From: a virus
Direction: 5' to 3' (one strand)
Virus record (IMG/VR): IMGVR_UViG_3300003690_003734
Location: 1 to 44,692 of that record
Length of the DNA stretch: 44,692 bases
Shown: in pieces, positions 1 through 44,692 of the stretch
Numbering within the stretch: position 1 is the first letter of the stretch
Layout of the letters: every line of letters starts with the position of its first letter
Translations under genes and position numbers: made by a program
The notes under the pieces: generated by a model
The model's input: the letters and a program-made list of their open reading frames with translations, nothing else
What the model was told of the DNA's origin: nothing
Database searches by the model: none

Positions 1-513
1 TCATATCTTCGTTACCTCATCCGGCACCGGCCAAGCCGCTGCAAACTTGTCCATCATTTCTTTCGTGGCGAAACCTAACCAGGTCCAGCCCATCACCGTG
101 GCCCCTCCGCAATGCCAGTCTCCGGGCTTTCCATGGATCGGCCATGCCTCCGGCCCGAACTGATCCCGGCACCACTCCATGATTTCCCGATAGCGCTCGT
201 CGCCCCGAGCCATGCCGCCTGTGTAGGCGTCGATCATCCAGGGTGTGCCATCCCAGACTTTGTGCATGAGTTTGTCGTCGCATTCCGCTATTTGGCGTTG
301 ATAGAGCTCCGAACAATCCAGTTCGCAGAGCATCGGCACACCGTAGAGCTCCATGCAGTCAGCCCTACCACCTGGCCAATTGATTTCGCGGGCGCAGTTC
401 TCGCAGTAGTAGGCCCTGGTTGACTTATTGAAGTACCACGCCCCTGGCTGCTGGCACGCAGTCACGTTGCAGCGTCCGCCCCTCTTTCCTTTGTCTGGAT
501 GTAGATCGCTCAT
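1..513 (-). CDS. Two-part phage hypothetical protein, last gene of left operon in window
   Basis: The 170-aa product has no family I can name. Its N-terminal third carries paired cysteines (GRCNVTACQQPG, then YYCENCARE), which looks like a small metal-binding finger. The C-terminal part (from about residue 95) is rich in Trp and Gly (WCRDQFGPEAWP, GGATVMGWTWLGF) and resembles a separate small-protein type common in phage early operons, so this may be a fusion of two small phage proteins. It is the most distal visible gene of the leftward operon and ends exactly at the window edge. The start at 513 is an ATG preceded by a purine-rich AGGAG-like stretch in the 18-nt gap after the upstream ORF. 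Function unknown; reality as a gene is supported by operon position and cysteine pattern. Confidence 0.75.
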   Translation of the reverse strand: MSDLHPDKGKRGGRCNVTACQQPGAWYFNKSTRAYYCENCAREINWPGGRADCMELYGVPMLCELDCSELYQRQIAECDDKLMHKVWDGTPWMIDAYTGGMARGDERYREIMEWCRDQFGPEAWPIHGKPGDWHCGGATVMGWTWLGFATKEMMDKFAAAWPVPDEVTKI

Positions 514-531
514 ACCTTCCCGCTCCTATTG

Positions 532-747
532 CTAAACCGGCGTTTGCAAAGACTCAAAGTCGTAGAGCAGCCCGCACTCGGAACACGCACAGTTGATGGC
601 TTCGGATCTCTGAAGCTCATTGTCTGCGGGAATGTCGCCGGGCGGACGCCACTCAGTCCACGGCTGTTGCCGGTAATCCACTAAGACCCACCGAATGAGT
701 TTTACGCCACCGCAGTATCTGCAGGTATCACTTTTGTTCAGGATCAC
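532..747 (-). CDS. Small zinc-ribbon-like phage protein
   Basis: The 71-aa product has two Cys pairs, CRYCGG near residue 9 and CACSEC near residue 53, the spacing of a small treble-clef or zinc-ribbon domain. The start codon overlaps the stop of the upstream gene (ATGA type, 744-747), which indicates translational coupling inside the left operon. Function unknown; metal binding is an inference from the cysteines. Confidence 0.75.
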   Translation of the reverse strand: MILNKSDTCRYCGGVKLIRWVLVDYRQQPWTEWRPPGDIPADNELQRSEAINCACSECGLLYDFESLQTPV

Positions 748-908
748 TTCGCATCCCTCCGCTCAAACTGAGAACAAATCACAACCCTCGTCCCATCCGG
801 CAACCGCTCACAGACAGGCATTTCATGGAACGGCAGGTGACTGCATGGGCCGTTTCTGTGTTTGCAGGCTGTGCACATGGAACCGCGTGGTTGGTAGTCA
901 GTCGCCAT
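744..908 (-). CDS. Small Cys-rich phage protein
   Basis: The 54-aa product contains CTACKHRNGPCSHLPFHEM and two later Cys residues, so it is another candidate small zinc finger. I place the start at 908 (sequence MATDYQ) rather than at further upstream ATGs because GGAGA at about 915-919 has good spacing to it. It overlaps the 3' end of the upstream gene by 11 nt and the downstream gene by 4 nt. Function unknown. Confidence 0.7.
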   Translation of the reverse strand: MATDYQPRGSMCTACKHRNGPCSHLPFHEMPVCERLPDGTRVVICSQFERRDAK

Positions 909-1329
909 CATTCTCTCCGACAAGTTCATGAATAAGTTTGTGGCACCGACTGCCCTGAGATGGAAGCCCACCAGTCTCAATGCAGCCCCGGAAAACCTTC
1001 ACTATCGTTTCCAGCTCCTCAATGCGGCGCTTCACCGGCTCAGCTCCATTCCAGTCACCCGGCTCGCCTTTCTTGCCTGACACCGCTTCGTAGATTTCGG
1101 CCACTGTAGCGGACTGCGTTCTGGCTTCTTGCCGCCATTGCCGCGCTTCTCGCTCGCAGTTGTCGGCCTTGCTTTGAACCGCGTCATGCTTATCCTTCCG
1201 CACATACTCCACAGCCTCAGCCGGGTCATGGTCATTCGATGGCGCGGGATCGTCGCACCACAGGTAGCCCATGACGCCATCAATGTCCTCGCCAGGGATC
1301 AGATAGATTGTTTCTGGCGCCTCATTCAT
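898..1329 (-). CDS. Phage hypothetical protein with central coiled-coil-like segment
   Basis: The 143-aa product has an acidic N-terminal part (TIYLIPGEDIDGVMGYLWCDD) and a charged helical middle (KADNCEREARQWRQEARTQ). This resembles accessory phage proteins that combine a short fold with a coiled coil. The ATG at 1329 follows a G-rich Shine-Dalgarno-like run; a GTG one codon upstream is possible. Codon use matches its neighbours. No function assigned. Confidence 0.75.
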   Translation of the reverse strand: MNEAPETIYLIPGEDIDGVMGYLWCDDPAPSNDHDPAEAVEYVRKDKHDAVQSKADNCEREARQWRQEARTQSATVAEIYEAVSGKKGEPGDWNGAEPVKRRIEELETIVKVFRGCIETGGLPSQGSRCHKLIHELVGENDGD

Positions 1330-1363
1330 CACTCAACACCCCCTGAAACCTTCGGCTGATATT

Positions 1364-1603
1364 TCATAGTGATTCGATAGAATCGACAGGGTCGCTGAAC
1401 GACTCCATTGTTTCCGGCAACCCTTCTGGCCGTAACTCCCAGCCCGTGCTCCACCGGTCGTGGCTTGCTACGATTCCGCACAAGCTGCACTTCGCAAACA
1501 GCGTGACCAGCGGCGTGCCCGATAGAAGCCTGCCCACTATCTGGAAGTCATGGCCCGAAACGCTTGTGTAGCTGCAAGGCTTAACGCCGGTAATCCGGGC
1601 CAT
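1364..1603 (-). CDS. Phage hypothetical protein
   Basis: The 79-aa product starts at ATG 1603 (MARITGVKPCSYTSV). An open frame continues upstream to 1702, but that extension overlaps the preceding 60-aa gene and reads like shadow sequence. Two cysteines in CSLCGIVASHD suggest a single metal or redox site. The gene lies 24 nt after the preceding stop. Function unknown. Confidence 0.6.
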   Translation of the reverse strand: MARITGVKPCSYTSVSGHDFQIVGRLLSGTPLVTLFAKCSLCGIVASHDRWSTGWELRPEGLPETMESFSDPVDSIESL

Positions 1604-1626
1604 GAGTTTCCGCCAGAACTTGCGAA

Positions 1627-1809
1627 TCACGACCTCCCAGTGCTCAGCTTCGTGCCGATTCCAACAGCCGGATACCGTGGAGCGGGAGCTGCAAAGCGCC
1701 ACGATGGCCCGCCCATGTGGTACTCCGGGCGGTACTCCGGGTAATAGCCTCTCGGGCGCGGACAGTGTTGGGGCTCGGGCTGCTGGATGATGATTACGGT
1801 TGTGGTCAT
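1627..1809 (-). CDS. Small Pro/Tyr-rich hypothetical protein
   Basis: The 60-aa product starts with a short hydrophobic run (MTTTVIIIQQPEPQ) and continues as a Pro-, Tyr- and Arg-rich tail (PRGYYPEYRPEYHMGG). ATG 1809 is preceded by AGAGG at good spacing, and the frame fills the gap between its neighbours, which supports a real gene. No family recognised. Confidence 0.55.
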   Translation of the reverse strand: MTTTVIIIQQPEPQHCPRPRGYYPEYRPEYHMGGPSWRFAAPAPRYPAVGIGTKLSTGRS

Positions 1810-1834
1810 GGTGTTGCCTCTACGGTTGTGGCGA

Positions 1835-2158
1835 TTATTCGCCGGGGTTTTGGAGTTCGCTGGCTTGCTGGCGGAGACGGCTGGCATAATCGTCAAGCCC
1901 GCCCATCTCGGCATCTCCATGCAGCCAAGCCTCAATGGCTTCCGCTTGTTTTATTAAAGTGGCTTTTCTCCTCGAATTTACAGTTCGAATGATTGAGCTG
2001 GCAGCATTTTTTGCATCCTGCTCCAACTCCGCACACCGCGCCTCGGCTTGCTCCAGTTGCTGGCGGAGGGCGGTGATTTCGTCGGTTGCCCAGTGAGGGT
2101 CTGACTTAACCTTCAGCATTAAAGCGGCTTCACAAATTTTTGGTCGGTAATCACTCAT
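1835..2158 (-). CDS. Coiled-coil phage hypothetical protein
   Basis: The 107-aa product contains a heptad-like helix (EITALRQQLEQAEARCAELEQDA) around residues 27-49 and a second helical segment. Small coiled-coil proteins of this kind are common in phage early operons and have no firm function. Its start codon overlaps the stop of the upstream DUF551-type gene by 4 nt, so the two are probably translated together. Confidence 0.75.
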   Translation of the reverse strand: MSDYRPKICEAALMLKVKSDPHWATDEITALRQQLEQAEARCAELEQDAKNAASSIIRTVNSRRKATLIKQAEAIEAWLHGDAEMGGLDDYASRLRQQASELQNPGE

Positions 2159-2844
2159 ACACCATCCCCCTGTTCAGGCGGCTGCGGGCAAGGCATCCAC
2201 TGATCGTGGCGGAAATCAACAAGCGGGTTGTGGTCTTGTTCAAAGTCCCAAAACACCCCCTCATCGCCTTCATCGAGCGTCGGCATGTAGTGCTGAATTA
2301 CGCCGCCAGAAAACAGCTTCACCCGCTGCCCGAGCTTCGGAAGTTGGTCGCTACACTTAACCCACTCGTCCGCCTGGGGCGCAGCGGGGGTGGAGAGTAG
2401 GGCGTCCAGCTTTGGAATCATGTGATGTGCAACAACGTCATCTGAGCCTGTATCAAAAAGCTCGCAAAGGGCCGTTTCTAGCTCAATCATCCGATCTACC
2501 GGGGTCGTGGCGTAGCTTCCGTCTTCATCGTCAACATCGCCGCACCTGTCGTGCGCAACCACAATAGCCGCAACCAATGCGCGTCTCAGCCCCTCCGGCA
2601 CTCCCTGAGACTGGGGCGGGTGGGATTCCAGGCAATCATTCCAGCCACGGCAATAAATCTCTCGGTCCTCAAACCGAATGCCGGCGCGAGATGCCCGCCC
2701 GATAGACATGCGCTCCACAGCCTCCCCGCCCTCCTGCTCGCGGGCTGCTTTCCATGCGCACCATGAGGCCTTCTTAACTTCCCTGTCTTCGTTGTCGTAG
2801 TGGCGGCTTTCCCACCAATCAATAAACGCCTCTCTATCACTCAT
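2155..2844 (-). CDS. Phage protein with C-terminal DUF551-like domain
   Basis: The 229-aa product ends in a block (WVKCSDQLPKLGQRVKLFSG to the C terminus, about residues 160-229) that matches the pattern of DUF551, a domain of unknown function widespread in phage early genes. The N-terminal part (MSDREAFIDWWESRHY, AWKAAREQEG) resembles other phage proteins built from modules swapped between early genes. ATG 2844 is chosen over an upstream frame extension because the extension is only Arg/Met-rich shadow of the preceding gene, which it overlaps. Function unknown. Confidence 0.75.
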   Translation of the reverse strand: MSDREAFIDWWESRHYDNEDREVKKASWCAWKAAREQEGGEAVERMSIGRASRAGIRFEDREIYCRGWNDCLESHPPQSQGVPEGLRRALVAAIVVAHDRCGDVDDEDGSYATTPVDRMIELETALCELFDTGSDDVVAHHMIPKLDALLSTPAAPQADEWVKCSDQLPKLGQRVKLFSGGVIQHYMPTLDEGDEGVFWDFEQDHNPLVDFRHDQWMPCPQPPEQGDGV

Positions 2845-2995
2845 CCCCATCACTCCCCATCTCCATCTCTGCCGCCGCATCCTTATCCGCAGCCGCACGT
2901 ATCAATTCAGGATCGCTGATCACGATTCCGGTTTTGTCGCAGTCATCCAGGGCTTCCCACTGGCGGCGGAATTCGTCTTTGTTGTGTGGGTTCAT
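2837..2995 (-). CDS. Very small acidic phage protein
   Basis: A 52-aa ORF beginning MNPHNKDEFRRQWEALDDCD. Its ATG (2995-2993) overlaps the stop of the upstream gene (2994-2992), the same ATGA junction seen through this operon, and its end overlaps the next gene by 8 nt. It exactly fills the space between these genes, which is the main reason to accept it. Function unknown. Confidence 0.65.
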   Translation of the reverse strand: MNPHNKDEFRRQWEALDDCDKTGIVISDPELIRAAADKDAAAEMEMGSDGDE

Positions 2996-3330
2996 GCTGC
3001 CTCCTGCCGTTTCTGGTAAAACTCTGCCGCTCGCCGCTCCAGTCGCTTTTGTTGCGCAAGGGCAACTCTTCGGATGTTGATGCCGTTGCGCTGTGCAATG
3101 CTCTTGAGTCGATACTTCGGCATCTCGTCACGCAGCGCGGCGTGGTATTCGTCACGCAGTCGTTTGATTTCGACGTTCTCCTCGTCGGTGAGGCTGGCCA
3201 GGGCGCGAATCTCCGACAGCCATACAGCGGTGGTGCTGACGCCGAAACGGTCGGCCAGAGTCTCCAGCGAGCGCTCACGCAGATACGCCCGCCAGTATTC
3301 GCGTTGATCAAGATCGGTATCGAGGCTCAT
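2992..3330 (-). CDS. Phage hypothetical protein with HTH-like segment
   Basis: The 112-aa product is basic and helical. Residues around LETLADRFGVSTTAVWLSEI read as a helix-turn-helix, and a second such element may lie at LKSIAQRNGINIRRVALAQ. I start it at ATG 3330, which overlaps the upstream stop (ATGA); a longer frame upstream is antisense-like and overlaps the neighbour. DNA binding is an inference; its target is unknown. It pairs with the next gene upstream, which has the same double-HTH character. Confidence 0.75.
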   Translation of the reverse strand: MSLDTDLDQREYWRAYLRERSLETLADRFGVSTTAVWLSEIRALASLTDEENVEIKRLRDEYHAALRDEMPKYRLKSIAQRNGINIRRVALAQQKRLERRAAEFYQKRQEAA

Positions 3331-3788
3331 GCGCACTTCCTCCAAGACCTGGTAAGCCACTGCACTGCCGGGCACAGATCGCGGGGCAGCTTGGCGTTTT
3401 CCGCTTTCGGCACCGCCGAGTTCTTGCGGGTCCGCCGGTGAATGGCGCTCAGTTCGTCCGCGATACCGGCCTTCTTGATCGCGCTGCGCAGGGTCATTTC
3501 GCAGCACCCAAAGCGGCGGGCGATGTCGCGGCGGGGAACGCCGGCCTCAGCCAGCGCTATCAACTGCTTGATCATCCCGGCGTTCAGGGCAAAGGCGTTC
3601 AGCTTCTGGTGATCCCTCGGAAACAGGCGGTCGATTTCGTCGATGATTCCAAGCCGTTCTGCAGACTGGTCGATCCACCGGTGACTGACGCCGAGCTCTA
3701 CCGCAGCATGCGCTTTCGGTATGCCCTGAGCAGAGCAGGCGCGGAGGTGGGCCATCTGGTCGCTGGTTAGGTCTCTGCGGGCTGTCAT
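3327..3788 (-). CDS. Putative DNA-binding protein with two HTH motifs
   Basis: The 153-aa product shows two helix-turn-helix-like segments: QGIPKAHAAVELGVSHRWID (about residues 17-36) and AGVPRRDIARRFGCCEMTLR (about 82-101). Each has the layout of a resolvase or Mor-like HTH. It lies directly downstream of the recombination module, overlapping the DUF1351 gene by 4 nt. A role as regulator or as DNA-binding accessory of recombination is an inference. Confidence 0.7.
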   Translation of the reverse strand: MTARRDLTSDQMAHLRACSAQGIPKAHAAVELGVSHRWIDQSAERLGIIDEIDRLFPRDHQKLNAFALNAGMIKQLIALAEAGVPRRDIARRFGCCEMTLRSAIKKAGIADELSAIHRRTRKNSAVPKAENAKLPRDLCPAVQWLTRSWRKCA

Positions 3789-4816
3789 GCGGCCTCCCGC
3801 TGACGAATCACCTCAACGGTATCCAGCGTCTTGATGCCGGCCTTTTCCAGTACCCGGCGCAACTCTGCCTCAATGGCGGCATCGGTAGTGGATGCGGTCA
3901 CGTTGACATTGAAGGTGCATTGCACAGTGACCGGCACGCGGCCAGGCTGCGCGGGCTCGGGCTCCGGCTTGCTGGCTTCCGGCTGCTCCTGTGCGGCTTC
4001 CTGGTGGGGTTCATCGAGCACGGTACGCTGAGTCTCGGCCTGTGCCGCTGCTGCCCTCTCGTCGCGCTCTCGCTGACGCTGTGCGGCCTGCTCTTTCTCC
4101 TGCTGCTCTCGCTCCATCTTCGCCCGCATGGCATTCTGCGCGACTTCCTCGCGGCCCAGCTCGGACTTCATCAGCGCATCCAGCTTCTGCTGATAGGTTT
4201 CGTCCTCATCGAAAAGGAAGTGCTCAACGTGGCTGCGAGTGAGCGGGGCGGACAGGCCGGCCTTGTAGCTCTGATTTTCCAGCTTCAGCAGGCGCATCTC
4301 GGTCTGGTCCTGCAGGGCCTTGTCGGCGTTCACGCGGGCTTCGATCTTGCCCTTGGCGCCGGCCGTCAGGTTGCCCTTGGCGGTGACCGCAGACAGGTTC
4401 ACCAGGTCATCGAACTGAGCCCGCTGGAATTCCTCGGTCACGCCGGCGTGACTCCACATCTCGTCACGCATTGCCCGCAGAAGATCGGCGGCCTGCTGGC
4501 GTGTCTCGTCCTCAAACTTCTGCACCTGTTCGAGAAGACCCTTGCGGCCAACGTCAATCATCGCTTCCAGTTCTTTCATGCTGTCCTTGAACTGGTTGGC
4601 GCCCGCCGTGGCCCGGTCGTACTCTTCCTTTTTCCGCTTGGCGATCTCGGCTTTGGTCTTATTCAGCTCCGTGGCCAGGGCCTTGGCATCCTTCACCGTG
4701 TCCTGGGTAACCACCACGTTGTATTTCTCAAGCTCCGTGGCCAGGTGCTTTTTCAGTTCCTCGAAGTTGACTTCGACGAGGGCCGGGGTGTTGTTGATGG
4801 TGATGAGTTCTTGCAT
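3785..4816 (-). CDS. DUF1351-family protein of the recombination module
   Basis: The 343-aa product begins MQELITINNTPALVEVNFEE and has a long charged coiled coil (KDAKALATELNKTKAEIAKR, and a Gln/Glu/Arg-rich stretch around residues 230-260), then a Pro/Glu linker and a small C-terminal fold. This is the architecture of DUF1351 proteins, which sit next to annealing proteins and exonucleases in phage and prophage recombination cassettes. Here it directly follows the YqaJ exonuclease and ERF genes. Its exact activity is not known; a scaffold or loading role is a guess. Confidence 0.8.
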   Translation of the reverse strand: MQELITINNTPALVEVNFEELKKHLATELEKYNVVVTQDTVKDAKALATELNKTKAEIAKRKKEEYDRATAGANQFKDSMKELEAMIDVGRKGLLEQVQKFEDETRQQAADLLRAMRDEMWSHAGVTEEFQRAQFDDLVNLSAVTAKGNLTAGAKGKIEARVNADKALQDQTEMRLLKLENQSYKAGLSAPLTRSHVEHFLFDEDETYQQKLDALMKSELGREEVAQNAMRAKMEREQQEKEQAAQRQRERDERAAAAQAETQRTVLDEPHQEAAQEQPEASKPEPEPAQPGRVPVTVQCTFNVNVTASTTDAAIEAELRRVLEKAGIKTLDTVEVIRQREAA

Positions 4817-4825
4817 GACGATTCC

Positions 4826-5659
4826 TTAAAAAATGTTCAACTCAGCTTCAGGCTGGTCTTCATGGGTTTGGCTGGAGGGAGCCCATACCTCGGCAGGCTG
4901 CTCCAGAATTCGCTCGCGGTATTGCTCAACCATGCGGTCAAACTCGACAAGATCCGACTCCATTTCCTCGATATAGTCGTCGTCGCGCTCTACCCGGTGG
5001 ATAATCAGTTCCTTGTTAGCTGGGGCTAGGTCAGGGCAGTACAGGCAGAAGTGCCACCAGTTGCGCCCGGTCAACCACATGCAACCCTGCACCTGGTCCA
5101 TGAATTCGCTCAGGTCACCATCGAATAGGATTGAGCGAATGCGCTCCGGGGCTAGCAGGCACTTGTATTCACTGCCGCCGTCATCGTCGATTAGGCCGTC
5201 AGCGCTGGCGCCGAACTTGCCGTCCTCGGTGACCACGAAGCCGGCCCGCTCAATCAGCATCCCGATTCGGGACTCGTGCAGATCGCGAGCCTCTGGCTCA
5301 AGCTCGTTGCCTCTGCGCATTTGGTAGGTTGAGAAGCCCTCATCCAAAGGCTTCCCGCTGATTCGCTCGCAGGCCAATCGGAAGGCGTAATCCTTTGCGG
5401 CGTCGCTGTACTCACCAACCTTCTCGCCTTTAAGGGCTCTCGCTACGGTTTCCGAACTAGGCGCAGCTTTGTAGCCGGCTATCTGCTTCGCCTCTTTGGT
5501 TTCCTTGCCCGACAGGATTGCGTCCACATATTTTGCCTGCTGGTCGGTCAGGCCATTAACCAGTTTGCGAACAGTTGAGAACATGCTGGCCGTGATGACG
5601 CCACAGCGAGCCTGGTGCCACTCTGGCCCGCCCTGGGCGCACGTAATTACCCGGATCAT
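4826..5659 (-). CDS. YqaJ-type phage exonuclease (lambda Exo-like)
   Basis: The 277-aa product is a PD-(D/E)XK nuclease of the YqaJ/lambda exonuclease family, expected to resect double-stranded DNA ends 5' to 3' and leave 3' single strands for the annealing protein. Visible active-site elements are GNELEPEA (residues 117-124), the Asp in ASADGL (151-156) and the E-x-K pair in EYKC (164-167), with the later glutamine helix QVQGCMWLTG. The N-terminal PEWHQAR is the usual start of the fold. Its start overlaps the ERF gene by 4 nt, so nuclease and annealing protein are translationally coupled. Confidence 0.93.
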   Translation of the reverse strand: MIRVITCAQGGPEWHQARCGVITASMFSTVRKLVNGLTDQQAKYVDAILSGKETKEAKQIAGYKAAPSSETVARALKGEKVGEYSDAAKDYAFRLACERISGKPLDEGFSTYQMRRGNELEPEARDLHESRIGMLIERAGFVVTEDGKFGASADGLIDDDGGSEYKCLLAPERIRSILFDGDLSEFMDQVQGCMWLTGRNWWHFCLYCPDLAPANKELIIHRVERDDDYIEEMESDLVEFDRMVEQYRERILEQPAEVWAPSSQTHEDQPEAELNIF

Positions 5660-6441
5660 TTGCCACCTTCCTGCGCTGTCTGCAGCTTCTTGAGGTGATT
5701 GAATGCGGCGTCAAAGCGGGTTTTCTTGAGCTCCGGCACAGATTCAATGTGCGCCTTTTCGCAGATGTAAGCGGCATCCTTGCCTACCTGCTCCGCCATG
5801 TTCAGCAGCGTCCGGCATTGCGCTTGCGTGATCGTGTCGCTCTGTGGTGGCGCGGATTCAGGGGTTGCGCCTTCGCCATCGTCGTCCTGATCCTCAACAG
5901 CCATGCCAGTGGCGGCCAGCAGGGTATAGCGCTGCAGGTATGTGACCGTGGAGCCTACGGCCTGAATGCCGTTCTTGCCGCCTGAAGGGTCTGGCGGTGC
6001 CTGCAGTGCGGTGCTCTTTGAATGCCCAGCCTCATGGGTCAGGACGCACTCAACGCGGATGATGCCGGATTCCGTCTGGTTCGTATCCCAACTGTAGGAA
6101 ATGCCGTGCTCGCCCAGGGCGCTGCCAATTACGTCGCAGATGTGGTCCAGCGATGCATGGTCGTAATTGGTGCGCTTTCCGTTATGCGTGTAGTCCACCG
6201 TCTTGTTCTTGGTGATCTTTGGCGGATTGGCCTTGAAGGCATTCATGGCTCTGATGAACGCTTTCTTTGCCTCGCCAGCCTCCCAGCGCTCCTGTAGGTC
6301 CATCAGCTTTTCAAGCTGAACCATGTCGGCGCCACGCTCTACGGCCAGGGCCAGCATCTGGTTTGGCGTAACATTGGCCGACGGCAGGTGCGCCACGTTC
6401 TCGTCACGCTCGACAATTTGTTGCTTCTCTGCAGTGCTCAT
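5656..6441 (-). CDS. erf: ERF-family single-strand annealing protein
   Basis: The 261-aa product matches the ERF superfamily. The core contains KAFIRAMNAFKANPPKITKN, YDHASLDHICDVIGSALGEH and the family signature near AVGSTVTYLQRYTLLAATGM, followed by an acidic linker (EDQDDDGEG) and a helical C-terminal domain. ERF proteins form rings that anneal complementary single strands during phage circularisation and recombination. It works with the exonuclease encoded immediately downstream. Start at ATG 6441, overlapping the upstream stop (ATGA). Confidence 0.93.
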   Translation of the reverse strand: MSTAEKQQIVERDENVAHLPSANVTPNQMLALAVERGADMVQLEKLMDLQERWEAGEAKKAFIRAMNAFKANPPKITKNKTVDYTHNGKRTNYDHASLDHICDVIGSALGEHGISYSWDTNQTESGIIRVECVLTHEAGHSKSTALQAPPDPSGGKNGIQAVGSTVTYLQRYTLLAATGMAVEDQDDDGEGATPESAPPQSDTITQAQCRTLLNMAEQVGKDAAYICEKAHIESVPELKKTRFDAAFNHLKKLQTAQEGGK

Positions 6442-6806
6442 GCCGCATCCCTTTTCGATTCTTCAATGATTAATTTGGTGATGGCCTCAAAATCCATCCG
6501 CCCCAGCACATCCTCCACCGCCTTGCTCCGGCACTCTTTCAGAATCCGCACGGCTTCCAGTGCGTCGGTATCCAACAGGGACAGGGCCAGTGCCAGTTCG
6601 TCGTGACACAGGTCATACAGCGCCTCGGTCACGTCCTGCTCGCCGGCGTACTGCCACTTGATGGCCCAATTAATCCGCTCCGGGTAGTGCCAGCGCTTCA
6701 GGGCCAGCAGGGTTTCCCGGCATTCCTGCTCAGCGCGTTCGGCGGCAATGGACAGCTCGCCATCGTCGTCCAAGCGCTTCTGGTGTTGGGCTGCTGTCAT
6801 GCTCAT
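6438..6806 (-). CDS. Helical phage hypothetical protein
   Basis: The 122-aa product is acidic and all-helical in appearance (RAEQECRETLLALKRWHYPE; ALYDLCHDELALALSLLD). It sits immediately upstream of erf with ATGA overlaps at both ends, so it may belong to the recombination module. I recognise no family. Confidence 0.75.
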   Translation of the reverse strand: MSMTAAQHQKRLDDDGELSIAAERAEQECRETLLALKRWHYPERINWAIKWQYAGEQDVTEALYDLCHDELALALSLLDTDALEAVRILKECRSKAVEDVLGRMDFEAITKLIIEESKRDAA

Positions 6807-7006
6807 GACTGCGTCTCCCGCTTGCGCATCTGCTTCGCCAGACTCGCCAGCCCATTCGCTGCGGCCTGAACGTCATCGGCAGACTCAAAGAACATGCTTA
6901 GAGTTCCGGTGCGTCCGCCTTGCTCGATAAAGTTGGCCATGCCTTGGGCGCTATGCTTTAGCGCTTCAACTTCGTCCAGCTTTGTGCCGTGAATTGAGGT
7001 GTTCAT
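6803..7006 (-). CDS. Small helical phage protein
   Basis: The 67-aa product (MNTSIHGTKLDEVEAL onward) is predicted to be amphipathic helix throughout. ATG 7006 is selected because it overlaps the upstream stop codon, the junction type used throughout this operon. Function unknown. Confidence 0.7.
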   Translation of the reverse strand: MNTSIHGTKLDEVEALKHSAQGMANFIEQGGRTGTLSMFFESADDVQAAANGLASLAKQMRKRETQS

Positions 7007-7284
7007 GCCACTAACCCCGCATCGCACTTATCCAAGGGACGACTGCTCACGATCCGGCTGGCTTTCAAGCGCTTTCCGTCCTTCAGCATCGGGATCATTG
7101 CCCGAGCCTCCCGAAGCCCTACCAGTCGCGCCTGGCTCTCGCCGGATGCGCGGACGTAAACCGATCTAGTGGCAACGATCTTGCGATTTCCCATGGCCCG
7201 GTAGCCGATCAGCACCTTGTACGGCCAAGGGCGCAGAGGGTCGGTGTGCAGTGGGTGATTGACTGAAAGGTTGTGGTAACTCAT
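7003..7284 (-). CDS. Small basic phage hypothetical protein
   Basis: The 93-aa product begins MSYHNLSVNHPLHTDPLRPW and is basic. The central part YKVLIGYRAMGNRKIVATRS looks like beta hairpins, followed by a helix. The ATG at 7284 overlaps the upstream stop. Function unknown. Confidence 0.7.
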   Translation of the reverse strand: MSYHNLSVNHPLHTDPLRPWPYKVLIGYRAMGNRKIVATRSVYVRASGESQARLVGLREARAMIPMLKDGKRLKASRIVSSRPLDKCDAGLVA

Positions 7285-7544
7285 GCCACACGCTCCCACA
7301 AAATCGGCAGCTCACACTCAGCCACCATCTGTTCAAGTTCGTGCCGGATTAACCGGGCCTTTGCCTCAATCGCATCACTGTCAATTTCCAGTGTCGCTGC
7401 GTAGAGGGTTTTGCCGGATTCGTCTACGGTGATAACGATTTTCCTGTGATCCCAGTCAATGACCGCATCGGCCACCGCTGCATAGCTTTCGCTGATGTGC
7501 AGGATCAGGTTGAATAGCTTTTGGGGTTCGGATGGTTGGTTCAT
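7281..7544 (-). CDS. Small phage hypothetical protein
   Basis: The 87-aa product starts at ATG 7544 (MNQPSEPQKLFNLILHISES). It has a beta-rich middle (KIVITVDESGKTLYAATLEI) and an acidic helix. Its start overlaps the TGA of a short upstream ORF in another frame, which supports both. Function unknown. Confidence 0.7.
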   Translation of the reverse strand: MNQPSEPQKLFNLILHISESYAAVADAVIDWDHRKIVITVDESGKTLYAATLEIDSDAIEAKARLIRHELEQMVAECELPILWERVA

Positions 7545-7696
7545 GCGACCTGCTCCTTTGCTATCAGGTCGCAAAGCTCTTGCGCTTCTTTTATGCCCCA
7601 CTCTCCAATGTCATAAGCCTGGCCGTCGCCCATATCGACGCCCTGATGCCCGAGAGCACAAAGAAGGTTTTTTGGTGCGCTCAAGCGCTTTACCAC
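7541..7696 (-). CDS. Hidden small ORF, 51 aa, overlapping its upstream neighbour
   Basis: A short frame ending AYDIGEWGIKEAQELCDLIA then a stop at 7541-7543, which forms an ATGA junction with the next gene at 7544. The likeliest start is GTG 7696 (MVKRLSAPKN). This would overlap the last 86 nt of the Cys-rich gene 7611-7862 in a different frame. An internal ATG near residue 22 (MGDGQAYDIG) is the alternative start and would shorten it to 30 aa. The protein-like C terminus and the coupling junction argue for a real gene. Confidence 0.55.
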   Translation of the reverse strand: MVKRLSAPKNLLCALGHQGVDMGDGQAYDIGEWGIKEAQELCDLIAKEQVA

Positions 7697-7862
7697 TAAG
7701 CTCAAGCGTTTCTATAAAAATAGGGTTTGGAATGTCGCCAACCTCATGCCCGCCGCAAGATTTCGCCCCGCAGCCCTGGCACTGGTGGTCATCCTCGCAC
7801 CAGCAGGTTATGCATCCGCATGGCTGGCTTCGCGCCAAAACACGAGTAAATTTAATGCTCAT
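7611..7862 (-). CDS. Small Cys-rich phage protein
   Basis: The 83-aa product has a dense cysteine cluster, CGCITCWCEDDHQCQGCGAK (about residues 15-34), and then CGGHEVGD, which suggests binding of one or two zinc ions. The last 25 residues are basic and low-complexity and run over the next ORF in another frame, so the natural C terminus could be a frameshifted or recently extended tail. Start ATG 7862 overlaps the upstream stop. Confidence 0.7.
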   Translation of the reverse strand: MSIKFTRVLARSQPCGCITCWCEDDHQCQGCGAKSCGGHEVGDIPNPIFIETLELSGKALERTKKPSLCSRASGRRYGRRPGL

Positions 7863-8140
7863 GCCGCCTCCCTCCTGTCCTCAATCCGATTCGCCGCAAT
7901 CCGGCGCATCACCTTGGCCCGAACGGCTGACATGTGATCCATGTCAATCTTGCAAGCGTTCAGCGCGGCTTTCTTAACGGCGTATTCGTGAAGCCGGTCT
8001 TCTTTGGTGATCGGCTCAATGCCTGCCAGCGGAGGTGAAAAAGAGCGGGCGACAACTTTCTGCCCGCTAAACAACGCTCGCAGGGAACTGCTCTTTAGTC
8101 GTGCCTGGGCACGGTGGAATTGGGTGTCGAGAGGGCTCAT
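7859..8140 (-). CDS. Small basic phage hypothetical protein
   Basis: The 93-aa product (MSPLDTQFHRAQARLKSSSL onward) is basic and helical in its C-terminal half (KKAALNACKIDMDHMSAVRA). It is the second gene of the left operon and overlaps the LuxR-type gene by 4 nt. No family recognised. Confidence 0.7.
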   Translation of the reverse strand: MSPLDTQFHRAQARLKSSSLRALFSGQKVVARSFSPPLAGIEPITKEDRLHEYAVKKAALNACKIDMDHMSAVRAKVMRRIAANRIEDRREAA

Positions 8141-8535
8141 GACAGCACTCCTGAAATCTCATGCCGACCTACGCGCGCAACCTGAGCAACCTTCGGGCGA
8201 CCCTGGGGTGCGCGGACAGTGGTGCGACCAATGGGGAGGGCGGCCAGTGCACAGAGCATGAAGACAACCAGGCTCATCATCTTCGGGCGCTCAAGAATGC
8301 CGTGGATCCACATCTGGCAGATGAGGTCACACTTATTGAACGCGGAGAGCTTGTCCTTCAGCGCGTCGATGTGGTTGTTGACCGTGTCAAGGCTGATGCC
8401 CAACTCAACGGCAATGTCGATGCTCTTGTAGCCCTTGCTGATCAGCTCAGCGACTTCGCGTTGACGCGGAGATAGGTGACTGGTGTCGCCCAGCTCCGGC
8501 TCAAGGTGTTCGTAGTGATGGATGCGCTTTGGCAT
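8137..8535 (-). CDS. LuxR-type HTH protein with C-terminal membrane segment
   Basis: The 132-aa product has a LuxR/GerE-type helix-turn-helix at about residues 21-75 (LSPRQREVAELISKGYKSID, then VELGISLDTVNNHIDAL) followed by a hydrophobic stretch MMSLVVFMLCALAALPI (about 86-102) and a basic tail. It is the first gene behind pL, the position that lambda gives to N. ATG 8535 is chosen because CCTCCC (8543-8548, reverse complement GGGAGG) lies 7 nt upstream; longer in-frame starts lie in or upstream of the pL -10 box and could not be on the pL transcript. A membrane-anchored regulator is the inference; the target is unknown. Confidence 0.8.
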   Translation of the reverse strand: MPKRIHHYEHLEPELGDTSHLSPRQREVAELISKGYKSIDIAVELGISLDTVNNHIDALKDKLSAFNKCDLICQMWIHGILERPKMMSLVVFMLCALAALPIGRTTVRAPQGRPKVAQVARVGRHEISGVLS

Positions 8536-8550
8536 TTTATTGCCTCCCTG

Positions 8551-8622
8551 TGTAACCACAGTTGTTTTGGTATGAAACAATAACAACACAGGTTGTTTTA
8601 ACTGTCAACAACCATTGTTGTA
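8551..8622. promoter_or_regulatory. OL: three repressor operator-like sites
   Basis: Two strong 16-bp inverted repeats of form AACAAC-N4-GTTGTT lie at 8582-8597 (spacer ACAG) and 8607-8622 (spacer CATT, last base A), with a weaker site at 8551-8566 (TGTAAC-CACA-GTTGTT). The same consensus occurs at OR near the other side of the repressor gene. The two strong sites cover the -10 and -35 of pL, so repressor binding should block leftward transcription. Confidence 0.75.
8580..8608 (-). promoter_or_regulatory. pL, leftward early promoter
   Basis: On the minus strand a perfect TTGACA -35 (8608-8603) is followed after 17 nt by a TGTTAT -10 (8585-8580). These are the same two hexamers and spacing as at pR. 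The predicted start near 8573 lies about 40 nt before the chosen ATG of the LuxR-type gene. Confidence 0.8.
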
Positions 8623-8650
8623 TTTTTTGGCAAATAAAAAGCAGAGTTGC

Positions 8651-8986
8651 TTAAAAGCCCTTGCAGGCGCGTAGGATCATGGATTGGGCGGCGCGGGAGC
8701 GCGTGTTGTCGACGTGTTCGGTAATGCAGCGGTCAACTTCAGGCTGGCCTGGACGGACGGTGTCGGTTGGTGCAGGGTGTTGACGGCGGCACTCTCGGTA
8801 CTTGGCGTGCGCGACATGATCGGATCGGGTGCCCGGCATTTCCCTGAGGACACACTGACTAAGCGGTGATACTGGCTCTGTGGAGGCAGCAAAGAAAACG
8901 AACGCGTTTATCCCAACCACGACAATGGCAATAGCGACGAGCCAGGGCGGCCCGATGCGGGAGGCGATCAGCGAAGGACGGACCAC
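8651..8986 (-). CDS. Small membrane protein in rex position
   Basis: The 111-aa product starts at GTG 8986 and overlaps the end of the repressor gene by 19 nt. A single transmembrane helix lies at about residues 14-34 (PWLVAIAIVVVGINAFVFFA), followed by a soluble, Cys-containing domain (CVLREMPG, ECRRQHPA, DRCITEHVD, LRACKGF). It would be co-transcribed with the repressor from pRM in a lysogen, like lambda rexAB, so a superinfection-exclusion or other lysogenic role is plausible. That function is inferred only from position and topology. Confidence 0.7.
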   Translation of the reverse strand: MVRPSLIASRIGPPWLVAIAIVVVGINAFVFFAASTEPVSPLSQCVLREMPGTRSDHVAHAKYRECRRQHPAPTDTVRPGQPEVDRCITEHVDNTRSRAAQSMILRACKGF

Positions 8987-9732
8987 CAGAAAACCCGGCC
9001 AATGAGACGGATGTTCTCGGCAACATCTTCGGCATCGTAGTCTTCAGCCGGATACTCCGAGATGTTTTCTGAAATCACTCTGAGCCCACCACCTGGTCGC
9101 CGCTGAAGGTATTTCACGCGGAGCATGCCATCATGGTCAAAGGCGTAAATCTCGCCGTCACGGATTTCCTTGTCGCCGGTATCTACACCCACAGTAGTGC
9201 CGTCCGGAATCAGGCGCTCCATGCTGTTGCCTTTAACAGTCGCGCACGCGGCATTGGCGGGCTCAACACCAGCCCTGGATAGGGTGGATTTTGCGAATCG
9301 TAGTTTTGCGCCGTGGTTCTCGATAACTTCAGTCCTTCCACCTCCGGCAGCCATTTCGACCTCCCGGAACAACGGTAGTTCAACTTCGTCTGGGCCGAGT
9401 GGTGTATCGCTGTCCCAGGCGTCCATACGGCCAAAGAACTCCAGTTCGTTTTCCTGGACGCCCTGTACCTGATTTTTACTTTGGCTGACGTTTGGCATGT
9501 ACGCAACCTTTGCGTTGGCCGACGTGCGCTGCTGCGGACCTTCTCCGCTAACCAGCCATTCCAGGGATATATCCAGCGCCTTGGCGAGATCCGCAGCTTT
9601 GGATGATTGACGGCTGTCCCGTTTTTCAAGCGCGCCAATGGCTGCCTGCGTCATTCCGACCACGCGAGCCAACTTTTCTTGTGACCAGCCCGCAGCTTCG
9701 CGGGCCTGCTTTAATCGCTTCCCTAATGCCAT
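8968..9732 (-). CDS. cI: CI-like S24-family repressor
   Basis: The 254-aa product has an N-terminal XRE-type helix-turn-helix (residues 5-60; WSQEKLARVVGMTQAAIGAL) and a C-terminal LexA/CI-type peptidase. The autocleavage site is probably the Ala-Gly bond at 129-130 (MAAGGG), with nucleophile Ser170 in KGNSMERLIPDG and general base Lys207 in LRVKYLQR. It should repress pL and pR, and be inactivated by RecA-stimulated self-cleavage. Start ATG 9732; pRM is predicted just upstream. It faces away from cro in the usual divergent switch layout. Confidence 0.92.
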   Translation of the reverse strand: MALGKRLKQAREAAGWSQEKLARVVGMTQAAIGALEKRDSRQSSKAADLAKALDISLEWLVSGEGPQQRTSANAKVAYMPNVSQSKNQVQGVQENELEFFGRMDAWDSDTPLGPDEVELPLFREVEMAAGGGRTEVIENHGAKLRFAKSTLSRAGVEPANAACATVKGNSMERLIPDGTTVGVDTGDKEIRDGEIYAFDHDGMLRVKYLQRRPGGGLRVISENISEYPAEDYDAEDVAENIRLIGRVFWWSVLR

Positions 9733-9759
9733 AACTTAGCTCTGAGTAAGTTTCCAGCA

Positions 9760-9788
9760 ATTTAAAACATTTGTAGTTTTTTAACCAA
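9760..9788 (-). promoter_or_regulatory. pRM, repressor maintenance promoter
   Basis: On the minus strand TTGGTT (9788-9783) and TTAAAT (9765-9760) are separated by 17 nt and lead into the repressor start at 9732. The -35 abuts the middle operator (9787-9802) and the -10 touches the weak operator at 9766-9781. This is the lambda arrangement in which repressor at OR2 activates pRM and binding at OR3 shuts it off. Confidence 0.6.
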
Positions 9789-9824
9789 CAACAGTAGTTG
9801 ACAACAAAAACAACTCATGTTGTT
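9766..9824. promoter_or_regulatory. OR: three repressor/Cro operator-like sites
   Basis: Sites following AACAAC-N4-GTTGTT lie at 9809-9824 (spacer TCAT, perfect), 9787-9802 (AACAAC-AGTA-GTTGAC) and more weakly at 9766-9781 (AACATT-TGTA-GTTTTT). Spacing of 21-22 bp puts all three on one face of the helix. The two stronger ones cover pR. Confidence 0.75.
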
Positions 9825-9826
9825 AT
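9798..9826 (+). promoter_or_regulatory. pR, rightward early promoter
   Basis: A perfect -35 TTGACA (9798-9803), 17-nt spacer and -10 TGTTAT (9821-9826). The predicted start is near 9832-9833, on top of the first ATG of the cro frame, which argues for the internal ATG at 9854 as the true cro start. Confidence 0.82.
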
Positions 9827-9853
9827 GTCGGCATGAACTATGTGGAGACCGTT

Positions 9854-10105
9854 ATGGCTAAAAGTGCTCTGGAAAGGGCCATTGAGATCAAGGGCGGGCA
9901 GACTCCCCTAGCCGCTGCCTGCGGAATTACGCAGCCATACGTCTGGAACTGGCTTAACCGGGACGGTCGGGTTCCTGCCGAATACGCCCTGAGCGTTTGT
10001 CGGGCCGTTGATTTTGGTGTTCGTCCTCATGATCTGCGTCCTGATATTTATCCGAATCCCAACGATTGCGTTCCCGATCAATACAGGTCGGCAAACGCAG
10101 CATGA
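9854..10105 (+). CDS. cro: Cro / YdaS-like repressor
   Basis: The 83-aa product (MAKSALERAIEIKGGQTPLA onward) is a single helix-turn-helix of the Cro/YdaS type: GGQTPLAAACGITQPYVWNW with recognition helix around residues 24-32 and the helix EYALSVCRAVDFGV behind it. It is the first gene on the pR transcript, divergent from cI. Start 9854 is preferred because GGAG at 9844-9847 has 6-nt spacing; the upstream ATG at 9833 coincides with the predicted transcription start. Confidence 0.88.
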   Translation: MAKSALERAIEIKGGQTPLAAACGITQPYVWNWLNRDGRVPAEYALSVCRAVDFGVRPHDLRPDIYPNPNDCVPDQYRSANAA

Positions 10106-10114
10106 TTTCATTTT

Positions 10115-10148
10115 CCCTATTTCAGGTGACCGAAATAATGGGTTTTTT
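10115..10148 (+). terminator. Terminator after cro (tR-like)
   Basis: CCCTATTTC (10115-10123) can pair with GAAATA (10132-10137) and GGG (10140-10142), followed by six T (10143-10148). The hairpin has an AT-rich stem closed by a GC base and a U tract. It would stop pR transcripts before the structured region unless antiterminated. Confidence 0.6.
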
Positions 10149-10169
10149 GGGGCTGAATAAATAAACAGT

Positions 10170-10745
10170 GTTTTGCCCTGGAAGCAGGGCGCATACGAAA
10201 GAGCGCGGGCGTGCAAAACCGTAACCGAGCAGCACATGTAAGCAGGGTGATAGCCCCTGACTCAGATCCCGGATGAGTGTGCGTACGCAGGTAGACCGCT
10301 CTTTTTCATATGCGAATGCCGCAGAGAGAGCCCGTCCGCTTCGGCGGAATCTGAACTGACCGCGTGAGCTGCGGCAGGAATGTAGGGCCATAGAACGTCG
10401 TGCGTCGAGCCACCGGCGCCACGGCTCCACCCTGGGGATGGTGCCCAGGGCACCCGGCACAAAAGTATCACCGCTGGCAGGTGGTTGACGTGTCCCCGGA
10501 CGAGGGTAACCGGGACGCATCGTGAGAGGGCTCCCATGCATACGCGGAGCATGTGCCGGGTTCGCCCGCGTGAGTCCTCTCAGATGCGGTGAATGCCCGG
10601 TGGTGACGGGCAGCAGAAGCAGATGGATAGCGGGCGAGGCTTCGGCCCTGAGTAGGTCTTTCGGGATAGTCGAAAGGGATTAGTTCGGAGATAGCCGTCT
10701 CCCATCAAGCCGGGATCACTTCCGGTCACCGCGTCTCATTTAAAC
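10170..10745 (+). ncRNA. Candidate large structured RNA, segment A
   Basis: About 575 nt with no credible gene but many exact helices. Examples: GCCCTG/CAGGGC (10175-10190); GCATA+GAAAGAGCG (10191-10205) with CGCTCTTTT+TATGC (10297-10313); TGCCGCAG/CTGCGGCA (10317-10324, 10369-10376); TCCGC-TTCG-GCGGA (10335-10348); CCCTGGG/CCCAGGG (10430-10450); GCATC+TGAGAGG (10517-10529) with CCTCTCA+GATGC (10576-10587); CGGG-TTCG-CCCG (10557-10568); TGCCCG/CGGGCA (10594-10612); CTTTCG/CGAAAG (10658-10676); GGAGA/TCTCC (10687-10702). UUCG tetraloops recur. Minus-strand frames here lack ribosome sites. The plus strand is assumed to be the RNA strand because it lies on the pR transcript. Family unknown; the GOLLD, ROOL and HEARO-type large RNAs are the classes to compare. 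Confidence 0.5.
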
Positions 10746-10758
10746 GGGAGGATTGGGT

Positions 10759-10938
10759 ATGACAACTAACGTAACGATTCAGGCGCACTGCTCCGACGAC
10801 AAAGAGGTCGTCGTTTCTATGCAAGACGGCAGCTACGGCGAAACTCACGTTCTTCAAAATGGCGAAGAACAGACGCTTTACGCCTTTGATGATCGTGTGA
10901 TCAGCGTGAAAGAGCGGGCGAAAGAAAGCACGGAATGA
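10759..10938 (+). CDS. Small conserved-looking phage protein between RNA segments
   Basis: The 59-aa product (MTTNVTIQAHCSDDKEVVVS onward) is beta-rich and acidic, with repeating strands (EVVVSMQDG, ETHVLQNGEEQTLYAFDD). A strong GGGAGG (10746-10751) sits 7 nt before ATG 10759. It is the only convincing gene in the 1.4-kb stretch between cro and the replication genes. I have the impression of similar short proteins in other gammaproteobacterial prophages but cannot name a family. No function assigned. Confidence 0.75.
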   Translation: MTTNVTIQAHCSDDKEVVVSMQDGSYGETHVLQNGEEQTLYAFDDRVISVKERAKESTE

Positions 10939-10940
10939 GA

Positions 10941-11535
10941 CAGGCGACTGACTGCCGTAAGCAGTCCGCATCTGGGAGCCCTCTGGTAAAGGCTGGCCAG
11001 CGCCCGGAAAGCCAAAGTACACGGCCTACGGGATGTGATTTGTGGTGCGTCGGTTCGATTCCGACAGATCACGCCAGAGGGTTCCGCAGATGCGAAGGGT
11101 TGGGAGATCCCGGCCGGCATCACAGCAACGATGGTTGCGAACTTGTAGAACGCCGTGAGGCGTCCAGATCTACCCGGCGGTCATGGGAGTGTCCTAAAGA
11201 GCTACCCCGCCGCTCCCACGGTGAGAAGTGGGTAGTAGACCGGTAAACCTTCGGGTCCGGTCGATGGCCGGGATGCAGTAGCTGAGTGTTCAGGGCCTTT
11301 TCCCTTTGAGCATTTAGAGCCCTGGGGGCATCGCCCCGCGAGGGCTTTAAGCGGTGACGGCATATGCCGATTTGACATGAGTCTGATTTCAACCGGATTG
11401 GGAGAGCAGCCATGTAACACCACCAGAGGTAACCGGCAGCCCGAATGCTGGCGCCAGAACCAGCGAACTGCATCGCGGTGAAGGCGCAATCACATAATGC
11501 AGAGCCCCTGGGTACCGACCGCGAGGGGCTTCAGA
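10941..11535 (+). ncRNA. Candidate large structured RNA, segment B with tRNA-like element
   Basis: About 600 nt without a credible gene. Helices include GACTGC/GCAGTC (10950-10966); a near-continuous 20-bp pairing of 10967-10986 with 11074-11094 (one bulged G at 11086); ATCCCGGCC/GGCCGGGAT (11107-11115, 11266-11274) closing a multibranch domain; GCAAC/GTTGC (11125-11138); GTAGA-ACGCC-GTGA-GGCGT-CCAGA-TCTAC (11145-11173, GNRA loop); GACCGG..ACC-TTCG-GGT-CCGGTC (11238-11262); CAGGGC/GCCCTG (11291-11324); GGGGC-ATC-GCCCC (11325-11337); AGCCCCT/AGGGGCT (11503-11530). The following gene has its own AGGAGG. It could be one RNA together with segment A, or separate. Confidence 0.5.
11035..11076 (+). 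ncRNA. tRNA-like acceptor/T-arm minihelix with encoded CCA
   Basis: GTGATTT (11035-11041) pairs over all 7 bp (one T-G wobble) with AGATCAC (11066-11072). Between them are a 7-nt linker and a perfect tRNA T arm: stem GTCGG/CCGAC (11049-11053, 11061-11065) with loop TTCGATT matching the tRNA consensus TTCRANY and the usual closing G-C. G (11073) stands in the discriminator position and CCA follows at 11074-11076. There is no room for D or anticodon arms, so it is not a translating tRNA. Such minihelices are known minimal RNase P substrates. Alternative: a captured tRNA 3' end. Confidence 0.65.
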
Positions 11536-11548
11536 TTCAGGAGGCTCT

Positions 11549-11908
11549 ATGTCAATTCTCAGGTTCGGATCCCCCGAATACTTCCAGGCTCTCGATCAGC
11601 AAGTCAACGCCATGCTGGCCCCGCAGTTGTCGGCTGGAATCCTAAAGCAAGGACAGGCTAACGAGATCCGCGCCAAGGCCCAGCGTCACGCGCACAGCCA
11701 GGTCGGCAATTTCTACGGCCGCAGTAAGTATGACGGCTCTGGCCGGCTGATGCGTGATATCCCAGCCGCGAAGGACCAGCACACCGGCCGCGTAGTTCTT
11801 CCTTTCCAGGTAGTCACGAACTCTCTAGATCAGGATGAACTGCTGCGGCAAAGGAAACAGCGGAAGGCTGGCAAGGTTCGTCGGAAGCGGATGAATAAGG
11901 CGGCTTAG
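11549..11908 (+). CDS. Phage hypothetical protein, first after RNA region
   Basis: The 119-aa product (MSILRFGSPEYFQALDQQVN onward) has a helical N terminus and a strongly basic tail (RQRKQRKAGKVRRKRMNKAA), suggesting nucleic-acid binding. ATG 11549 is preceded by AGGAGG at about 11539-11544. A hairpin terminator follows at 11919-11955. No family recognised; its place before the replication genes is the only clue to role. Confidence 0.75.
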   Translation: MSILRFGSPEYFQALDQQVNAMLAPQLSAGILKQGQANEIRAKAQRHAHSQVGNFYGRSKYDGSGRLMRDIPAAKDQHTGRVVLPFQVVTNSLDQDELLRQRKQRKAGKVRRKRMNKAA

Positions 11909-11918
11909 CGAGCAATAA

Positions 11919-11957
11919 AAAACCCGCATCAGAGGCTGGCAGGCCTAGCGGGTTTCT
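11919..11957. terminator. Terminator-like hairpin, possibly bidirectional
   Basis: AAACCCGC (11920-11927) pairs with GCGGGTTT (11948-11955) around a 20-nt loop, with an A-rich run before the 5' arm and only TTTC after the 3' arm. It is a better terminator for the opposite strand; for rightward transcription it is weak. Confidence 0.4.
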
Positions 11958-11981
11958 CAAGTAGATAGAGGAATCTTACCG

Positions 11982-12179
11982 ATGAACGAGATCTCAAGCA
12001 AGGCCCACATCCTTCGCCTCAGACTGCTTGTCTGGCTACGCTGGCTCGCTGTTGAGCTCGAGCCGGCCGGCAGTGAGGACTTCCGGGCAATAGCAAGTGA
12101 GTACGCCCGCGCAAAAGGAGAGCTCAACAGGGCGCTCCTGAAAGAGCGTGAGCGCCGGATGAATAGGGGGGCGTTCTGA
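11982..12179 (+). CDS. Small basic phage protein
   Basis: The 65-aa product (MNEISSKAHILRLRLLVWLR onward) is helical and basic, with a Leu/Trp-rich N-terminal segment that is amphipathic rather than clearly transmembrane. Its stop overlaps the start of the replication gene by 1 nt, so it is co-translated with it. Function unknown. Confidence 0.65.
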   Translation: MNEISSKAHILRLRLLVWLRWLAVELEPAGSEDFRAIASEYARAKGELNRALLKERERRMNRGAF

Positions 12180-13042
12180 TGCCGAGATCCAGAAATATCA
12201 AGCCAGGGATAATCCAGAACGATGAACTGGCCTCCCTGGACCCATACGCACGGATCGCCTTTCCGCATCTGTGGATGCTTGCAGACTTCAAGGGGAACAT
12301 TGAGTACAAGCCAGCCAAGCTGAAAGTCCAGGCCCTTCCGTACGACGATATTGATATTGAGTTCATCCTGTCGGAACTGGAACGGGGCGGTTTCATCCAA
12401 AAGTATCATGAGAACGGTTCTCACTATTTGCACATCTGCAAGTTTGAGAAACACCAGAACCCGCACAAGAACGAAGTGCTCCGGGGAACCAATATTCCTA
12501 CTCCGGAGGAAGTTTCAGCCAGGGCAAAGCCCGAAGAAAAACCAGATGTAAAGCAGGAGCTTGACCAAGGAACGGATCAAGTCGAGACAGAAACGGAACA
12601 AGGACGACATGAGAACGGTTCTAATCCTGCTGATTCCTTGATTCCTGATTCCGGATCCCTGATCCCTGAAGAACAACAAGGCTCAACGTCTGGCGACGAT
12701 TCGCCAGCCAGTGTTGATCCGGATGTTGTTCGAGATTTCCCGCTTAAGGACGGAAGCGATTACATCGTCCCTGAAGATTTTGTGGACAAGCTCAAAGACA
12801 CCTACCGAAAGCTCGATGTTGAGCACCATCTCCGATGCGCAAGACTCTGGCTCGTGGCTGCCCCTTCCAGGCGGAAGACCAAGCGAGGGATGACCAAGTT
12901 CCTCAACGGATGGATGGGCAGGCAGAAGCCTACCGCAGAGATTCATCAGATCCAGAGGCAGAGCCGCCATACCGGCTTCGATGAACGCGACTACAGCGAA
13001 GGATTGATTGAGGGGGTGTCCGATGACGCAGCCAATTTCTGA
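12179..13042 (+). CDS. Phage replication initiator-like protein (O-like)
   Basis: The 287-aa product has the N-terminal fold MPRSRNIKPGIIQNDELASL..RIAFPHLWMLADFKG..FEKHQNPHKNE, a winged-helix type found at the start of many phage and plasmid replication proteins. A Glu/Lys/Gln-rich linker (about residues 115-180) and a basic C-terminal helical part follow. Its neighbour is a DnaC-like ATPase, so the pair corresponds to lambda O/P or helicase-loader systems: this protein would bind the origin and recruit the loader and the host helicase. The phage origin may lie inside this gene, as in lambda O, where the linker-coding part contains repeats of GATTCCTGATTCC type at about 12632-12665. Confidence 0.8.
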   Translation: MPRSRNIKPGIIQNDELASLDPYARIAFPHLWMLADFKGNIEYKPAKLKVQALPYDDIDIEFILSELERGGFIQKYHENGSHYLHICKFEKHQNPHKNEVLRGTNIPTPEEVSARAKPEEKPDVKQELDQGTDQVETETEQGRHENGSNPADSLIPDSGSLIPEEQQGSTSGDDSPASVDPDVVRDFPLKDGSDYIVPEDFVDKLKDTYRKLDVEHHLRCARLWLVAAPSRRKTKRGMTKFLNGWMGRQKPTAEIHQIQRQSRHTGFDERDYSEGLIEGVSDDAANF

Positions 13043-13853
13043 GGAAATGGACGCGCTTGAGGCGCGAATCAATAAGGCCATGGGTGTCGATGATCGCCAG
13101 CCTGGGCTCTGTGAGATCCACGGCGATTTCGTGAATGTTCACTTCTCGGGCAACGGCAAACGCTCTGAAGGCTGGGCCGGCTGCCCTGAGTGCGCAATTA
13201 TCCGCCACGATGAAAAGGCAGAGCAGGAACGCAAAGAGCGCGAGCTGGAGCGGTATCGTCAAAGGATCGAGGCGCTGGTTAGAAACAGCGGGATCCCTGA
13301 GCGATTCGCGAGCAAGTCATTCGACAACTTCCAGGCGGTCAACCAGAAAGCTGCTGGCCACCTGAAGAAGATCCGCGAGTATGCGGACCTGATCTCCGAG
13401 GATGACCATGGCGGTCGCTGCCTGCTTATGCTGGGCAAGGTCGGCAACGGCAAAACGCACCTGGGCTGCGCACTGATCGAATACGTCATTCGAAAGTCAG
13501 GCAACCCCTGTTACTACCGGACGTTTTCGGATCTGGTTCGCCAGGTGAAGGGCTCTTTCGCCAAAGGCGCACAGTATTCCGAGCAGGATGTTTATGAGGA
13601 TTTCGGAAAAGGCCGCGTCGTGGTGCTCGATGAAGTCGGCATGCAGAACTTCACCGACTTTGAGCAGGCTGTCGCCTATGAGGCAATCAATGCCCGCTAC
13701 CTCGCCCAGCGCCCAACCGTTCTGATCTCCAATCTTCAGGCCAGCGATCTTCCGTTGTGTGTTGGTGAGCGTGTAGTTGACCGGCTCCGCGAGGGTGGTG
13801 GTCGCGCCCTGGACTTCGACTGGAAGTCGTATCGTCTCGGAGGTGCCCAATGA
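13023..13853 (+). CDS. dnaC-like: DnaC-like helicase loader ATPase
   Basis: The 276-aa product is an AAA+ ATPase of the DnaC/IstB type. A Cys/His cluster lies near the N terminus (C30, H33, C54, C57; possible zinc finger), then a charged helix, Walker A GKVGNGKT (138-145), Walker B VVVLDEVG (199-206) and a sensor element in VLISNL. Family members load the replicative helicase DnaB at the phage origin. Start ATG 13023 overlaps the end of the initiator gene by 20 nt, which indicates coupled expression. Confidence 0.9.
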   Translation: MTQPISEEMDALEARINKAMGVDDRQPGLCEIHGDFVNVHFSGNGKRSEGWAGCPECAIIRHDEKAEQERKERELERYRQRIEALVRNSGIPERFASKSFDNFQAVNQKAAGHLKKIREYADLISEDDHGGRCLLMLGKVGNGKTHLGCALIEYVIRKSGNPCYYRTFSDLVRQVKGSFAKGAQYSEQDVYEDFGKGRVVVLDEVGMQNFTDFEQAVAYEAINARYLAQRPTVLISNLQASDLPLCVGERVVDRLREGGGRALDFDWKSYRLGGAQ

Positions 13854-14167
13854 GCCTCAACGAAATCTGCCGCCTGTACCGCAAGGGCCAGAAGCTACGC
13901 CGGCAAGCTAAAGAGCTATCGAACGCCAGCCTGGCTCGCAAGTTTGAGTGCAGCGAGCGGACCATCGCCAAGATTGCCAACCGCATGCCGGTATCTGTGC
14001 CAGAGGATGAGCAGCGAATTATCCGCGCATGCATATCAGAGCGTGACCGGATGAAGTCCGAAGCCGCCGAACTGTCTATGCATAGACTCGGGAAGCAGTA
14101 CGGTCTGTCCAAGAGCAGCATAGCCTCGCACCTGGAATATCTGGCAGAGCGGGAGGTGGCTGCATGA
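13850..14167 (+). CDS. Phage protein with two HTH-like motifs
   Basis: The 105-aa product contains two similar helix-turn-helix candidates, LSNASLARKFECSERTIAKI (about residues 23-42) and LSMHRLGKQYGLSKSSIASH (about 75-94), as if duplicated. It is probably DNA-binding. ATGA overlaps link it to the loader gene upstream and the zinc-finger gene downstream. Confidence 0.75.
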   Translation: MSLNEICRLYRKGQKLRRQAKELSNASLARKFECSERTIAKIANRMPVSVPEDEQRIIRACISERDRMKSEAAELSMHRLGKQYGLSKSSIASHLEYLAEREVAA

Positions 14168-14355
14168 CCAATCAATGCACCGGCTGCCAACGCGGCCTCC
14201 CAATCTCAGAACTCGGAATGCACCACGACGAGTCTGGAATGTTCTTTTGCAGCAAGGCCCGCTATCGCATGGAGCTTGAGCCCATAAGCCGAGACACCTG
14301 GCATCAGCGGGAAAAGCGGGATGTGCCTTTTGTTTGTGGAGGGACCAATGAATGA
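14164..14355 (+). CDS. Small zinc-finger-like phage protein
   Basis: The 63-aa product starts CTGCQRG and has a later His/Cys pair (MHHDESGMFFCSK), a plausible single zinc site. It ends KRDVPFVCGGTNE; the coding of DVPFV is repeated in a second copy about 1 kb downstream, after the methyltransferase. The last 8 nt overlap the start of the methyltransferase gene. Confidence 0.7.
   Translation: MTNQCTGCQRGLPISELGMHHDESGMFFCSKARYRMELEPISRDTWHQREKRDVPFVCGGTNE
14319..14334 (+). repeat. 16-bp direct repeat, left copy
   Basis: GGATGTGCCTTTTGTT at 14319-14334 recurs exactly at 15331-15346. The two copies bracket the methyltransferase/overlap-ORF cassette and both encode DVPFV at the end of a small ORF. 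Confidence 0.85.
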
Positions 14356-15298
14356 GTTGGCTCTTTTCGCAGGCGCTGGTGGGGGAATGCTCGGCGGGCA
14401 CCTTCTCGGATGGCGAACCATCTGCGCAGTGGAACGTGATGCCTACGCCGCAGGGGTTCTGGCGCAACGACAAAATGATGGATGCCTCCCGCCTTTCCCA
14501 ATTTGGTCCGACGTTACGACTTTTGACGGAAAGCCATGGCGAGGCCGTGTTGATGTCATTTCTGGCGGCTTTCCCTGCCAGGACATATCCGCAGCCGGAC
14601 GAGGCGAAGGTATCAGCGGGGCAAGATCCGGACTTTGGTCTGAGTTCGCTCGAATCATTGGCGAAGTTCGACCCCGATACGTGTTCGTGGAGAACTCCCC
14701 AGTTCTCACTTCTCGGGGATTGGGACTTGTACTCGGAGACCTGGCCGCGCTGGGGTTTGATGCGCGATGGGGAGTGCTGGGTGCAGCCGATGTTGGCGCT
14801 CCGCACCAGCGGGACAGAATCTGGATTGTGGCCCACACCCAATGTGCCGAATGGCGGCAGGAGCCTGGCGCATGTAACGGAATGGAGCGAGAGCGGACGG
14901 ACTGCCTACCACAACGGCAAGAAGGTTCAGGTGGGCCTGGAGTCGGCGGTGAAGCTGTGGCCTACACCCCTGGCCAACAGTCACACGGGAGCAGGTCACG
15001 GCCCGAACAAGAAAGGCGGCATGAACCTGCAAACAGCAGTGAAGCGGTGGCCGACTCCAGTGGCGTCAATGCACAAGGGCAGCAGCCCTGCATCACTGAC
15101 GAGGAAATCTGGCAAGTCCCGGGAGAACGACCGGCTGGATCACGCATTAATGGCTTCGGATGGTGGCTCACTGAACCCTCAGTGGGTCGAGTGGTTAATG
15201 GGCTGGCCAATCGAGTGGACCGACTTAAAGCCCTTGGAAATGGCCAAGTTCCACGAGTGGCAGCAGCAGCATTCACCGAGCTTGCAGGAAGGGAGTGA
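14348..15298 (+). CDS. dcm-like: DNA C5-cytosine methyltransferase
   Basis: The 316-aa product has the ordered motifs of C5-MTases: motif I LALFAGAGGGMLGG (residues 4-17, SAM binding), motif IV GGFPCQDIS with catalytic Cys77, motif VI VENS (114-117), motif VIII QRDRIWIVA (154-162) and motif X ALGNGQVP near the C terminus. The target-recognition part between VIII and X is Gln/Gly/Ser-rich. It probably modifies phage DNA against host restriction. ATG 14348 is 9-13 nt after GGAGG (14338-14342). Another ORF starting 4 nt later runs across the whole gene in the +1 frame, which constrains its codon choice. Confidence 0.92.
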   Translation: MNELALFAGAGGGMLGGHLLGWRTICAVERDAYAAGVLAQRQNDGCLPPFPIWSDVTTFDGKPWRGRVDVISGGFPCQDISAAGRGEGISGARSGLWSEFARIIGEVRPRYVFVENSPVLTSRGLGLVLGDLAALGFDARWGVLGAADVGAPHQRDRIWIVAHTQCAEWRQEPGACNGMERERTDCLPQRQEGSGGPGVGGEAVAYTPGQQSHGSRSRPEQERRHEPANSSEAVADSSGVNAQGQQPCITDEEIWQVPGERPAGSRINGFGWWLTEPSVGRVVNGLANRVDRLKALGNGQVPRVAAAAFTELAGRE

Positions 15299-15308
15299 CG
15301 CCGCATGA
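14352..15308 (+). CDS. Long ORF fully overlapping the methyltransferase gene
   Basis: A 318-codon frame, +1 to the methyltransferase, starts at ATG 14352 and ends 10 nt after it. The product (MSWLFSQALVGECSAG onward) has a protein-like composition: GSLNPQWVEWLMGWPIEWTD near the C terminus, and three WPTP motifs (about 14829, 14959 and 15049). In the other frame the WPTP codons read as VAHT, VAYT and VADS, in the target-recognition region. I recall proteins with closely similar start and VEWLMGWP tail in many phage genomes, so I think this is a real double-coding pair, not a shadow. Function unknown; a role linked to the methyltransferase is a guess. Confidence 0.7.
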   Translation: MSWLFSQALVGECSAGTFSDGEPSAQWNVMPTPQGFWRNDKMMDASRLSQFGPTLRLLTESHGEAVLMSFLAAFPARTYPQPDEAKVSAGQDPDFGLSSLESLAKFDPDTCSWRTPQFSLLGDWDLYSETWPRWGLMRDGECWVQPMLALRTSGTESGLWPTPNVPNGGRSLAHVTEWSESGRTAYHNGKKVQVGLESAVKLWPTPLANSHTGAGHGPNKKGGMNLQTAVKRWPTPVASMHKGSSPASLTRKSGKSRENDRLDHALMASDGGSLNPQWVEWLMGWPIEWTDLKPLEMAKFHEWQQQHSPSLQEGSDAA

Positions 15309-15361
15309 GACATGCAAACATTGAGGTTTTGGATGTGCCTTTTGTTGGGGGTGGGGTGTGA
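15305..15361 (+). CDS. 18-codon micro-ORF with duplicated DVPFV tail
   Basis: MRHANIEVLDVPFVGGGV starts at ATG 15305, overlapping the stop of the overlap ORF (ATGA), and ends in TGA 15359-15361, overlapping the GTG start of the HNH gene. Its end matches the last residues of the zinc-finger gene 1 kb upstream. It may be the leftover 3' end of a duplicated small gene, kept as a translational coupling link. Not likely to be a functional protein on its own. Confidence 0.4.
   Translation: MRHANIEVLDVPFVGGGV
15331..15346 (+). repeat. 16-bp direct repeat, right copy
   Basis: Exact copy of the repeat at 14319-14334, GGATGTGCCTTTTGTT. Spacing between copies is 1012 bp. Confidence 0.85.
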
Positions 15362-15945
15362 AATGGACCGCCCAAAAACGGGAATGGCTGAGAGAGCTAT
15401 ATCCGGACAAACCCAACACATTCCTGGCTGAGTTTTTCGGCTGCAGCTACACGGCAATTAAGAATCAGGCAGTAAAGCTCGGGCTGAAGAAGTCGCAGGC
15501 CTACCTCGACAGCAAGCCTGGGTGTTTCGCCAAGGGGGCGGAGCCTTGGAACAAAGGAAAAAACTGGCACTCAGGCGGACGTTCTGCCCAAACGCAGTTC
15601 AAAGCCGGTCACGCGCCGCATAACTGGCACCCAGTAGGGCATGAGCGCCTAACCAAAGACGGAATCTGGGAGCGCAAGGTTGCTGATACCAAGGTTAAGC
15701 GCCAGGACTGGCGGCCAATCCACGTTCTGGAGTGGGAGAAGGAAAACGGCCCCGTTCCGCAAGGTCACATCGTTATTTTCAAAGACGGAGATCGAGAGAA
15801 TTTTGACCCCGACAATCTGGAGTGCATCAGCCGTTCCGAGAATATGCGCCGGAATAGTGTTCATCGTCTGCCGAAAGAAGTAGCCAGCCTTGTGCAGTTG
15901 GTTGGCGCTCTTAATCGTCAAATCAACAAAAGGGCTCAACCATGA
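15358..15945 (+). CDS. HNH endonuclease, phage homing type
   Basis: The 195-aa product has an N-terminal HTH-like segment (LAEFFGCSYTAIKNQAVKLG), then linker motifs FAKGAEPWNKGKNW and FKAGHAPHNWHPVG typical of nuclease-associated modular motifs, and an HNH core with RPIHVLEWEKENGPVPQGHI..FKDGDRENFDPDNLECISRSEN. These are free-standing phage HNH nucleases often inserted between functional genes. GTG 15358 is used as start, overlapping the preceding stop. Role may be homing or DNA processing; uncertain. Confidence 0.88.
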   Translation: MKWTAQKREWLRELYPDKPNTFLAEFFGCSYTAIKNQAVKLGLKKSQAYLDSKPGCFAKGAEPWNKGKNWHSGGRSAQTQFKAGHAPHNWHPVGHERLTKDGIWERKVADTKVKRQDWRPIHVLEWEKENGPVPQGHIVIFKDGDRENFDPDNLECISRSENMRRNSVHRLPKEVASLVQLVGALNRQINKRAQP

Positions 15946-16184
15946 AAAACAAAATCGAAGATCTGCGCAACCACCTGTTCGAAACCCTGGAGAAGCTAAA
16001 AGACGGCGACATGGAAGTTGAAACGGCTAAGGCGGTTTCTGGCGTTGCCCAAACGATCATCAATAGCGCCAAGGTTGAGATTGATTATCTTCGTGTGACC
16101 GAGCAGCGCAGCGGTACCGGCTTCATTCCTGATGAGGGCGGACGTAAAGACGATCTTCCGCCGCCGATGCGGAGGGTTAAGTGA
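15942..16184 (+). CDS. Small acidic phage hypothetical protein
   Basis: The 80-aa product (MKNKIEDLRNHLFETLEKLK onward) is helical, with a Gly/Pro-rich C-terminal tail ending PPPMRRVK. It resembles short conserved phage proteins found near replication and nin genes. ATGA-style junctions connect it to both neighbours. Function unknown. Confidence 0.75.
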   Translation: MKNKIEDLRNHLFETLEKLKDGDMEVETAKAVSGVAQTIINSAKVEIDYLRVTEQRSGTGFIPDEGGRKDDLPPPMRRVK

Positions 16185-16369
16185 TGAAACTGTCCAACAA
16201 TCCCGCAGTAAATCATAAGCAACCTAAGACATTTTACATCGAGTCGCCAACGTTCCTAGCGCGACGCGAGGTGCGCAGCGGCGAGAGCGAACACCAGATA
16301 CGCCGGGACATTGAGACATTCGAGCCCTGGCGGCTGCCGGTGACGATTACGGAGGTATCCCATGACTGA
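16184..16369 (+). CDS. Small phage hypothetical protein
   Basis: The 61-aa product starts MKLSNNPAVNHKQPKTFYIE. ATG 16184 is chosen because GGAGGG (16171-16176) gives 8-nt spacing. Basic and short; function unknown. Confidence 0.65.
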   Translation: MKLSNNPAVNHKQPKTFYIESPTFLARREVRSGESEHQIRRDIETFEPWRLPVTITEVSHD

Positions 16370-16577
16370 CCCCAACATGAAAGCCAACATCCTCCGCGTA
16401 CTGGAACAGCGCGGCCCGCTGCTGATCGGCAGCATTGCCTGGGCCATCAGGACGACGGAATACGCGGCACAGGGTGCCATGAATGAACTGGTGGACGAGG
16501 GCCGCACTGAGCGGCATGAGGATGGGCGGCGGTATCAACTGACAGAGAGCGGGCCTGTTGGGCCGGAGGTGGCGTGA
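16362..16577 (+). CDS. Small winged-helix-like protein
   Basis: The 71-aa product reads as a winged helix: KANILRVLEQRGPLLIGSIA, WAIRTTEYAAQGAMNELVDE (recognition helix), then a wing GRTERHEDGRRYQLTES. It is a likely DNA-binding accessory or regulator. It overlaps the preceding gene by 8 nt. Confidence 0.7.
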   Translation: MTDPNMKANILRVLEQRGPLLIGSIAWAIRTTEYAAQGAMNELVDEGRTERHEDGRRYQLTESGPVGPEVA

Positions 16578-17035
16578 TGAAGGCGATTTATTCTTGCGGT
16601 TGCAGTATTGAGGTTAGGGTTCACCAGGTCGTTCCGTCCGTGTGCGAGCAGTGCAGAGCGAAAGGCGGATTCAGCCATACCTCAACTGACGCCAAGCCAG
16701 ACGCACCGGAGTGGAATGGCGAGGGAGCAAGGCCGCCCGTGAATACCGCCTTTGAGTTCAGTGCCAACGGTGAGTTTTGGGAAGAACGTGTGATGCTTTT
16801 CGATGACGGCATTACCTGCCTGATGGCGCACCGGAAGTATCCAGCGAATCGCTGGCACTACAAGTGCAACGACCCCGGTTGGGACTGCCGCCCAATCCGC
16901 ACCCAGGCAGAGCGGGATCGGGAAGCGTTAGCTGTCCTACTCGAACCCTACTGCCGTGGATCGTATTGCGGAAATGAGAGGGCTGTAGCTGATGCCATCA
17001 TTGCTGCTGGCTGGCGCAATGGGGAGGTTGAGTGA
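16577..17035 (+). CDS. Cys-rich phage hypothetical protein
   Basis: The 152-aa product begins MKAIYSCGCSIEVRVHQVVP and has a CxxC at CEQCRAKGG, suggesting an N-terminal zinc finger, then a middle beta-rich part (FEFSANGEFWEERVMLFDDG) and a C-terminal helix rich in Arg/Glu. ATG 16577 follows GGAGG by 8 nt. No family recognised. Confidence 0.7.
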   Translation: MKAIYSCGCSIEVRVHQVVPSVCEQCRAKGGFSHTSTDAKPDAPEWNGEGARPPVNTAFEFSANGEFWEERVMLFDDGITCLMAHRKYPANRWHYKCNDPGWDCRPIRTQAERDREALAVLLEPYCRGSYCGNERAVADAIIAAGWRNGEVE

Positions 17036-17187
17036 TGCGATTCCTCACTGCAATCCGACAGCGATTCTGCCGGCACAACTACAAACCCACCCGGCTCCAG
17101 CCACTGACAGATGTGCCCGGTCTTTGGTGCCACTGCACGAAGTGTGGCCATGGGGCGTACTGCAGCAGACGGGAGCCCCGGCGATGA
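17035..17187 (+). CDS. 50-aa zinc-finger-like phage protein
   Basis: Product MRFLTAIRQRFCRHNYKPTR onward contains CRH and, after 20 residues, CHCTKCGHGAYC, a possible compact zinc site. It overlaps both neighbours by ATGA-type junctions (17033-17037 and 17184-17187), so it is well placed as a real gene although very short. Confidence 0.65.
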   Translation: MRFLTAIRQRFCRHNYKPTRLQPLTDVPGLWCHCTKCGHGAYCSRREPRR

Positions 17188-17606
17188 CAGACACCCTAAC
17201 CATCAACTCCGAAATCGCCCTGGCCAAAGCCCAGAAGCAACTGGCTGACCTGTGGCGCGAGAACAAGTACCTCGAGGTGGATATCCGGCGCAAGGCGAAG
17301 CAGCGGACGCTAACCCAGAACCGGGCGCTGCATCTGTTCTGCGAATGGCTGGCCGAAACCCTGAATGATGCCGGGTATGACATGCGCCGGACGCTGAAGG
17401 CAGACGTTGACCTTCCATGGACCCAGTCCGCGGTCAAGGAACACCTTTGGCGCCCCATCCAGAAGGCAATGACCGAGAAGCACAGCACCACGGAGATCAC
17501 AACCGTTGAGCCTACAGCCATTCATGAGGTGCTATCGCGGCACCTTGGACAGAAATTGGGCGTGACTTGCCCGCCATGGCCCAAGCGGGATCAGGAGGCG
17601 GCATGA
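17184..17606 (+). CDS. ninB: NinB-like recombination accessory protein
   Basis: The 140-aa product shows the NinB/Orf pattern: a helical N terminus, KQRTLTQNRALHLFCEWLAE, LNDAGYDMRRTLKADVDLPW, VKEHLWRPIQKAM and EVLSRHLGQKLGVTCPPWP. NinB proteins bind single-stranded DNA and assist phage recombination in place of RecFOR functions. Start ATG 17184; an open frame reaching further upstream overlaps the small Cys gene and is not used. Confidence 0.88.
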   Translation: MTDTLTINSEIALAKAQKQLADLWRENKYLEVDIRRKAKQRTLTQNRALHLFCEWLAETLNDAGYDMRRTLKADVDLPWTQSAVKEHLWRPIQKAMTEKHSTTEITTVEPTAIHEVLSRHLGQKLGVTCPPWPKRDQEAA

Positions 17607-17752
17607 CAGTTCTTTATGCGTCGATATTCAGCGTAGCCCTCTGCTCGGCAATGGCCGGCTTCATGGTCCGCTCCCGGAGTTACGGTGAGGCGGTGATATT
17701 CGTGACGGCAGCGCTTTATGCCGCAGCCTCAATTATCGGGGAGGCAGCATGA
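17603..17752 (+). CDS. Small membrane protein
   Basis: The 49-aa product has two hydrophobic stretches (YASIFSVALCSAMAGFMV and AVIFVTAALYAAASII) split by a short basic loop, so it probably spans the inner membrane twice. AGGAGG (17592-17597) precedes ATG 17603. Overlaps neighbours by 4 nt. Function unknown. Confidence 0.65.
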   Translation: MTVLYASIFSVALCSAMAGFMVRSRSYGEAVIFVTAALYAAASIIGEAA

Positions 17753-17946
17753 CCAGCATCGGAGAAACCCGCCGCAACACCAAGAAGGCCAATAGCGCGG
17801 AGATTGAATTGCTGACCCGCGATTTCCTGGCCAACGGTGGCGAGATCCAGCGGGAGGATATCCGGGCAACCAGGCAAGTTGACCTGACTTGGCGCAACTA
17901 TGCGGCCACGGCGATGGAGGATGGCGGCAATGCCGAAGAAGTGTAA
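17749..17946 (+). CDS. Small phage hypothetical protein
   Basis: The 65-aa product (MTSIGETRRNTKKANSAEIE onward) is helical and charged. It overlaps the start of ninG by 17 nt. It resembles short nin-region proteins in position only. Confidence 0.6.
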   Translation: MTSIGETRRNTKKANSAEIELLTRDFLANGGEIQREDIRATRQVDLTWRNYAATAMEDGGNAEEV

Positions 17947-18535
17947 AGAGTGCCGCAAGCCGTTCGATCCCTACAACAGCCTGCAGGTTGCTTGTAGTCC
18001 CGCCTGTGCACTGGCTGTTGGCCGCAAGGTGGCTGCGAAGAAGGCCGATAAAGCCGCAAAGCAGGCCCGCTCCGAGCGCCGGGAATTCAACCGCCGGGAT
18101 CTTACTTGGCAGCACAAGCAGTGCCAGCGAGTGTTCAACCGAATGCGCGTACTCGAGGAACTGCAGTGGTTCAGGCAGCGAGGCGCGGAGCCTGAGTGCA
18201 TTTCCTGCGGCAGGATATGCATGGACTGGTGCTGCGGTCACTTCAAGACCCGGGGTGCGCAATCCAATCTGCGGTATGACCGGATGAACACGTTTCTGCA
18301 GTGCAACCGGTACTGCAACGAATCGTTGAGCGGGAACATCGAAGGCACCAAAACTACGCGAGGCTACAAGCAGGGCCTGGTTGCCCGGTTCGGCGAGGAA
18401 GAAGCGCAACGCATCATCGACTACTGCGAATCGAACACAGCGCCGGTTAAGTGGGACTGGCAGGAACTGGAGGCTCTGCGCAAGCAGTGGAGTCAGAGAA
18501 TACGGGATATCGAGAGCGGGAGACTGGCAGCATGA
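17930..18535 (+). CDS. ninG: NinG (Rap) recombination endonuclease
   Basis: The 201-aa product matches NinG/Rap: N-terminal zinc-like motif CKECRKPFDPYNSLQVACSP, a Lys/Arg-rich helix, and a C-terminal core with CISCGR and GHFKTRGAQSNLRYDRMNTF. Rap is a structure-specific nuclease that resolves D-loops and Holliday junctions. Start at ATG 17930 is chosen because GGAGG (17916-17920) lies 9 nt upstream; ATG 17921 is too close. It lies in the nin-like block after ninB. Confidence 0.9.
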   Translation: MPKKCKECRKPFDPYNSLQVACSPACALAVGRKVAAKKADKAAKQARSERREFNRRDLTWQHKQCQRVFNRMRVLEELQWFRQRGAEPECISCGRICMDWCCGHFKTRGAQSNLRYDRMNTFLQCNRYCNESLSGNIEGTKTTRGYKQGLVARFGEEEAQRIIDYCESNTAPVKWDWQELEALRKQWSQRIRDIESGRLAA

Positions 18536-18693
18536 GCGCCCAACGACTCGAACAACGCACACAACTGGCCCTACGCGGCCTGATCGACAACTACCTGGCT
18601 AAGGGCTGGGTCATCACCAACCGATGCCCGCTGACGATCTATCGGGGCAGGGCTGGGTATCAGTTGCAGAATGGGTGTTTGGTGAGTGTATGA
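18532..18693 (+). CDS. Small phage hypothetical protein
   Basis: The 53-aa product (MSAQRLEQRTQLALRGLIDN onward) is basic, with a single C-terminal Cys. ATG overlaps the ninG stop (ATGA) and its own end overlaps the next start. Function unknown. Confidence 0.65.
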   Translation: MSAQRLEQRTQLALRGLIDNYLAKGWVITNRCPLTIYRGRAGYQLQNGCLVSV

Positions 18694-18953
18694 ACCAGCT
18701 TACCGCCATCGTAGACGGCAAGCGAGCAACGATGCTTACCGAAGGGAGCATTGCAGAAGCGGCCAGGAGTTGCAGAGACCGCTTCGGGGCAAGGTTTGAG
18801 GGGTTCGCGCCAATACCAACAGAGATCAAAGCCCGCAGCAAATGGGCAGAGTACAGGGCAAAGCAGGTAAGCCGGGAGGAATTAGAGGCCTGGCTGACAG
18901 TGCAGGATGACGAGGCAGAGATTCGGAAGCTGTTTAACGGGATGCGAGGGTGA
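18690..18953 (+). CDS. Small phage hypothetical protein before Q
   Basis: The 87-aa product (MNQLTAIVDGKRATMLTEGS onward) is helical; its C-terminal half EELEAWLTVQDDEAEIRKLF is acidic. Start 18690 overlaps the preceding stop. Function unknown. Confidence 0.65.
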   Translation: MNQLTAIVDGKRATMLTEGSIAEAARSCRDRFGARFEGFAPIPTEIKARSKWAEYRAKQVSREELEAWLTVQDDEAEIRKLFNGMRG

Positions 18954-18954
18954 T

Positions 18955-19422
18955 ATGGCGAACCACAGCATAGCAAGGCGTCAGGCGCAAACGGTAGTGG
19001 ACCTATTTCTGGAGGTTTTGCTTTCAAGGGACAGTGACGCCGGTTGGGCGGGCGATAGCGTCATTGGCCGGCTTGTTGACTTCAAGGGGGAGTTGCCGCA
19101 GTCATCGGGCTTTAGTGGCTTCAGCAAGGTATACGAAAACTCGAAATGGCTGCGAGATTGGAGTGATCACCACAAGATGGCCTGCGTCCTGATGAGGGCA
19201 ATGAGCGACCGGCAGCGAGAAGCCTTGTGCCTGGATAGGGCATACCGTAATCGCGTTAAGGTCGCGGTCGATCCTTTCACCCCAGATCAGCGGGTTGAGA
19301 TCCACTGGACCGACGACGCATGCGCTCAACAGCTTCGATGCACCAAGAAAGCCTTTCAGGACCGCGTGCATAACGGGTATTGCAGGCTGGAGGAATTGTT
19401 GGCCGATAAAATCGCGGCTTGA
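18955..19422 (+). CDS. Q: Putative late antiterminator Q-like protein
   Basis: The 155-aa product has two sigma-region-4-like segments: MSDRQREALCLDRAY (about residues 74-88) and WTDDACAQQLRCTKKAFQDRVHNGYCRLEELL (about 117-148). This is the layout of small phage Q antiterminators, though I identify it mainly by its place: last gene of the early right operon and immediately before a promoter with tandem terminators. It would bind promoter DNA and RNA polymerase and let late transcripts ignore terminators. ATG 18955. Confidence 0.65.
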   Translation: MANHSIARRQAQTVVDLFLEVLLSRDSDAGWAGDSVIGRLVDFKGELPQSSGFSGFSKVYENSKWLRDWSDHHKMACVLMRAMSDRQREALCLDRAYRNRVKVAVDPFTPDQRVEIHWTDDACAQQLRCTKKAFQDRVHNGYCRLEELLADKIAA

Positions 19423-19426
19423 CTAT

Positions 19427-19454
19427 TTGACAATTTGCGATTACAGGGTAGACT
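19427..19454 (+). promoter_or_regulatory. Late promoter pR'
   Basis: TTGACA (19427-19432), 16-nt spacer and TAGACT (19449-19454), placed right after the Q-like gene. About 30 nt downstream begins the first of two terminators, the arrangement of a Q-dependent late promoter, where a short leader is made until Q acts. Confidence 0.7.
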
Positions 19455-19483
19455 ATGAGTCATAAGTAAAGTTTCCCCCAAAC

Positions 19484-19516
19484 AAAGCCGCCCGGTCCCG
19501 CCGTCGCGGCTTTTTT
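19484..19516 (+). terminator. Late leader terminator tR'1
   Basis: AAAGCCGC (19484-19491) pairs with GCGGCTTT (19506-19513) and is followed by a run of T (19511-19516). It would end the leader from the late promoter when Q is absent. Confidence 0.75.
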
Positions 19517-19557
19517 GTTGCCCAATCAAAATTCCCTCACCGGTTCGCCGATGAGAT

Positions 19558-19582
19558 GCCTCGCCAAGTGCGGGGCTTTTTT
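19558..19582 (+). terminator. Late leader terminator tR'2
   Basis: GCCTCGC (19558-19564), 5-nt loop, GCGGGGC (19570-19576) and TTTTTT (19577-19582). It is the second intrinsic terminator in tandem, 16 nt before the lysis gene start. Confidence 0.75.
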
Positions 19583-19598
19583 GTTTCTGGAGGTCGCC

Positions 19599-20006
19599 AT
19601 GCACCTGCACGAAATGTCCGAACGAAAGTGTGACGGCCATGGATGTGGTCACTATGGCGCCTCTCGCGGCACCCGGACGCACAAAGGCGTTGATCTGAAC
19701 TGCAAGCCCCTGACGGTTGTATATTCGCCAGTCGCCGGAACAGTGACCAAGATCGGCTACCCGTACAGCGATGACCTCAGCTTCCGTTACGTCGAGATCA
19801 GCGATCAGGGTTACGCCTTCCGGGTGTTCTACGTTGACCCGATGGTTGAGAAGGGCCAGAAGGTCAGCAAGACAACCATCATTGGCGAGGCTCAAGACCT
19901 CCGCCCCCGCTATTCAGGTATCACCAATCATGTGCATTTCGAAATCAAGAATGCCGATGGTGAATACGTTGACCCCACACCTGTCATGCTCGCTCAGCGG
20001 GCGTAA
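19599..20006 (+). CDS. M23-family endopeptidase, probable endolysin
   Basis: The 135-aa product is an M23 (LytM) metallopeptidase: THKGVDL gives His28 and Asp32, and HVHFEIK gives His111/His113, the zinc and catalytic residues. The beta-rich core between them is typical. It lacks a signal peptide, so it would need a holin to reach the periplasm, where it cuts peptide cross-links. ATG 19599 follows TGGAGG; an open frame extending upstream runs through both terminators and is not coding. It is the first gene after the late promoter. Confidence 0.85.
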   Translation: MHLHEMSERKCDGHGCGHYGASRGTRTHKGVDLNCKPLTVVYSPVAGTVTKIGYPYSDDLSFRYVEISDQGYAFRVFYVDPMVEKGQKVSKTTIIGEAQDLRPRYSGITNHVHFEIKNADGEYVDPTPVMLAQRA

Positions 20007-20018
20007 TTCGGAGCCTTC

Positions 20019-20432
20019 ATGAGCTTCCTCGGCAAACTATTCGGCAGCACGGCGGCCCAGCCCATTGAGGCTATCGGCAACGTCTTCGACAAGCTGTTTA
20101 CCAGTGACGAAGAAAAAGCTCAGGCCAAGGCTGTCTTTGAGAAGATTTCCCAACAACCGCACATCCTGCAAGCTGAAATCAACAAGGTTGAAGCTCAGCA
20201 TCGCAGCATATTCGTTGCTGGCTGGCGTCCCTTCATCGGCTGGGTGTGCGGATCAGCGCTTGCTTATTCGTTCATCTTGCGCGACCTGATTGCATGGGGC
20301 ATGAGCATTTCCAATCCCGGCATTGCTCCGCCGCCTGAGTTGGCCATGGAGCACCTTGTGTCGATCCTGCTGGCCCTTCTTGGCCTCGGCGGGATGCGCA
20401 CCTTTGAAAAGCTCAAAGGCAGGGCGAAATGA
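20019..20432 (+). CDS. 3TM-holin-type protein (GTA_holin_3TM-like)
   Basis: The 137-aa product has a charged N-terminal half and hydrophobic segments RPFIGWVCGSALAYSFILRD (about residues 69-88) and HLVSILLALLGLGGMRTFEK (about 111-130), with the WRPFIGW motif found in the GTA/3TM holin family. It should form membrane lesions that release the endopeptidase. It directly follows the endopeptidase and overlaps the next membrane gene. Confidence 0.8.
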   Translation: MSFLGKLFGSTAAQPIEAIGNVFDKLFTSDEEKAQAKAVFEKISQQPHILQAEINKVEAQHRSIFVAGWRPFIGWVCGSALAYSFILRDLIAWGMSISNPGIAPPPELAMEHLVSILLALLGLGGMRTFEKLKGRAK

Positions 20433-20770
20433 GCTTAAAGGACATCGCGGGACAGCTAGCCAGCAACGCGCACATCAAGATCGAATCCGCCCCTCAAGGC
20501 ATCTCGTACGCAACAAACGGCTTCGTCTTCGCCTGGGGCGCCATGACCTTCAATCAGATCATGATGCTGATCGGCACAGTGTTCGCCGTTCTCACGTATT
20601 TCACAAGCCTGTATTTCCAGCGAAAGCGCGACCAGAGAGAGCAGCGGCTGCTTGAGCACCGGATACAGGCCGAGATGAACGCCGCCGAGCGCCGGGCCGA
20701 CAAAACCGAACTGCGCAACTGGTCAGCGGAATCGTCGCCGGATGCCGATAGCAGCCAGGCCGAGAAATAG
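20429..20770 (+). CDS. Second holin-like membrane protein
   Basis: The 113-aa product has one clear transmembrane helix (FNQIMMLIGTVFAVLTYFTS, about residues 41-60) and a long basic/acidic coiled tail (QRKRDQREQRLLEHRIQAEM). This is the layout of P2/HP1-type phage holins. ATGA overlap with the upstream holin. Its 3' end overlaps by 48 nt, in antiparallel, the 3' end of the PEP-CTERM gene on the minus strand. Confidence 0.75.
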   Translation: MSLKDIAGQLASNAHIKIESAPQGISYATNGFVFAWGAMTFNQIMMLIGTVFAVLTYFTSLYFQRKRDQREQRLLEHRIQAEMNAAERRADKTELRNWSAESSPDADSSQAEK

Positions 20771-21271
20771 CAGGGGCAGGGTGGCTGGCTCTATCACTGA
20801 ATAGGGTTGACCAATCTGAAAGTCCAGGTCGAGGTAGGATCTTTGAGAGCCAGGCGGAAGGCTTGCAAGCGGAACGATGAGTGAGCCCCAAAACTCGCCA
20901 TTTTCGTGATTGTGAAGGTTGCTGGCAAAGTCGCGATCTCCTTCAGGCGCCCTGATTAGAAATAAGGGGCTGAACACGATTCCCAGTGTGGAGTCCGTCA
21001 TATTGTGGGCCTCCACAACGTGGCCAAAATAATAGTATTCGTTGGACGTTAGCGGGTTCGTTCCTGTGAAAAGGGCGTCAAAATAAGTTGACGTGAACCT
21101 AGCCCGGACCAACGCATTCAGCTCAGTATCCGCAACGAAATACCCCTCGCCATCAATGCTGGTTTCGTGGTTGGACGCTTTGAAGGTCATGTCATACCGC
21201 AAAAGCGAGGCGTGGCTACTGGCTGAAGCGCTGAACAATAGCAGCAGAAGAAATTTTTGTAGATAAGTCAT
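20723..21271 (-). CDS. PEP-CTERM-type secreted protein (lysogenic moron candidate)
   Basis: The 182-aa product has a signal peptide (MTYLQKFLLLLLFSASASSHA, cleavage after residue 21) and a C-terminal sorting signal IEPATLPLLFLGLAAIGI followed by a basic RRR cluster. This is the PEP-CTERM pattern (the usual PEP motif is IEP here), recognised by host exosortase for transfer to the cell surface. The middle is beta-rich. It is transcribed opposite to the late genes, so it is probably expressed in the lysogen. ATG 21271 has GGAGG at 7-nt spacing. The ligand or surface role is unknown. Confidence 0.82.
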   Translation of the reverse strand: MTYLQKFLLLLLFSASASSHASLLRYDMTFKASNHETSIDGEGYFVADTELNALVRARFTSTYFDALFTGTNPLTSNEYYYFGHVVEAHNMTDSTLGIVFSPLFLIRAPEGDRDFASNLHNHENGEFWGSLIVPLASLPPGSQRSYLDLDFQIGQPYSVIEPATLPLLFLGLAAIGIRRRFR

Positions 21272-21449
21272 ATGCACCTCCGTGTATTGGTGATTCCCAA
21301 AAGCACGATTTATGCCCACTCAATGCAAACAGTTAGTTACAGGTCGAGCTGGAGCTTGTGTGTAACGAAAGCTGACGCCTTGAATTGATATTGAGAGTTT
21401 CTTGAGCCCGCCAATGACTGCACCCATGAAAGAGTTGAGGTTCTGAGAT

Positions 21450-22577
21450 ATGGCAACTAACGACTCTCCCCTGTCTGTTGCAGCAGCGAGGGCTCTTGTA
21501 TTGTCCCTGGATGGCGGCGGAGGCGGCAGCTCGGGTGGCACGAGCGCCCTTGCCTGGTCGGCATCAAGCGGCCTGGGTGATCAGAACGAGATCGTTTTAA
21601 CGACTGACACTTATACATTTTCCGCCCCGTCAAAGTCGGCCTGGCTTGGGTTTGGCGAAGGATGGTTGTATGGCCAAGCTGATGATACGCCAATGGCCCA
21701 ATCTGTCAGTGTTAATGGCGAGACGATCACTTATGAATTTGGTGTCGGCAGTGAGAATCGATTTGTCAAAACGGTTGACGGGGTCAAGGTCCTCGAATCA
21801 ACCCTGATCCCATCACTTGGAACGGGCTACAACGCCGGGTTTATCAACTGGGATAATGGCGCGGCTATCCCCGCTGGAGACGCCATCTTTATGTTTGCGC
21901 GAGTCAGATGCACTGACGGATCGGTTAACAATGCATCTTTCCAGTGGAAACAAGAGCGCATCCGGGCGTACATCAACCTCAGCGGAGCTGGTCACAACTC
22001 AGCCTATATTGCCGAGACAACCCCGGCGGGCTCTGGATCTCGGATTGTGGAGTACGAGGGTAATGATGGGGCTGCGGCATCTCTATATACCAGCGTACCC
22101 AAACACGGCGATGGTTGGTTTAACCACGGGTGGCTCTGGAAGATCAACACCCCGGATCAGTCAGATGGCCTTATGGTTAAGGTCACCCAGAAGGAAGGAG
22201 ACGCCGGCATTGTCATGGACTCTACCATGACAAATTCGGGTGGTGATGTTGGAACCGACACCGTCCGCAGCTCTGAGTCGGAGCGCCCTCGGTTTGCATC
22301 CATTCAGGATTACATTGGAAACAATGGCGACAACACCACAAATATTCTGCTTCAGAGAACCGACCAATACTGGCAACTCAACGGAACGCACTTCTTTTTG
22401 TCCGACAACTCTAACCCTGCCTCTGCTGGCCTGTTCTGGCCATTAAGAGTGGTTTCTGTGAGCGGGACCCAAACAGCAACGCTGAAGCTCTGGAAAGGCA
22501 CGTTCGCCGATTATTCAGGAAAGGCAATCCTGGTGTATGACGAAGATATGAGCTTTATTGCGGGGGTCGATCTCTAA
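21450..22577 (+). CDS. Phage surface/lectin-like structural protein candidate
   Basis: The 375-aa product has a short helical N terminus, a Gly/Ser linker (DGGGGGSSGGTS, about residues 24-35) and then a large beta-rich domain with many aromatic and Asn residues (WLGFGEGWLYGQADDTPMAQ, YIAETTPAGSGSR, LQRTDQYWQLNG), the composition of a lectin-like or glycan-binding fold. No family recognised. It lies in the late strand between the lysis genes and the packaging site, where lambda has no tail genes, and its stop overlaps the next start by 1 nt. A virion or secreted adhesin role is an inference. Confidence 0.65.
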   Translation: MATNDSPLSVAAARALVLSLDGGGGGSSGGTSALAWSASSGLGDQNEIVLTTDTYTFSAPSKSAWLGFGEGWLYGQADDTPMAQSVSVNGETITYEFGVGSENRFVKTVDGVKVLESTLIPSLGTGYNAGFINWDNGAAIPAGDAIFMFARVRCTDGSVNNASFQWKQERIRAYINLSGAGHNSAYIAETTPAGSGSRIVEYEGNDGAAASLYTSVPKHGDGWFNHGWLWKINTPDQSDGLMVKVTQKEGDAGIVMDSTMTNSGGDVGTDTVRSSESERPRFASIQDYIGNNGDNTTNILLQRTDQYWQLNGTHFFLSDNSNPASAGLFWPLRVVSVSGTQTATLKLWKGTFADYSGKAILVYDEDMSFIAGVDL

Positions 22578-24766
22578 TGGCATCGATTCTTGGCAAGCTC
22601 GCAATACAGGAGGGCGATTCCTACACAGCCGTCGCCGGAAGCAATAGGGCGGTTGTTGTTGCCGGCACGGGTGAATCCGCATTCTCAAGCCGTGAAATTG
22701 TCGGCATAACCTTTGGTGGTGTTGCAATGACTCGGGCAGCCTATACGGGCGACACCGAGACGGCCAAAGGCGGGGTTTACTACATACTGGAGTCGCAAAT
22801 ACCCGCAGGCTCAAGTGTTATAGCGGTTGATTGGGACGGGCAGGTCCACGATGCATTTACCGGGGCTGTCTACACTCTTGGCGGAATTGATCAGGCTACT
22901 CCCGTCAATAACTTCAATTCCGCTGTTGGCGTGAGCCTGTTCGACCTCGATATAACGTTTAACGGCGTTGATGGTGGTGTTCTAGTTGCTGGCGCAGGCT
23001 CCAACTCGCCGGCTGATACGCTGAACCAGTCGTCCACTATATCTGCCACAACAACGACAGTAACGGTTGACCACGCGCAAACTACAGCAGGGCATGAAGG
23101 CTCGGCGATTTCTGGCGTGTTGAGCGCGGCAGGATCGGAGACGCTTGGGCTGAGATATTCCAGCGAGACGGACCCCGTTGGCGCACTGGCCGTTTTCAAT
23201 CCTGCTGCATCAGGGCCATCTGTTAGTGCCGCAGACGATATCACCAGCGAAGGCGATACGGCTGAATTCACCCTTGCGAATAACAGCGCAGCCCCGGTAA
23301 GCGCCACACTAAATGGTACAGACGTTGGCACCCTGACGCTGGTCAGCGGGTCAACCTACAGCTACACCGCCCCGCTGATTGCTGACGACGACACTGCGGA
23401 CCTGGTCGTTACTGTTGACAGCACGACCGCCAGCACGGTCATTGGCTACGCCAACAGCTACCCCTATGAGCTGGTCACGCACGGTGAGCCTGACGCGAAC
23501 TCAGCATTTTTCGATACTGCATTCGCCACGAATGGCCCGGTAGAGTGGGGCGTTGTAACTGACTTTGATTCCGGCGTGGTTGTCGTCGATTGGGCCACCA
23601 TGGACGCGGCGGAAGACGAACTCAACGACATTGCACTCCACAGCACCGAGGTTGCTGCCGGAGATTCCACAGCAACCCTGAAGTATTTTGTGCCAGAGTC
23701 GGGCGCCACCGGAACGTTTCAGGCGACGGCGACCGTTGATGGCACGGACGATACCGCCCCCACCATCTCAAGCGCCTCTGTACCCACGGCGGGCAATAAC
23801 ATTGCCGTACAGATGTCCGAATCCATGCAGGTTGGCGCAGGCGGATCTGGCGGCTGGACAATCAGCCTTGCAGGCGTCTCCGTTAGCTCTGCATCGGTAG
23901 ATGGCTCAGACGACACGATTATCAACCTGACGCCATCGCGCACACTGACCGACGAAGACACGCTGGCCATTGGCTACACGCAGCCCGGAGACGGCTTCCA
24001 GGATCAGGCGGCCACACCAAACGATCTGGCAACGCTCAGCGGGCAGGCGGTAACGAACAACAGCACCCAGCAGCCGCCCGATGTGACGGGGCCGGTTACC
24101 CAAAGCGTGGGGGTGCCAACTGCTGGCACTTACGCCATTGGCGATGACCTGAGCTTTACCGTCAACTGGGACGAAGCCGTTACGGTCACCGGCACTCCGG
24201 CGCTGAATCTTGATATCGGCGGAACGTCTCGCCAGGCCGACTACGTATCCGGTAGCGGCTCAAGCGCCCTGGTGTTCACCTACACAGTGCAGGCAGGTGA
24301 CGAAGACGATAACGGCATTGCCGTATCCAGCCTCACACTGGAAGACGGAACGCTACAGGATGCCTCAAGCAACAACGCCACACTGACGCTGAACAGCGTT
24401 GGCGATACCTCCGGCGTTCTTGTGGATGGCCTGGCGCCTGTTATCTCAATCAATAGCCTGACCACCACAGACACCACTCCGGTGGTTACTGGCAGCTCAG
24501 GGGATGCCACAAGCCTCACCCTGGTCGTCAATAGCGTTACCTACAACCCAACCCCCTCCGGCGGTACATGGAGCCAGCAGCTTCCAGAACTGGCGCTCGA
24601 TACCTACCCCATGACCCTGAACGGGCAGGATGCGGCGGGGAATGATGCGGTTGAGGCTCAGGCGGTGTTGACCGTTGTTGATGAGATCGTGGCTACTGGG
24701 AATGGTTTGTTCAGGCCGCTGTTCCGGGCGAACAAGAAATCTACTTTCAAAAATCTATTTAGGTGA
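22577..24766 (+). CDS. Large protein with Ig-like repeats, adhesin or virion decoration candidate
   Basis: The 729-aa product has an N-terminal beta domain (about residues 1-210), then Ig-like modules: one with SVSAADDITSEGDTAEFTLA, one with DDTAPTISSASVPTAGNN (cohesin/SwmB-like repeat), one with TQSVGVPTAGTYAIGDDLSF, and a final Big-type domain (VISINSLTTTDTTPVVTGSS). It is acidic, rich in Thr, Ser, Asp and Gly and has no signal peptide, so it is more likely a virion component than a secreted host protein. Its distal end FRPLFRANKKSTFKNLFR is short and basic. Receptor or surface binding is likely but unproven. Confidence 0.7.
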   Translation: MASILGKLAIQEGDSYTAVAGSNRAVVVAGTGESAFSSREIVGITFGGVAMTRAAYTGDTETAKGGVYYILESQIPAGSSVIAVDWDGQVHDAFTGAVYTLGGIDQATPVNNFNSAVGVSLFDLDITFNGVDGGVLVAGAGSNSPADTLNQSSTISATTTTVTVDHAQTTAGHEGSAISGVLSAAGSETLGLRYSSETDPVGALAVFNPAASGPSVSAADDITSEGDTAEFTLANNSAAPVSATLNGTDVGTLTLVSGSTYSYTAPLIADDDTADLVVTVDSTTASTVIGYANSYPYELVTHGEPDANSAFFDTAFATNGPVEWGVVTDFDSGVVVVDWATMDAAEDELNDIALHSTEVAAGDSTATLKYFVPESGATGTFQATATVDGTDDTAPTISSASVPTAGNNIAVQMSESMQVGAGGSGGWTISLAGVSVSSASVDGSDDTIINLTPSRTLTDEDTLAIGYTQPGDGFQDQAATPNDLATLSGQAVTNNSTQQPPDVTGPVTQSVGVPTAGTYAIGDDLSFTVNWDEAVTVTGTPALNLDIGGTSRQADYVSGSGSSALVFTYTVQAGDEDDNGIAVSSLTLEDGTLQDASSNNATLTLNSVGDTSGVLVDGLAPVISINSLTTTDTTPVVTGSSGDATSLTLVVNSVTYNPTPSGGTWSQQLPELALDTYPMTLNGQDAAGNDAVEAQAVLTVVDEIVATGNGLFRPLFRANKKSTFKNLFR

Positions 24767-24772
24767 TTCCTC

Positions 24773-25117
24773 ATGGCGATAACACTTTCTCCGGACACCA
24801 CCGATACCGAGTTCCAGGAAAACGCGGAAGCCCGCCAGCGGTATCGCCACACTGAAACCGTGAATGCAGCTACTGGGGAGTGGGTCATTCTTCCAGCGAG
24901 CTTCGACGAACTTCTGGTAAGTGTTGATCCAGCCTCTGGCACCGCCCGGGTGGAGTACACCCAGGGTAGTGTCTCTGAGGTAAATGCTGGGACGGCGGAC
25001 GCTAAGCCCTGGGATGACGGCGATGTCTCCGCGTACGCAGCCAGCGCTATGTCGAATACTGTAACTGCGATCCGCTGTGTGGCGACCGCCAGCTGTCAGT
25101 TCACGGTGACGGCGTGA
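24773..25117 (+). CDS. Small beta-rich hypothetical late protein
   Basis: The 114-aa product (MAITLSPDTTDTEFQENAEA onward) is beta-rich with a single C-terminal CQFTVTA. It is the last gene before the candidate cos region and probably belongs with the two large surface proteins upstream. No family recognised. Confidence 0.65.
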   Translation: MAITLSPDTTDTEFQENAEARQRYRHTETVNAATGEWVILPASFDELLVSVDPASGTARVEYTQGSVSEVNAGTADAKPWDDGDVSAYAASAMSNTVTAIRCVATASCQFTVTA

Positions 25118-25302
25118 CCCAAAATGGTGCAAAAGGCGGGGCCCCTGGGCCGCTGGCCAGCCCGCGGGGCCGGAGCAGCCACGCGGTTTTCGCGAAATTT
25201 TTGGCCCCACATTGAGCCTCACCAGTCGCCGGTTATAACCATTTACTAATCAATGAGTTGATTCTGTTCTGTCTGGTTATTAAAAGCAGCAGGTAACGAA
25301 TA
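25118..25302 (+). other. Candidate cos (packaging) region with IHF-type site
   Basis: The 185-nt gap before the terminase genes has a GC-rich dyad (GGGGCCCCTGGGCCGCTGGC, 25139-25158, with CCCGCGGGGCC from 25161) and, at about 25181-25202, CGCGGTTTTCGCGAAATTTT, which resembles the sequence just after cosN in lambda (GCGGGTTTTCGCTATTT). AATCAATGAGTTG (25248-25260) matches the IHF consensus WATCAANNNNTTR exactly, as in lambda cosB. GGTTATAACC (25231-25240) is a perfect palindrome. The terminase large subunit is of the GpA type, which uses cos sites. The exact nick points are not determinable here. Confidence 0.6.
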
Positions 25303-25800
25303 GTGGCCGGAGAAGTAAACAGCATTGCTGATGCTTACAACTGGTCGATCAGTCAGCTCGCCCGAGCCTTCGGGATGGATCGAAAGACGATCGCCCGGAG
25401 GATCGAAGACGCAGGGATAAGCCCGGCCGGAAAGAAGGGGGGGTATCCAACATACGCGTTGAAGGATGCGGCACCGGCGATCTACGCGGACCAGGTCTAT
25501 TACGACCCTGACGAGGATCCGTCCAAGTATCCTCCCTCCGATCGAAAGGCCTGGTACCAGTCAGAGAACGAGCGGGTAAAGCTTGAGGTTCAGCTCAGGC
25601 AACTGATACCGGCCGATGAAGTCCACCTGGAAATGAGCAAGCTGGCCAAGGCCGTAACCACTACCCTGGACAGCTTGCCTGACATCCTCGAGAGAGATTG
25701 CGACCTGGACCCTGACAGAATTGAGCGGGTACAGAGCAGCATTGATGGATTGCGTGAAAAGCTCTATCTCCTGGTGATCGACGAGGACGACGACGAATGA
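25303..25800 (+). CDS. Terminase small subunit, Nu1/DUF1441-like
   Basis: The 165-aa product starts at GTG 25303 (MAGEVNSIADAYNWSISQLA) and has an N-terminal winged HTH (WSISQLARAFGMDRKTIARR), a linker, a helical middle and an acidic tail (LLVIDEDDDE). This is the DUF1441/Nu1 layout: it should recognise cos and recruit the large subunit. The stop overlaps the terminase large subunit gene (ATGA). Confidence 0.85.
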   Translation: MAGEVNSIADAYNWSISQLARAFGMDRKTIARRIEDAGISPAGKKGGYPTYALKDAAPAIYADQVYYDPDEDPSKYPPSDRKAWYQSENERVKLEVQLRQLIPADEVHLEMSKLAKAVTTTLDSLPDILERDCDLDPDRIERVQSSIDGLREKLYLLVIDEDDDE

Positions 25801-27758
25801 CCTCTCTGGCATCTGCAGCCCAGATAAAGCGGGAGGTTGCCAGGCTGATGAAGCCACCGAGGCGAATCAAGGTCAGCGACGCCGTGGCAGAGAACATGAT
25901 GGTTGTGGATGGCGGCGGGAAGATCGACCGCTTTCGGAAGGACCTAACCCCGTACATGAACCGGCCGATGGACTGCCTGGCCAGTCGCATGTACGACGCG
26001 GTGGTATTTGTCGGCCCAGCCCGGTCAGGGAAAACCAACTGCCTGCTGGATGGGTGGGTTGCTTACGTAGTCAGCTGCGACCCTGGCGACATGCTGATAG
26101 TGCAGATCAGCGAGGATAAAGCGCGGGAGTACAGCAAAAAGCGTATCGATCGGATGCTTCGGAACTCTCCGAAGCTGGCGCCGATGATGAGCCCGCACGG
26201 CCATGACAACAACGTGCATGACAAGACGTTCAGGGCCGGCAACTATCTGGGCATCAAGTGGCCCACGGTGAACGTGCTGTCCAGTTCCGATTACCGGTTC
26301 GTCGCTCTGACGGACTATGACCGGCTGGATGAGGACCTGAACGGTGAAGGCGACCCGTTTAGCCTGGCCTCGAAACGAACGCAGACCTTCATGTCTTCCG
26401 GTATGACTCTGGTGGAGACTTCGCCGGGCTGGGAGATAACCGATCCGGACTACAAGCCGGACCCGAAACACCCACACATGGCGCCTCCTACCAAGGGGGC
26501 GCTTTCACTTTACAACCTCGGAACCCGGGAGCGCCTTTACTGGCAGTGCGACAGCTGCAGCGAGTGGTATCAGCCGATCATGGAGCACTTCAACATGGAT
26601 GCGGCCCGGCCATTCTGCCCCCATTGCGGAACCCTGGTTGATACTGCGCGCAAGCGAGCACTCAACGGGAAATGTGAGTGGGTGCCGGAAGGTTGCGAAT
26701 TAACACCTGGTGGCGAACTCGTCGGGACACCGCGGGAAAGCCGGATTGCCTCCTTTTGGATGGAGGGCCCGGCGGCCACGTTTCAGACCTGGGCCAGTCT
26801 GGCCCAAATGTTGCGCCAGGCCGAAGAGATCTATGAGCAGACCGGATCCCAGGAAACCCTGAAATCAAAGATCAATACGGACTGGGGTAGACCTTACCAG
26901 TACCGCAAGGCCGAGAACGTTCGGAGCCTTGAGGTTATTCAGCAACGTTCCGAGAACCTGGGAGATCGGGTGGTGCCCGAGGGTGCTCGCTGCCTGTTCG
27001 CCGCCGTGGACGTCCAGGCCGGCAAACGCCGGCGCTTCGTTATCCAGGTGGTGGGTTATCGGATTGATCCGGCCGGCCACCCTGAAGACTGGGAGCTGCT
27101 AATCAATTTCGTGATCTCCCGCAAGTATCCGCTGGCGGATGAGAGCGGGCGAGAGATGCCGGTTCTGATGACGGCCATCGATACCGGCGGTGAGGCCGGC
27201 GTTACTGAAAACGCCTATCAGTTCTATCGGAAGTTGAAGCGCCAAGGGCTGCACCGCAAGACGATGCTGGTCAAAGGTGGCAGCACGATCAATTCGCCCC
27301 GGATGCGCGAGACCTTCCCCGACAGTACCGGCCGTAAAGATCGGCACGCCAGCAGCAAGGGTGATATCCCGCTGTACGTGCTGAACACCAATCTGATTAA
27401 GGACACCATTTCCAACCGCCTTGAGCGGGAAGAGCCAGGGCCGGGATACATCCACTTCCCGGAATGGCTGGGCGAATGGTTCTATGCCGAATTGACCTAT
27501 GAGCAGCGGGACATGCAGGGCCGCTGGAAGAAGCCAGGCAAGGGCGACAACGAAGCATTTGACCTGTTCGGGTACATCGACTGCGCGGCCACCAAAAAAG
27601 GCTACGACAAGATCAACTGGCAATCACCGCCCCCTTGGGCGCGGATCTGGGATAGCAACAGCGAGATCCAGGCGGGTGGCGAACAGTCCGTTTCAAAATC
27701 AACAGTGCCGCCGGCTCAACGCCAGCGCAGGCGCTCCAGAATCAGGTTCCAATCCTAA
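25797..27758 (+). CDS. Terminase large subunit (GpA type)
   Basis: The 653-aa product matches phage lambda gpA: an N-terminal ATPase with Walker A FVGPARSGKT (residues 71-80), a zinc-ribbon-like pair CDSCSEWYQP..CPHCG, and a C-terminal nuclease part that contains DRHASSKGDIPLYVLNTN and the conserved RWKKPGKGDNEAFDLFGY. It drives DNA into the prohead and cuts concatemers at cos. Overlaps the small subunit by 4 nt and gpW by 1 nt. Confidence 0.96.
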   Translation: MTSLASAAQIKREVARLMKPPRRIKVSDAVAENMMVVDGGGKIDRFRKDLTPYMNRPMDCLASRMYDAVVFVGPARSGKTNCLLDGWVAYVVSCDPGDMLIVQISEDKAREYSKKRIDRMLRNSPKLAPMMSPHGHDNNVHDKTFRAGNYLGIKWPTVNVLSSSDYRFVALTDYDRLDEDLNGEGDPFSLASKRTQTFMSSGMTLVETSPGWEITDPDYKPDPKHPHMAPPTKGALSLYNLGTRERLYWQCDSCSEWYQPIMEHFNMDAARPFCPHCGTLVDTARKRALNGKCEWVPEGCELTPGGELVGTPRESRIASFWMEGPAATFQTWASLAQMLRQAEEIYEQTGSQETLKSKINTDWGRPYQYRKAENVRSLEVIQQRSENLGDRVVPEGARCLFAAVDVQAGKRRRFVIQVVGYRIDPAGHPEDWELLINFVISRKYPLADESGREMPVLMTAIDTGGEAGVTENAYQFYRKLKRQGLHRKTMLVKGGSTINSPRMRETFPDSTGRKDRHASSKGDIPLYVLNTNLIKDTISNRLEREEPGPGYIHFPEWLGEWFYAELTYEQRDMQGRWKKPGKGDNEAFDLFGYIDCAATKKGYDKINWQSPPPWARIWDSNSEIQAGGEQSVSKSTVPPAQRQRRRSRIRFQS

Positions 27759-27967
27759 TGGCATTTACTCAAGACGACCTTGATGTGATCAACGAGGCGA
27801 TCGCCACCGGTGAGCTGGAGGTTCAGTTCGCTGACGGTAAACGCGTCCGGTACCGCTCTGTTGAGCAGCTGATGAAATCAAAGCAGCACATCGAGAACGA
27901 GATATTCAAGGAATCCGGCAAGCCGCCTCGTCGCGGTGTGCGCGTAAACGTCTGCAAAGGGGTCTGA
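27758..27967 (+). CDS. Head-tail connector gpW-like protein
   Basis: The 69-aa product (MAFTQDDLDVINEAIATGEL onward) is of gpW size, starting with an acidic helix, then a beta hairpin with QFADGKRVRYRSVEQL and a basic C terminus. Lambda gpW joins head and tail. Position between terminase and portal is canonical. Confidence 0.85.
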   Translation: MAFTQDDLDVINEAIATGELEVQFADGKRVRYRSVEQLMKSKQHIENEIFKESGKPPRRGVRVNVCKGV

Positions 27968-27968
27968 T

Positions 27969-29411
27969 ATGAGCAAGCCAAGGCTGCGCGTTCGTGCCGG
28001 AGAGACTCCCAACTACCGGGCGCAGGCATACGAAGGCGCAACCAGCGGCCGGCGAGCAGCTGGCTGGAATGCGCCGGCGACTGGTCCGAACCGGGCCTTG
28101 AACGGATCCCTTAACACGCTGCGAAATCGTTCGCTTCAGGGCGTCCGGAACAACCAATGGCTTGAGCGGGCAATCAGTCGCAACGTCGTCAACGAGGTTG
28201 GTACCGGCATCACGCCAATCTTTGAGTCCAGCGACGATGGGTTCAATGAGGCGCTGTCTCAGCTTTGGCTGCCATGGACAGGCCAGGCCTCCCCGGACGG
28301 CATTCTCGATTTTTACGGCCAGCTGTCTCAGGCGGTACGGTGCCGCAGAACCGAAGGGGAGGTGTTCATTCGGCTCAGGCCGCGCCCAGCTTCCTTCGGC
28401 ATGACTGTGCCGATTCAGCTGCAGGTGATCGAGCCTCACCACGTACCGGAGACAGAGAACCGGACGCGCAGGAACGGCAACAAGATCATCGCTGGTATCG
28501 AGTTCAACAAGCGCGGCCAGCGTGTCGCCGTATGGATGTATCCGGAGCACCCGCAGGATTCCAACGGTGCCTCTTTCTCCACCGCCAAGCTGTTGCGGAT
28601 CCCGGCCAACCAGGTTATTCACCATTACCTGCCGCTGCGGCCGGGACAGGTAAGGGGAGAGCCGGACATAGTTCAGGCCCTGCTTCGCGCCAAGACCTAT
28701 GACAGCTATGAAGACAGCGAACTGGTTCGCAAGGAAACACGCGCACCGTTCACCGGCTGGCTGCAGAAGGAATACCAGGGCGATGCCGACTGGAAGTACG
28801 ACCCGATCACCGGCGAGCCGATGGCAGAAGATGAACCGCTGCCAGAAATTAGCGCCCAGCCCGGCACGATCCTGACCGGTGCGGCTGGTGAGAAGCTGAC
28901 CCTGTTCGATGGTGACAACACCGGCTCTGGCTACACCGACTTCCAGGAGCAGCAGAAGTTGGCCATCGCCGCCGGCGCCAAGTCTCTCTATGAACTGGTC
29001 ACCGGCGACTGGTCAAAGATCAACGACCGGACCTATCGCGCCATGATCACAGAGTACAGGCGTGAAATCGAAATGGCCCAGGACCACCTGACCATTCACC
29101 AGATATGCGAGCGGGCCGGATTCTGGTTCACCGATGCCGCGGTGCTGACCGGCAAGGTTCGCGCTCCTGGCTATGCAGATCGGTACGACGACTACAACAG
29201 GCGGGACTGGCGCACCCAGCGCTGGCCGCACATCCACCCAACCCAAGACGCACAGGCCGCAGTCCTCGAACTCAACAACGACCTCGAAAGCCTCGACGCC
29301 CTGGTCGCCAAACGCGGTTACCGGGCTGTTGATGTTCAGCAGGCCAACGTCAACGCGAAAAAACGCAAAGCCGACATGCTCCAGAAAGCGGAGCTCACCG
29401 AAGAGGAATAA
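27969..29411 (+). CDS. Portal protein, lambda gpB family
   Basis: The 480-aa product is a phage portal: RALNGSLNTLRNRSLQGVRN and NQWLERAISRNVVNEVGTGI early, FIRLRPRP and LQVIEPHHVPETEN in the middle, and a long helical C terminus (AAVLELNNDLESLDALVAKR). Twelve copies form the ring through which DNA enters. Order A-W-B-C follows lambda. Confidence 0.95.
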   Translation: MSKPRLRVRAGETPNYRAQAYEGATSGRRAAGWNAPATGPNRALNGSLNTLRNRSLQGVRNNQWLERAISRNVVNEVGTGITPIFESSDDGFNEALSQLWLPWTGQASPDGILDFYGQLSQAVRCRRTEGEVFIRLRPRPASFGMTVPIQLQVIEPHHVPETENRTRRNGNKIIAGIEFNKRGQRVAVWMYPEHPQDSNGASFSTAKLLRIPANQVIHHYLPLRPGQVRGEPDIVQALLRAKTYDSYEDSELVRKETRAPFTGWLQKEYQGDADWKYDPITGEPMAEDEPLPEISAQPGTILTGAAGEKLTLFDGDNTGSGYTDFQEQQKLAIAAGAKSLYELVTGDWSKINDRTYRAMITEYRREIEMAQDHLTIHQICERAGFWFTDAAVLTGKVRAPGYADRYDDYNRRDWRTQRWPHIHPTQDAQAAVLELNNDLESLDALVAKRGYRAVDVQQANVNAKKRKADMLQKAELTEEE

Positions 29412-29414
29412 ACC

Positions 29415-30485
29415 ATGAAGTGGTTCACCGCACAGGCTTCCGGAGACCGGACGGCCAAGCTGAGTATTGACCGCGCCATTGGTTCGGACTGGGCTCCGGA
29501 CTGGATTGCAGACTTTACCGGCGAGAAGCCGGCCCGAGAATTCATCGAGGCGGTAGACGCCCTGGGCGAGCTCGATCGGATTGATCTTGAGATCAATAGC
29601 CCTGGTGGCGATGTCGCTTCCGGCGTACGGATCATGAACTACCTGATTGATCATCCAGCTGAAGTTCACGTGAAGGTCACCGGCATGGCGGCCAGCATCG
29701 CCACGGTGATCATGCTGGCGGGCGACACCCGCACCATGGGCGTCGGTACGAGCATCATGACGCACCGCGCCTCAACCCTGATGATCGGCTACTACAACAA
29801 GAAGGAACTTGAAGAGCACGCGGCCGGTATTTCCGCGATCGACGACGCCATTGTGTCAGCTTACGTTGCCCGCACCGGCAAGAGTGCCGATGAAATCAAC
29901 GGGCTGCTGGACAAGGGCGACCAGTACATGGGGGCGGAAGAAGCCATTGAATGGGGCTTCGCCACAGACAAGGACGCCAAGCTGAAGGCTGTCGCCAGTG
30001 CAGATCCCGCCACATACCAGATGCAGATCAAGATGCAGGGCGAGGTCCGATCTGCCCAGCAAGAGGCCGAAGGCGCCAAGGCCCAGATCGAGATCAAGAA
30101 CAAAGCGATCGAGGATCTGACCGCGGAGCTGGAAGCCTTCAAGAATCCGATTGCGGCAACCGCCGATGAAGTCATTGCCAAGTGTGAGGCAGCCGGCTTC
30201 GAGTCCATGGCTGTCGCGATGGCGAAAGAGAAGCTTCCTCTGGCGGCCGTTGAGTCCCGGCTCAAGATGGCCGGCGAAATCAAGGACATTGCCAAGGCCT
30301 CTGGAATCGACGAGGCGGTAATGCTCAAGAGCCTCAGCAACCCAACCCAGATGATCCGCGATGCGATTGCCGAAGCAAAAGCACTTGGCGATCAGGATCT
30401 GGATCATCACCACACGCCCGGCCCGGGCAATCAGAAACAGCCTGACGCAAGAAAGGCTTATTCCCAGCTGAACAACCAAGCGTAA
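29415..30485 (+). CDS. ClpP-like prohead protease (gpC type)
   Basis: The 356-aa product begins with a ClpP-like serine protease: NSPGGD (residues 61-66), GMAASIA with nucleophile Ser94 and MTHRAS with His117. A helical, coiled-coil C-terminal part (QQEAEGAKAQIEIKNKAIED) probably acts as scaffold, as in lambda gpC/Nu3 where the scaffold is encoded in the same frame. It matures the prohead. Confidence 0.93.
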   Translation: MKWFTAQASGDRTAKLSIDRAIGSDWAPDWIADFTGEKPAREFIEAVDALGELDRIDLEINSPGGDVASGVRIMNYLIDHPAEVHVKVTGMAASIATVIMLAGDTRTMGVGTSIMTHRASTLMIGYYNKKELEEHAAGISAIDDAIVSAYVARTGKSADEINGLLDKGDQYMGAEEAIEWGFATDKDAKLKAVASADPATYQMQIKMQGEVRSAQQEAEGAKAQIEIKNKAIEDLTAELEAFKNPIAATADEVIAKCEAAGFESMAVAMAKEKLPLAAVESRLKMAGEIKDIAKASGIDEAVMLKSLSNPTQMIRDAIAEAKALGDQDLDHHHTPGPGNQKQPDARKAYSQLNNQA

Positions 30486-30500
30486 CCCTGGAGGTTAACC

Positions 30501-30836
30501 ATGAAAACTGAAACTACCCGTGCCGGTGAATTTCTGGTCTCAGAAGCTAACGGCAAGCGTTCCCGCGAAACCATCACCGTAACCGGTGGCCCATATGTGG
30601 CCGGCCAGGTGCTTGGCAAAATCACCGCTTCTGGCAAGTACACCGCTTATGCCTCTGGCGCTAGCAATGGCACCCAGACAGCAGCTGGAGTTCTTTACGC
30701 AGCCGCTGACGGTTCATCTGCAGACGTAACCGCCGTTGGCGTTGTTCGTGATGCAGAGATTGACGAGGCGCTGCTCACCGGTGACGACGCAGACGCAATC
30801 ACTGATCTTGCCGCCATCGGCATCATCGCCCGCTAA
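30501..30836 (+). CDS. Head decoration protein D-like
   Basis: The 111-aa product (MKTETTRAGEFLVSEANGKR onward) resembles lambda gpD: the conserved SEANGKRSRETITV, GPYVAGQVLGKIT and AAGVLYAAADG elements. It stabilises the capsid shell after DNA packaging. It lies between the protease and major capsid, as in lambda. Confidence 0.93.
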   Translation: MKTETTRAGEFLVSEANGKRSRETITVTGGPYVAGQVLGKITASGKYTAYASGASNGTQTAAGVLYAAADGSSADVTAVGVVRDAEIDEALLTGDDADAITDLAAIGIIAR

Positions 30837-30880
30837 TCAGCCTGAAACGCTGAACCAAACCTGAGATCAGGAGAAATAAC

Positions 30881-31870
30881 ATGGCTTCACTGGATATTTT
30901 CAACGACGACGCATTCAGCCTTTCGAGTCTGACTGCGGCCATCAACGAAACCCCGTATGTGCCGGGGCGCCTGGGCGCTTTGGGCCTGTTCAACAACGAG
31001 GGTATCAACACCACTCACCTTAGCATTGAGAAAGACGGCGCGACCCTGGCGCTGGTGCCTGCTGCTGACCGCGGAGCTCCTGGGCTTCAGGTTTCCGGCG
31101 ACAAGCGCACCCTGATTCCCTTCAACACCCTGCACCTGCCGCAAGAGTCCACTATCATGGCAGACGAGATCCAAGGACTTCGCGCCTTCGGCTCCGAGTC
31201 TGAGGTGGAAGCGGTAGCCAACTACGTTGCTAAGCGCCAGGCAAAACATCGCCGTCAGCTGGATGCCACCATGGAGCACCTGAAGATCGGTGCGCTCAAG
31301 GGCATCATCATGGACTCGGACGGAACCACGCCCTTGGTGAATACTTTCACCGCCTTCGGAATCACGCAAACCACGCAGGATCTGGTTCTTGGCACAGCCG
31401 GAACCAAGGTCAGAACGAAGTGCCTCGAAATTCTCGACAAGATCGAAGATCAGCTCGGTGGCGTCTCGTTCACGTCGGTTCGCGGCGTGCTTGGCCGCAC
31501 AAAGTTTAAGCAATTCGTTGACCATCCGGACGTGAAAGACGCTTACCAGCGCTGGATGGATGGGGCGGCACTTCGTGACGATGTGCGCGGCGGCTTCGAG
31601 TTCGGCGGCATTATTTGGGAGCAATATCGCGGCCAAGTGGGCAGCGTGAAGTTCGTAGGCGACACCGATGGCTACGTGTTCCCTGAAGGCGTGCCCGATC
31701 TCTTCATTGGCCGGTTTGCGCCTGCCAACTACATGGAGACCGTCGGCACCAACGGCCTGCCGTACTACACCAAGATCGAGCCTCTCTCGATGAACAAGGG
31801 CGTAAAGGCCGAGTCTCAATCCAACCCGCTGTTCCTTTGCACTAGGCCGAATGCTGTTGTGAAGGTGTAA
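30881..31870 (+). CDS. Major capsid protein, lambda gpE type
   Basis: The 329-aa product matches the gpE family: MASLDIFNDDAFSLSSLTAA, LAALNETPYVP-like start, GINTTHLSIEKDG, and MADEIQGLRAFGSES in the middle, and IGRFAPANYMETVGTNGLPY toward the C terminus. This is the shell protein. GGAGAAATAAC precedes ATG 30881. Confidence 0.96.
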   Translation: MASLDIFNDDAFSLSSLTAAINETPYVPGRLGALGLFNNEGINTTHLSIEKDGATLALVPAADRGAPGLQVSGDKRTLIPFNTLHLPQESTIMADEIQGLRAFGSESEVEAVANYVAKRQAKHRRQLDATMEHLKIGALKGIIMDSDGTTPLVNTFTAFGITQTTQDLVLGTAGTKVRTKCLEILDKIEDQLGGVSFTSVRGVLGRTKFKQFVDHPDVKDAYQRWMDGAALRDDVRGGFEFGGIIWEQYRGQVGSVKFVGDTDGYVFPEGVPDLFIGRFAPANYMETVGTNGLPYYTKIEPLSMNKGVKAESQSNPLFLCTRPNAVVKV

Positions 31871-31887
31871 CAGCCTGCAAACCCAAG

Positions 31888-31908
31888 CGGCCCCATCCGG
31901 GGCCGTTT
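31888..31908 (+). terminator. Weak terminator-like hairpin after capsid gene
   Basis: CGGCCCC (31888-31894), 4-nt loop, GGGGCCG (31899-31905), then TTTC. Strong stem but only a short U run; a partial terminator or an mRNA-stabilising hairpin that keeps capsid message abundant. Confidence 0.45.
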
Positions 31909-31928
31909 CAGTTTGTGGAGATTGACCT

Positions 31929-32237
31929 ATGAGCGACAAGACTTTCAAGCGATCGGCTAAACGGATACTGGCCCGGCTGGGTGAGGCTTGCACGGTGACG
32001 CAGCACAACGGCGGCGCCGTCATTGAAGAATGCCTGGTGCACATCTCCCGCGATGTGGAGGTGGTTTCCCCTGGGAACTCGGAGACCACGGAATTGCGCA
32101 ATGAAGCCGAAATGCTCGTGGAGCAGGTCGGTGATCTGAAAAAGCGCGACGTGATCGAAACCAGCACCGAGCAGTGGACAGTTGCAAAGAAGATTGCCAA
32201 TGACGGCTACACCATTCGAGTGATAGTGAGTGACTGA
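31929..32237 (+). CDS. Head-tail joining / gpFII-like attachment protein
   Basis: The 102-aa product (MSDKTFKRSAKRILARLGEA onward) is beta-rich in its second half (QHNGGAVIEECLVHISRDVE) and resembles small head-completion proteins of the gpFII group. Assignment rests on position between capsid and tail genes and on size. Overlaps the next gene by 1 nt. Confidence 0.7.
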   Translation: MSDKTFKRSAKRILARLGEACTVTQHNGGAVIEECLVHISRDVEVVSPGNSETTELRNEAEMLVEQVGDLKKRDVIETSTEQWTVAKKIANDGYTIRVIVSD

Positions 32238-32809
32238 TGGCACAAGCATACGCGCGTATTGACCCGAAGGGCCTGAACGATGTGCTGAACTTGTTGCAAG
32301 CCTACCGGGCTGGCGGACAAAAGGCCTTGCAGCGATCAGTCAATCATGGCGCAAAGCAGGGCCGGAAAATCTCCGTAGATGAGATGTCGAAAAAATCGGC
32401 CCTCAAAAAGAAGGACCTCCGCGCTGCGACCAGTCTCTACTTCGCGAGCCTCAGCACCCTGACCGCAAAGCTAGTTATCAAGGGTGGCTCGGTTTCACTG
32501 ATGAAATACGGCGCCCGGCAGACCAAGAAAGGGGTGACATTCAGGCTCTGGAAGGATGGAAAGCGCGAGAGATACCGGCACGCCTTCATCACAAGGCTGA
32601 GCGGATCGCCCTCCGAGGACGTTTATGAGCGGAACATATCGGATCCCAATTATGACGGCCGAACGCCGTTGAGGACGAAGCGGGGACCGGCTGTTCCGAA
32701 TATCTACGACAAAACTCCTGGACTGGCCAGAAAGGCTGAGAACCAGGCTGGTGAAGAGATGCTGAAAGAGCTGGCCCGCCAAATTGACCTGCTGAACCGA
32801 GGGGTTTAA
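32237..32809 (+). CDS. Minor tail protein Z-like
   Basis: The 190-aa product is basic and begins MAQAYARIDPKGLNDVLNLL; the middle (KLVIKGGSVSLMKYGARQTK) and FRLWKDGKRERYRHAFITR are typical of the gpZ family (tail completion). Position between FII and U is canonical. Overlaps both neighbours by 1 nt. Confidence 0.85.
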   Translation: MAQAYARIDPKGLNDVLNLLQAYRAGGQKALQRSVNHGAKQGRKISVDEMSKKSALKKKDLRAATSLYFASLSTLTAKLVIKGGSVSLMKYGARQTKKGVTFRLWKDGKRERYRHAFITRLSGSPSEDVYERNISDPNYDGRTPLRTKRGPAVPNIYDKTPGLARKAENQAGEEMLKELARQIDLLNRGV

Positions 32810-33249
32810 TGGATACCATCCGCGAGAAAGTCGTTAAGGCGATCGTTGCCAGAGCAGAAACTATTGTTCCCGGAACGCCGGTCCTCCGAAGCGAGCAATA
32901 TGACGACGATGATGTCTTTGTCTGCGTCTGGGATCTCGAACAAGAGAGCGAAAAGACCAAGTACGGCAGTCAGATGAACACGCTTCAGGTCGTCATTGAG
33001 TACCTGACAAACAGCGCTGTGAAGCCATATTCATCCGCTGCCAATGAGATGTACGGCCAGCTGGTCACGGCCATCGCCAACGATATCAGCAGCGGCGAAC
33101 CTGATCCGACCCTTGGCGGCCTAGCAACGAGCATCGGCGAGACTTCCTCATTGTCCCTTACCCCTGAGCCAGGCCTGAAGGTTACAGGCTGCTCTGTGAC
33201 TTTTGAGGTCATGTACGAAACGAAGAACGGCGACCCGTTCACCCAATAG
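32809..33249 (+). CDS. Tail terminator gpU-like
   Basis: The 146-aa product (MDTIREKVVKAIVARAETIV onward) contains EYLTNSAVKPYSSAANEMYG and a later beta-rich part with GCSVTFEVMYETKNGDPFTQ, the features of gpU-family tail terminators that cap the tail tube and set its length. A strong terminator follows. Confidence 0.82.
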   Translation: MDTIREKVVKAIVARAETIVPGTPVLRSEQYDDDDVFVCVWDLEQESEKTKYGSQMNTLQVVIEYLTNSAVKPYSSAANEMYGQLVTAIANDISSGEPDPTLGGLATSIGETSSLSLTPEPGLKVTGCSVTFEVMYETKNGDPFTQ

Positions 33250-33270
33250 CCATCAACCAACGCAGAGCAA

Positions 33271-33294
33271 GCCCGCCACTGAGCGGGCTTTTTT
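33271..33294 (+). terminator. Intrinsic terminator between gpU and gpV genes
   Basis: GCCCGC (33271-33276), 6-nt loop, GCGGGC (33283-33288) and TTTTTT (33289-33294). It splits the late operon and would limit tail-tube mRNA unless transcription is antiterminated. Confidence 0.75.
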
Positions 33295-33352
33295 GTGCCC
33301 GAACCATTCGTAAACCGCCCGATATGGGCATCAGCACCCCGGAGAGAAAACC

Positions 33353-34336
33353 ATGGCAAACGCTGAAAATGCAAAGATCCAATACGAGGGCGGTCAGAAC
33401 CAGTCACCTTTGAGTGCGCTGACTGACTCTGGCGATGCAACTACCTTTGAATCAGGCGCGGCCCTTTGGTCTCGTCGTACCGGTTTTGAGCCGGTGATTC
33501 GCCCTGATGGCCTGATTACGGGCGGTGTGGTTACACCCGCTGCGTCAGGTGACGACAACGTGGTCGACGTGTCAGCCGGTACCGCATACGTGGGCGGACA
33601 GCTCGTGGCCTTCTCGGCCGCAACGGACGTAACCTGTTCTCGCGCCGTTTCCAGCAACACCCACATCGTCCACTCGATCACTGTAGACAGCTCTGGAACA
33701 ATCGCTGCAGCGGCCGGTACCGGTTCAACCTCATTTAGCGAAACTCGTGCCGCAGCTGGCGGCCCCGCCTTGATCGCAGTGACCAAGATCGAGATCGGCC
33801 AGGTGCGTCTTGCTGGTACCACGGCAGCCCCTGTCACTGCCGCTGATATCAAGCAGGTGGTTGGTGTTCACCAGGAGCGGTATGACTTCCCGATCTGGGA
33901 GGTGGATTACCGTAACGGCAACGTTGTGTTCAACTCAGCTCTGCCGTTGATTCACACCGCCACCGTGCCAAAGAAAGTCTTTGCCTCCTACGCCGAGCCG
34001 ATCTTTGCGGATGTTCCTCGAGGCACCGACTACGTGCCGGCCGAGACTTCTCACAGCACCAGCTCCACGCAGATCTACGGCAGCACCATCGGTTCAACCA
34101 GCTCCACATTGAACCAGGGCAGCTTCACCGCATTCCTGAATGACGGTATCAGCGATAGCCTTGTGCGCCTGAAAAACGAGTTCCTGTGGTTCAAGTTCTT
34201 CCCCAACAAGTTCCAGAGCAACTACCGCCTGGACCAGGGCAAGCTCGGTATCGCTCGAACATTCCCTGCTGGGGACGAGATTCAGGCATCCTGCACCATC
34301 TCTCCCGAGTCTGATGGTTCGGACGTGGCCGCGTAA
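33353..34336 (+). CDS. Major tail tube protein (gpV-like)
   Basis: The 327-aa product (MANAENAKIQYEGGQNQSPL onward) is beta-rich and contains the tube-like part GLITGGVVTPAASGDDNVVD and, later, FLWFKFFPNKFQSNYRLDQG plus an Ig-like C-terminal tail ending ASCTISPESDGSD. The size is larger than lambda gpV (246 aa), so it may have an extra decoration domain near the N terminus. Located between gpU and the G/T frameshift pair. Confidence 0.85.
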   Translation: MANAENAKIQYEGGQNQSPLSALTDSGDATTFESGAALWSRRTGFEPVIRPDGLITGGVVTPAASGDDNVVDVSAGTAYVGGQLVAFSAATDVTCSRAVSSNTHIVHSITVDSSGTIAAAAGTGSTSFSETRAAAGGPALIAVTKIEIGQVRLAGTTAAPVTAADIKQVVGVHQERYDFPIWEVDYRNGNVVFNSALPLIHTATVPKKVFASYAEPIFADVPRGTDYVPAETSHSTSSTQIYGSTIGSTSSTLNQGSFTAFLNDGISDSLVRLKNEFLWFKFFPNKFQSNYRLDQGKLGIARTFPAGDEIQASCTISPESDGSDVAA

Positions 34337-34809
34337 TGGCTGGCTTCGACCTGAAGGCCTTCCAGAAGGCTCAGTTCGCTCCGCGTGAGATGGAACTCAC
34401 GCTGGAGGCTCTGAAAGAAGCTGGCTTTGGCGATGGCGTTGTGAAAATACGCAGTCTGACTGCGGCCGAGCTGGCGGAAGCAGAGGAGGAAAGCGATCGC
34501 AGCAAGGTGCTCATGGGTGTTGCCGAAAAGCTGGCGGGTACTTCCAGGGAGAAACTGGAAGGGTTGCTGGACGGCCTCGGCGTCGGTAGCAACCAGGTGC
34601 CTCAGGCGCTGGCAAGAAAGATGTGCCACGTACGATACGGCATGGTTGACCCGGAAATGGGCCTTGATGACGTGACGAAGCTGGCCGAGGCGTTCCCGAT
34701 CGAATTCGGCCAGGTCGCCCGGGCAATCTATTCGCTCACCGGAAAAGGGCAGGTCGCCCAGGTAAAGCAAAAGCCCTCTGGAAAGAAAGCCACATCCAAG
34801 CAAGCCTAG
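34336..34809 (+). CDS. Tail assembly chaperone gpG-like
   Basis: The 157-aa product (MAGFDLKAFQKAQFAPREME onward) is acidic and helical (LTAAELAEAEEESDRSKVLM), and ends SGKKATSKQA. It is of the lambda gpG type: it coats the tape measure and supports tail tube polymerisation. A second frame opens 3' of a run of stops and joins it by -1 frameshift (see separate entry). ATG 34336 overlaps the tube stop by 1 nt. Confidence 0.88.
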   Translation: MAGFDLKAFQKAQFAPREMELTLEALKEAGFGDGVVKIRSLTAAELAEAEEESDRSKVLMGVAEKLAGTSREKLEGLLDGLGVGSNQVPQALARKMCHVRYGMVDPEMGLDDVTKLAEAFPIEFGQVARAIYSLTGKGQVAQVKQKPSGKKATSKQA

Positions 34810-34925
34810 CCCTTGCAGACAGAAAAGGCCGCTACCTCTACGAGACGCGGCCTGATGTGTTTCCGGAGGGCTATCTTACTGAGACAGAAATGAGCTTGTG
34901 GGGCATGTGGTACAGGCAAAAATAA
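34336..34925 (+). CDS. gpG-T fusion by programmed -1 frameshift
   Basis: After the last stop in the -1 frame (near 34670), that frame is open until TAA at 34923-34925 and encodes a protein-like tail, KESHIQASLALADRKGRYLY..FPEGYLTETEMSLWGMWYRQK. This is the T extension of lambda-type tail chaperones. The slip must lie between about 34671 and 34809. TGGAAAG (34779-34785) and CGGAAAA (34740-34746) are the closest candidates to lambda GGGAAAG; neither is a perfect X XXY YYZ heptamer. The G-T product is made in small amount and is needed for tail assembly. Confidence 0.8.
34740..34785 (+). other. Candidate -1 frameshift slippery sites
   Basis: Two near-matches to the lambda GGGAAAG heptamer: C GGA AAA (34740-34746) and T GGA AAG (34779-34785), both in the zero frame with the A-site codon re-pairing perfectly in the -1 frame. 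The second is followed by AAG AAA, which adds slip potential. Confidence 0.5.
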
Positions 34926-34962
34926 CCCCTTTTCCCGGGGAGGTCTGCGTAAAAGGCCTATG

Positions 34963-34980
34963 CTACCCTACACTAGGTAG
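34963..34980. promoter_or_regulatory. Inverted repeat upstream of the DUF4124 gene
   Basis: CTACC (34963-34967), 8 nt, GGTAG (34976-34980), overlapping TACACT (34969-34974), a possible -10. No good -35 is visible, so a promoter here is only suggested. It is a candidate operator for the moron. Confidence 0.35.
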
Positions 34981-34997
34981 ATCACACGGAGGTAGCC

Positions 34998-35456
34998 ATG
35001 CGCCTAATTCTCATCCTTCTCACCGCACTTTCATTCCCTGCTTTCGCAGAGGTCTATAAATGGACGGATGCTCAGGGAAATGTCCACTTCGGCACCCAGC
35101 CACCGCCTGGCCAACAGGAAGAGGTTAAGATTCGGGCTAGTTCTGCAGCCTCAAATGAACCGGCACCGGAGTCCGATATTATTCGGCAAGCACGGGAGCT
35201 CGAGGAGAAGAAGCTGCGAGAGTCCGAAAAACGAATGGAGAAGGCCAGACAGAAGTACGTGGATACGCTGGCTGATCTCCGCGATGACGATGAGCAGCGG
35301 CCGAACTATGTCTGCACAGGCATAAACGATCGAATAAAGCTGCTCTACGAGGATATGGAAGAGTTGAAGCGCCAAGGCTACACGATCAGCGAAAGGACGA
35401 GTCTTGAAAGAGACATAAAGCGCGAGGAAATGCACCGGGACAATTTGTGCCGGTAG
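34998..35456 (+). CDS. DUF4124 periplasmic protein (moron in tail operon)
   Basis: The 152-aa product has a signal peptide (MRLILILLTALSFPAFA, cleavage before EVYKW) and a DUF4124 domain (YKWTDAQGNVHFGTQPP), then a charged coiled coil with two Cys (YVCTGIN, DNLCR). DUF4124 proteins are cell-envelope proteins of proteobacteria, unusual among tail genes. It is inserted between the chaperone and tape-measure genes, with an inverted repeat before it and a terminator after it, the layout of a moron. AGGAG precedes ATG 34998. Role unknown; an effect on the lysogen envelope is a guess. Confidence 0.85.
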   Translation: MRLILILLTALSFPAFAEVYKWTDAQGNVHFGTQPPPGQQEEVKIRASSAASNEPAPESDIIRQARELEEKKLRESEKRMEKARQKYVDTLADLRDDDEQRPNYVCTGINDRIKLLYEDMEELKRQGYTISERTSLERDIKREEMHRDNLCR

Positions 35457-35481
35457 ACGGATAAACAAACGAATCCCACAG

Positions 35482-35506
35482 AACCCTGCTCCGGCAGGGT
35501 TTTTTT
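35482..35506 (+). terminator. Intrinsic terminator after the DUF4124 gene
   Basis: AACCCTGC (35482-35489), 4-nt loop, GCAGGGTT (35494-35501) with a T run to 35506. It isolates the moron from the tape-measure gene, and its T tract overlaps an in-frame ATG that is therefore an unlikely start. Confidence 0.8.
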
Positions 35507-35521
35507 ATGCCCGGAGGAAAC

Positions 35522-38269
35522 GTGGCCGATACCACAAAAACCGTTGAGATCATTTTTGGTGGTGTAGACAAGACGGGCTCAACGATTACGTCTGTTGGCC
35601 GCAATCTGGACTCTCTGGTCAACAAGGCTGGAGATATCACCGGGCCCATGGCGAGCGTTACGGACAGCATTATCAAGCTGGATGCCGCTCTGGTTGCTGT
35701 CGGTGTCGCAGCTCTGGCCTTCGCCACCAAGGAAGCGGTGACTTTCGAGGCCGCGCTGATCGATCTGCAGAAGGTACTCGACGAGAGCGAGGGCAGCGCC
35801 AGCGACTACTCAGACCAATTCAGCGATCTGTCATCACGGTTTGGCGTGAGCGCTGACGCCATCATTCAAAGCACGGCTGATTTCCGGCAGGCGGGCTTCA
35901 ATATCAGCGATTCCCTGACGCTGGTTGAGCAATCATTGCTGGCCGTGAATGCGGCGGACCTGACCACACAGCAGTCCAGCGAACTTCTCATCGGTACGCT
36001 GGCGGGCTTCCAGGCTCCCGCCTCGAGGGCGGCCAGTCTTCTGGACGTGCTGAACGGTGTTTCAAACAAAGCAGGCGCCTCGGTTCAGCAGCTGGGCGAC
36101 GGCTTCCGCATTCTGGCCCCAGTGGCCAACACCCTCGGCCTTTCATTCGAAGAGACGGCGGCTTTGCTGACGCCGGTCGTGGAAGTCACACGGTCGGGAA
36201 CAGAGTCTGCCAACGCCCTCAAAACGGCGATCAGCAACCTGATCAAACCCACCAAGGAACGTAAAGAGCTACTTGAAGACGAGCTGGGCATTCAGCTTGA
36301 GATCGATGGCCAGCGCCGTGACACCAAGGATGTTCTGTATGACCTGATCGCAGCCACACAGGATCTGGACAACAACGAGAAGCAGCGCGTTGCCACGGTT
36401 ATCGCCGGCGCGGAGCAGATGAGCCGCTTTATTGCGGTGCTGAATGGGGCGGAGCGTTCCGAGGAAATACTACAGATTGCGTTGAACTCCAGTGGCTCGG
36501 CGCTTGAGGAATTCGAGGTTAAGACACAGTCCGCAGAGTTTGCGCTGAAGCAACTGCGGTCAGCCTTCACAACAGCCGCCGCAACAGCCGGGCTCGAATA
36601 TATCGACCAAACCAAGGCGGTGACGCAGGCCACCAGTAGCCTCGTTGACTCCTTCCGCGAGGCCATCCAGGGCGACAACGCAGACGTTCTCTTTGAGGCT
36701 CTGCGCAACGGCCTGGACAGCTTTGCGCAGCAGGTCGACACCATTGCTAAGAATTTGCCGGAAGCCTTCGAGGGTCTTGAGTTCACAGACTTGCTGGCGG
36801 CATTCGATGATCTCGGTAGTGAGCTGGGAGACCTTTTCGGCGCTGTATTTGGCGATGTCGACCTGAGCACCGTTGAAGGGTTGCGGGACGCAATGCAGCA
36901 GGTCGTTGATGCCTTCACGGCACTTACCAATGTGTCAGCAGGAATCGCCAACGGGCTTGAGCCGCTATTTATAGCCATTGGCACCGGCATCGAGAAATTC
37001 CAGTCCCTGGACGAGGAAACTAAGAAGTCCGCCGGCGAAATCCTTGGCCTGGCTAAAACGATCAATACAGTGCTCCCGGCGATCGGAGGCCTGGCTGGCG
37101 GGCTTGAGTCCATTGGTACGGGCCTCACTGCGCTAGCGGGTGCTCAGGGCTTCAAGGCTCTGATCGGTAACTTGGGCAGCATCAAGGCTATCGCCACATC
37201 GACAGCTGGGAAGGGCGGGCTGATTGGTCTCGCCTTGACCGGTGGTGTTGGCCTGGGCTCATTCATCAATGAGATTTTCGAGGAAGAATTGGACGGCCTC
37301 GGCCAAAGGCTTTTTGAGTACTTCAACGCGGACGAGCTGAGAGAGATCGCACAGGCATTCGCACCACTGGCCGGCGAGGCGAAGAAGCTCGGCGAGGAAA
37401 CCGAAGAGCTCCGTCAGATAAGCGGGCGCTATGACGAGATGAACCAAGCCCTGGGGCAAACCATGGGCTACACCACTGAAATCACGGAAGAGCAGCGGGC
37501 GGAGTTTAACCGGTATGCAGCCCAGCTCGTCGAGAACTCCAAGAAAACGGAAGAGTTTAGCGGTTCTCAGCGGGGCATAACCGACGCAGTGGAAGAGCTG
37601 AGCCGCAGTATTGAGGCCAGCGGTGGCGCGCTGGGCAATGTTTCGAAGACAACCGAAGAGCTGGCGAAGAATAACAAGTCGCTGCAGCTTGGATACGACG
37701 AGACAAGCGGCAAGATCAACAGCTTTTCCGGGACCATCGTCAACAGCAACAAGGCGCTGGAAGATGCTGCGAAGAAAACCGAGGAAGTCGTAAAGCAAAC
37801 CGAGGCTTACCAGATCAAGCTTCTGGAGCTCAACAGTAACGAGTTTATTAAGCAGATCGAGGCCAAGGTTTCCCTGGACATCGCCGAGGTCGAGGCTGGT
37901 GCAGACAGGGTAGAGGCGATTGCACAAACGATCAGTGACACGTTCTCCAATACCGGCTCCGTCATTTCCGACCTTTTCGGCGGATTCGATGACGCCAGCC
38001 GTTCAACCCAGATCGAGATAGCCAGTCAGATCCGAAAAGAACAAGAGTTCAGGCAGCAGGCCCTTGACGATCAGAGCGCTCTCACCAAGGCCGAGATCGA
38101 GTTTATCCGGGAAAAAACCCGCCAACTGGCCCGCGGTGATGCACTGATCAAGGTTGATGGGGCAGGGCTTCAGCCGCACCTCGAAGCCTTCATGTTTGAG
38201 ATTTTGAGAGAACTCCAGGTCCGCGTGAATGCGGACGGTGAAGAAATGCTGCTGGGGCTTAACTTATGA
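35522..38269 (+). CDS. Tape measure protein
   Basis: The product is 915 aa from GTG 35522. This start has GGAGG 5 nt upstream, whereas an in-frame ATG at 35507 lies in the terminator. It has a TP901-type core (EEAVTFEAALIDLQKVLDES, ADAIIQSTADFRQAGFNISD), extended helical stretches, a hydrophobic Gly-rich segment (about residues 520-585) and Glu/Lys-rich coiled coils near the C terminus. Using about 1.5 angstrom per residue, the tail would be roughly 130-140 nm. Overlaps the next gene by 4 nt. Confidence 0.9.
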   Translation: MADTTKTVEIIFGGVDKTGSTITSVGRNLDSLVNKAGDITGPMASVTDSIIKLDAALVAVGVAALAFATKEAVTFEAALIDLQKVLDESEGSASDYSDQFSDLSSRFGVSADAIIQSTADFRQAGFNISDSLTLVEQSLLAVNAADLTTQQSSELLIGTLAGFQAPASRAASLLDVLNGVSNKAGASVQQLGDGFRILAPVANTLGLSFEETAALLTPVVEVTRSGTESANALKTAISNLIKPTKERKELLEDELGIQLEIDGQRRDTKDVLYDLIAATQDLDNNEKQRVATVIAGAEQMSRFIAVLNGAERSEEILQIALNSSGSALEEFEVKTQSAEFALKQLRSAFTTAAATAGLEYIDQTKAVTQATSSLVDSFREAIQGDNADVLFEALRNGLDSFAQQVDTIAKNLPEAFEGLEFTDLLAAFDDLGSELGDLFGAVFGDVDLSTVEGLRDAMQQVVDAFTALTNVSAGIANGLEPLFIAIGTGIEKFQSLDEETKKSAGEILGLAKTINTVLPAIGGLAGGLESIGTGLTALAGAQGFKALIGNLGSIKAIATSTAGKGGLIGLALTGGVGLGSFINEIFEEELDGLGQRLFEYFNADELREIAQAFAPLAGEAKKLGEETEELRQISGRYDEMNQALGQTMGYTTEITEEQRAEFNRYAAQLVENSKKTEEFSGSQRGITDAVEELSRSIEASGGALGNVSKTTEELAKNNKSLQLGYDETSGKINSFSGTIVNSNKALEDAAKKTEEVVKQTEAYQIKLLELNSNEFIKQIEAKVSLDIAEVEAGADRVEAIAQTISDTFSNTGSVISDLFGGFDDASRSTQIEIASQIRKEQEFRQQALDDQSALTKAEIEFIREKTRQLARGDALIKVDGAGLQPHLEAFMFEILRELQVRVNADGEEMLLGLNL

Positions 38270-38619
38270 ATGTGTTCATAAGTGCACCGATTTTTGATCT
38301 GGATGGAACTGTGTCTCTCACAAAAGTTTCCCCCGATGGTTTGGCCGGATTTGAGCGCCGAAACAATCGTATCGCCACTTTGGATGGTGGCGCGGCAATT
38401 CCCGACTTCGGTTATTCGGAATCCGATAGGACGTTTGATATCCGCTGGAGGGCTCGCAGTAAAGCGGCCGTCGAGACTGTCAGGCGCCTGGCCAAGAGTT
38501 ACCCGCGCCTAATCGTTTCCACCGAAGAAGGCTGTTATCTCGGCGCACCCGGCCCGTTCAATCTAAGCAACGGCGAAGCGCAGTTCCAGTTCCTGGTTGA
38601 AAAGAGGCTTGATCAATGA
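38266..38619 (+). CDS. Minor tail protein
   Basis: The 117-aa product (MNVFISAPIFDLDGTVSLTK onward) is beta-rich and has the size and position (straight after the tape measure) of distal tail proteins such as lambda gpM. I do not recognise a specific family. Overlaps both neighbours by 4 nt. Confidence 0.7.
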   Translation: MNVFISAPIFDLDGTVSLTKVSPDGLAGFERRNNRIATLDGGAAIPDFGYSESDRTFDIRWRARSKAAVETVRRLAKSYPRLIVSTEEGCYLGAPGPFNLSNGEAQFQFLVEKRLDQ

Positions 38620-39020
38620 AGATTCGCGTATCGCTCGGACAAACACTGGCCCAGGCCGTTCTTTCCGATCTGGTTTCCGGGGCTGGCAGCGATCCAGTCA
38701 TGGAGATTTACACAGGCACGATGCCGTCCAGCCTGGGGGATACGATTACCGACACACTGCTCGCAACGTTCACTTTGAGTTCATCAGTGGGTACGGAATC
38801 CAACGGTGTCATTACGTTTAGCGGATGGACCGACGAGGATTCCGCGCCAACTGGCGGCGATGCCGGTTGGGCCCGACTGCTTAACAAGAGCGGCGCCGAA
38901 ATAATGTATTTGTCCGCAGGCGGCTCTGGCAGCGGAGCGTCTGTTATCGTGAGCCCACTGACGGTTGTTTCGGGTGAACCCGTCAACCTTACTTCTGGCG
39001 TGATCCGGATGCCCGTCTGA
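38616..39020 (+). CDS. Minor tail hypothetical protein
   Basis: The 134-aa product (MKIRVSLGQTLAQAVLSDLV onward) has a beta-sandwich look: MEIYTGTMPSSLGDTITDTL, then alternating strands and Gly/Ser turns. Similar short proteins occur near tail fibres in marine phages. Function unknown; overlaps neighbours by 1-4 nt. Confidence 0.6.
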   Translation: MKIRVSLGQTLAQAVLSDLVSGAGSDPVMEIYTGTMPSSLGDTITDTLLATFTLSSSVGTESNGVITFSGWTDEDSAPTGGDAGWARLLNKSGAEIMYLSAGGSGSGASVIVSPLTVVSGEPVNLTSGVIRMPV

Positions 39021-40474
39021 TGGCTAAGTACGCGGATCTCCTGGCGGCTCAGAGCGATGACCTCATTCATTTCTGGTCAATGGAGGAAACGTCAGGAACG
39101 GCTGTCGCAGACATTATCGGAGGCTGGGGCGGGGAGTGTATCGCCTCAGGCGGATTGTCGCCCACGGAGTTTGACGACACCGCTGTAGCAACGCCTGCCG
39201 GGCATGGCCGCGATCTGAGCGCGAACTGGGACGGAACATACGCGGACAGGACGAGCATCGCGGTAATAAAGCTCGATCAAGCCACGGTAACGCAAAGCTT
39301 TTCCGCCATCACGCTCCGGTTTCGCTACTACCACCGGACCAGTATTGAGGATACATACAACGTAATGTCGCTGTCTCTCTTCCTTCTTGGGCGGGGATTC
39401 TCTGAGGCTGCTTACCTGGATGTGTCGGTTGGCACACTTTTCTGGGGAGCCGGGGGTGAAGATGGATCAATCACCGATCCCTTCGCAGACGGGCAGTGGT
39501 ACGACATTGTAGTTACAGGCGACATCTCAAGCATCAACCTCTACATCAATGGGACGTTGCAGGACACGCTGTCTGGCTCCGGAACCTTCGAGGTGTATGA
39601 CTCTACCTCGACCACCGATAGTTGTTTGATTGGGGCCAGCGATTATGATGGCGGGAGTGAATACAGAGACACCACGGTCATTGATGGCATATTCCAGGAC
39701 GCTGCCATATGGAGCAGGAAGCTAACCGCCACGGAAGTGGGCGATCTCAACACGGAGGGAAACTCTGAGCCGCTAATCACCGACACTTCCCCGATCACGT
39801 ACGATGCAGAATTTGACGCTACAATGCCGATTCAGGCTGAGTTTAGCGTTCAAGTCGATCCTGTTCTAGCCTCAATGGACGCTGCGTTCCCGATCCGATT
39901 TCAGGGCGCCGCGTTCCAGGACTGGGTGGCAAAGTTGCCGCCTACACAGTTGCAGGAAGTGTATCGACTGGTTATAACCGGTGCGAAGAATGGCCTGGAA
40001 AATCTGTACATTGGCGGCATCTCCAGCTGGCAGGCAACAAACCAAGCTGGCGGCCGATCATCCTATGTTCAAGCCGTTATACCCGCTGCAGACCAGTATC
40101 TGGACGATATTTCAGCCCGTCAGAACGGTGACCTCGTTATTGAAAAGGGCTATCGCTTCGCCGATGGCCATGTGCAGTACGATGAAATCATGAGGTCTAG
40201 CTTCGATACTCTGAGGCCGGATAGAGGGCAAAGAGCGCTCACCATAACGGTGTCCGGATACATGCCGGACAAGCCAGCCTCAAACGGCTCACGAGTTCTG
40301 ACGGGCGTTCGGAGCATCAGCGTCACCAACGGCCTCCGCAGAGTGCGGTGCAATATCGACCTATTCCTTCAGCCGGGGATGACCGTCACCGCTCTTGATG
40401 AAACCTTTACCGCCGATTACATCAACTACTACGTGAGCCGCACCGACAAATTCTGCGAAGTGAGCGAGCGATAA
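39020..40474 (+). CDS. LamG/concanavalin-like tail protein
   Basis: The 484-aa product has a LamG-type beta sandwich at about residues 10-240 (LIHFWSMEETSGTAVADIIG; WYDIVVTGDISSINLYINGT; DAAIWSRKLTATEVGDLNTE) and a different C-terminal beta domain (TQLQEVYRLVITGAKNGLEN; DNLVIEKGYRFADG-like strands). It is likely a glycan-binding tail tip or fibre protein. It is not related to lambda K, I or J. Confidence 0.75.
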   Translation: MAKYADLLAAQSDDLIHFWSMEETSGTAVADIIGGWGGECIASGGLSPTEFDDTAVATPAGHGRDLSANWDGTYADRTSIAVIKLDQATVTQSFSAITLRFRYYHRTSIEDTYNVMSLSLFLLGRGFSEAAYLDVSVGTLFWGAGGEDGSITDPFADGQWYDIVVTGDISSINLYINGTLQDTLSGSGTFEVYDSTSTTDSCLIGASDYDGGSEYRDTTVIDGIFQDAAIWSRKLTATEVGDLNTEGNSEPLITDTSPITYDAEFDATMPIQAEFSVQVDPVLASMDAAFPIRFQGAAFQDWVAKLPPTQLQEVYRLVITGAKNGLENLYIGGISSWQATNQAGGRSSYVQAVIPAADQYLDDISARQNGDLVIEKGYRFADGHVQYDEIMRSSFDTLRPDRGQRALTITVSGYMPDKPASNGSRVLTGVRSISVTNGLRRVRCNIDLFLQPGMTVTALDETFTADYINYYVSRTDKFCEVSER

Positions 40475-43044
40475 TGTCAAAAGGCGAGATCGTTAGCCAT
40501 CTCGGCGAAGGCCGATACCGAGTCAGGCAGAAGCTGGCTGTTGAGCGGATCAATGAGAGTATCGCCAAGCTCAATGAGCGCATTGCCGAATTGGCGGTTG
40601 ATATCCCGACTGAAAAACTCAAGCTCCTGCAGGCTCAAACTGCTGTTGAGGATAAGGCGCGGGAGATCGATCTACTTATTGACGACCTTCAGGCCGGGGT
40701 AGAAGGCGTTCGAGAGCAGATAACAAAGCTCCAGACCGAATTGATAGCGCTGCAAGCTGACACGCGCATTTCAGAGCTGAGGGTATCCGAGCTGATCGCG
40801 GAGAACTTGTCGGCCCTAAAGCGCAGGGGTCAACTTGAGGCCGTACCAGAAGGCCGGGAAATTGAGGCCTGGTGCGCAGACTATACGCTCGACCTGAATG
40901 GCGACGTTGGTCTGGTGGATGTTAATGACGAGGGCGGCCAGGGTGTGGTTATTCAGCCTGGCTATGGGGGCGAGGGCGCTTACGATGCGTTCCGTGATGG
41001 AGCCCTGTTTCCCAACCTGGGCCAGTCCGGCGCTCAGATCTATTTCAACGCAGCCGTTTTGCCGGGTGTCCAGAAGTGGATGCCCCGCTATCGTGTCGGT
41101 CAGATAACCCGCCTCCAGGTTGATCTTTGCGATGTGGCGCTGGATAGTGCGACCTCCAGTGCGCAGGATTTGCCAATCAATCAAACCGATATTCTTTCCG
41201 GTGTTCCGATTGTGTACATGGACTGTAATGGCTCGGCTTTTACCGAAGGCGACCGCGTTGTTGTCCGGTTTACCTCTAGCGGCCCCCTGGTCATCGGGTT
41301 TGAATCAGACCCGGTTCCGTGCTCTTTGTTTGGGTTTGTGTTCGAGCCGGCAAAATGGGAGGCCGGCCCCGCTCCCACCTATCAAGCACCAAAGAAGACG
41401 TATGGCGAGCCATTCGAGGATATGAATGGTCAAATCAATTCGCCGCTTGGAACCGAAGATGGCTCCAACAGCGCATGGACCGCCACGCCGGACTCGGGCG
41501 ATCTGGTTGTTCAGCGCGGCAATGCCAGGAGCTACGGAAACAAAAACTGGTTCAATACTGAAAAGCTTGTTCTATCTTGGGACGGCCCCCCTGGTAGAGC
41601 GCACCGCCTTGACCAAATAGATGTTAGCTTCAATGGATTCTTGGCGGCATGGAAAGCTGGCCCCAATGTTTACCATGACCTCGAGGTCATTCTTGACCTG
41701 TCGGAACAGATTGAAGCGGGGGCATTTGTCAACGTCCATGGCGCCTCCATATACGAAGACGTAGGCGGCCAGCGGTGGCTCGTGGTGGTGGCGTCCGACG
41801 AATCCTACGCAACTGGCCAGACCTTTAAGGTTTTTCGGATAACGGTAGATGCCTTGCTTCAACCGTTCGGGCTCCTACAGTTCATGCACGAAACCACGCT
41901 TTTGACAGGGATGGCTCCGCAGACCCATTTCTATTTTTCTGAAGATGGAACCAAGGCTGTTTGCACGATTGTTGGCGATCTGGAAGATGACGAAAACCTG
42001 CACATCGACTTGGTCCGGTATGACATCAACTCCGGATTTTCGCTAGAGCAACTATGGACCAGGGCGGAGCCTGTTGGGTCACGAACAACCGTTGACACCT
42101 ATGTCGTCGATAGCGATCCGCCATCTCCTGCGTCCGTGATAAAGACGGGAACAGTGGATGTTTCCCAGCAAGTCGTCTCGCATGACGTGCCAATATACTG
42201 TGACTACGTCGGGGATCGAGAAGTCATTGCTTATGAGCGCCGGTCTGGCAGTGTGACCTCTATTGATTCCGATTGGATTGATATCGAGGGGCCTGGGTTT
42301 GACACAACAGGAACCAGGGTTACAAGCGTACAAAGAGACTCGGCTTTCGAGATCATCACCAGCGATGCGGTTACATTGTTCAGCGAAAGCGAGCCCGCCT
42401 TCATCAATACCGACCTGCACATGAGAACTCTCAGGGGCGGCGCCGGGGATAGTGTATCCGTCACCAACTCGGAGTCAGAGAAGCGGGGAGGAATCGACTG
42501 GGGCGAGAATCTACTGGCCATCGATGTCCGCTTTGGATTTTGCGCTGTCGTGGTGGGCGGGTTTACCTACAGCCTGAATGAGAGCATTGATGACACATAC
42601 ACTGCTCAGGATGCGAACGGCGGATACCTGACCGCTTCTGGAAGCATTGATTCTGAGCCCATGAGAGAGAAAGTAGAGATCTGGCGAAATGGGGAGCGCA
42701 TAAAAGAGATCGAGGCCCTTACGCTGCCGTCAGGTATTACGCATAAAAGTTACGGAGTAGACATCGCGTCTCAGGTGGGCATTACTGGGTCCAACACGAA
42801 TACCACTATTGATGTTCTCCCCCAGATGCCCCTGGAGGTTGGCAGTAAGTTTTTGATGACCGCAGCGTCATACACTACCGGCCCACATTCAATATCCGGT
42901 ATCGCCATGAACTATCCGGTCGCGTTTGATCAGCGGAGCCTTGTCACATTCAATGAGGTTAGCGGCTACGATGACCCTGTTGAGGAGATACTGGAACGCA
43001 CTGAAGCTAGTGGATATCTTCTCTGTTCTGTTGGCCTTATCTAA
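40474..43044 (+). CDS. Large tail tip / fibre protein with N-terminal coiled coil
   Basis: The 856-aa product starts with a long heptad coiled coil (about residues 20-125: AVERINESIAKLNERIAELA, ADTRISELRVSELIAENLSA), then a beta-rich part containing an OB-like segment (YMDCNGSAFTEGDRVVVRFT) that resembles tail-hub or baseplate folds, and long beta-propeller-like regions (VVVASDESYATGQTFKVFRI). It is the last late gene and probably the main tip or receptor-binding protein. No clear family. A convergent gene begins 8 nt after its stop. Confidence 0.7.
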   Translation: MSKGEIVSHLGEGRYRVRQKLAVERINESIAKLNERIAELAVDIPTEKLKLLQAQTAVEDKAREIDLLIDDLQAGVEGVREQITKLQTELIALQADTRISELRVSELIAENLSALKRRGQLEAVPEGREIEAWCADYTLDLNGDVGLVDVNDEGGQGVVIQPGYGGEGAYDAFRDGALFPNLGQSGAQIYFNAAVLPGVQKWMPRYRVGQITRLQVDLCDVALDSATSSAQDLPINQTDILSGVPIVYMDCNGSAFTEGDRVVVRFTSSGPLVIGFESDPVPCSLFGFVFEPAKWEAGPAPTYQAPKKTYGEPFEDMNGQINSPLGTEDGSNSAWTATPDSGDLVVQRGNARSYGNKNWFNTEKLVLSWDGPPGRAHRLDQIDVSFNGFLAAWKAGPNVYHDLEVILDLSEQIEAGAFVNVHGASIYEDVGGQRWLVVVASDESYATGQTFKVFRITVDALLQPFGLLQFMHETTLLTGMAPQTHFYFSEDGTKAVCTIVGDLEDDENLHIDLVRYDINSGFSLEQLWTRAEPVGSRTTVDTYVVDSDPPSPASVIKTGTVDVSQQVVSHDVPIYCDYVGDREVIAYERRSGSVTSIDSDWIDIEGPGFDTTGTRVTSVQRDSAFEIITSDAVTLFSESEPAFINTDLHMRTLRGGAGDSVSVTNSESEKRGGIDWGENLLAIDVRFGFCAVVVGGFTYSLNESIDDTYTAQDANGGYLTASGSIDSEPMREKVEIWRNGERIKEIEALTLPSGITHKSYGVDIASQVGITGSNTNTTIDVLPQMPLEVGSKFLMTAASYTTGPHSISGIAMNYPVAFDQRSLVTFNEVSGYDDPVEEILERTEASGYLLCSVGLI

Positions 43045-43051
43045 ACAGGGG

Positions 43052-43294
43052 CTACTGGGCTGCCAGCCTTCTAAACTTCTCGATCACCTTATCCCAGGCC
43101 CGCCGCATCTTCTCGTCTCGGTACTCCACGATCTCCGATAGCTGCACAACACCCAGGTTTTGGTTGACCTGCTTCAGGCCTCCATTCCAGCACACGCGAA
43201 TATCGCAGCCGCCAGCATAGATTCGAATTTCCGCTTTAGCGTCCGGGGCAATGGCTTCCTCCAGTTCGCGGAGCATGTCAGTGGTGATTCTCAT
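43052..43294 (-). CDS. Small phage hypothetical protein
   Basis: The 80-aa product (MRITTDMLRELEEAIAPDAK onward) has beta hairpin and helix (EIRIYAGGCDIRVCWNGGLK). ATG 43294 with AAGGA just upstream is preferred. It is convergent with the last tail gene and follows the integrase on the same strand. Function unknown; an excisionase role cannot be supported from sequence. Confidence 0.65.
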   Translation of the reverse strand: MRITTDMLRELEEAIAPDAKAEIRIYAGGCDIRVCWNGGLKQVNQNLGVVQLSEIVEYRDEKMRRAWDKVIEKFRRLAAQ

Positions 43295-43330
43295 GGGTGG
43301 TCCTTGGGGCAATTTTGGGGCAAGCACCAA

Positions 43331-43459
43331 CCCGTTAATGCCCGTTATACCGTGTTTTGAAATAATGTAACAGTTTGGCGGATTCGCTCAACGGTGCGCC
43401 CTGCAAGGGCTGCGGCTGTACGGATGAACATAGACCGGTCATCATCGGGGTGTGGTGCA
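43331..43459. other. Gap between integrase and 80-aa ORF
   Basis: This 129-nt gap contains no convincing gene. Short minus-strand frames exist (one encoding about 28 residues starting MFIRTAAALAGRTVERIRQT) but none has a good ribosome site. By lambda analogy this would be an att position; by P4-integrase analogy att would lie beyond 44692. No repeat was found to decide. Confidence 0.4.
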
Positions 43460-44692
43460 TTAGCCCATCACCTTTAAAGCAAACTGCTCTTTCTGCTCCG
43501 CGGTAATTCCCGCCTGCAGTACATCCAAGTAGTCAGCATACCACTGCATCATGACTCGCCTTTGCTTGAGGTACTTGGCCTTGTTGTAGACGCCTCCAAC
43601 ACCTTTCTGCGCATGGGATAGCTGCATGTCCACATAACCCCGGCGCCAGCCGTGATCGTTCAGTAGCGTAGACGCTGTGTGCCTTGATCCATGACCAACC
43701 AGCTTCCCCTTGTATCCGGCCCGAGACAGTGCGGCATTGATCGTTGTATGCGAGAGCACGTCATTGGCCCTTGAGCCAGGAAACAGGTATTGGCCAAGCC
43801 CGGTAATTTCCTCAAGGTTTTTCAATATTGGGATTAGCTGTGCGGGCAGCGGCGCCAGGTGATCCCGACTTTTCTTCATCTTTTCCGCGGGCACCGACCA
43901 AAGCGCGTTGTCCAAATCCACTTCTGACCATTCGGCGTGGCGCACCATGCCGGGGCGAGATGCTGTTAGAAGAACCATGTATACCGCGGCCCTCGTGGTA
44001 TACAAGCTGTTGGATCGGCTCAGCGCTCTCAGGAAGGCGGGCAACTCGTCTTCCAGCAGGTGAGGGTGGTGGACGGTTGGTGGCGCCTTGCGGGCAACGT
44101 GGCCAAGCTCTGACGCAGGGTTTAGGTCGCAGCGTCCTTGTGCGATGGCCAGGCTGAACATGTTCTTGAGCCACCCGCGGGCTTTCTTGGCGATGTGCCA
44201 TGCGCCGCGGTCCTCGATCTTTTCAATGGCGCTCGTGCAATCTGCTCGCGTCACTTCCAATAACGGGATGTCGCCTAAGCTGGGCAACAGATCTTTGTCC
44301 AGGCCGTCGCGCATCAGCCGCAAGCTTTTCTCCGCAAGCGCCTCAGATTGTTTCCGGCTGTACCAGTCTTCAGCTACCGCCTTGAAAAGTACCGCGGGGG
44401 CTTCCGCCTTTCCGTGGTCGGCGAGATCGCCACCGTCCGCGGCAATCCCCATCATCTCATCCGCCTTTTCTCTTGCCGACCTCCCTGACACTTGCGGAAA
44501 TCTCCCTAGTCCTTTCCAGGCCCATTTCCCATTTGGGCGCTTGTACCTCAAGTTCCAGGATTTGCTACCATTGGGCTTTACGCGAAAGTACAATCCATTG
44601 CTGTCATGCTCGCGATACTCAGAGGCTTCTGGCTCAAGCTTTTCGAGAACCGTATCGGCAAGCGGCCTGCGCTTGATCTGTTTGCGTTTCAT
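43460..44692 (-). CDS. int: P4-type tyrosine integrase
   Basis: The 410-aa product is a tyrosine recombinase of the P4/DUF4102 type: the N-terminal arm-binding domain contains LYFRVKPNGSKSWNLRYKRP (about 34-53), then a core-binding domain and the catalytic domain with Arg246 (TASRPGMVRHAEWSEVD), His334/Arg337 (HGSRHTAS), His360 (LSHAQKG) and Tyr369 (VYNKAKYL). In the R1 motif the usual Glu after Pro-Gly is a Met. It inserts the phage by site-specific recombination. The start codon is at the window end, so promoter and any adjacent att site are not visible. Confidence 0.95.
   Translation of the reverse strand: MKRKQIKRRPLADTVLEKLEPEASEYREHDSNGLYFRVKPNGSKSWNLRYKRPNGKWAWKGLGRFPQVSGRSAREKADEMMGIAADGGDLADHGKAEAPAVLFKAVAEDWYSRKQSEALAEKSLRLMRDGLDKDLLPSLGDIPLLEVTRADCTSAIEKIEDRGAWHIAKKARGWLKNMFSLAIAQGRCDLNPASELGHVARKAPPTVHHPHLLEDELPAFLRALSRSNSLYTTRAAVYMVLLTASRPGMVRHAEWSEVDLDNALWSVPAEKMKKSRDHLAPLPAQLIPILKNLEEITGLGQYLFPGSRANDVLSHTTINAALSRAGYKGKLVGHGSRHTASTLLNDHGWRRGYVDMQLSHAQKGVGGVYNKAKYLKQRRVMMQWYADYLDVLQAGITAEQKEQFALKVMG

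Follow-up and report, generated by a model that had tools for sequence, protein, structure and literature searches.

What does a lambdoid phage keep in a stretch of 1.4 kb that, in the original prediction, was dense in helices, nearly free of genes and possibly one large RNA? The window, a viral record 44,692 bases long, holds this stretch at positions 10106-11548, the interval between a cro-type gene and the replication genes, and the share of about 3 percent first given for it is correct. Part of the large-RNA idea stands, as the locus is structured, non-coding and under selection. The rest does not: the locus is a modular array of three cassettes (C1, C2 and C3) plus a 3' hairpin, with a real gene inside, and not one giant RNA of 1.4 kb.

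The gene order of the window is lambdoid, with integrase (43460), recombination genes (4826-6441), CI-type repressor (8968-9732, minus strand), cro, replication genes (starting at 12179) and genes for terminase, portal and tail. Identity of the terminase to those of Gifsy-2 and related siphophages is about 50%. The gene adjoining the RNA locus upstream (9833-10105, plus strand) encodes a YdaS/Cro-type regulator (Pfam YdaS_toxin, 2.7e-19; phrog_35, transcriptional repressor, 1.1e-26). A probable pR promoter, TTGACA-17-TGTTAT, lies 5' of it at 9798-9826 on the plus strand, consistent with the transcription from pR proposed earlier; a stricter promoter-consensus scan does not list this site. Downstream follow a 119-aa protein gene (11549-11908, plus strand), which had no PHROG match and no relatives when its protein was used as a query in viral contigs, and, before the replication genes, a putative terminator hairpin 3' of an A run (11921-11954, plus strand). 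Relatives of the locus (given here by L numbers) carry similar terminator-like hairpins at the equivalent place. Elsewhere in the window, a 729-aa protein (22577-24763) matches phrog_30287 across nearly its whole length, and a DNA methyltransferase gene shares its strand, but not its reading frame, with a second long ORF (14321-15298 and 14352-15308).

Comparison with relatives bore out the two gene-free blocks. Substitutions were spread evenly over the three codon positions (3/3/3 in 10589-10757, 5/5/2 in 10941-11116 and 16/19/16 in 11311-11548) and 1-nt indels occurred, for which reasons we rejected a protein-coding reading of either. The single 59-aa ORF between them (10759-10938, plus strand), noted from the start, gave 1/0/12: of its 13 differences from L090, 12 fall in third positions and one amino acid changes. 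The 119-aa ORF gave 26/22/66 against L091. Because of this third-position bias we take both ORFs as real genes, the former lying inside the array. A further conserved non-coding block, D2 (11317-11531, plus strand), precedes the 119-aa gene and has homologues in L091, L094, L095, L102 and L112 with a non-coding substitution pattern; a conserved start-stop minigene (AUG-UAA) within D2 was considered and dropped, as L102 has a longer ORF there.

The density of helices held for one block more than for the other. The second, 10940-11548, folds much better than its shuffles (z -5.3), and a 150-nt window at 10950 reached z -6.6, whereas the rest of the record averages -0.3 (sd 1.1). The first, 10160-10760, is only modestly better than shuffles as a whole (z -2.3), with most of its 150-nt windows within chance. 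Cut at their correct borders, the cassettes gave z -2.8 (C1), -3.1 (C2) and -5.9 (C3). Given the modest value of the first block, counts of exact helices are insufficient for it, and conservation in relatives carries the case; folding energy, strong in one block and modest in the other, is therefore not our main argument.

Aligned by eye and by script, the loci share a unit plan, in which a P1 hairpin of 5-6 bp is followed directly 3' by a P2 stem that encloses 58-148 nt. The 5' end of P2 reads GCAUC (or GUAUC, GCAUA) and its 3' end GAUGC (or UAUGC). In the window, with all parts on the plus strand, the array opens with hairpin P1a (10175-10190, GCCCUG-GAAG-CAGGGC), conserved or compensated in relatives, and cassette C1 (10191-10313), whose P2 stem GCAUA...UAUGC (-21.5 kcal/mol with its own partner) shows a C-G to A-U change relative to GCAUC/GAUGC. 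A structured spacer (10314-10491), found only in the near-identical L088 and L093, separates C1 from hairpin P1b (10492-10516, GUCCCCGG...CCGGGAC) and the P2-closed cassette C2 (10517-10587; model R2). After the 59-aa gene come hairpin P1c (10950-10966, GACUGC-CGUAA-GCAGUC) and cassette C3 (10968-11093), which has a P2 stem of 20 pairs (-38.8 kcal/mol) and is shared by L089 and L091. At its 3' end the array is marked by the conserved P3 hairpin (11125-11138, GCAAC-GAUG-GUUGC), which reads GCAAU-GACA-AUUGC or CAGC...GCUG in relatives and is common to the loci while cassette contents differ.

This scaffold is supported by covariation among relatives, the kind of check proposed with the original prediction, and pairing proved to be kept by compensatory change. 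The P1 sequences are unrelated and yet all pair (GCCCUG/CAGGGC, GACUGC/GCAGUC, GGCUCC/GGAGCC, GUCCC/GGGAC, GCCGG/CCGGC, GACUC/GAGUC and GCCUG/CAGGC), with 48 of 50 cells paired over 10 distinct sequences, a result reached by none of 1000 shuffles. In P2, conservation of the first five pairs is too high for a covariation test. Across 15 cassettes, P2 strands paired at -30.3 kcal/mol with their own partner versus -16.5 with strands of other cassettes, and with the shared ends removed the inner parts still gave -18.3 versus -8.7 (0 of 20000 permutations). For C2, 98.9% of cells were paired in an alignment of 8 sequences (7 distinct) with four doubly changed pairs, and none of 500 shuffles reached either the percentage paired or the covariation score; an invariant G-U pair would be a C-A mismatch if read from the opposite strand. 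Judged from these alignments, the scaffold is kept by compensatory change, and it is RNA structure of the plus strand that is under selection.

Further downstream lies a GCAUC or GCGUC with which the GAUGC strand of P2 could pair instead. This second pairing, P2', joins GAUGCGGUGA (10583-10592) to UCACCGCGUC (10726-10735) around a domain of about 130 nt (10583-10735), and at C3 it can join 11089-11093 to the GCAUC at 11117-11121. P2 and P2' compete. The covariation of P2' is weak (62 of 77 cells paired; 58 of 1000 shuffles), and the two could conceivably work as a switch, a possibility raised by the complementarity itself. The domain closed by the first P2' is 94.6% conserved in L096, where the changes keep a hairpin (GCCCG/CGGGC becomes GUCCA/UGGGC). 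The UUCG loops pointed out earlier do exist, although L096 has UCAG in place of the one near 10640-10650, and this tetraloop sequence is thus not conserved.

Some of the cassette contents resemble tRNA. Within C3, a minihelix (11035-11076, plus strand) reads GUGAUUU-(7 nt)-GUCGG-UUCGAUU-CCGAC-AGAUCAC-G-CCA, with perfect pairing in both acceptor and T-arm. It and its counterparts in L089 and L091 have the 7-bp acceptor, the 7-nt link in the window, the 5-bp T-arm, a TTCRANY loop, the discriminator and CCA; these two relatives have GGCGG/CCGCC for GUCGG/CCGAC in the T-arm and AAAUCAC for AGAUCAC in the acceptor strand, with pairing kept. A strict T-arm search found 8 matches on the plus strand in 12 kb of these loci, some of them in near-identical loci such as L093, versus 4 in 495 kb elsewhere. 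Among relatives, one cassette each of L094 (36.6 bits, E 3.6e-6) and L125 (29.7 bits) scores above the gathering score of 29 with the tRNA model of Rfam. Both have D-arm, T-arm and acceptor, the acceptor being continuous with P2, and carry about 50 nt inserted 3' of the anticodon arm. This arm is missing from C3 and is shortened in L094 (CCUG-CAGGA-CAGG, not a 7-nt loop), and ARAGORN and Rfam at the gathering score list no tRNA in the window. The predicted fold of C3 ties up the CCA in P2, and only the opening of P2 would free it. C1 and the cassettes of L102 type and of L112 do not look like tRNA. By these sequence features, several cassettes, not all, are tRNA-derived. The tRNA link drawn in the original prediction thus survives as folds inside cassettes and not as tRNA genes beside a giant RNA. 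Two observations lie outside the cassettes: L145 carries a tRNA-Met directly 3' of P3 and the array (3180-3256, minus strand), and L089 a tRNA-Trp-like sequence (11540-11612, oriented) with CCA at the anticodon position and no normal D-arm.

A different element, D1, is absent from the window. This H-type pseudoknot of 28 nt (GNC-CU-GGGCCA-U-GNC-7 nt A-rich-UGGCCC) is located 3' of P3 in L088, L089, L094, L095, L112, L125, L126, L133 and L135, was also found in the unrelated phage settings of L128/L138, L132 and L136, and often lies directly upstream of a ribosome-binding site. Its stem 1 is GUC/GAC, GCC/GGC or GAC/GUC, stem 2 covaries too, and 99.3% of cells are paired, with 0 of 500 shuffles reaching the covariation score. 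D1 may be a regulatory RNA motif in its own right. We also considered a short peptide conserved across P3 and D1 and rejected it, as a 1-nt indel and in-frame stops interrupt its frame in several members, whereas the pairing is kept.

Membership in GOLLD, ROOL or HEARO, as first supposed, was not upheld, since their Rfam covariance models match neither the window nor 15 relatives. In the window no Rfam family reached its gathering score, and at E values up to 10 the region 10080-11600 gave two unrelated sub-threshold matches, neither of them GOLLD. HEARO is associated with an HNH ORF; here such ORFs were seen in L096 and L141 alone, each at a cassette border. GOLLD is a phage and prophage RNA with a conserved 3' part, a variable 5' part and sometimes a tRNA inside its linker (PMC12286853). 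The array resembles it in being phage-borne with a conserved 3' part, variable 5' part and tRNA inside, which we regard as resemblance and not homology; it differs in its P2-closed cassettes, in members of down to about 200 nt and in tRNA-like folds without a usable anticodon. ROOL, also a large structured phage RNA near tRNA (PMC12286853), shares these traits with the array but differs in architecture. With tRNA (RF00005) and the tRNA-like domain of tmRNA the array shares the acceptor/T-arm minihelix with GCCA; it is unlike tRNA in that the anticodon arm is missing (C3) or the loop at the anticodon position is shortened and followed by the insert of about 50 nt, and in an acceptor often fused to P2. 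A CsrA/RsmA sponge was also rejected, as the motifs are not enriched (GGA 158 versus 174.7 expected; ANGGA 25 versus 40.2). A literature search, not exhaustive, found no paper describing the array family. Taken from sequence comparison, the locus very probably represents a previously unlisted modular family of structured phage RNA.

Within the Marinobacter group, relatives were found at about 20 loci of phages or prophages, mostly 3' of a cro-type gene; in nearly all members the position is equivalent, with a cro- or cII-type gene on the 5' side. Loci were collected with the 3' sequence of L088 and pattern scans (L088-L096, L101, L102, L125, L126, L133, L135 and L140-L145), to which a plasmid of Marinobacter sp. 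M3C (L095) and five loci from genomes that all belong to a single genus (L109, L112, L147, L149 and L167) were added. Since L095 and G482 score alike (73.2 bits), we infer that this genus is Marinobacter. Model R1 matched strongly in 5 of its 124 genomes and, at E values up to 1e-6, in no other genus of 163 family genomes and in none of 369 class genomes, the match of L150, in a coding region, being taken as chance. Weak R1 matches (such as L150, L152, L153 and L158) and chance pattern matches (L097-L100, L108, L114-L116, L119-L124 and most coding D1 matches) were excluded. GenBank phage records contained no direct DNA relatives of the locus, and the M3C element was the sole one in a plasmid search.

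Arrays range from about 0.2 to 1.4 kb, the minimal member, L133, being about 200 nt long with a single cassette of 71 nt. The isolate-derived contig L002/L088 is 99.6% identical over 10106-10589, continues with a different, shorter sequence and rejoins the window for 32 nt at 11117. Where two loci diverge after a shared cassette, most of the comparisons place the breakpoint at GCATC or GATGCGG, or a few bases away. As breaks coincide with the GCATC/GATGC borders, cassette contents are exchanged as units. In L096 (about 12490-13037) and L141 (upstream of 2790), both numbered in element orientation, cassette borders carry HNH endonuclease ORFs that are related and alike at their C-terminal ends, which suggests homing at the GCATC junction. 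The small genes after the array differ in L101, L102, L109, L112, L142 and L143, and several encode a signal-peptide-like start and a common LPESPGGVIAK-type segment; this region looks like an accessory hot spot.

The explanation that we favor, with a probability of roughly 0.42, is a new modular RNA family of lambdoid temperate phages of the Marinobacter group, whose cassettes would be excised and act in trans. The array would be transcribed from pR behind cro within the early transcript. Long duplexes that close a structured RNA and serve as RNase III sites are known from rRNA precursors; the P2 duplexes, which close their cargo in the same way, would be processing stems of this kind, and RNase III would release small stable phage RNAs. 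RNase P may act at the acceptor/T-arm minihelix of the window. In L094 and L125 the acceptor runs into P2, and RNase P should therefore be hindered there, which speaks against the mechanism, as do the CCA of C3 bound up in P2 and the cassettes that do not look like tRNA. We hold this course of events, from pR transcription through P2 excision to stable RNAs, only tentatively and at somewhat less than even odds. The tRNA-like RNAs would act early in infection on recognisers of the tRNA elbow or acceptor end, such as enzymes of RNA processing or a host defence that targets tRNA, the choice of target being conjecture. A broader version, in which phages swap hairpin-bounded, often tRNA-shaped units at fixed GCATC/GATGC borders of the early operon as a transferable system and the excised mimics serve in trans as early counter-defence or takeover RNAs, seems on the doubtful side.

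The main rival, likewise on the doubtful side, is a cis-acting leader of the early operon, serving RNA-based antitermination, transcript insulation or translational control of the replication genes, with the cassettes as tolerated filler. The constant place between cro and the terminator-like hairpin would fit it, as would D1 after P3 in many relatives, often just 5' of ribosome-binding sites; D1 is missing from the window, and lengths of about 0.2-1.4 kb together with wholesale exchange of contents are unexpected for a compact cis signal. The put RNA of HK022 has an early-operon position, acts in RNA-based antitermination and is present in both early operons. The array shares this position but is much larger and modular, and R1 has a single match in the window, with no second copy toward the left operon as put would need.

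Exchange at exact borders and the border HNH ORFs would also suit a selfish or neutral island, in which cassettes and homing endonucleases move and persist as the stems fold away. A neutral spacer would lose the compensatory changes seen in P1, P2 and the T-arm, which indicate selection on structure, and we consider such an island unlikely. A functional counterpart of GOLLD or ROOL, that is, a large RNA forming multimers or cages, is less likely still: the general layout recalls GOLLD (PMC12286853), but no Rfam model matches, and the single cassette of L133 is small for a cage. A decayed tRNA cluster without function, to which the tRNA-Met of L145 and the tRNA-like remnants in several loci might point, is highly improbable, as decay would not keep pairing via double changes nor a scaffold shared across loci with different contents.

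As we read it, the array consists of small, exchangeable parts, each of which can be tested by itself. To our knowledge, few families of large phage RNA are known, and GOLLD and ROOL are both without a settled function. The 71-nt cassette of L133 could stand in for a giant RNA, and the natural cassette swaps are ready-made variants. Should the tRNA-like cassettes indeed act in trans, phages would be using tRNA-shaped RNA without decoding, which would bear on why structured phage RNAs and tRNAs co-occur. A transferable cassette system, if real, would be the RNA counterpart of variable accessory gene loci.
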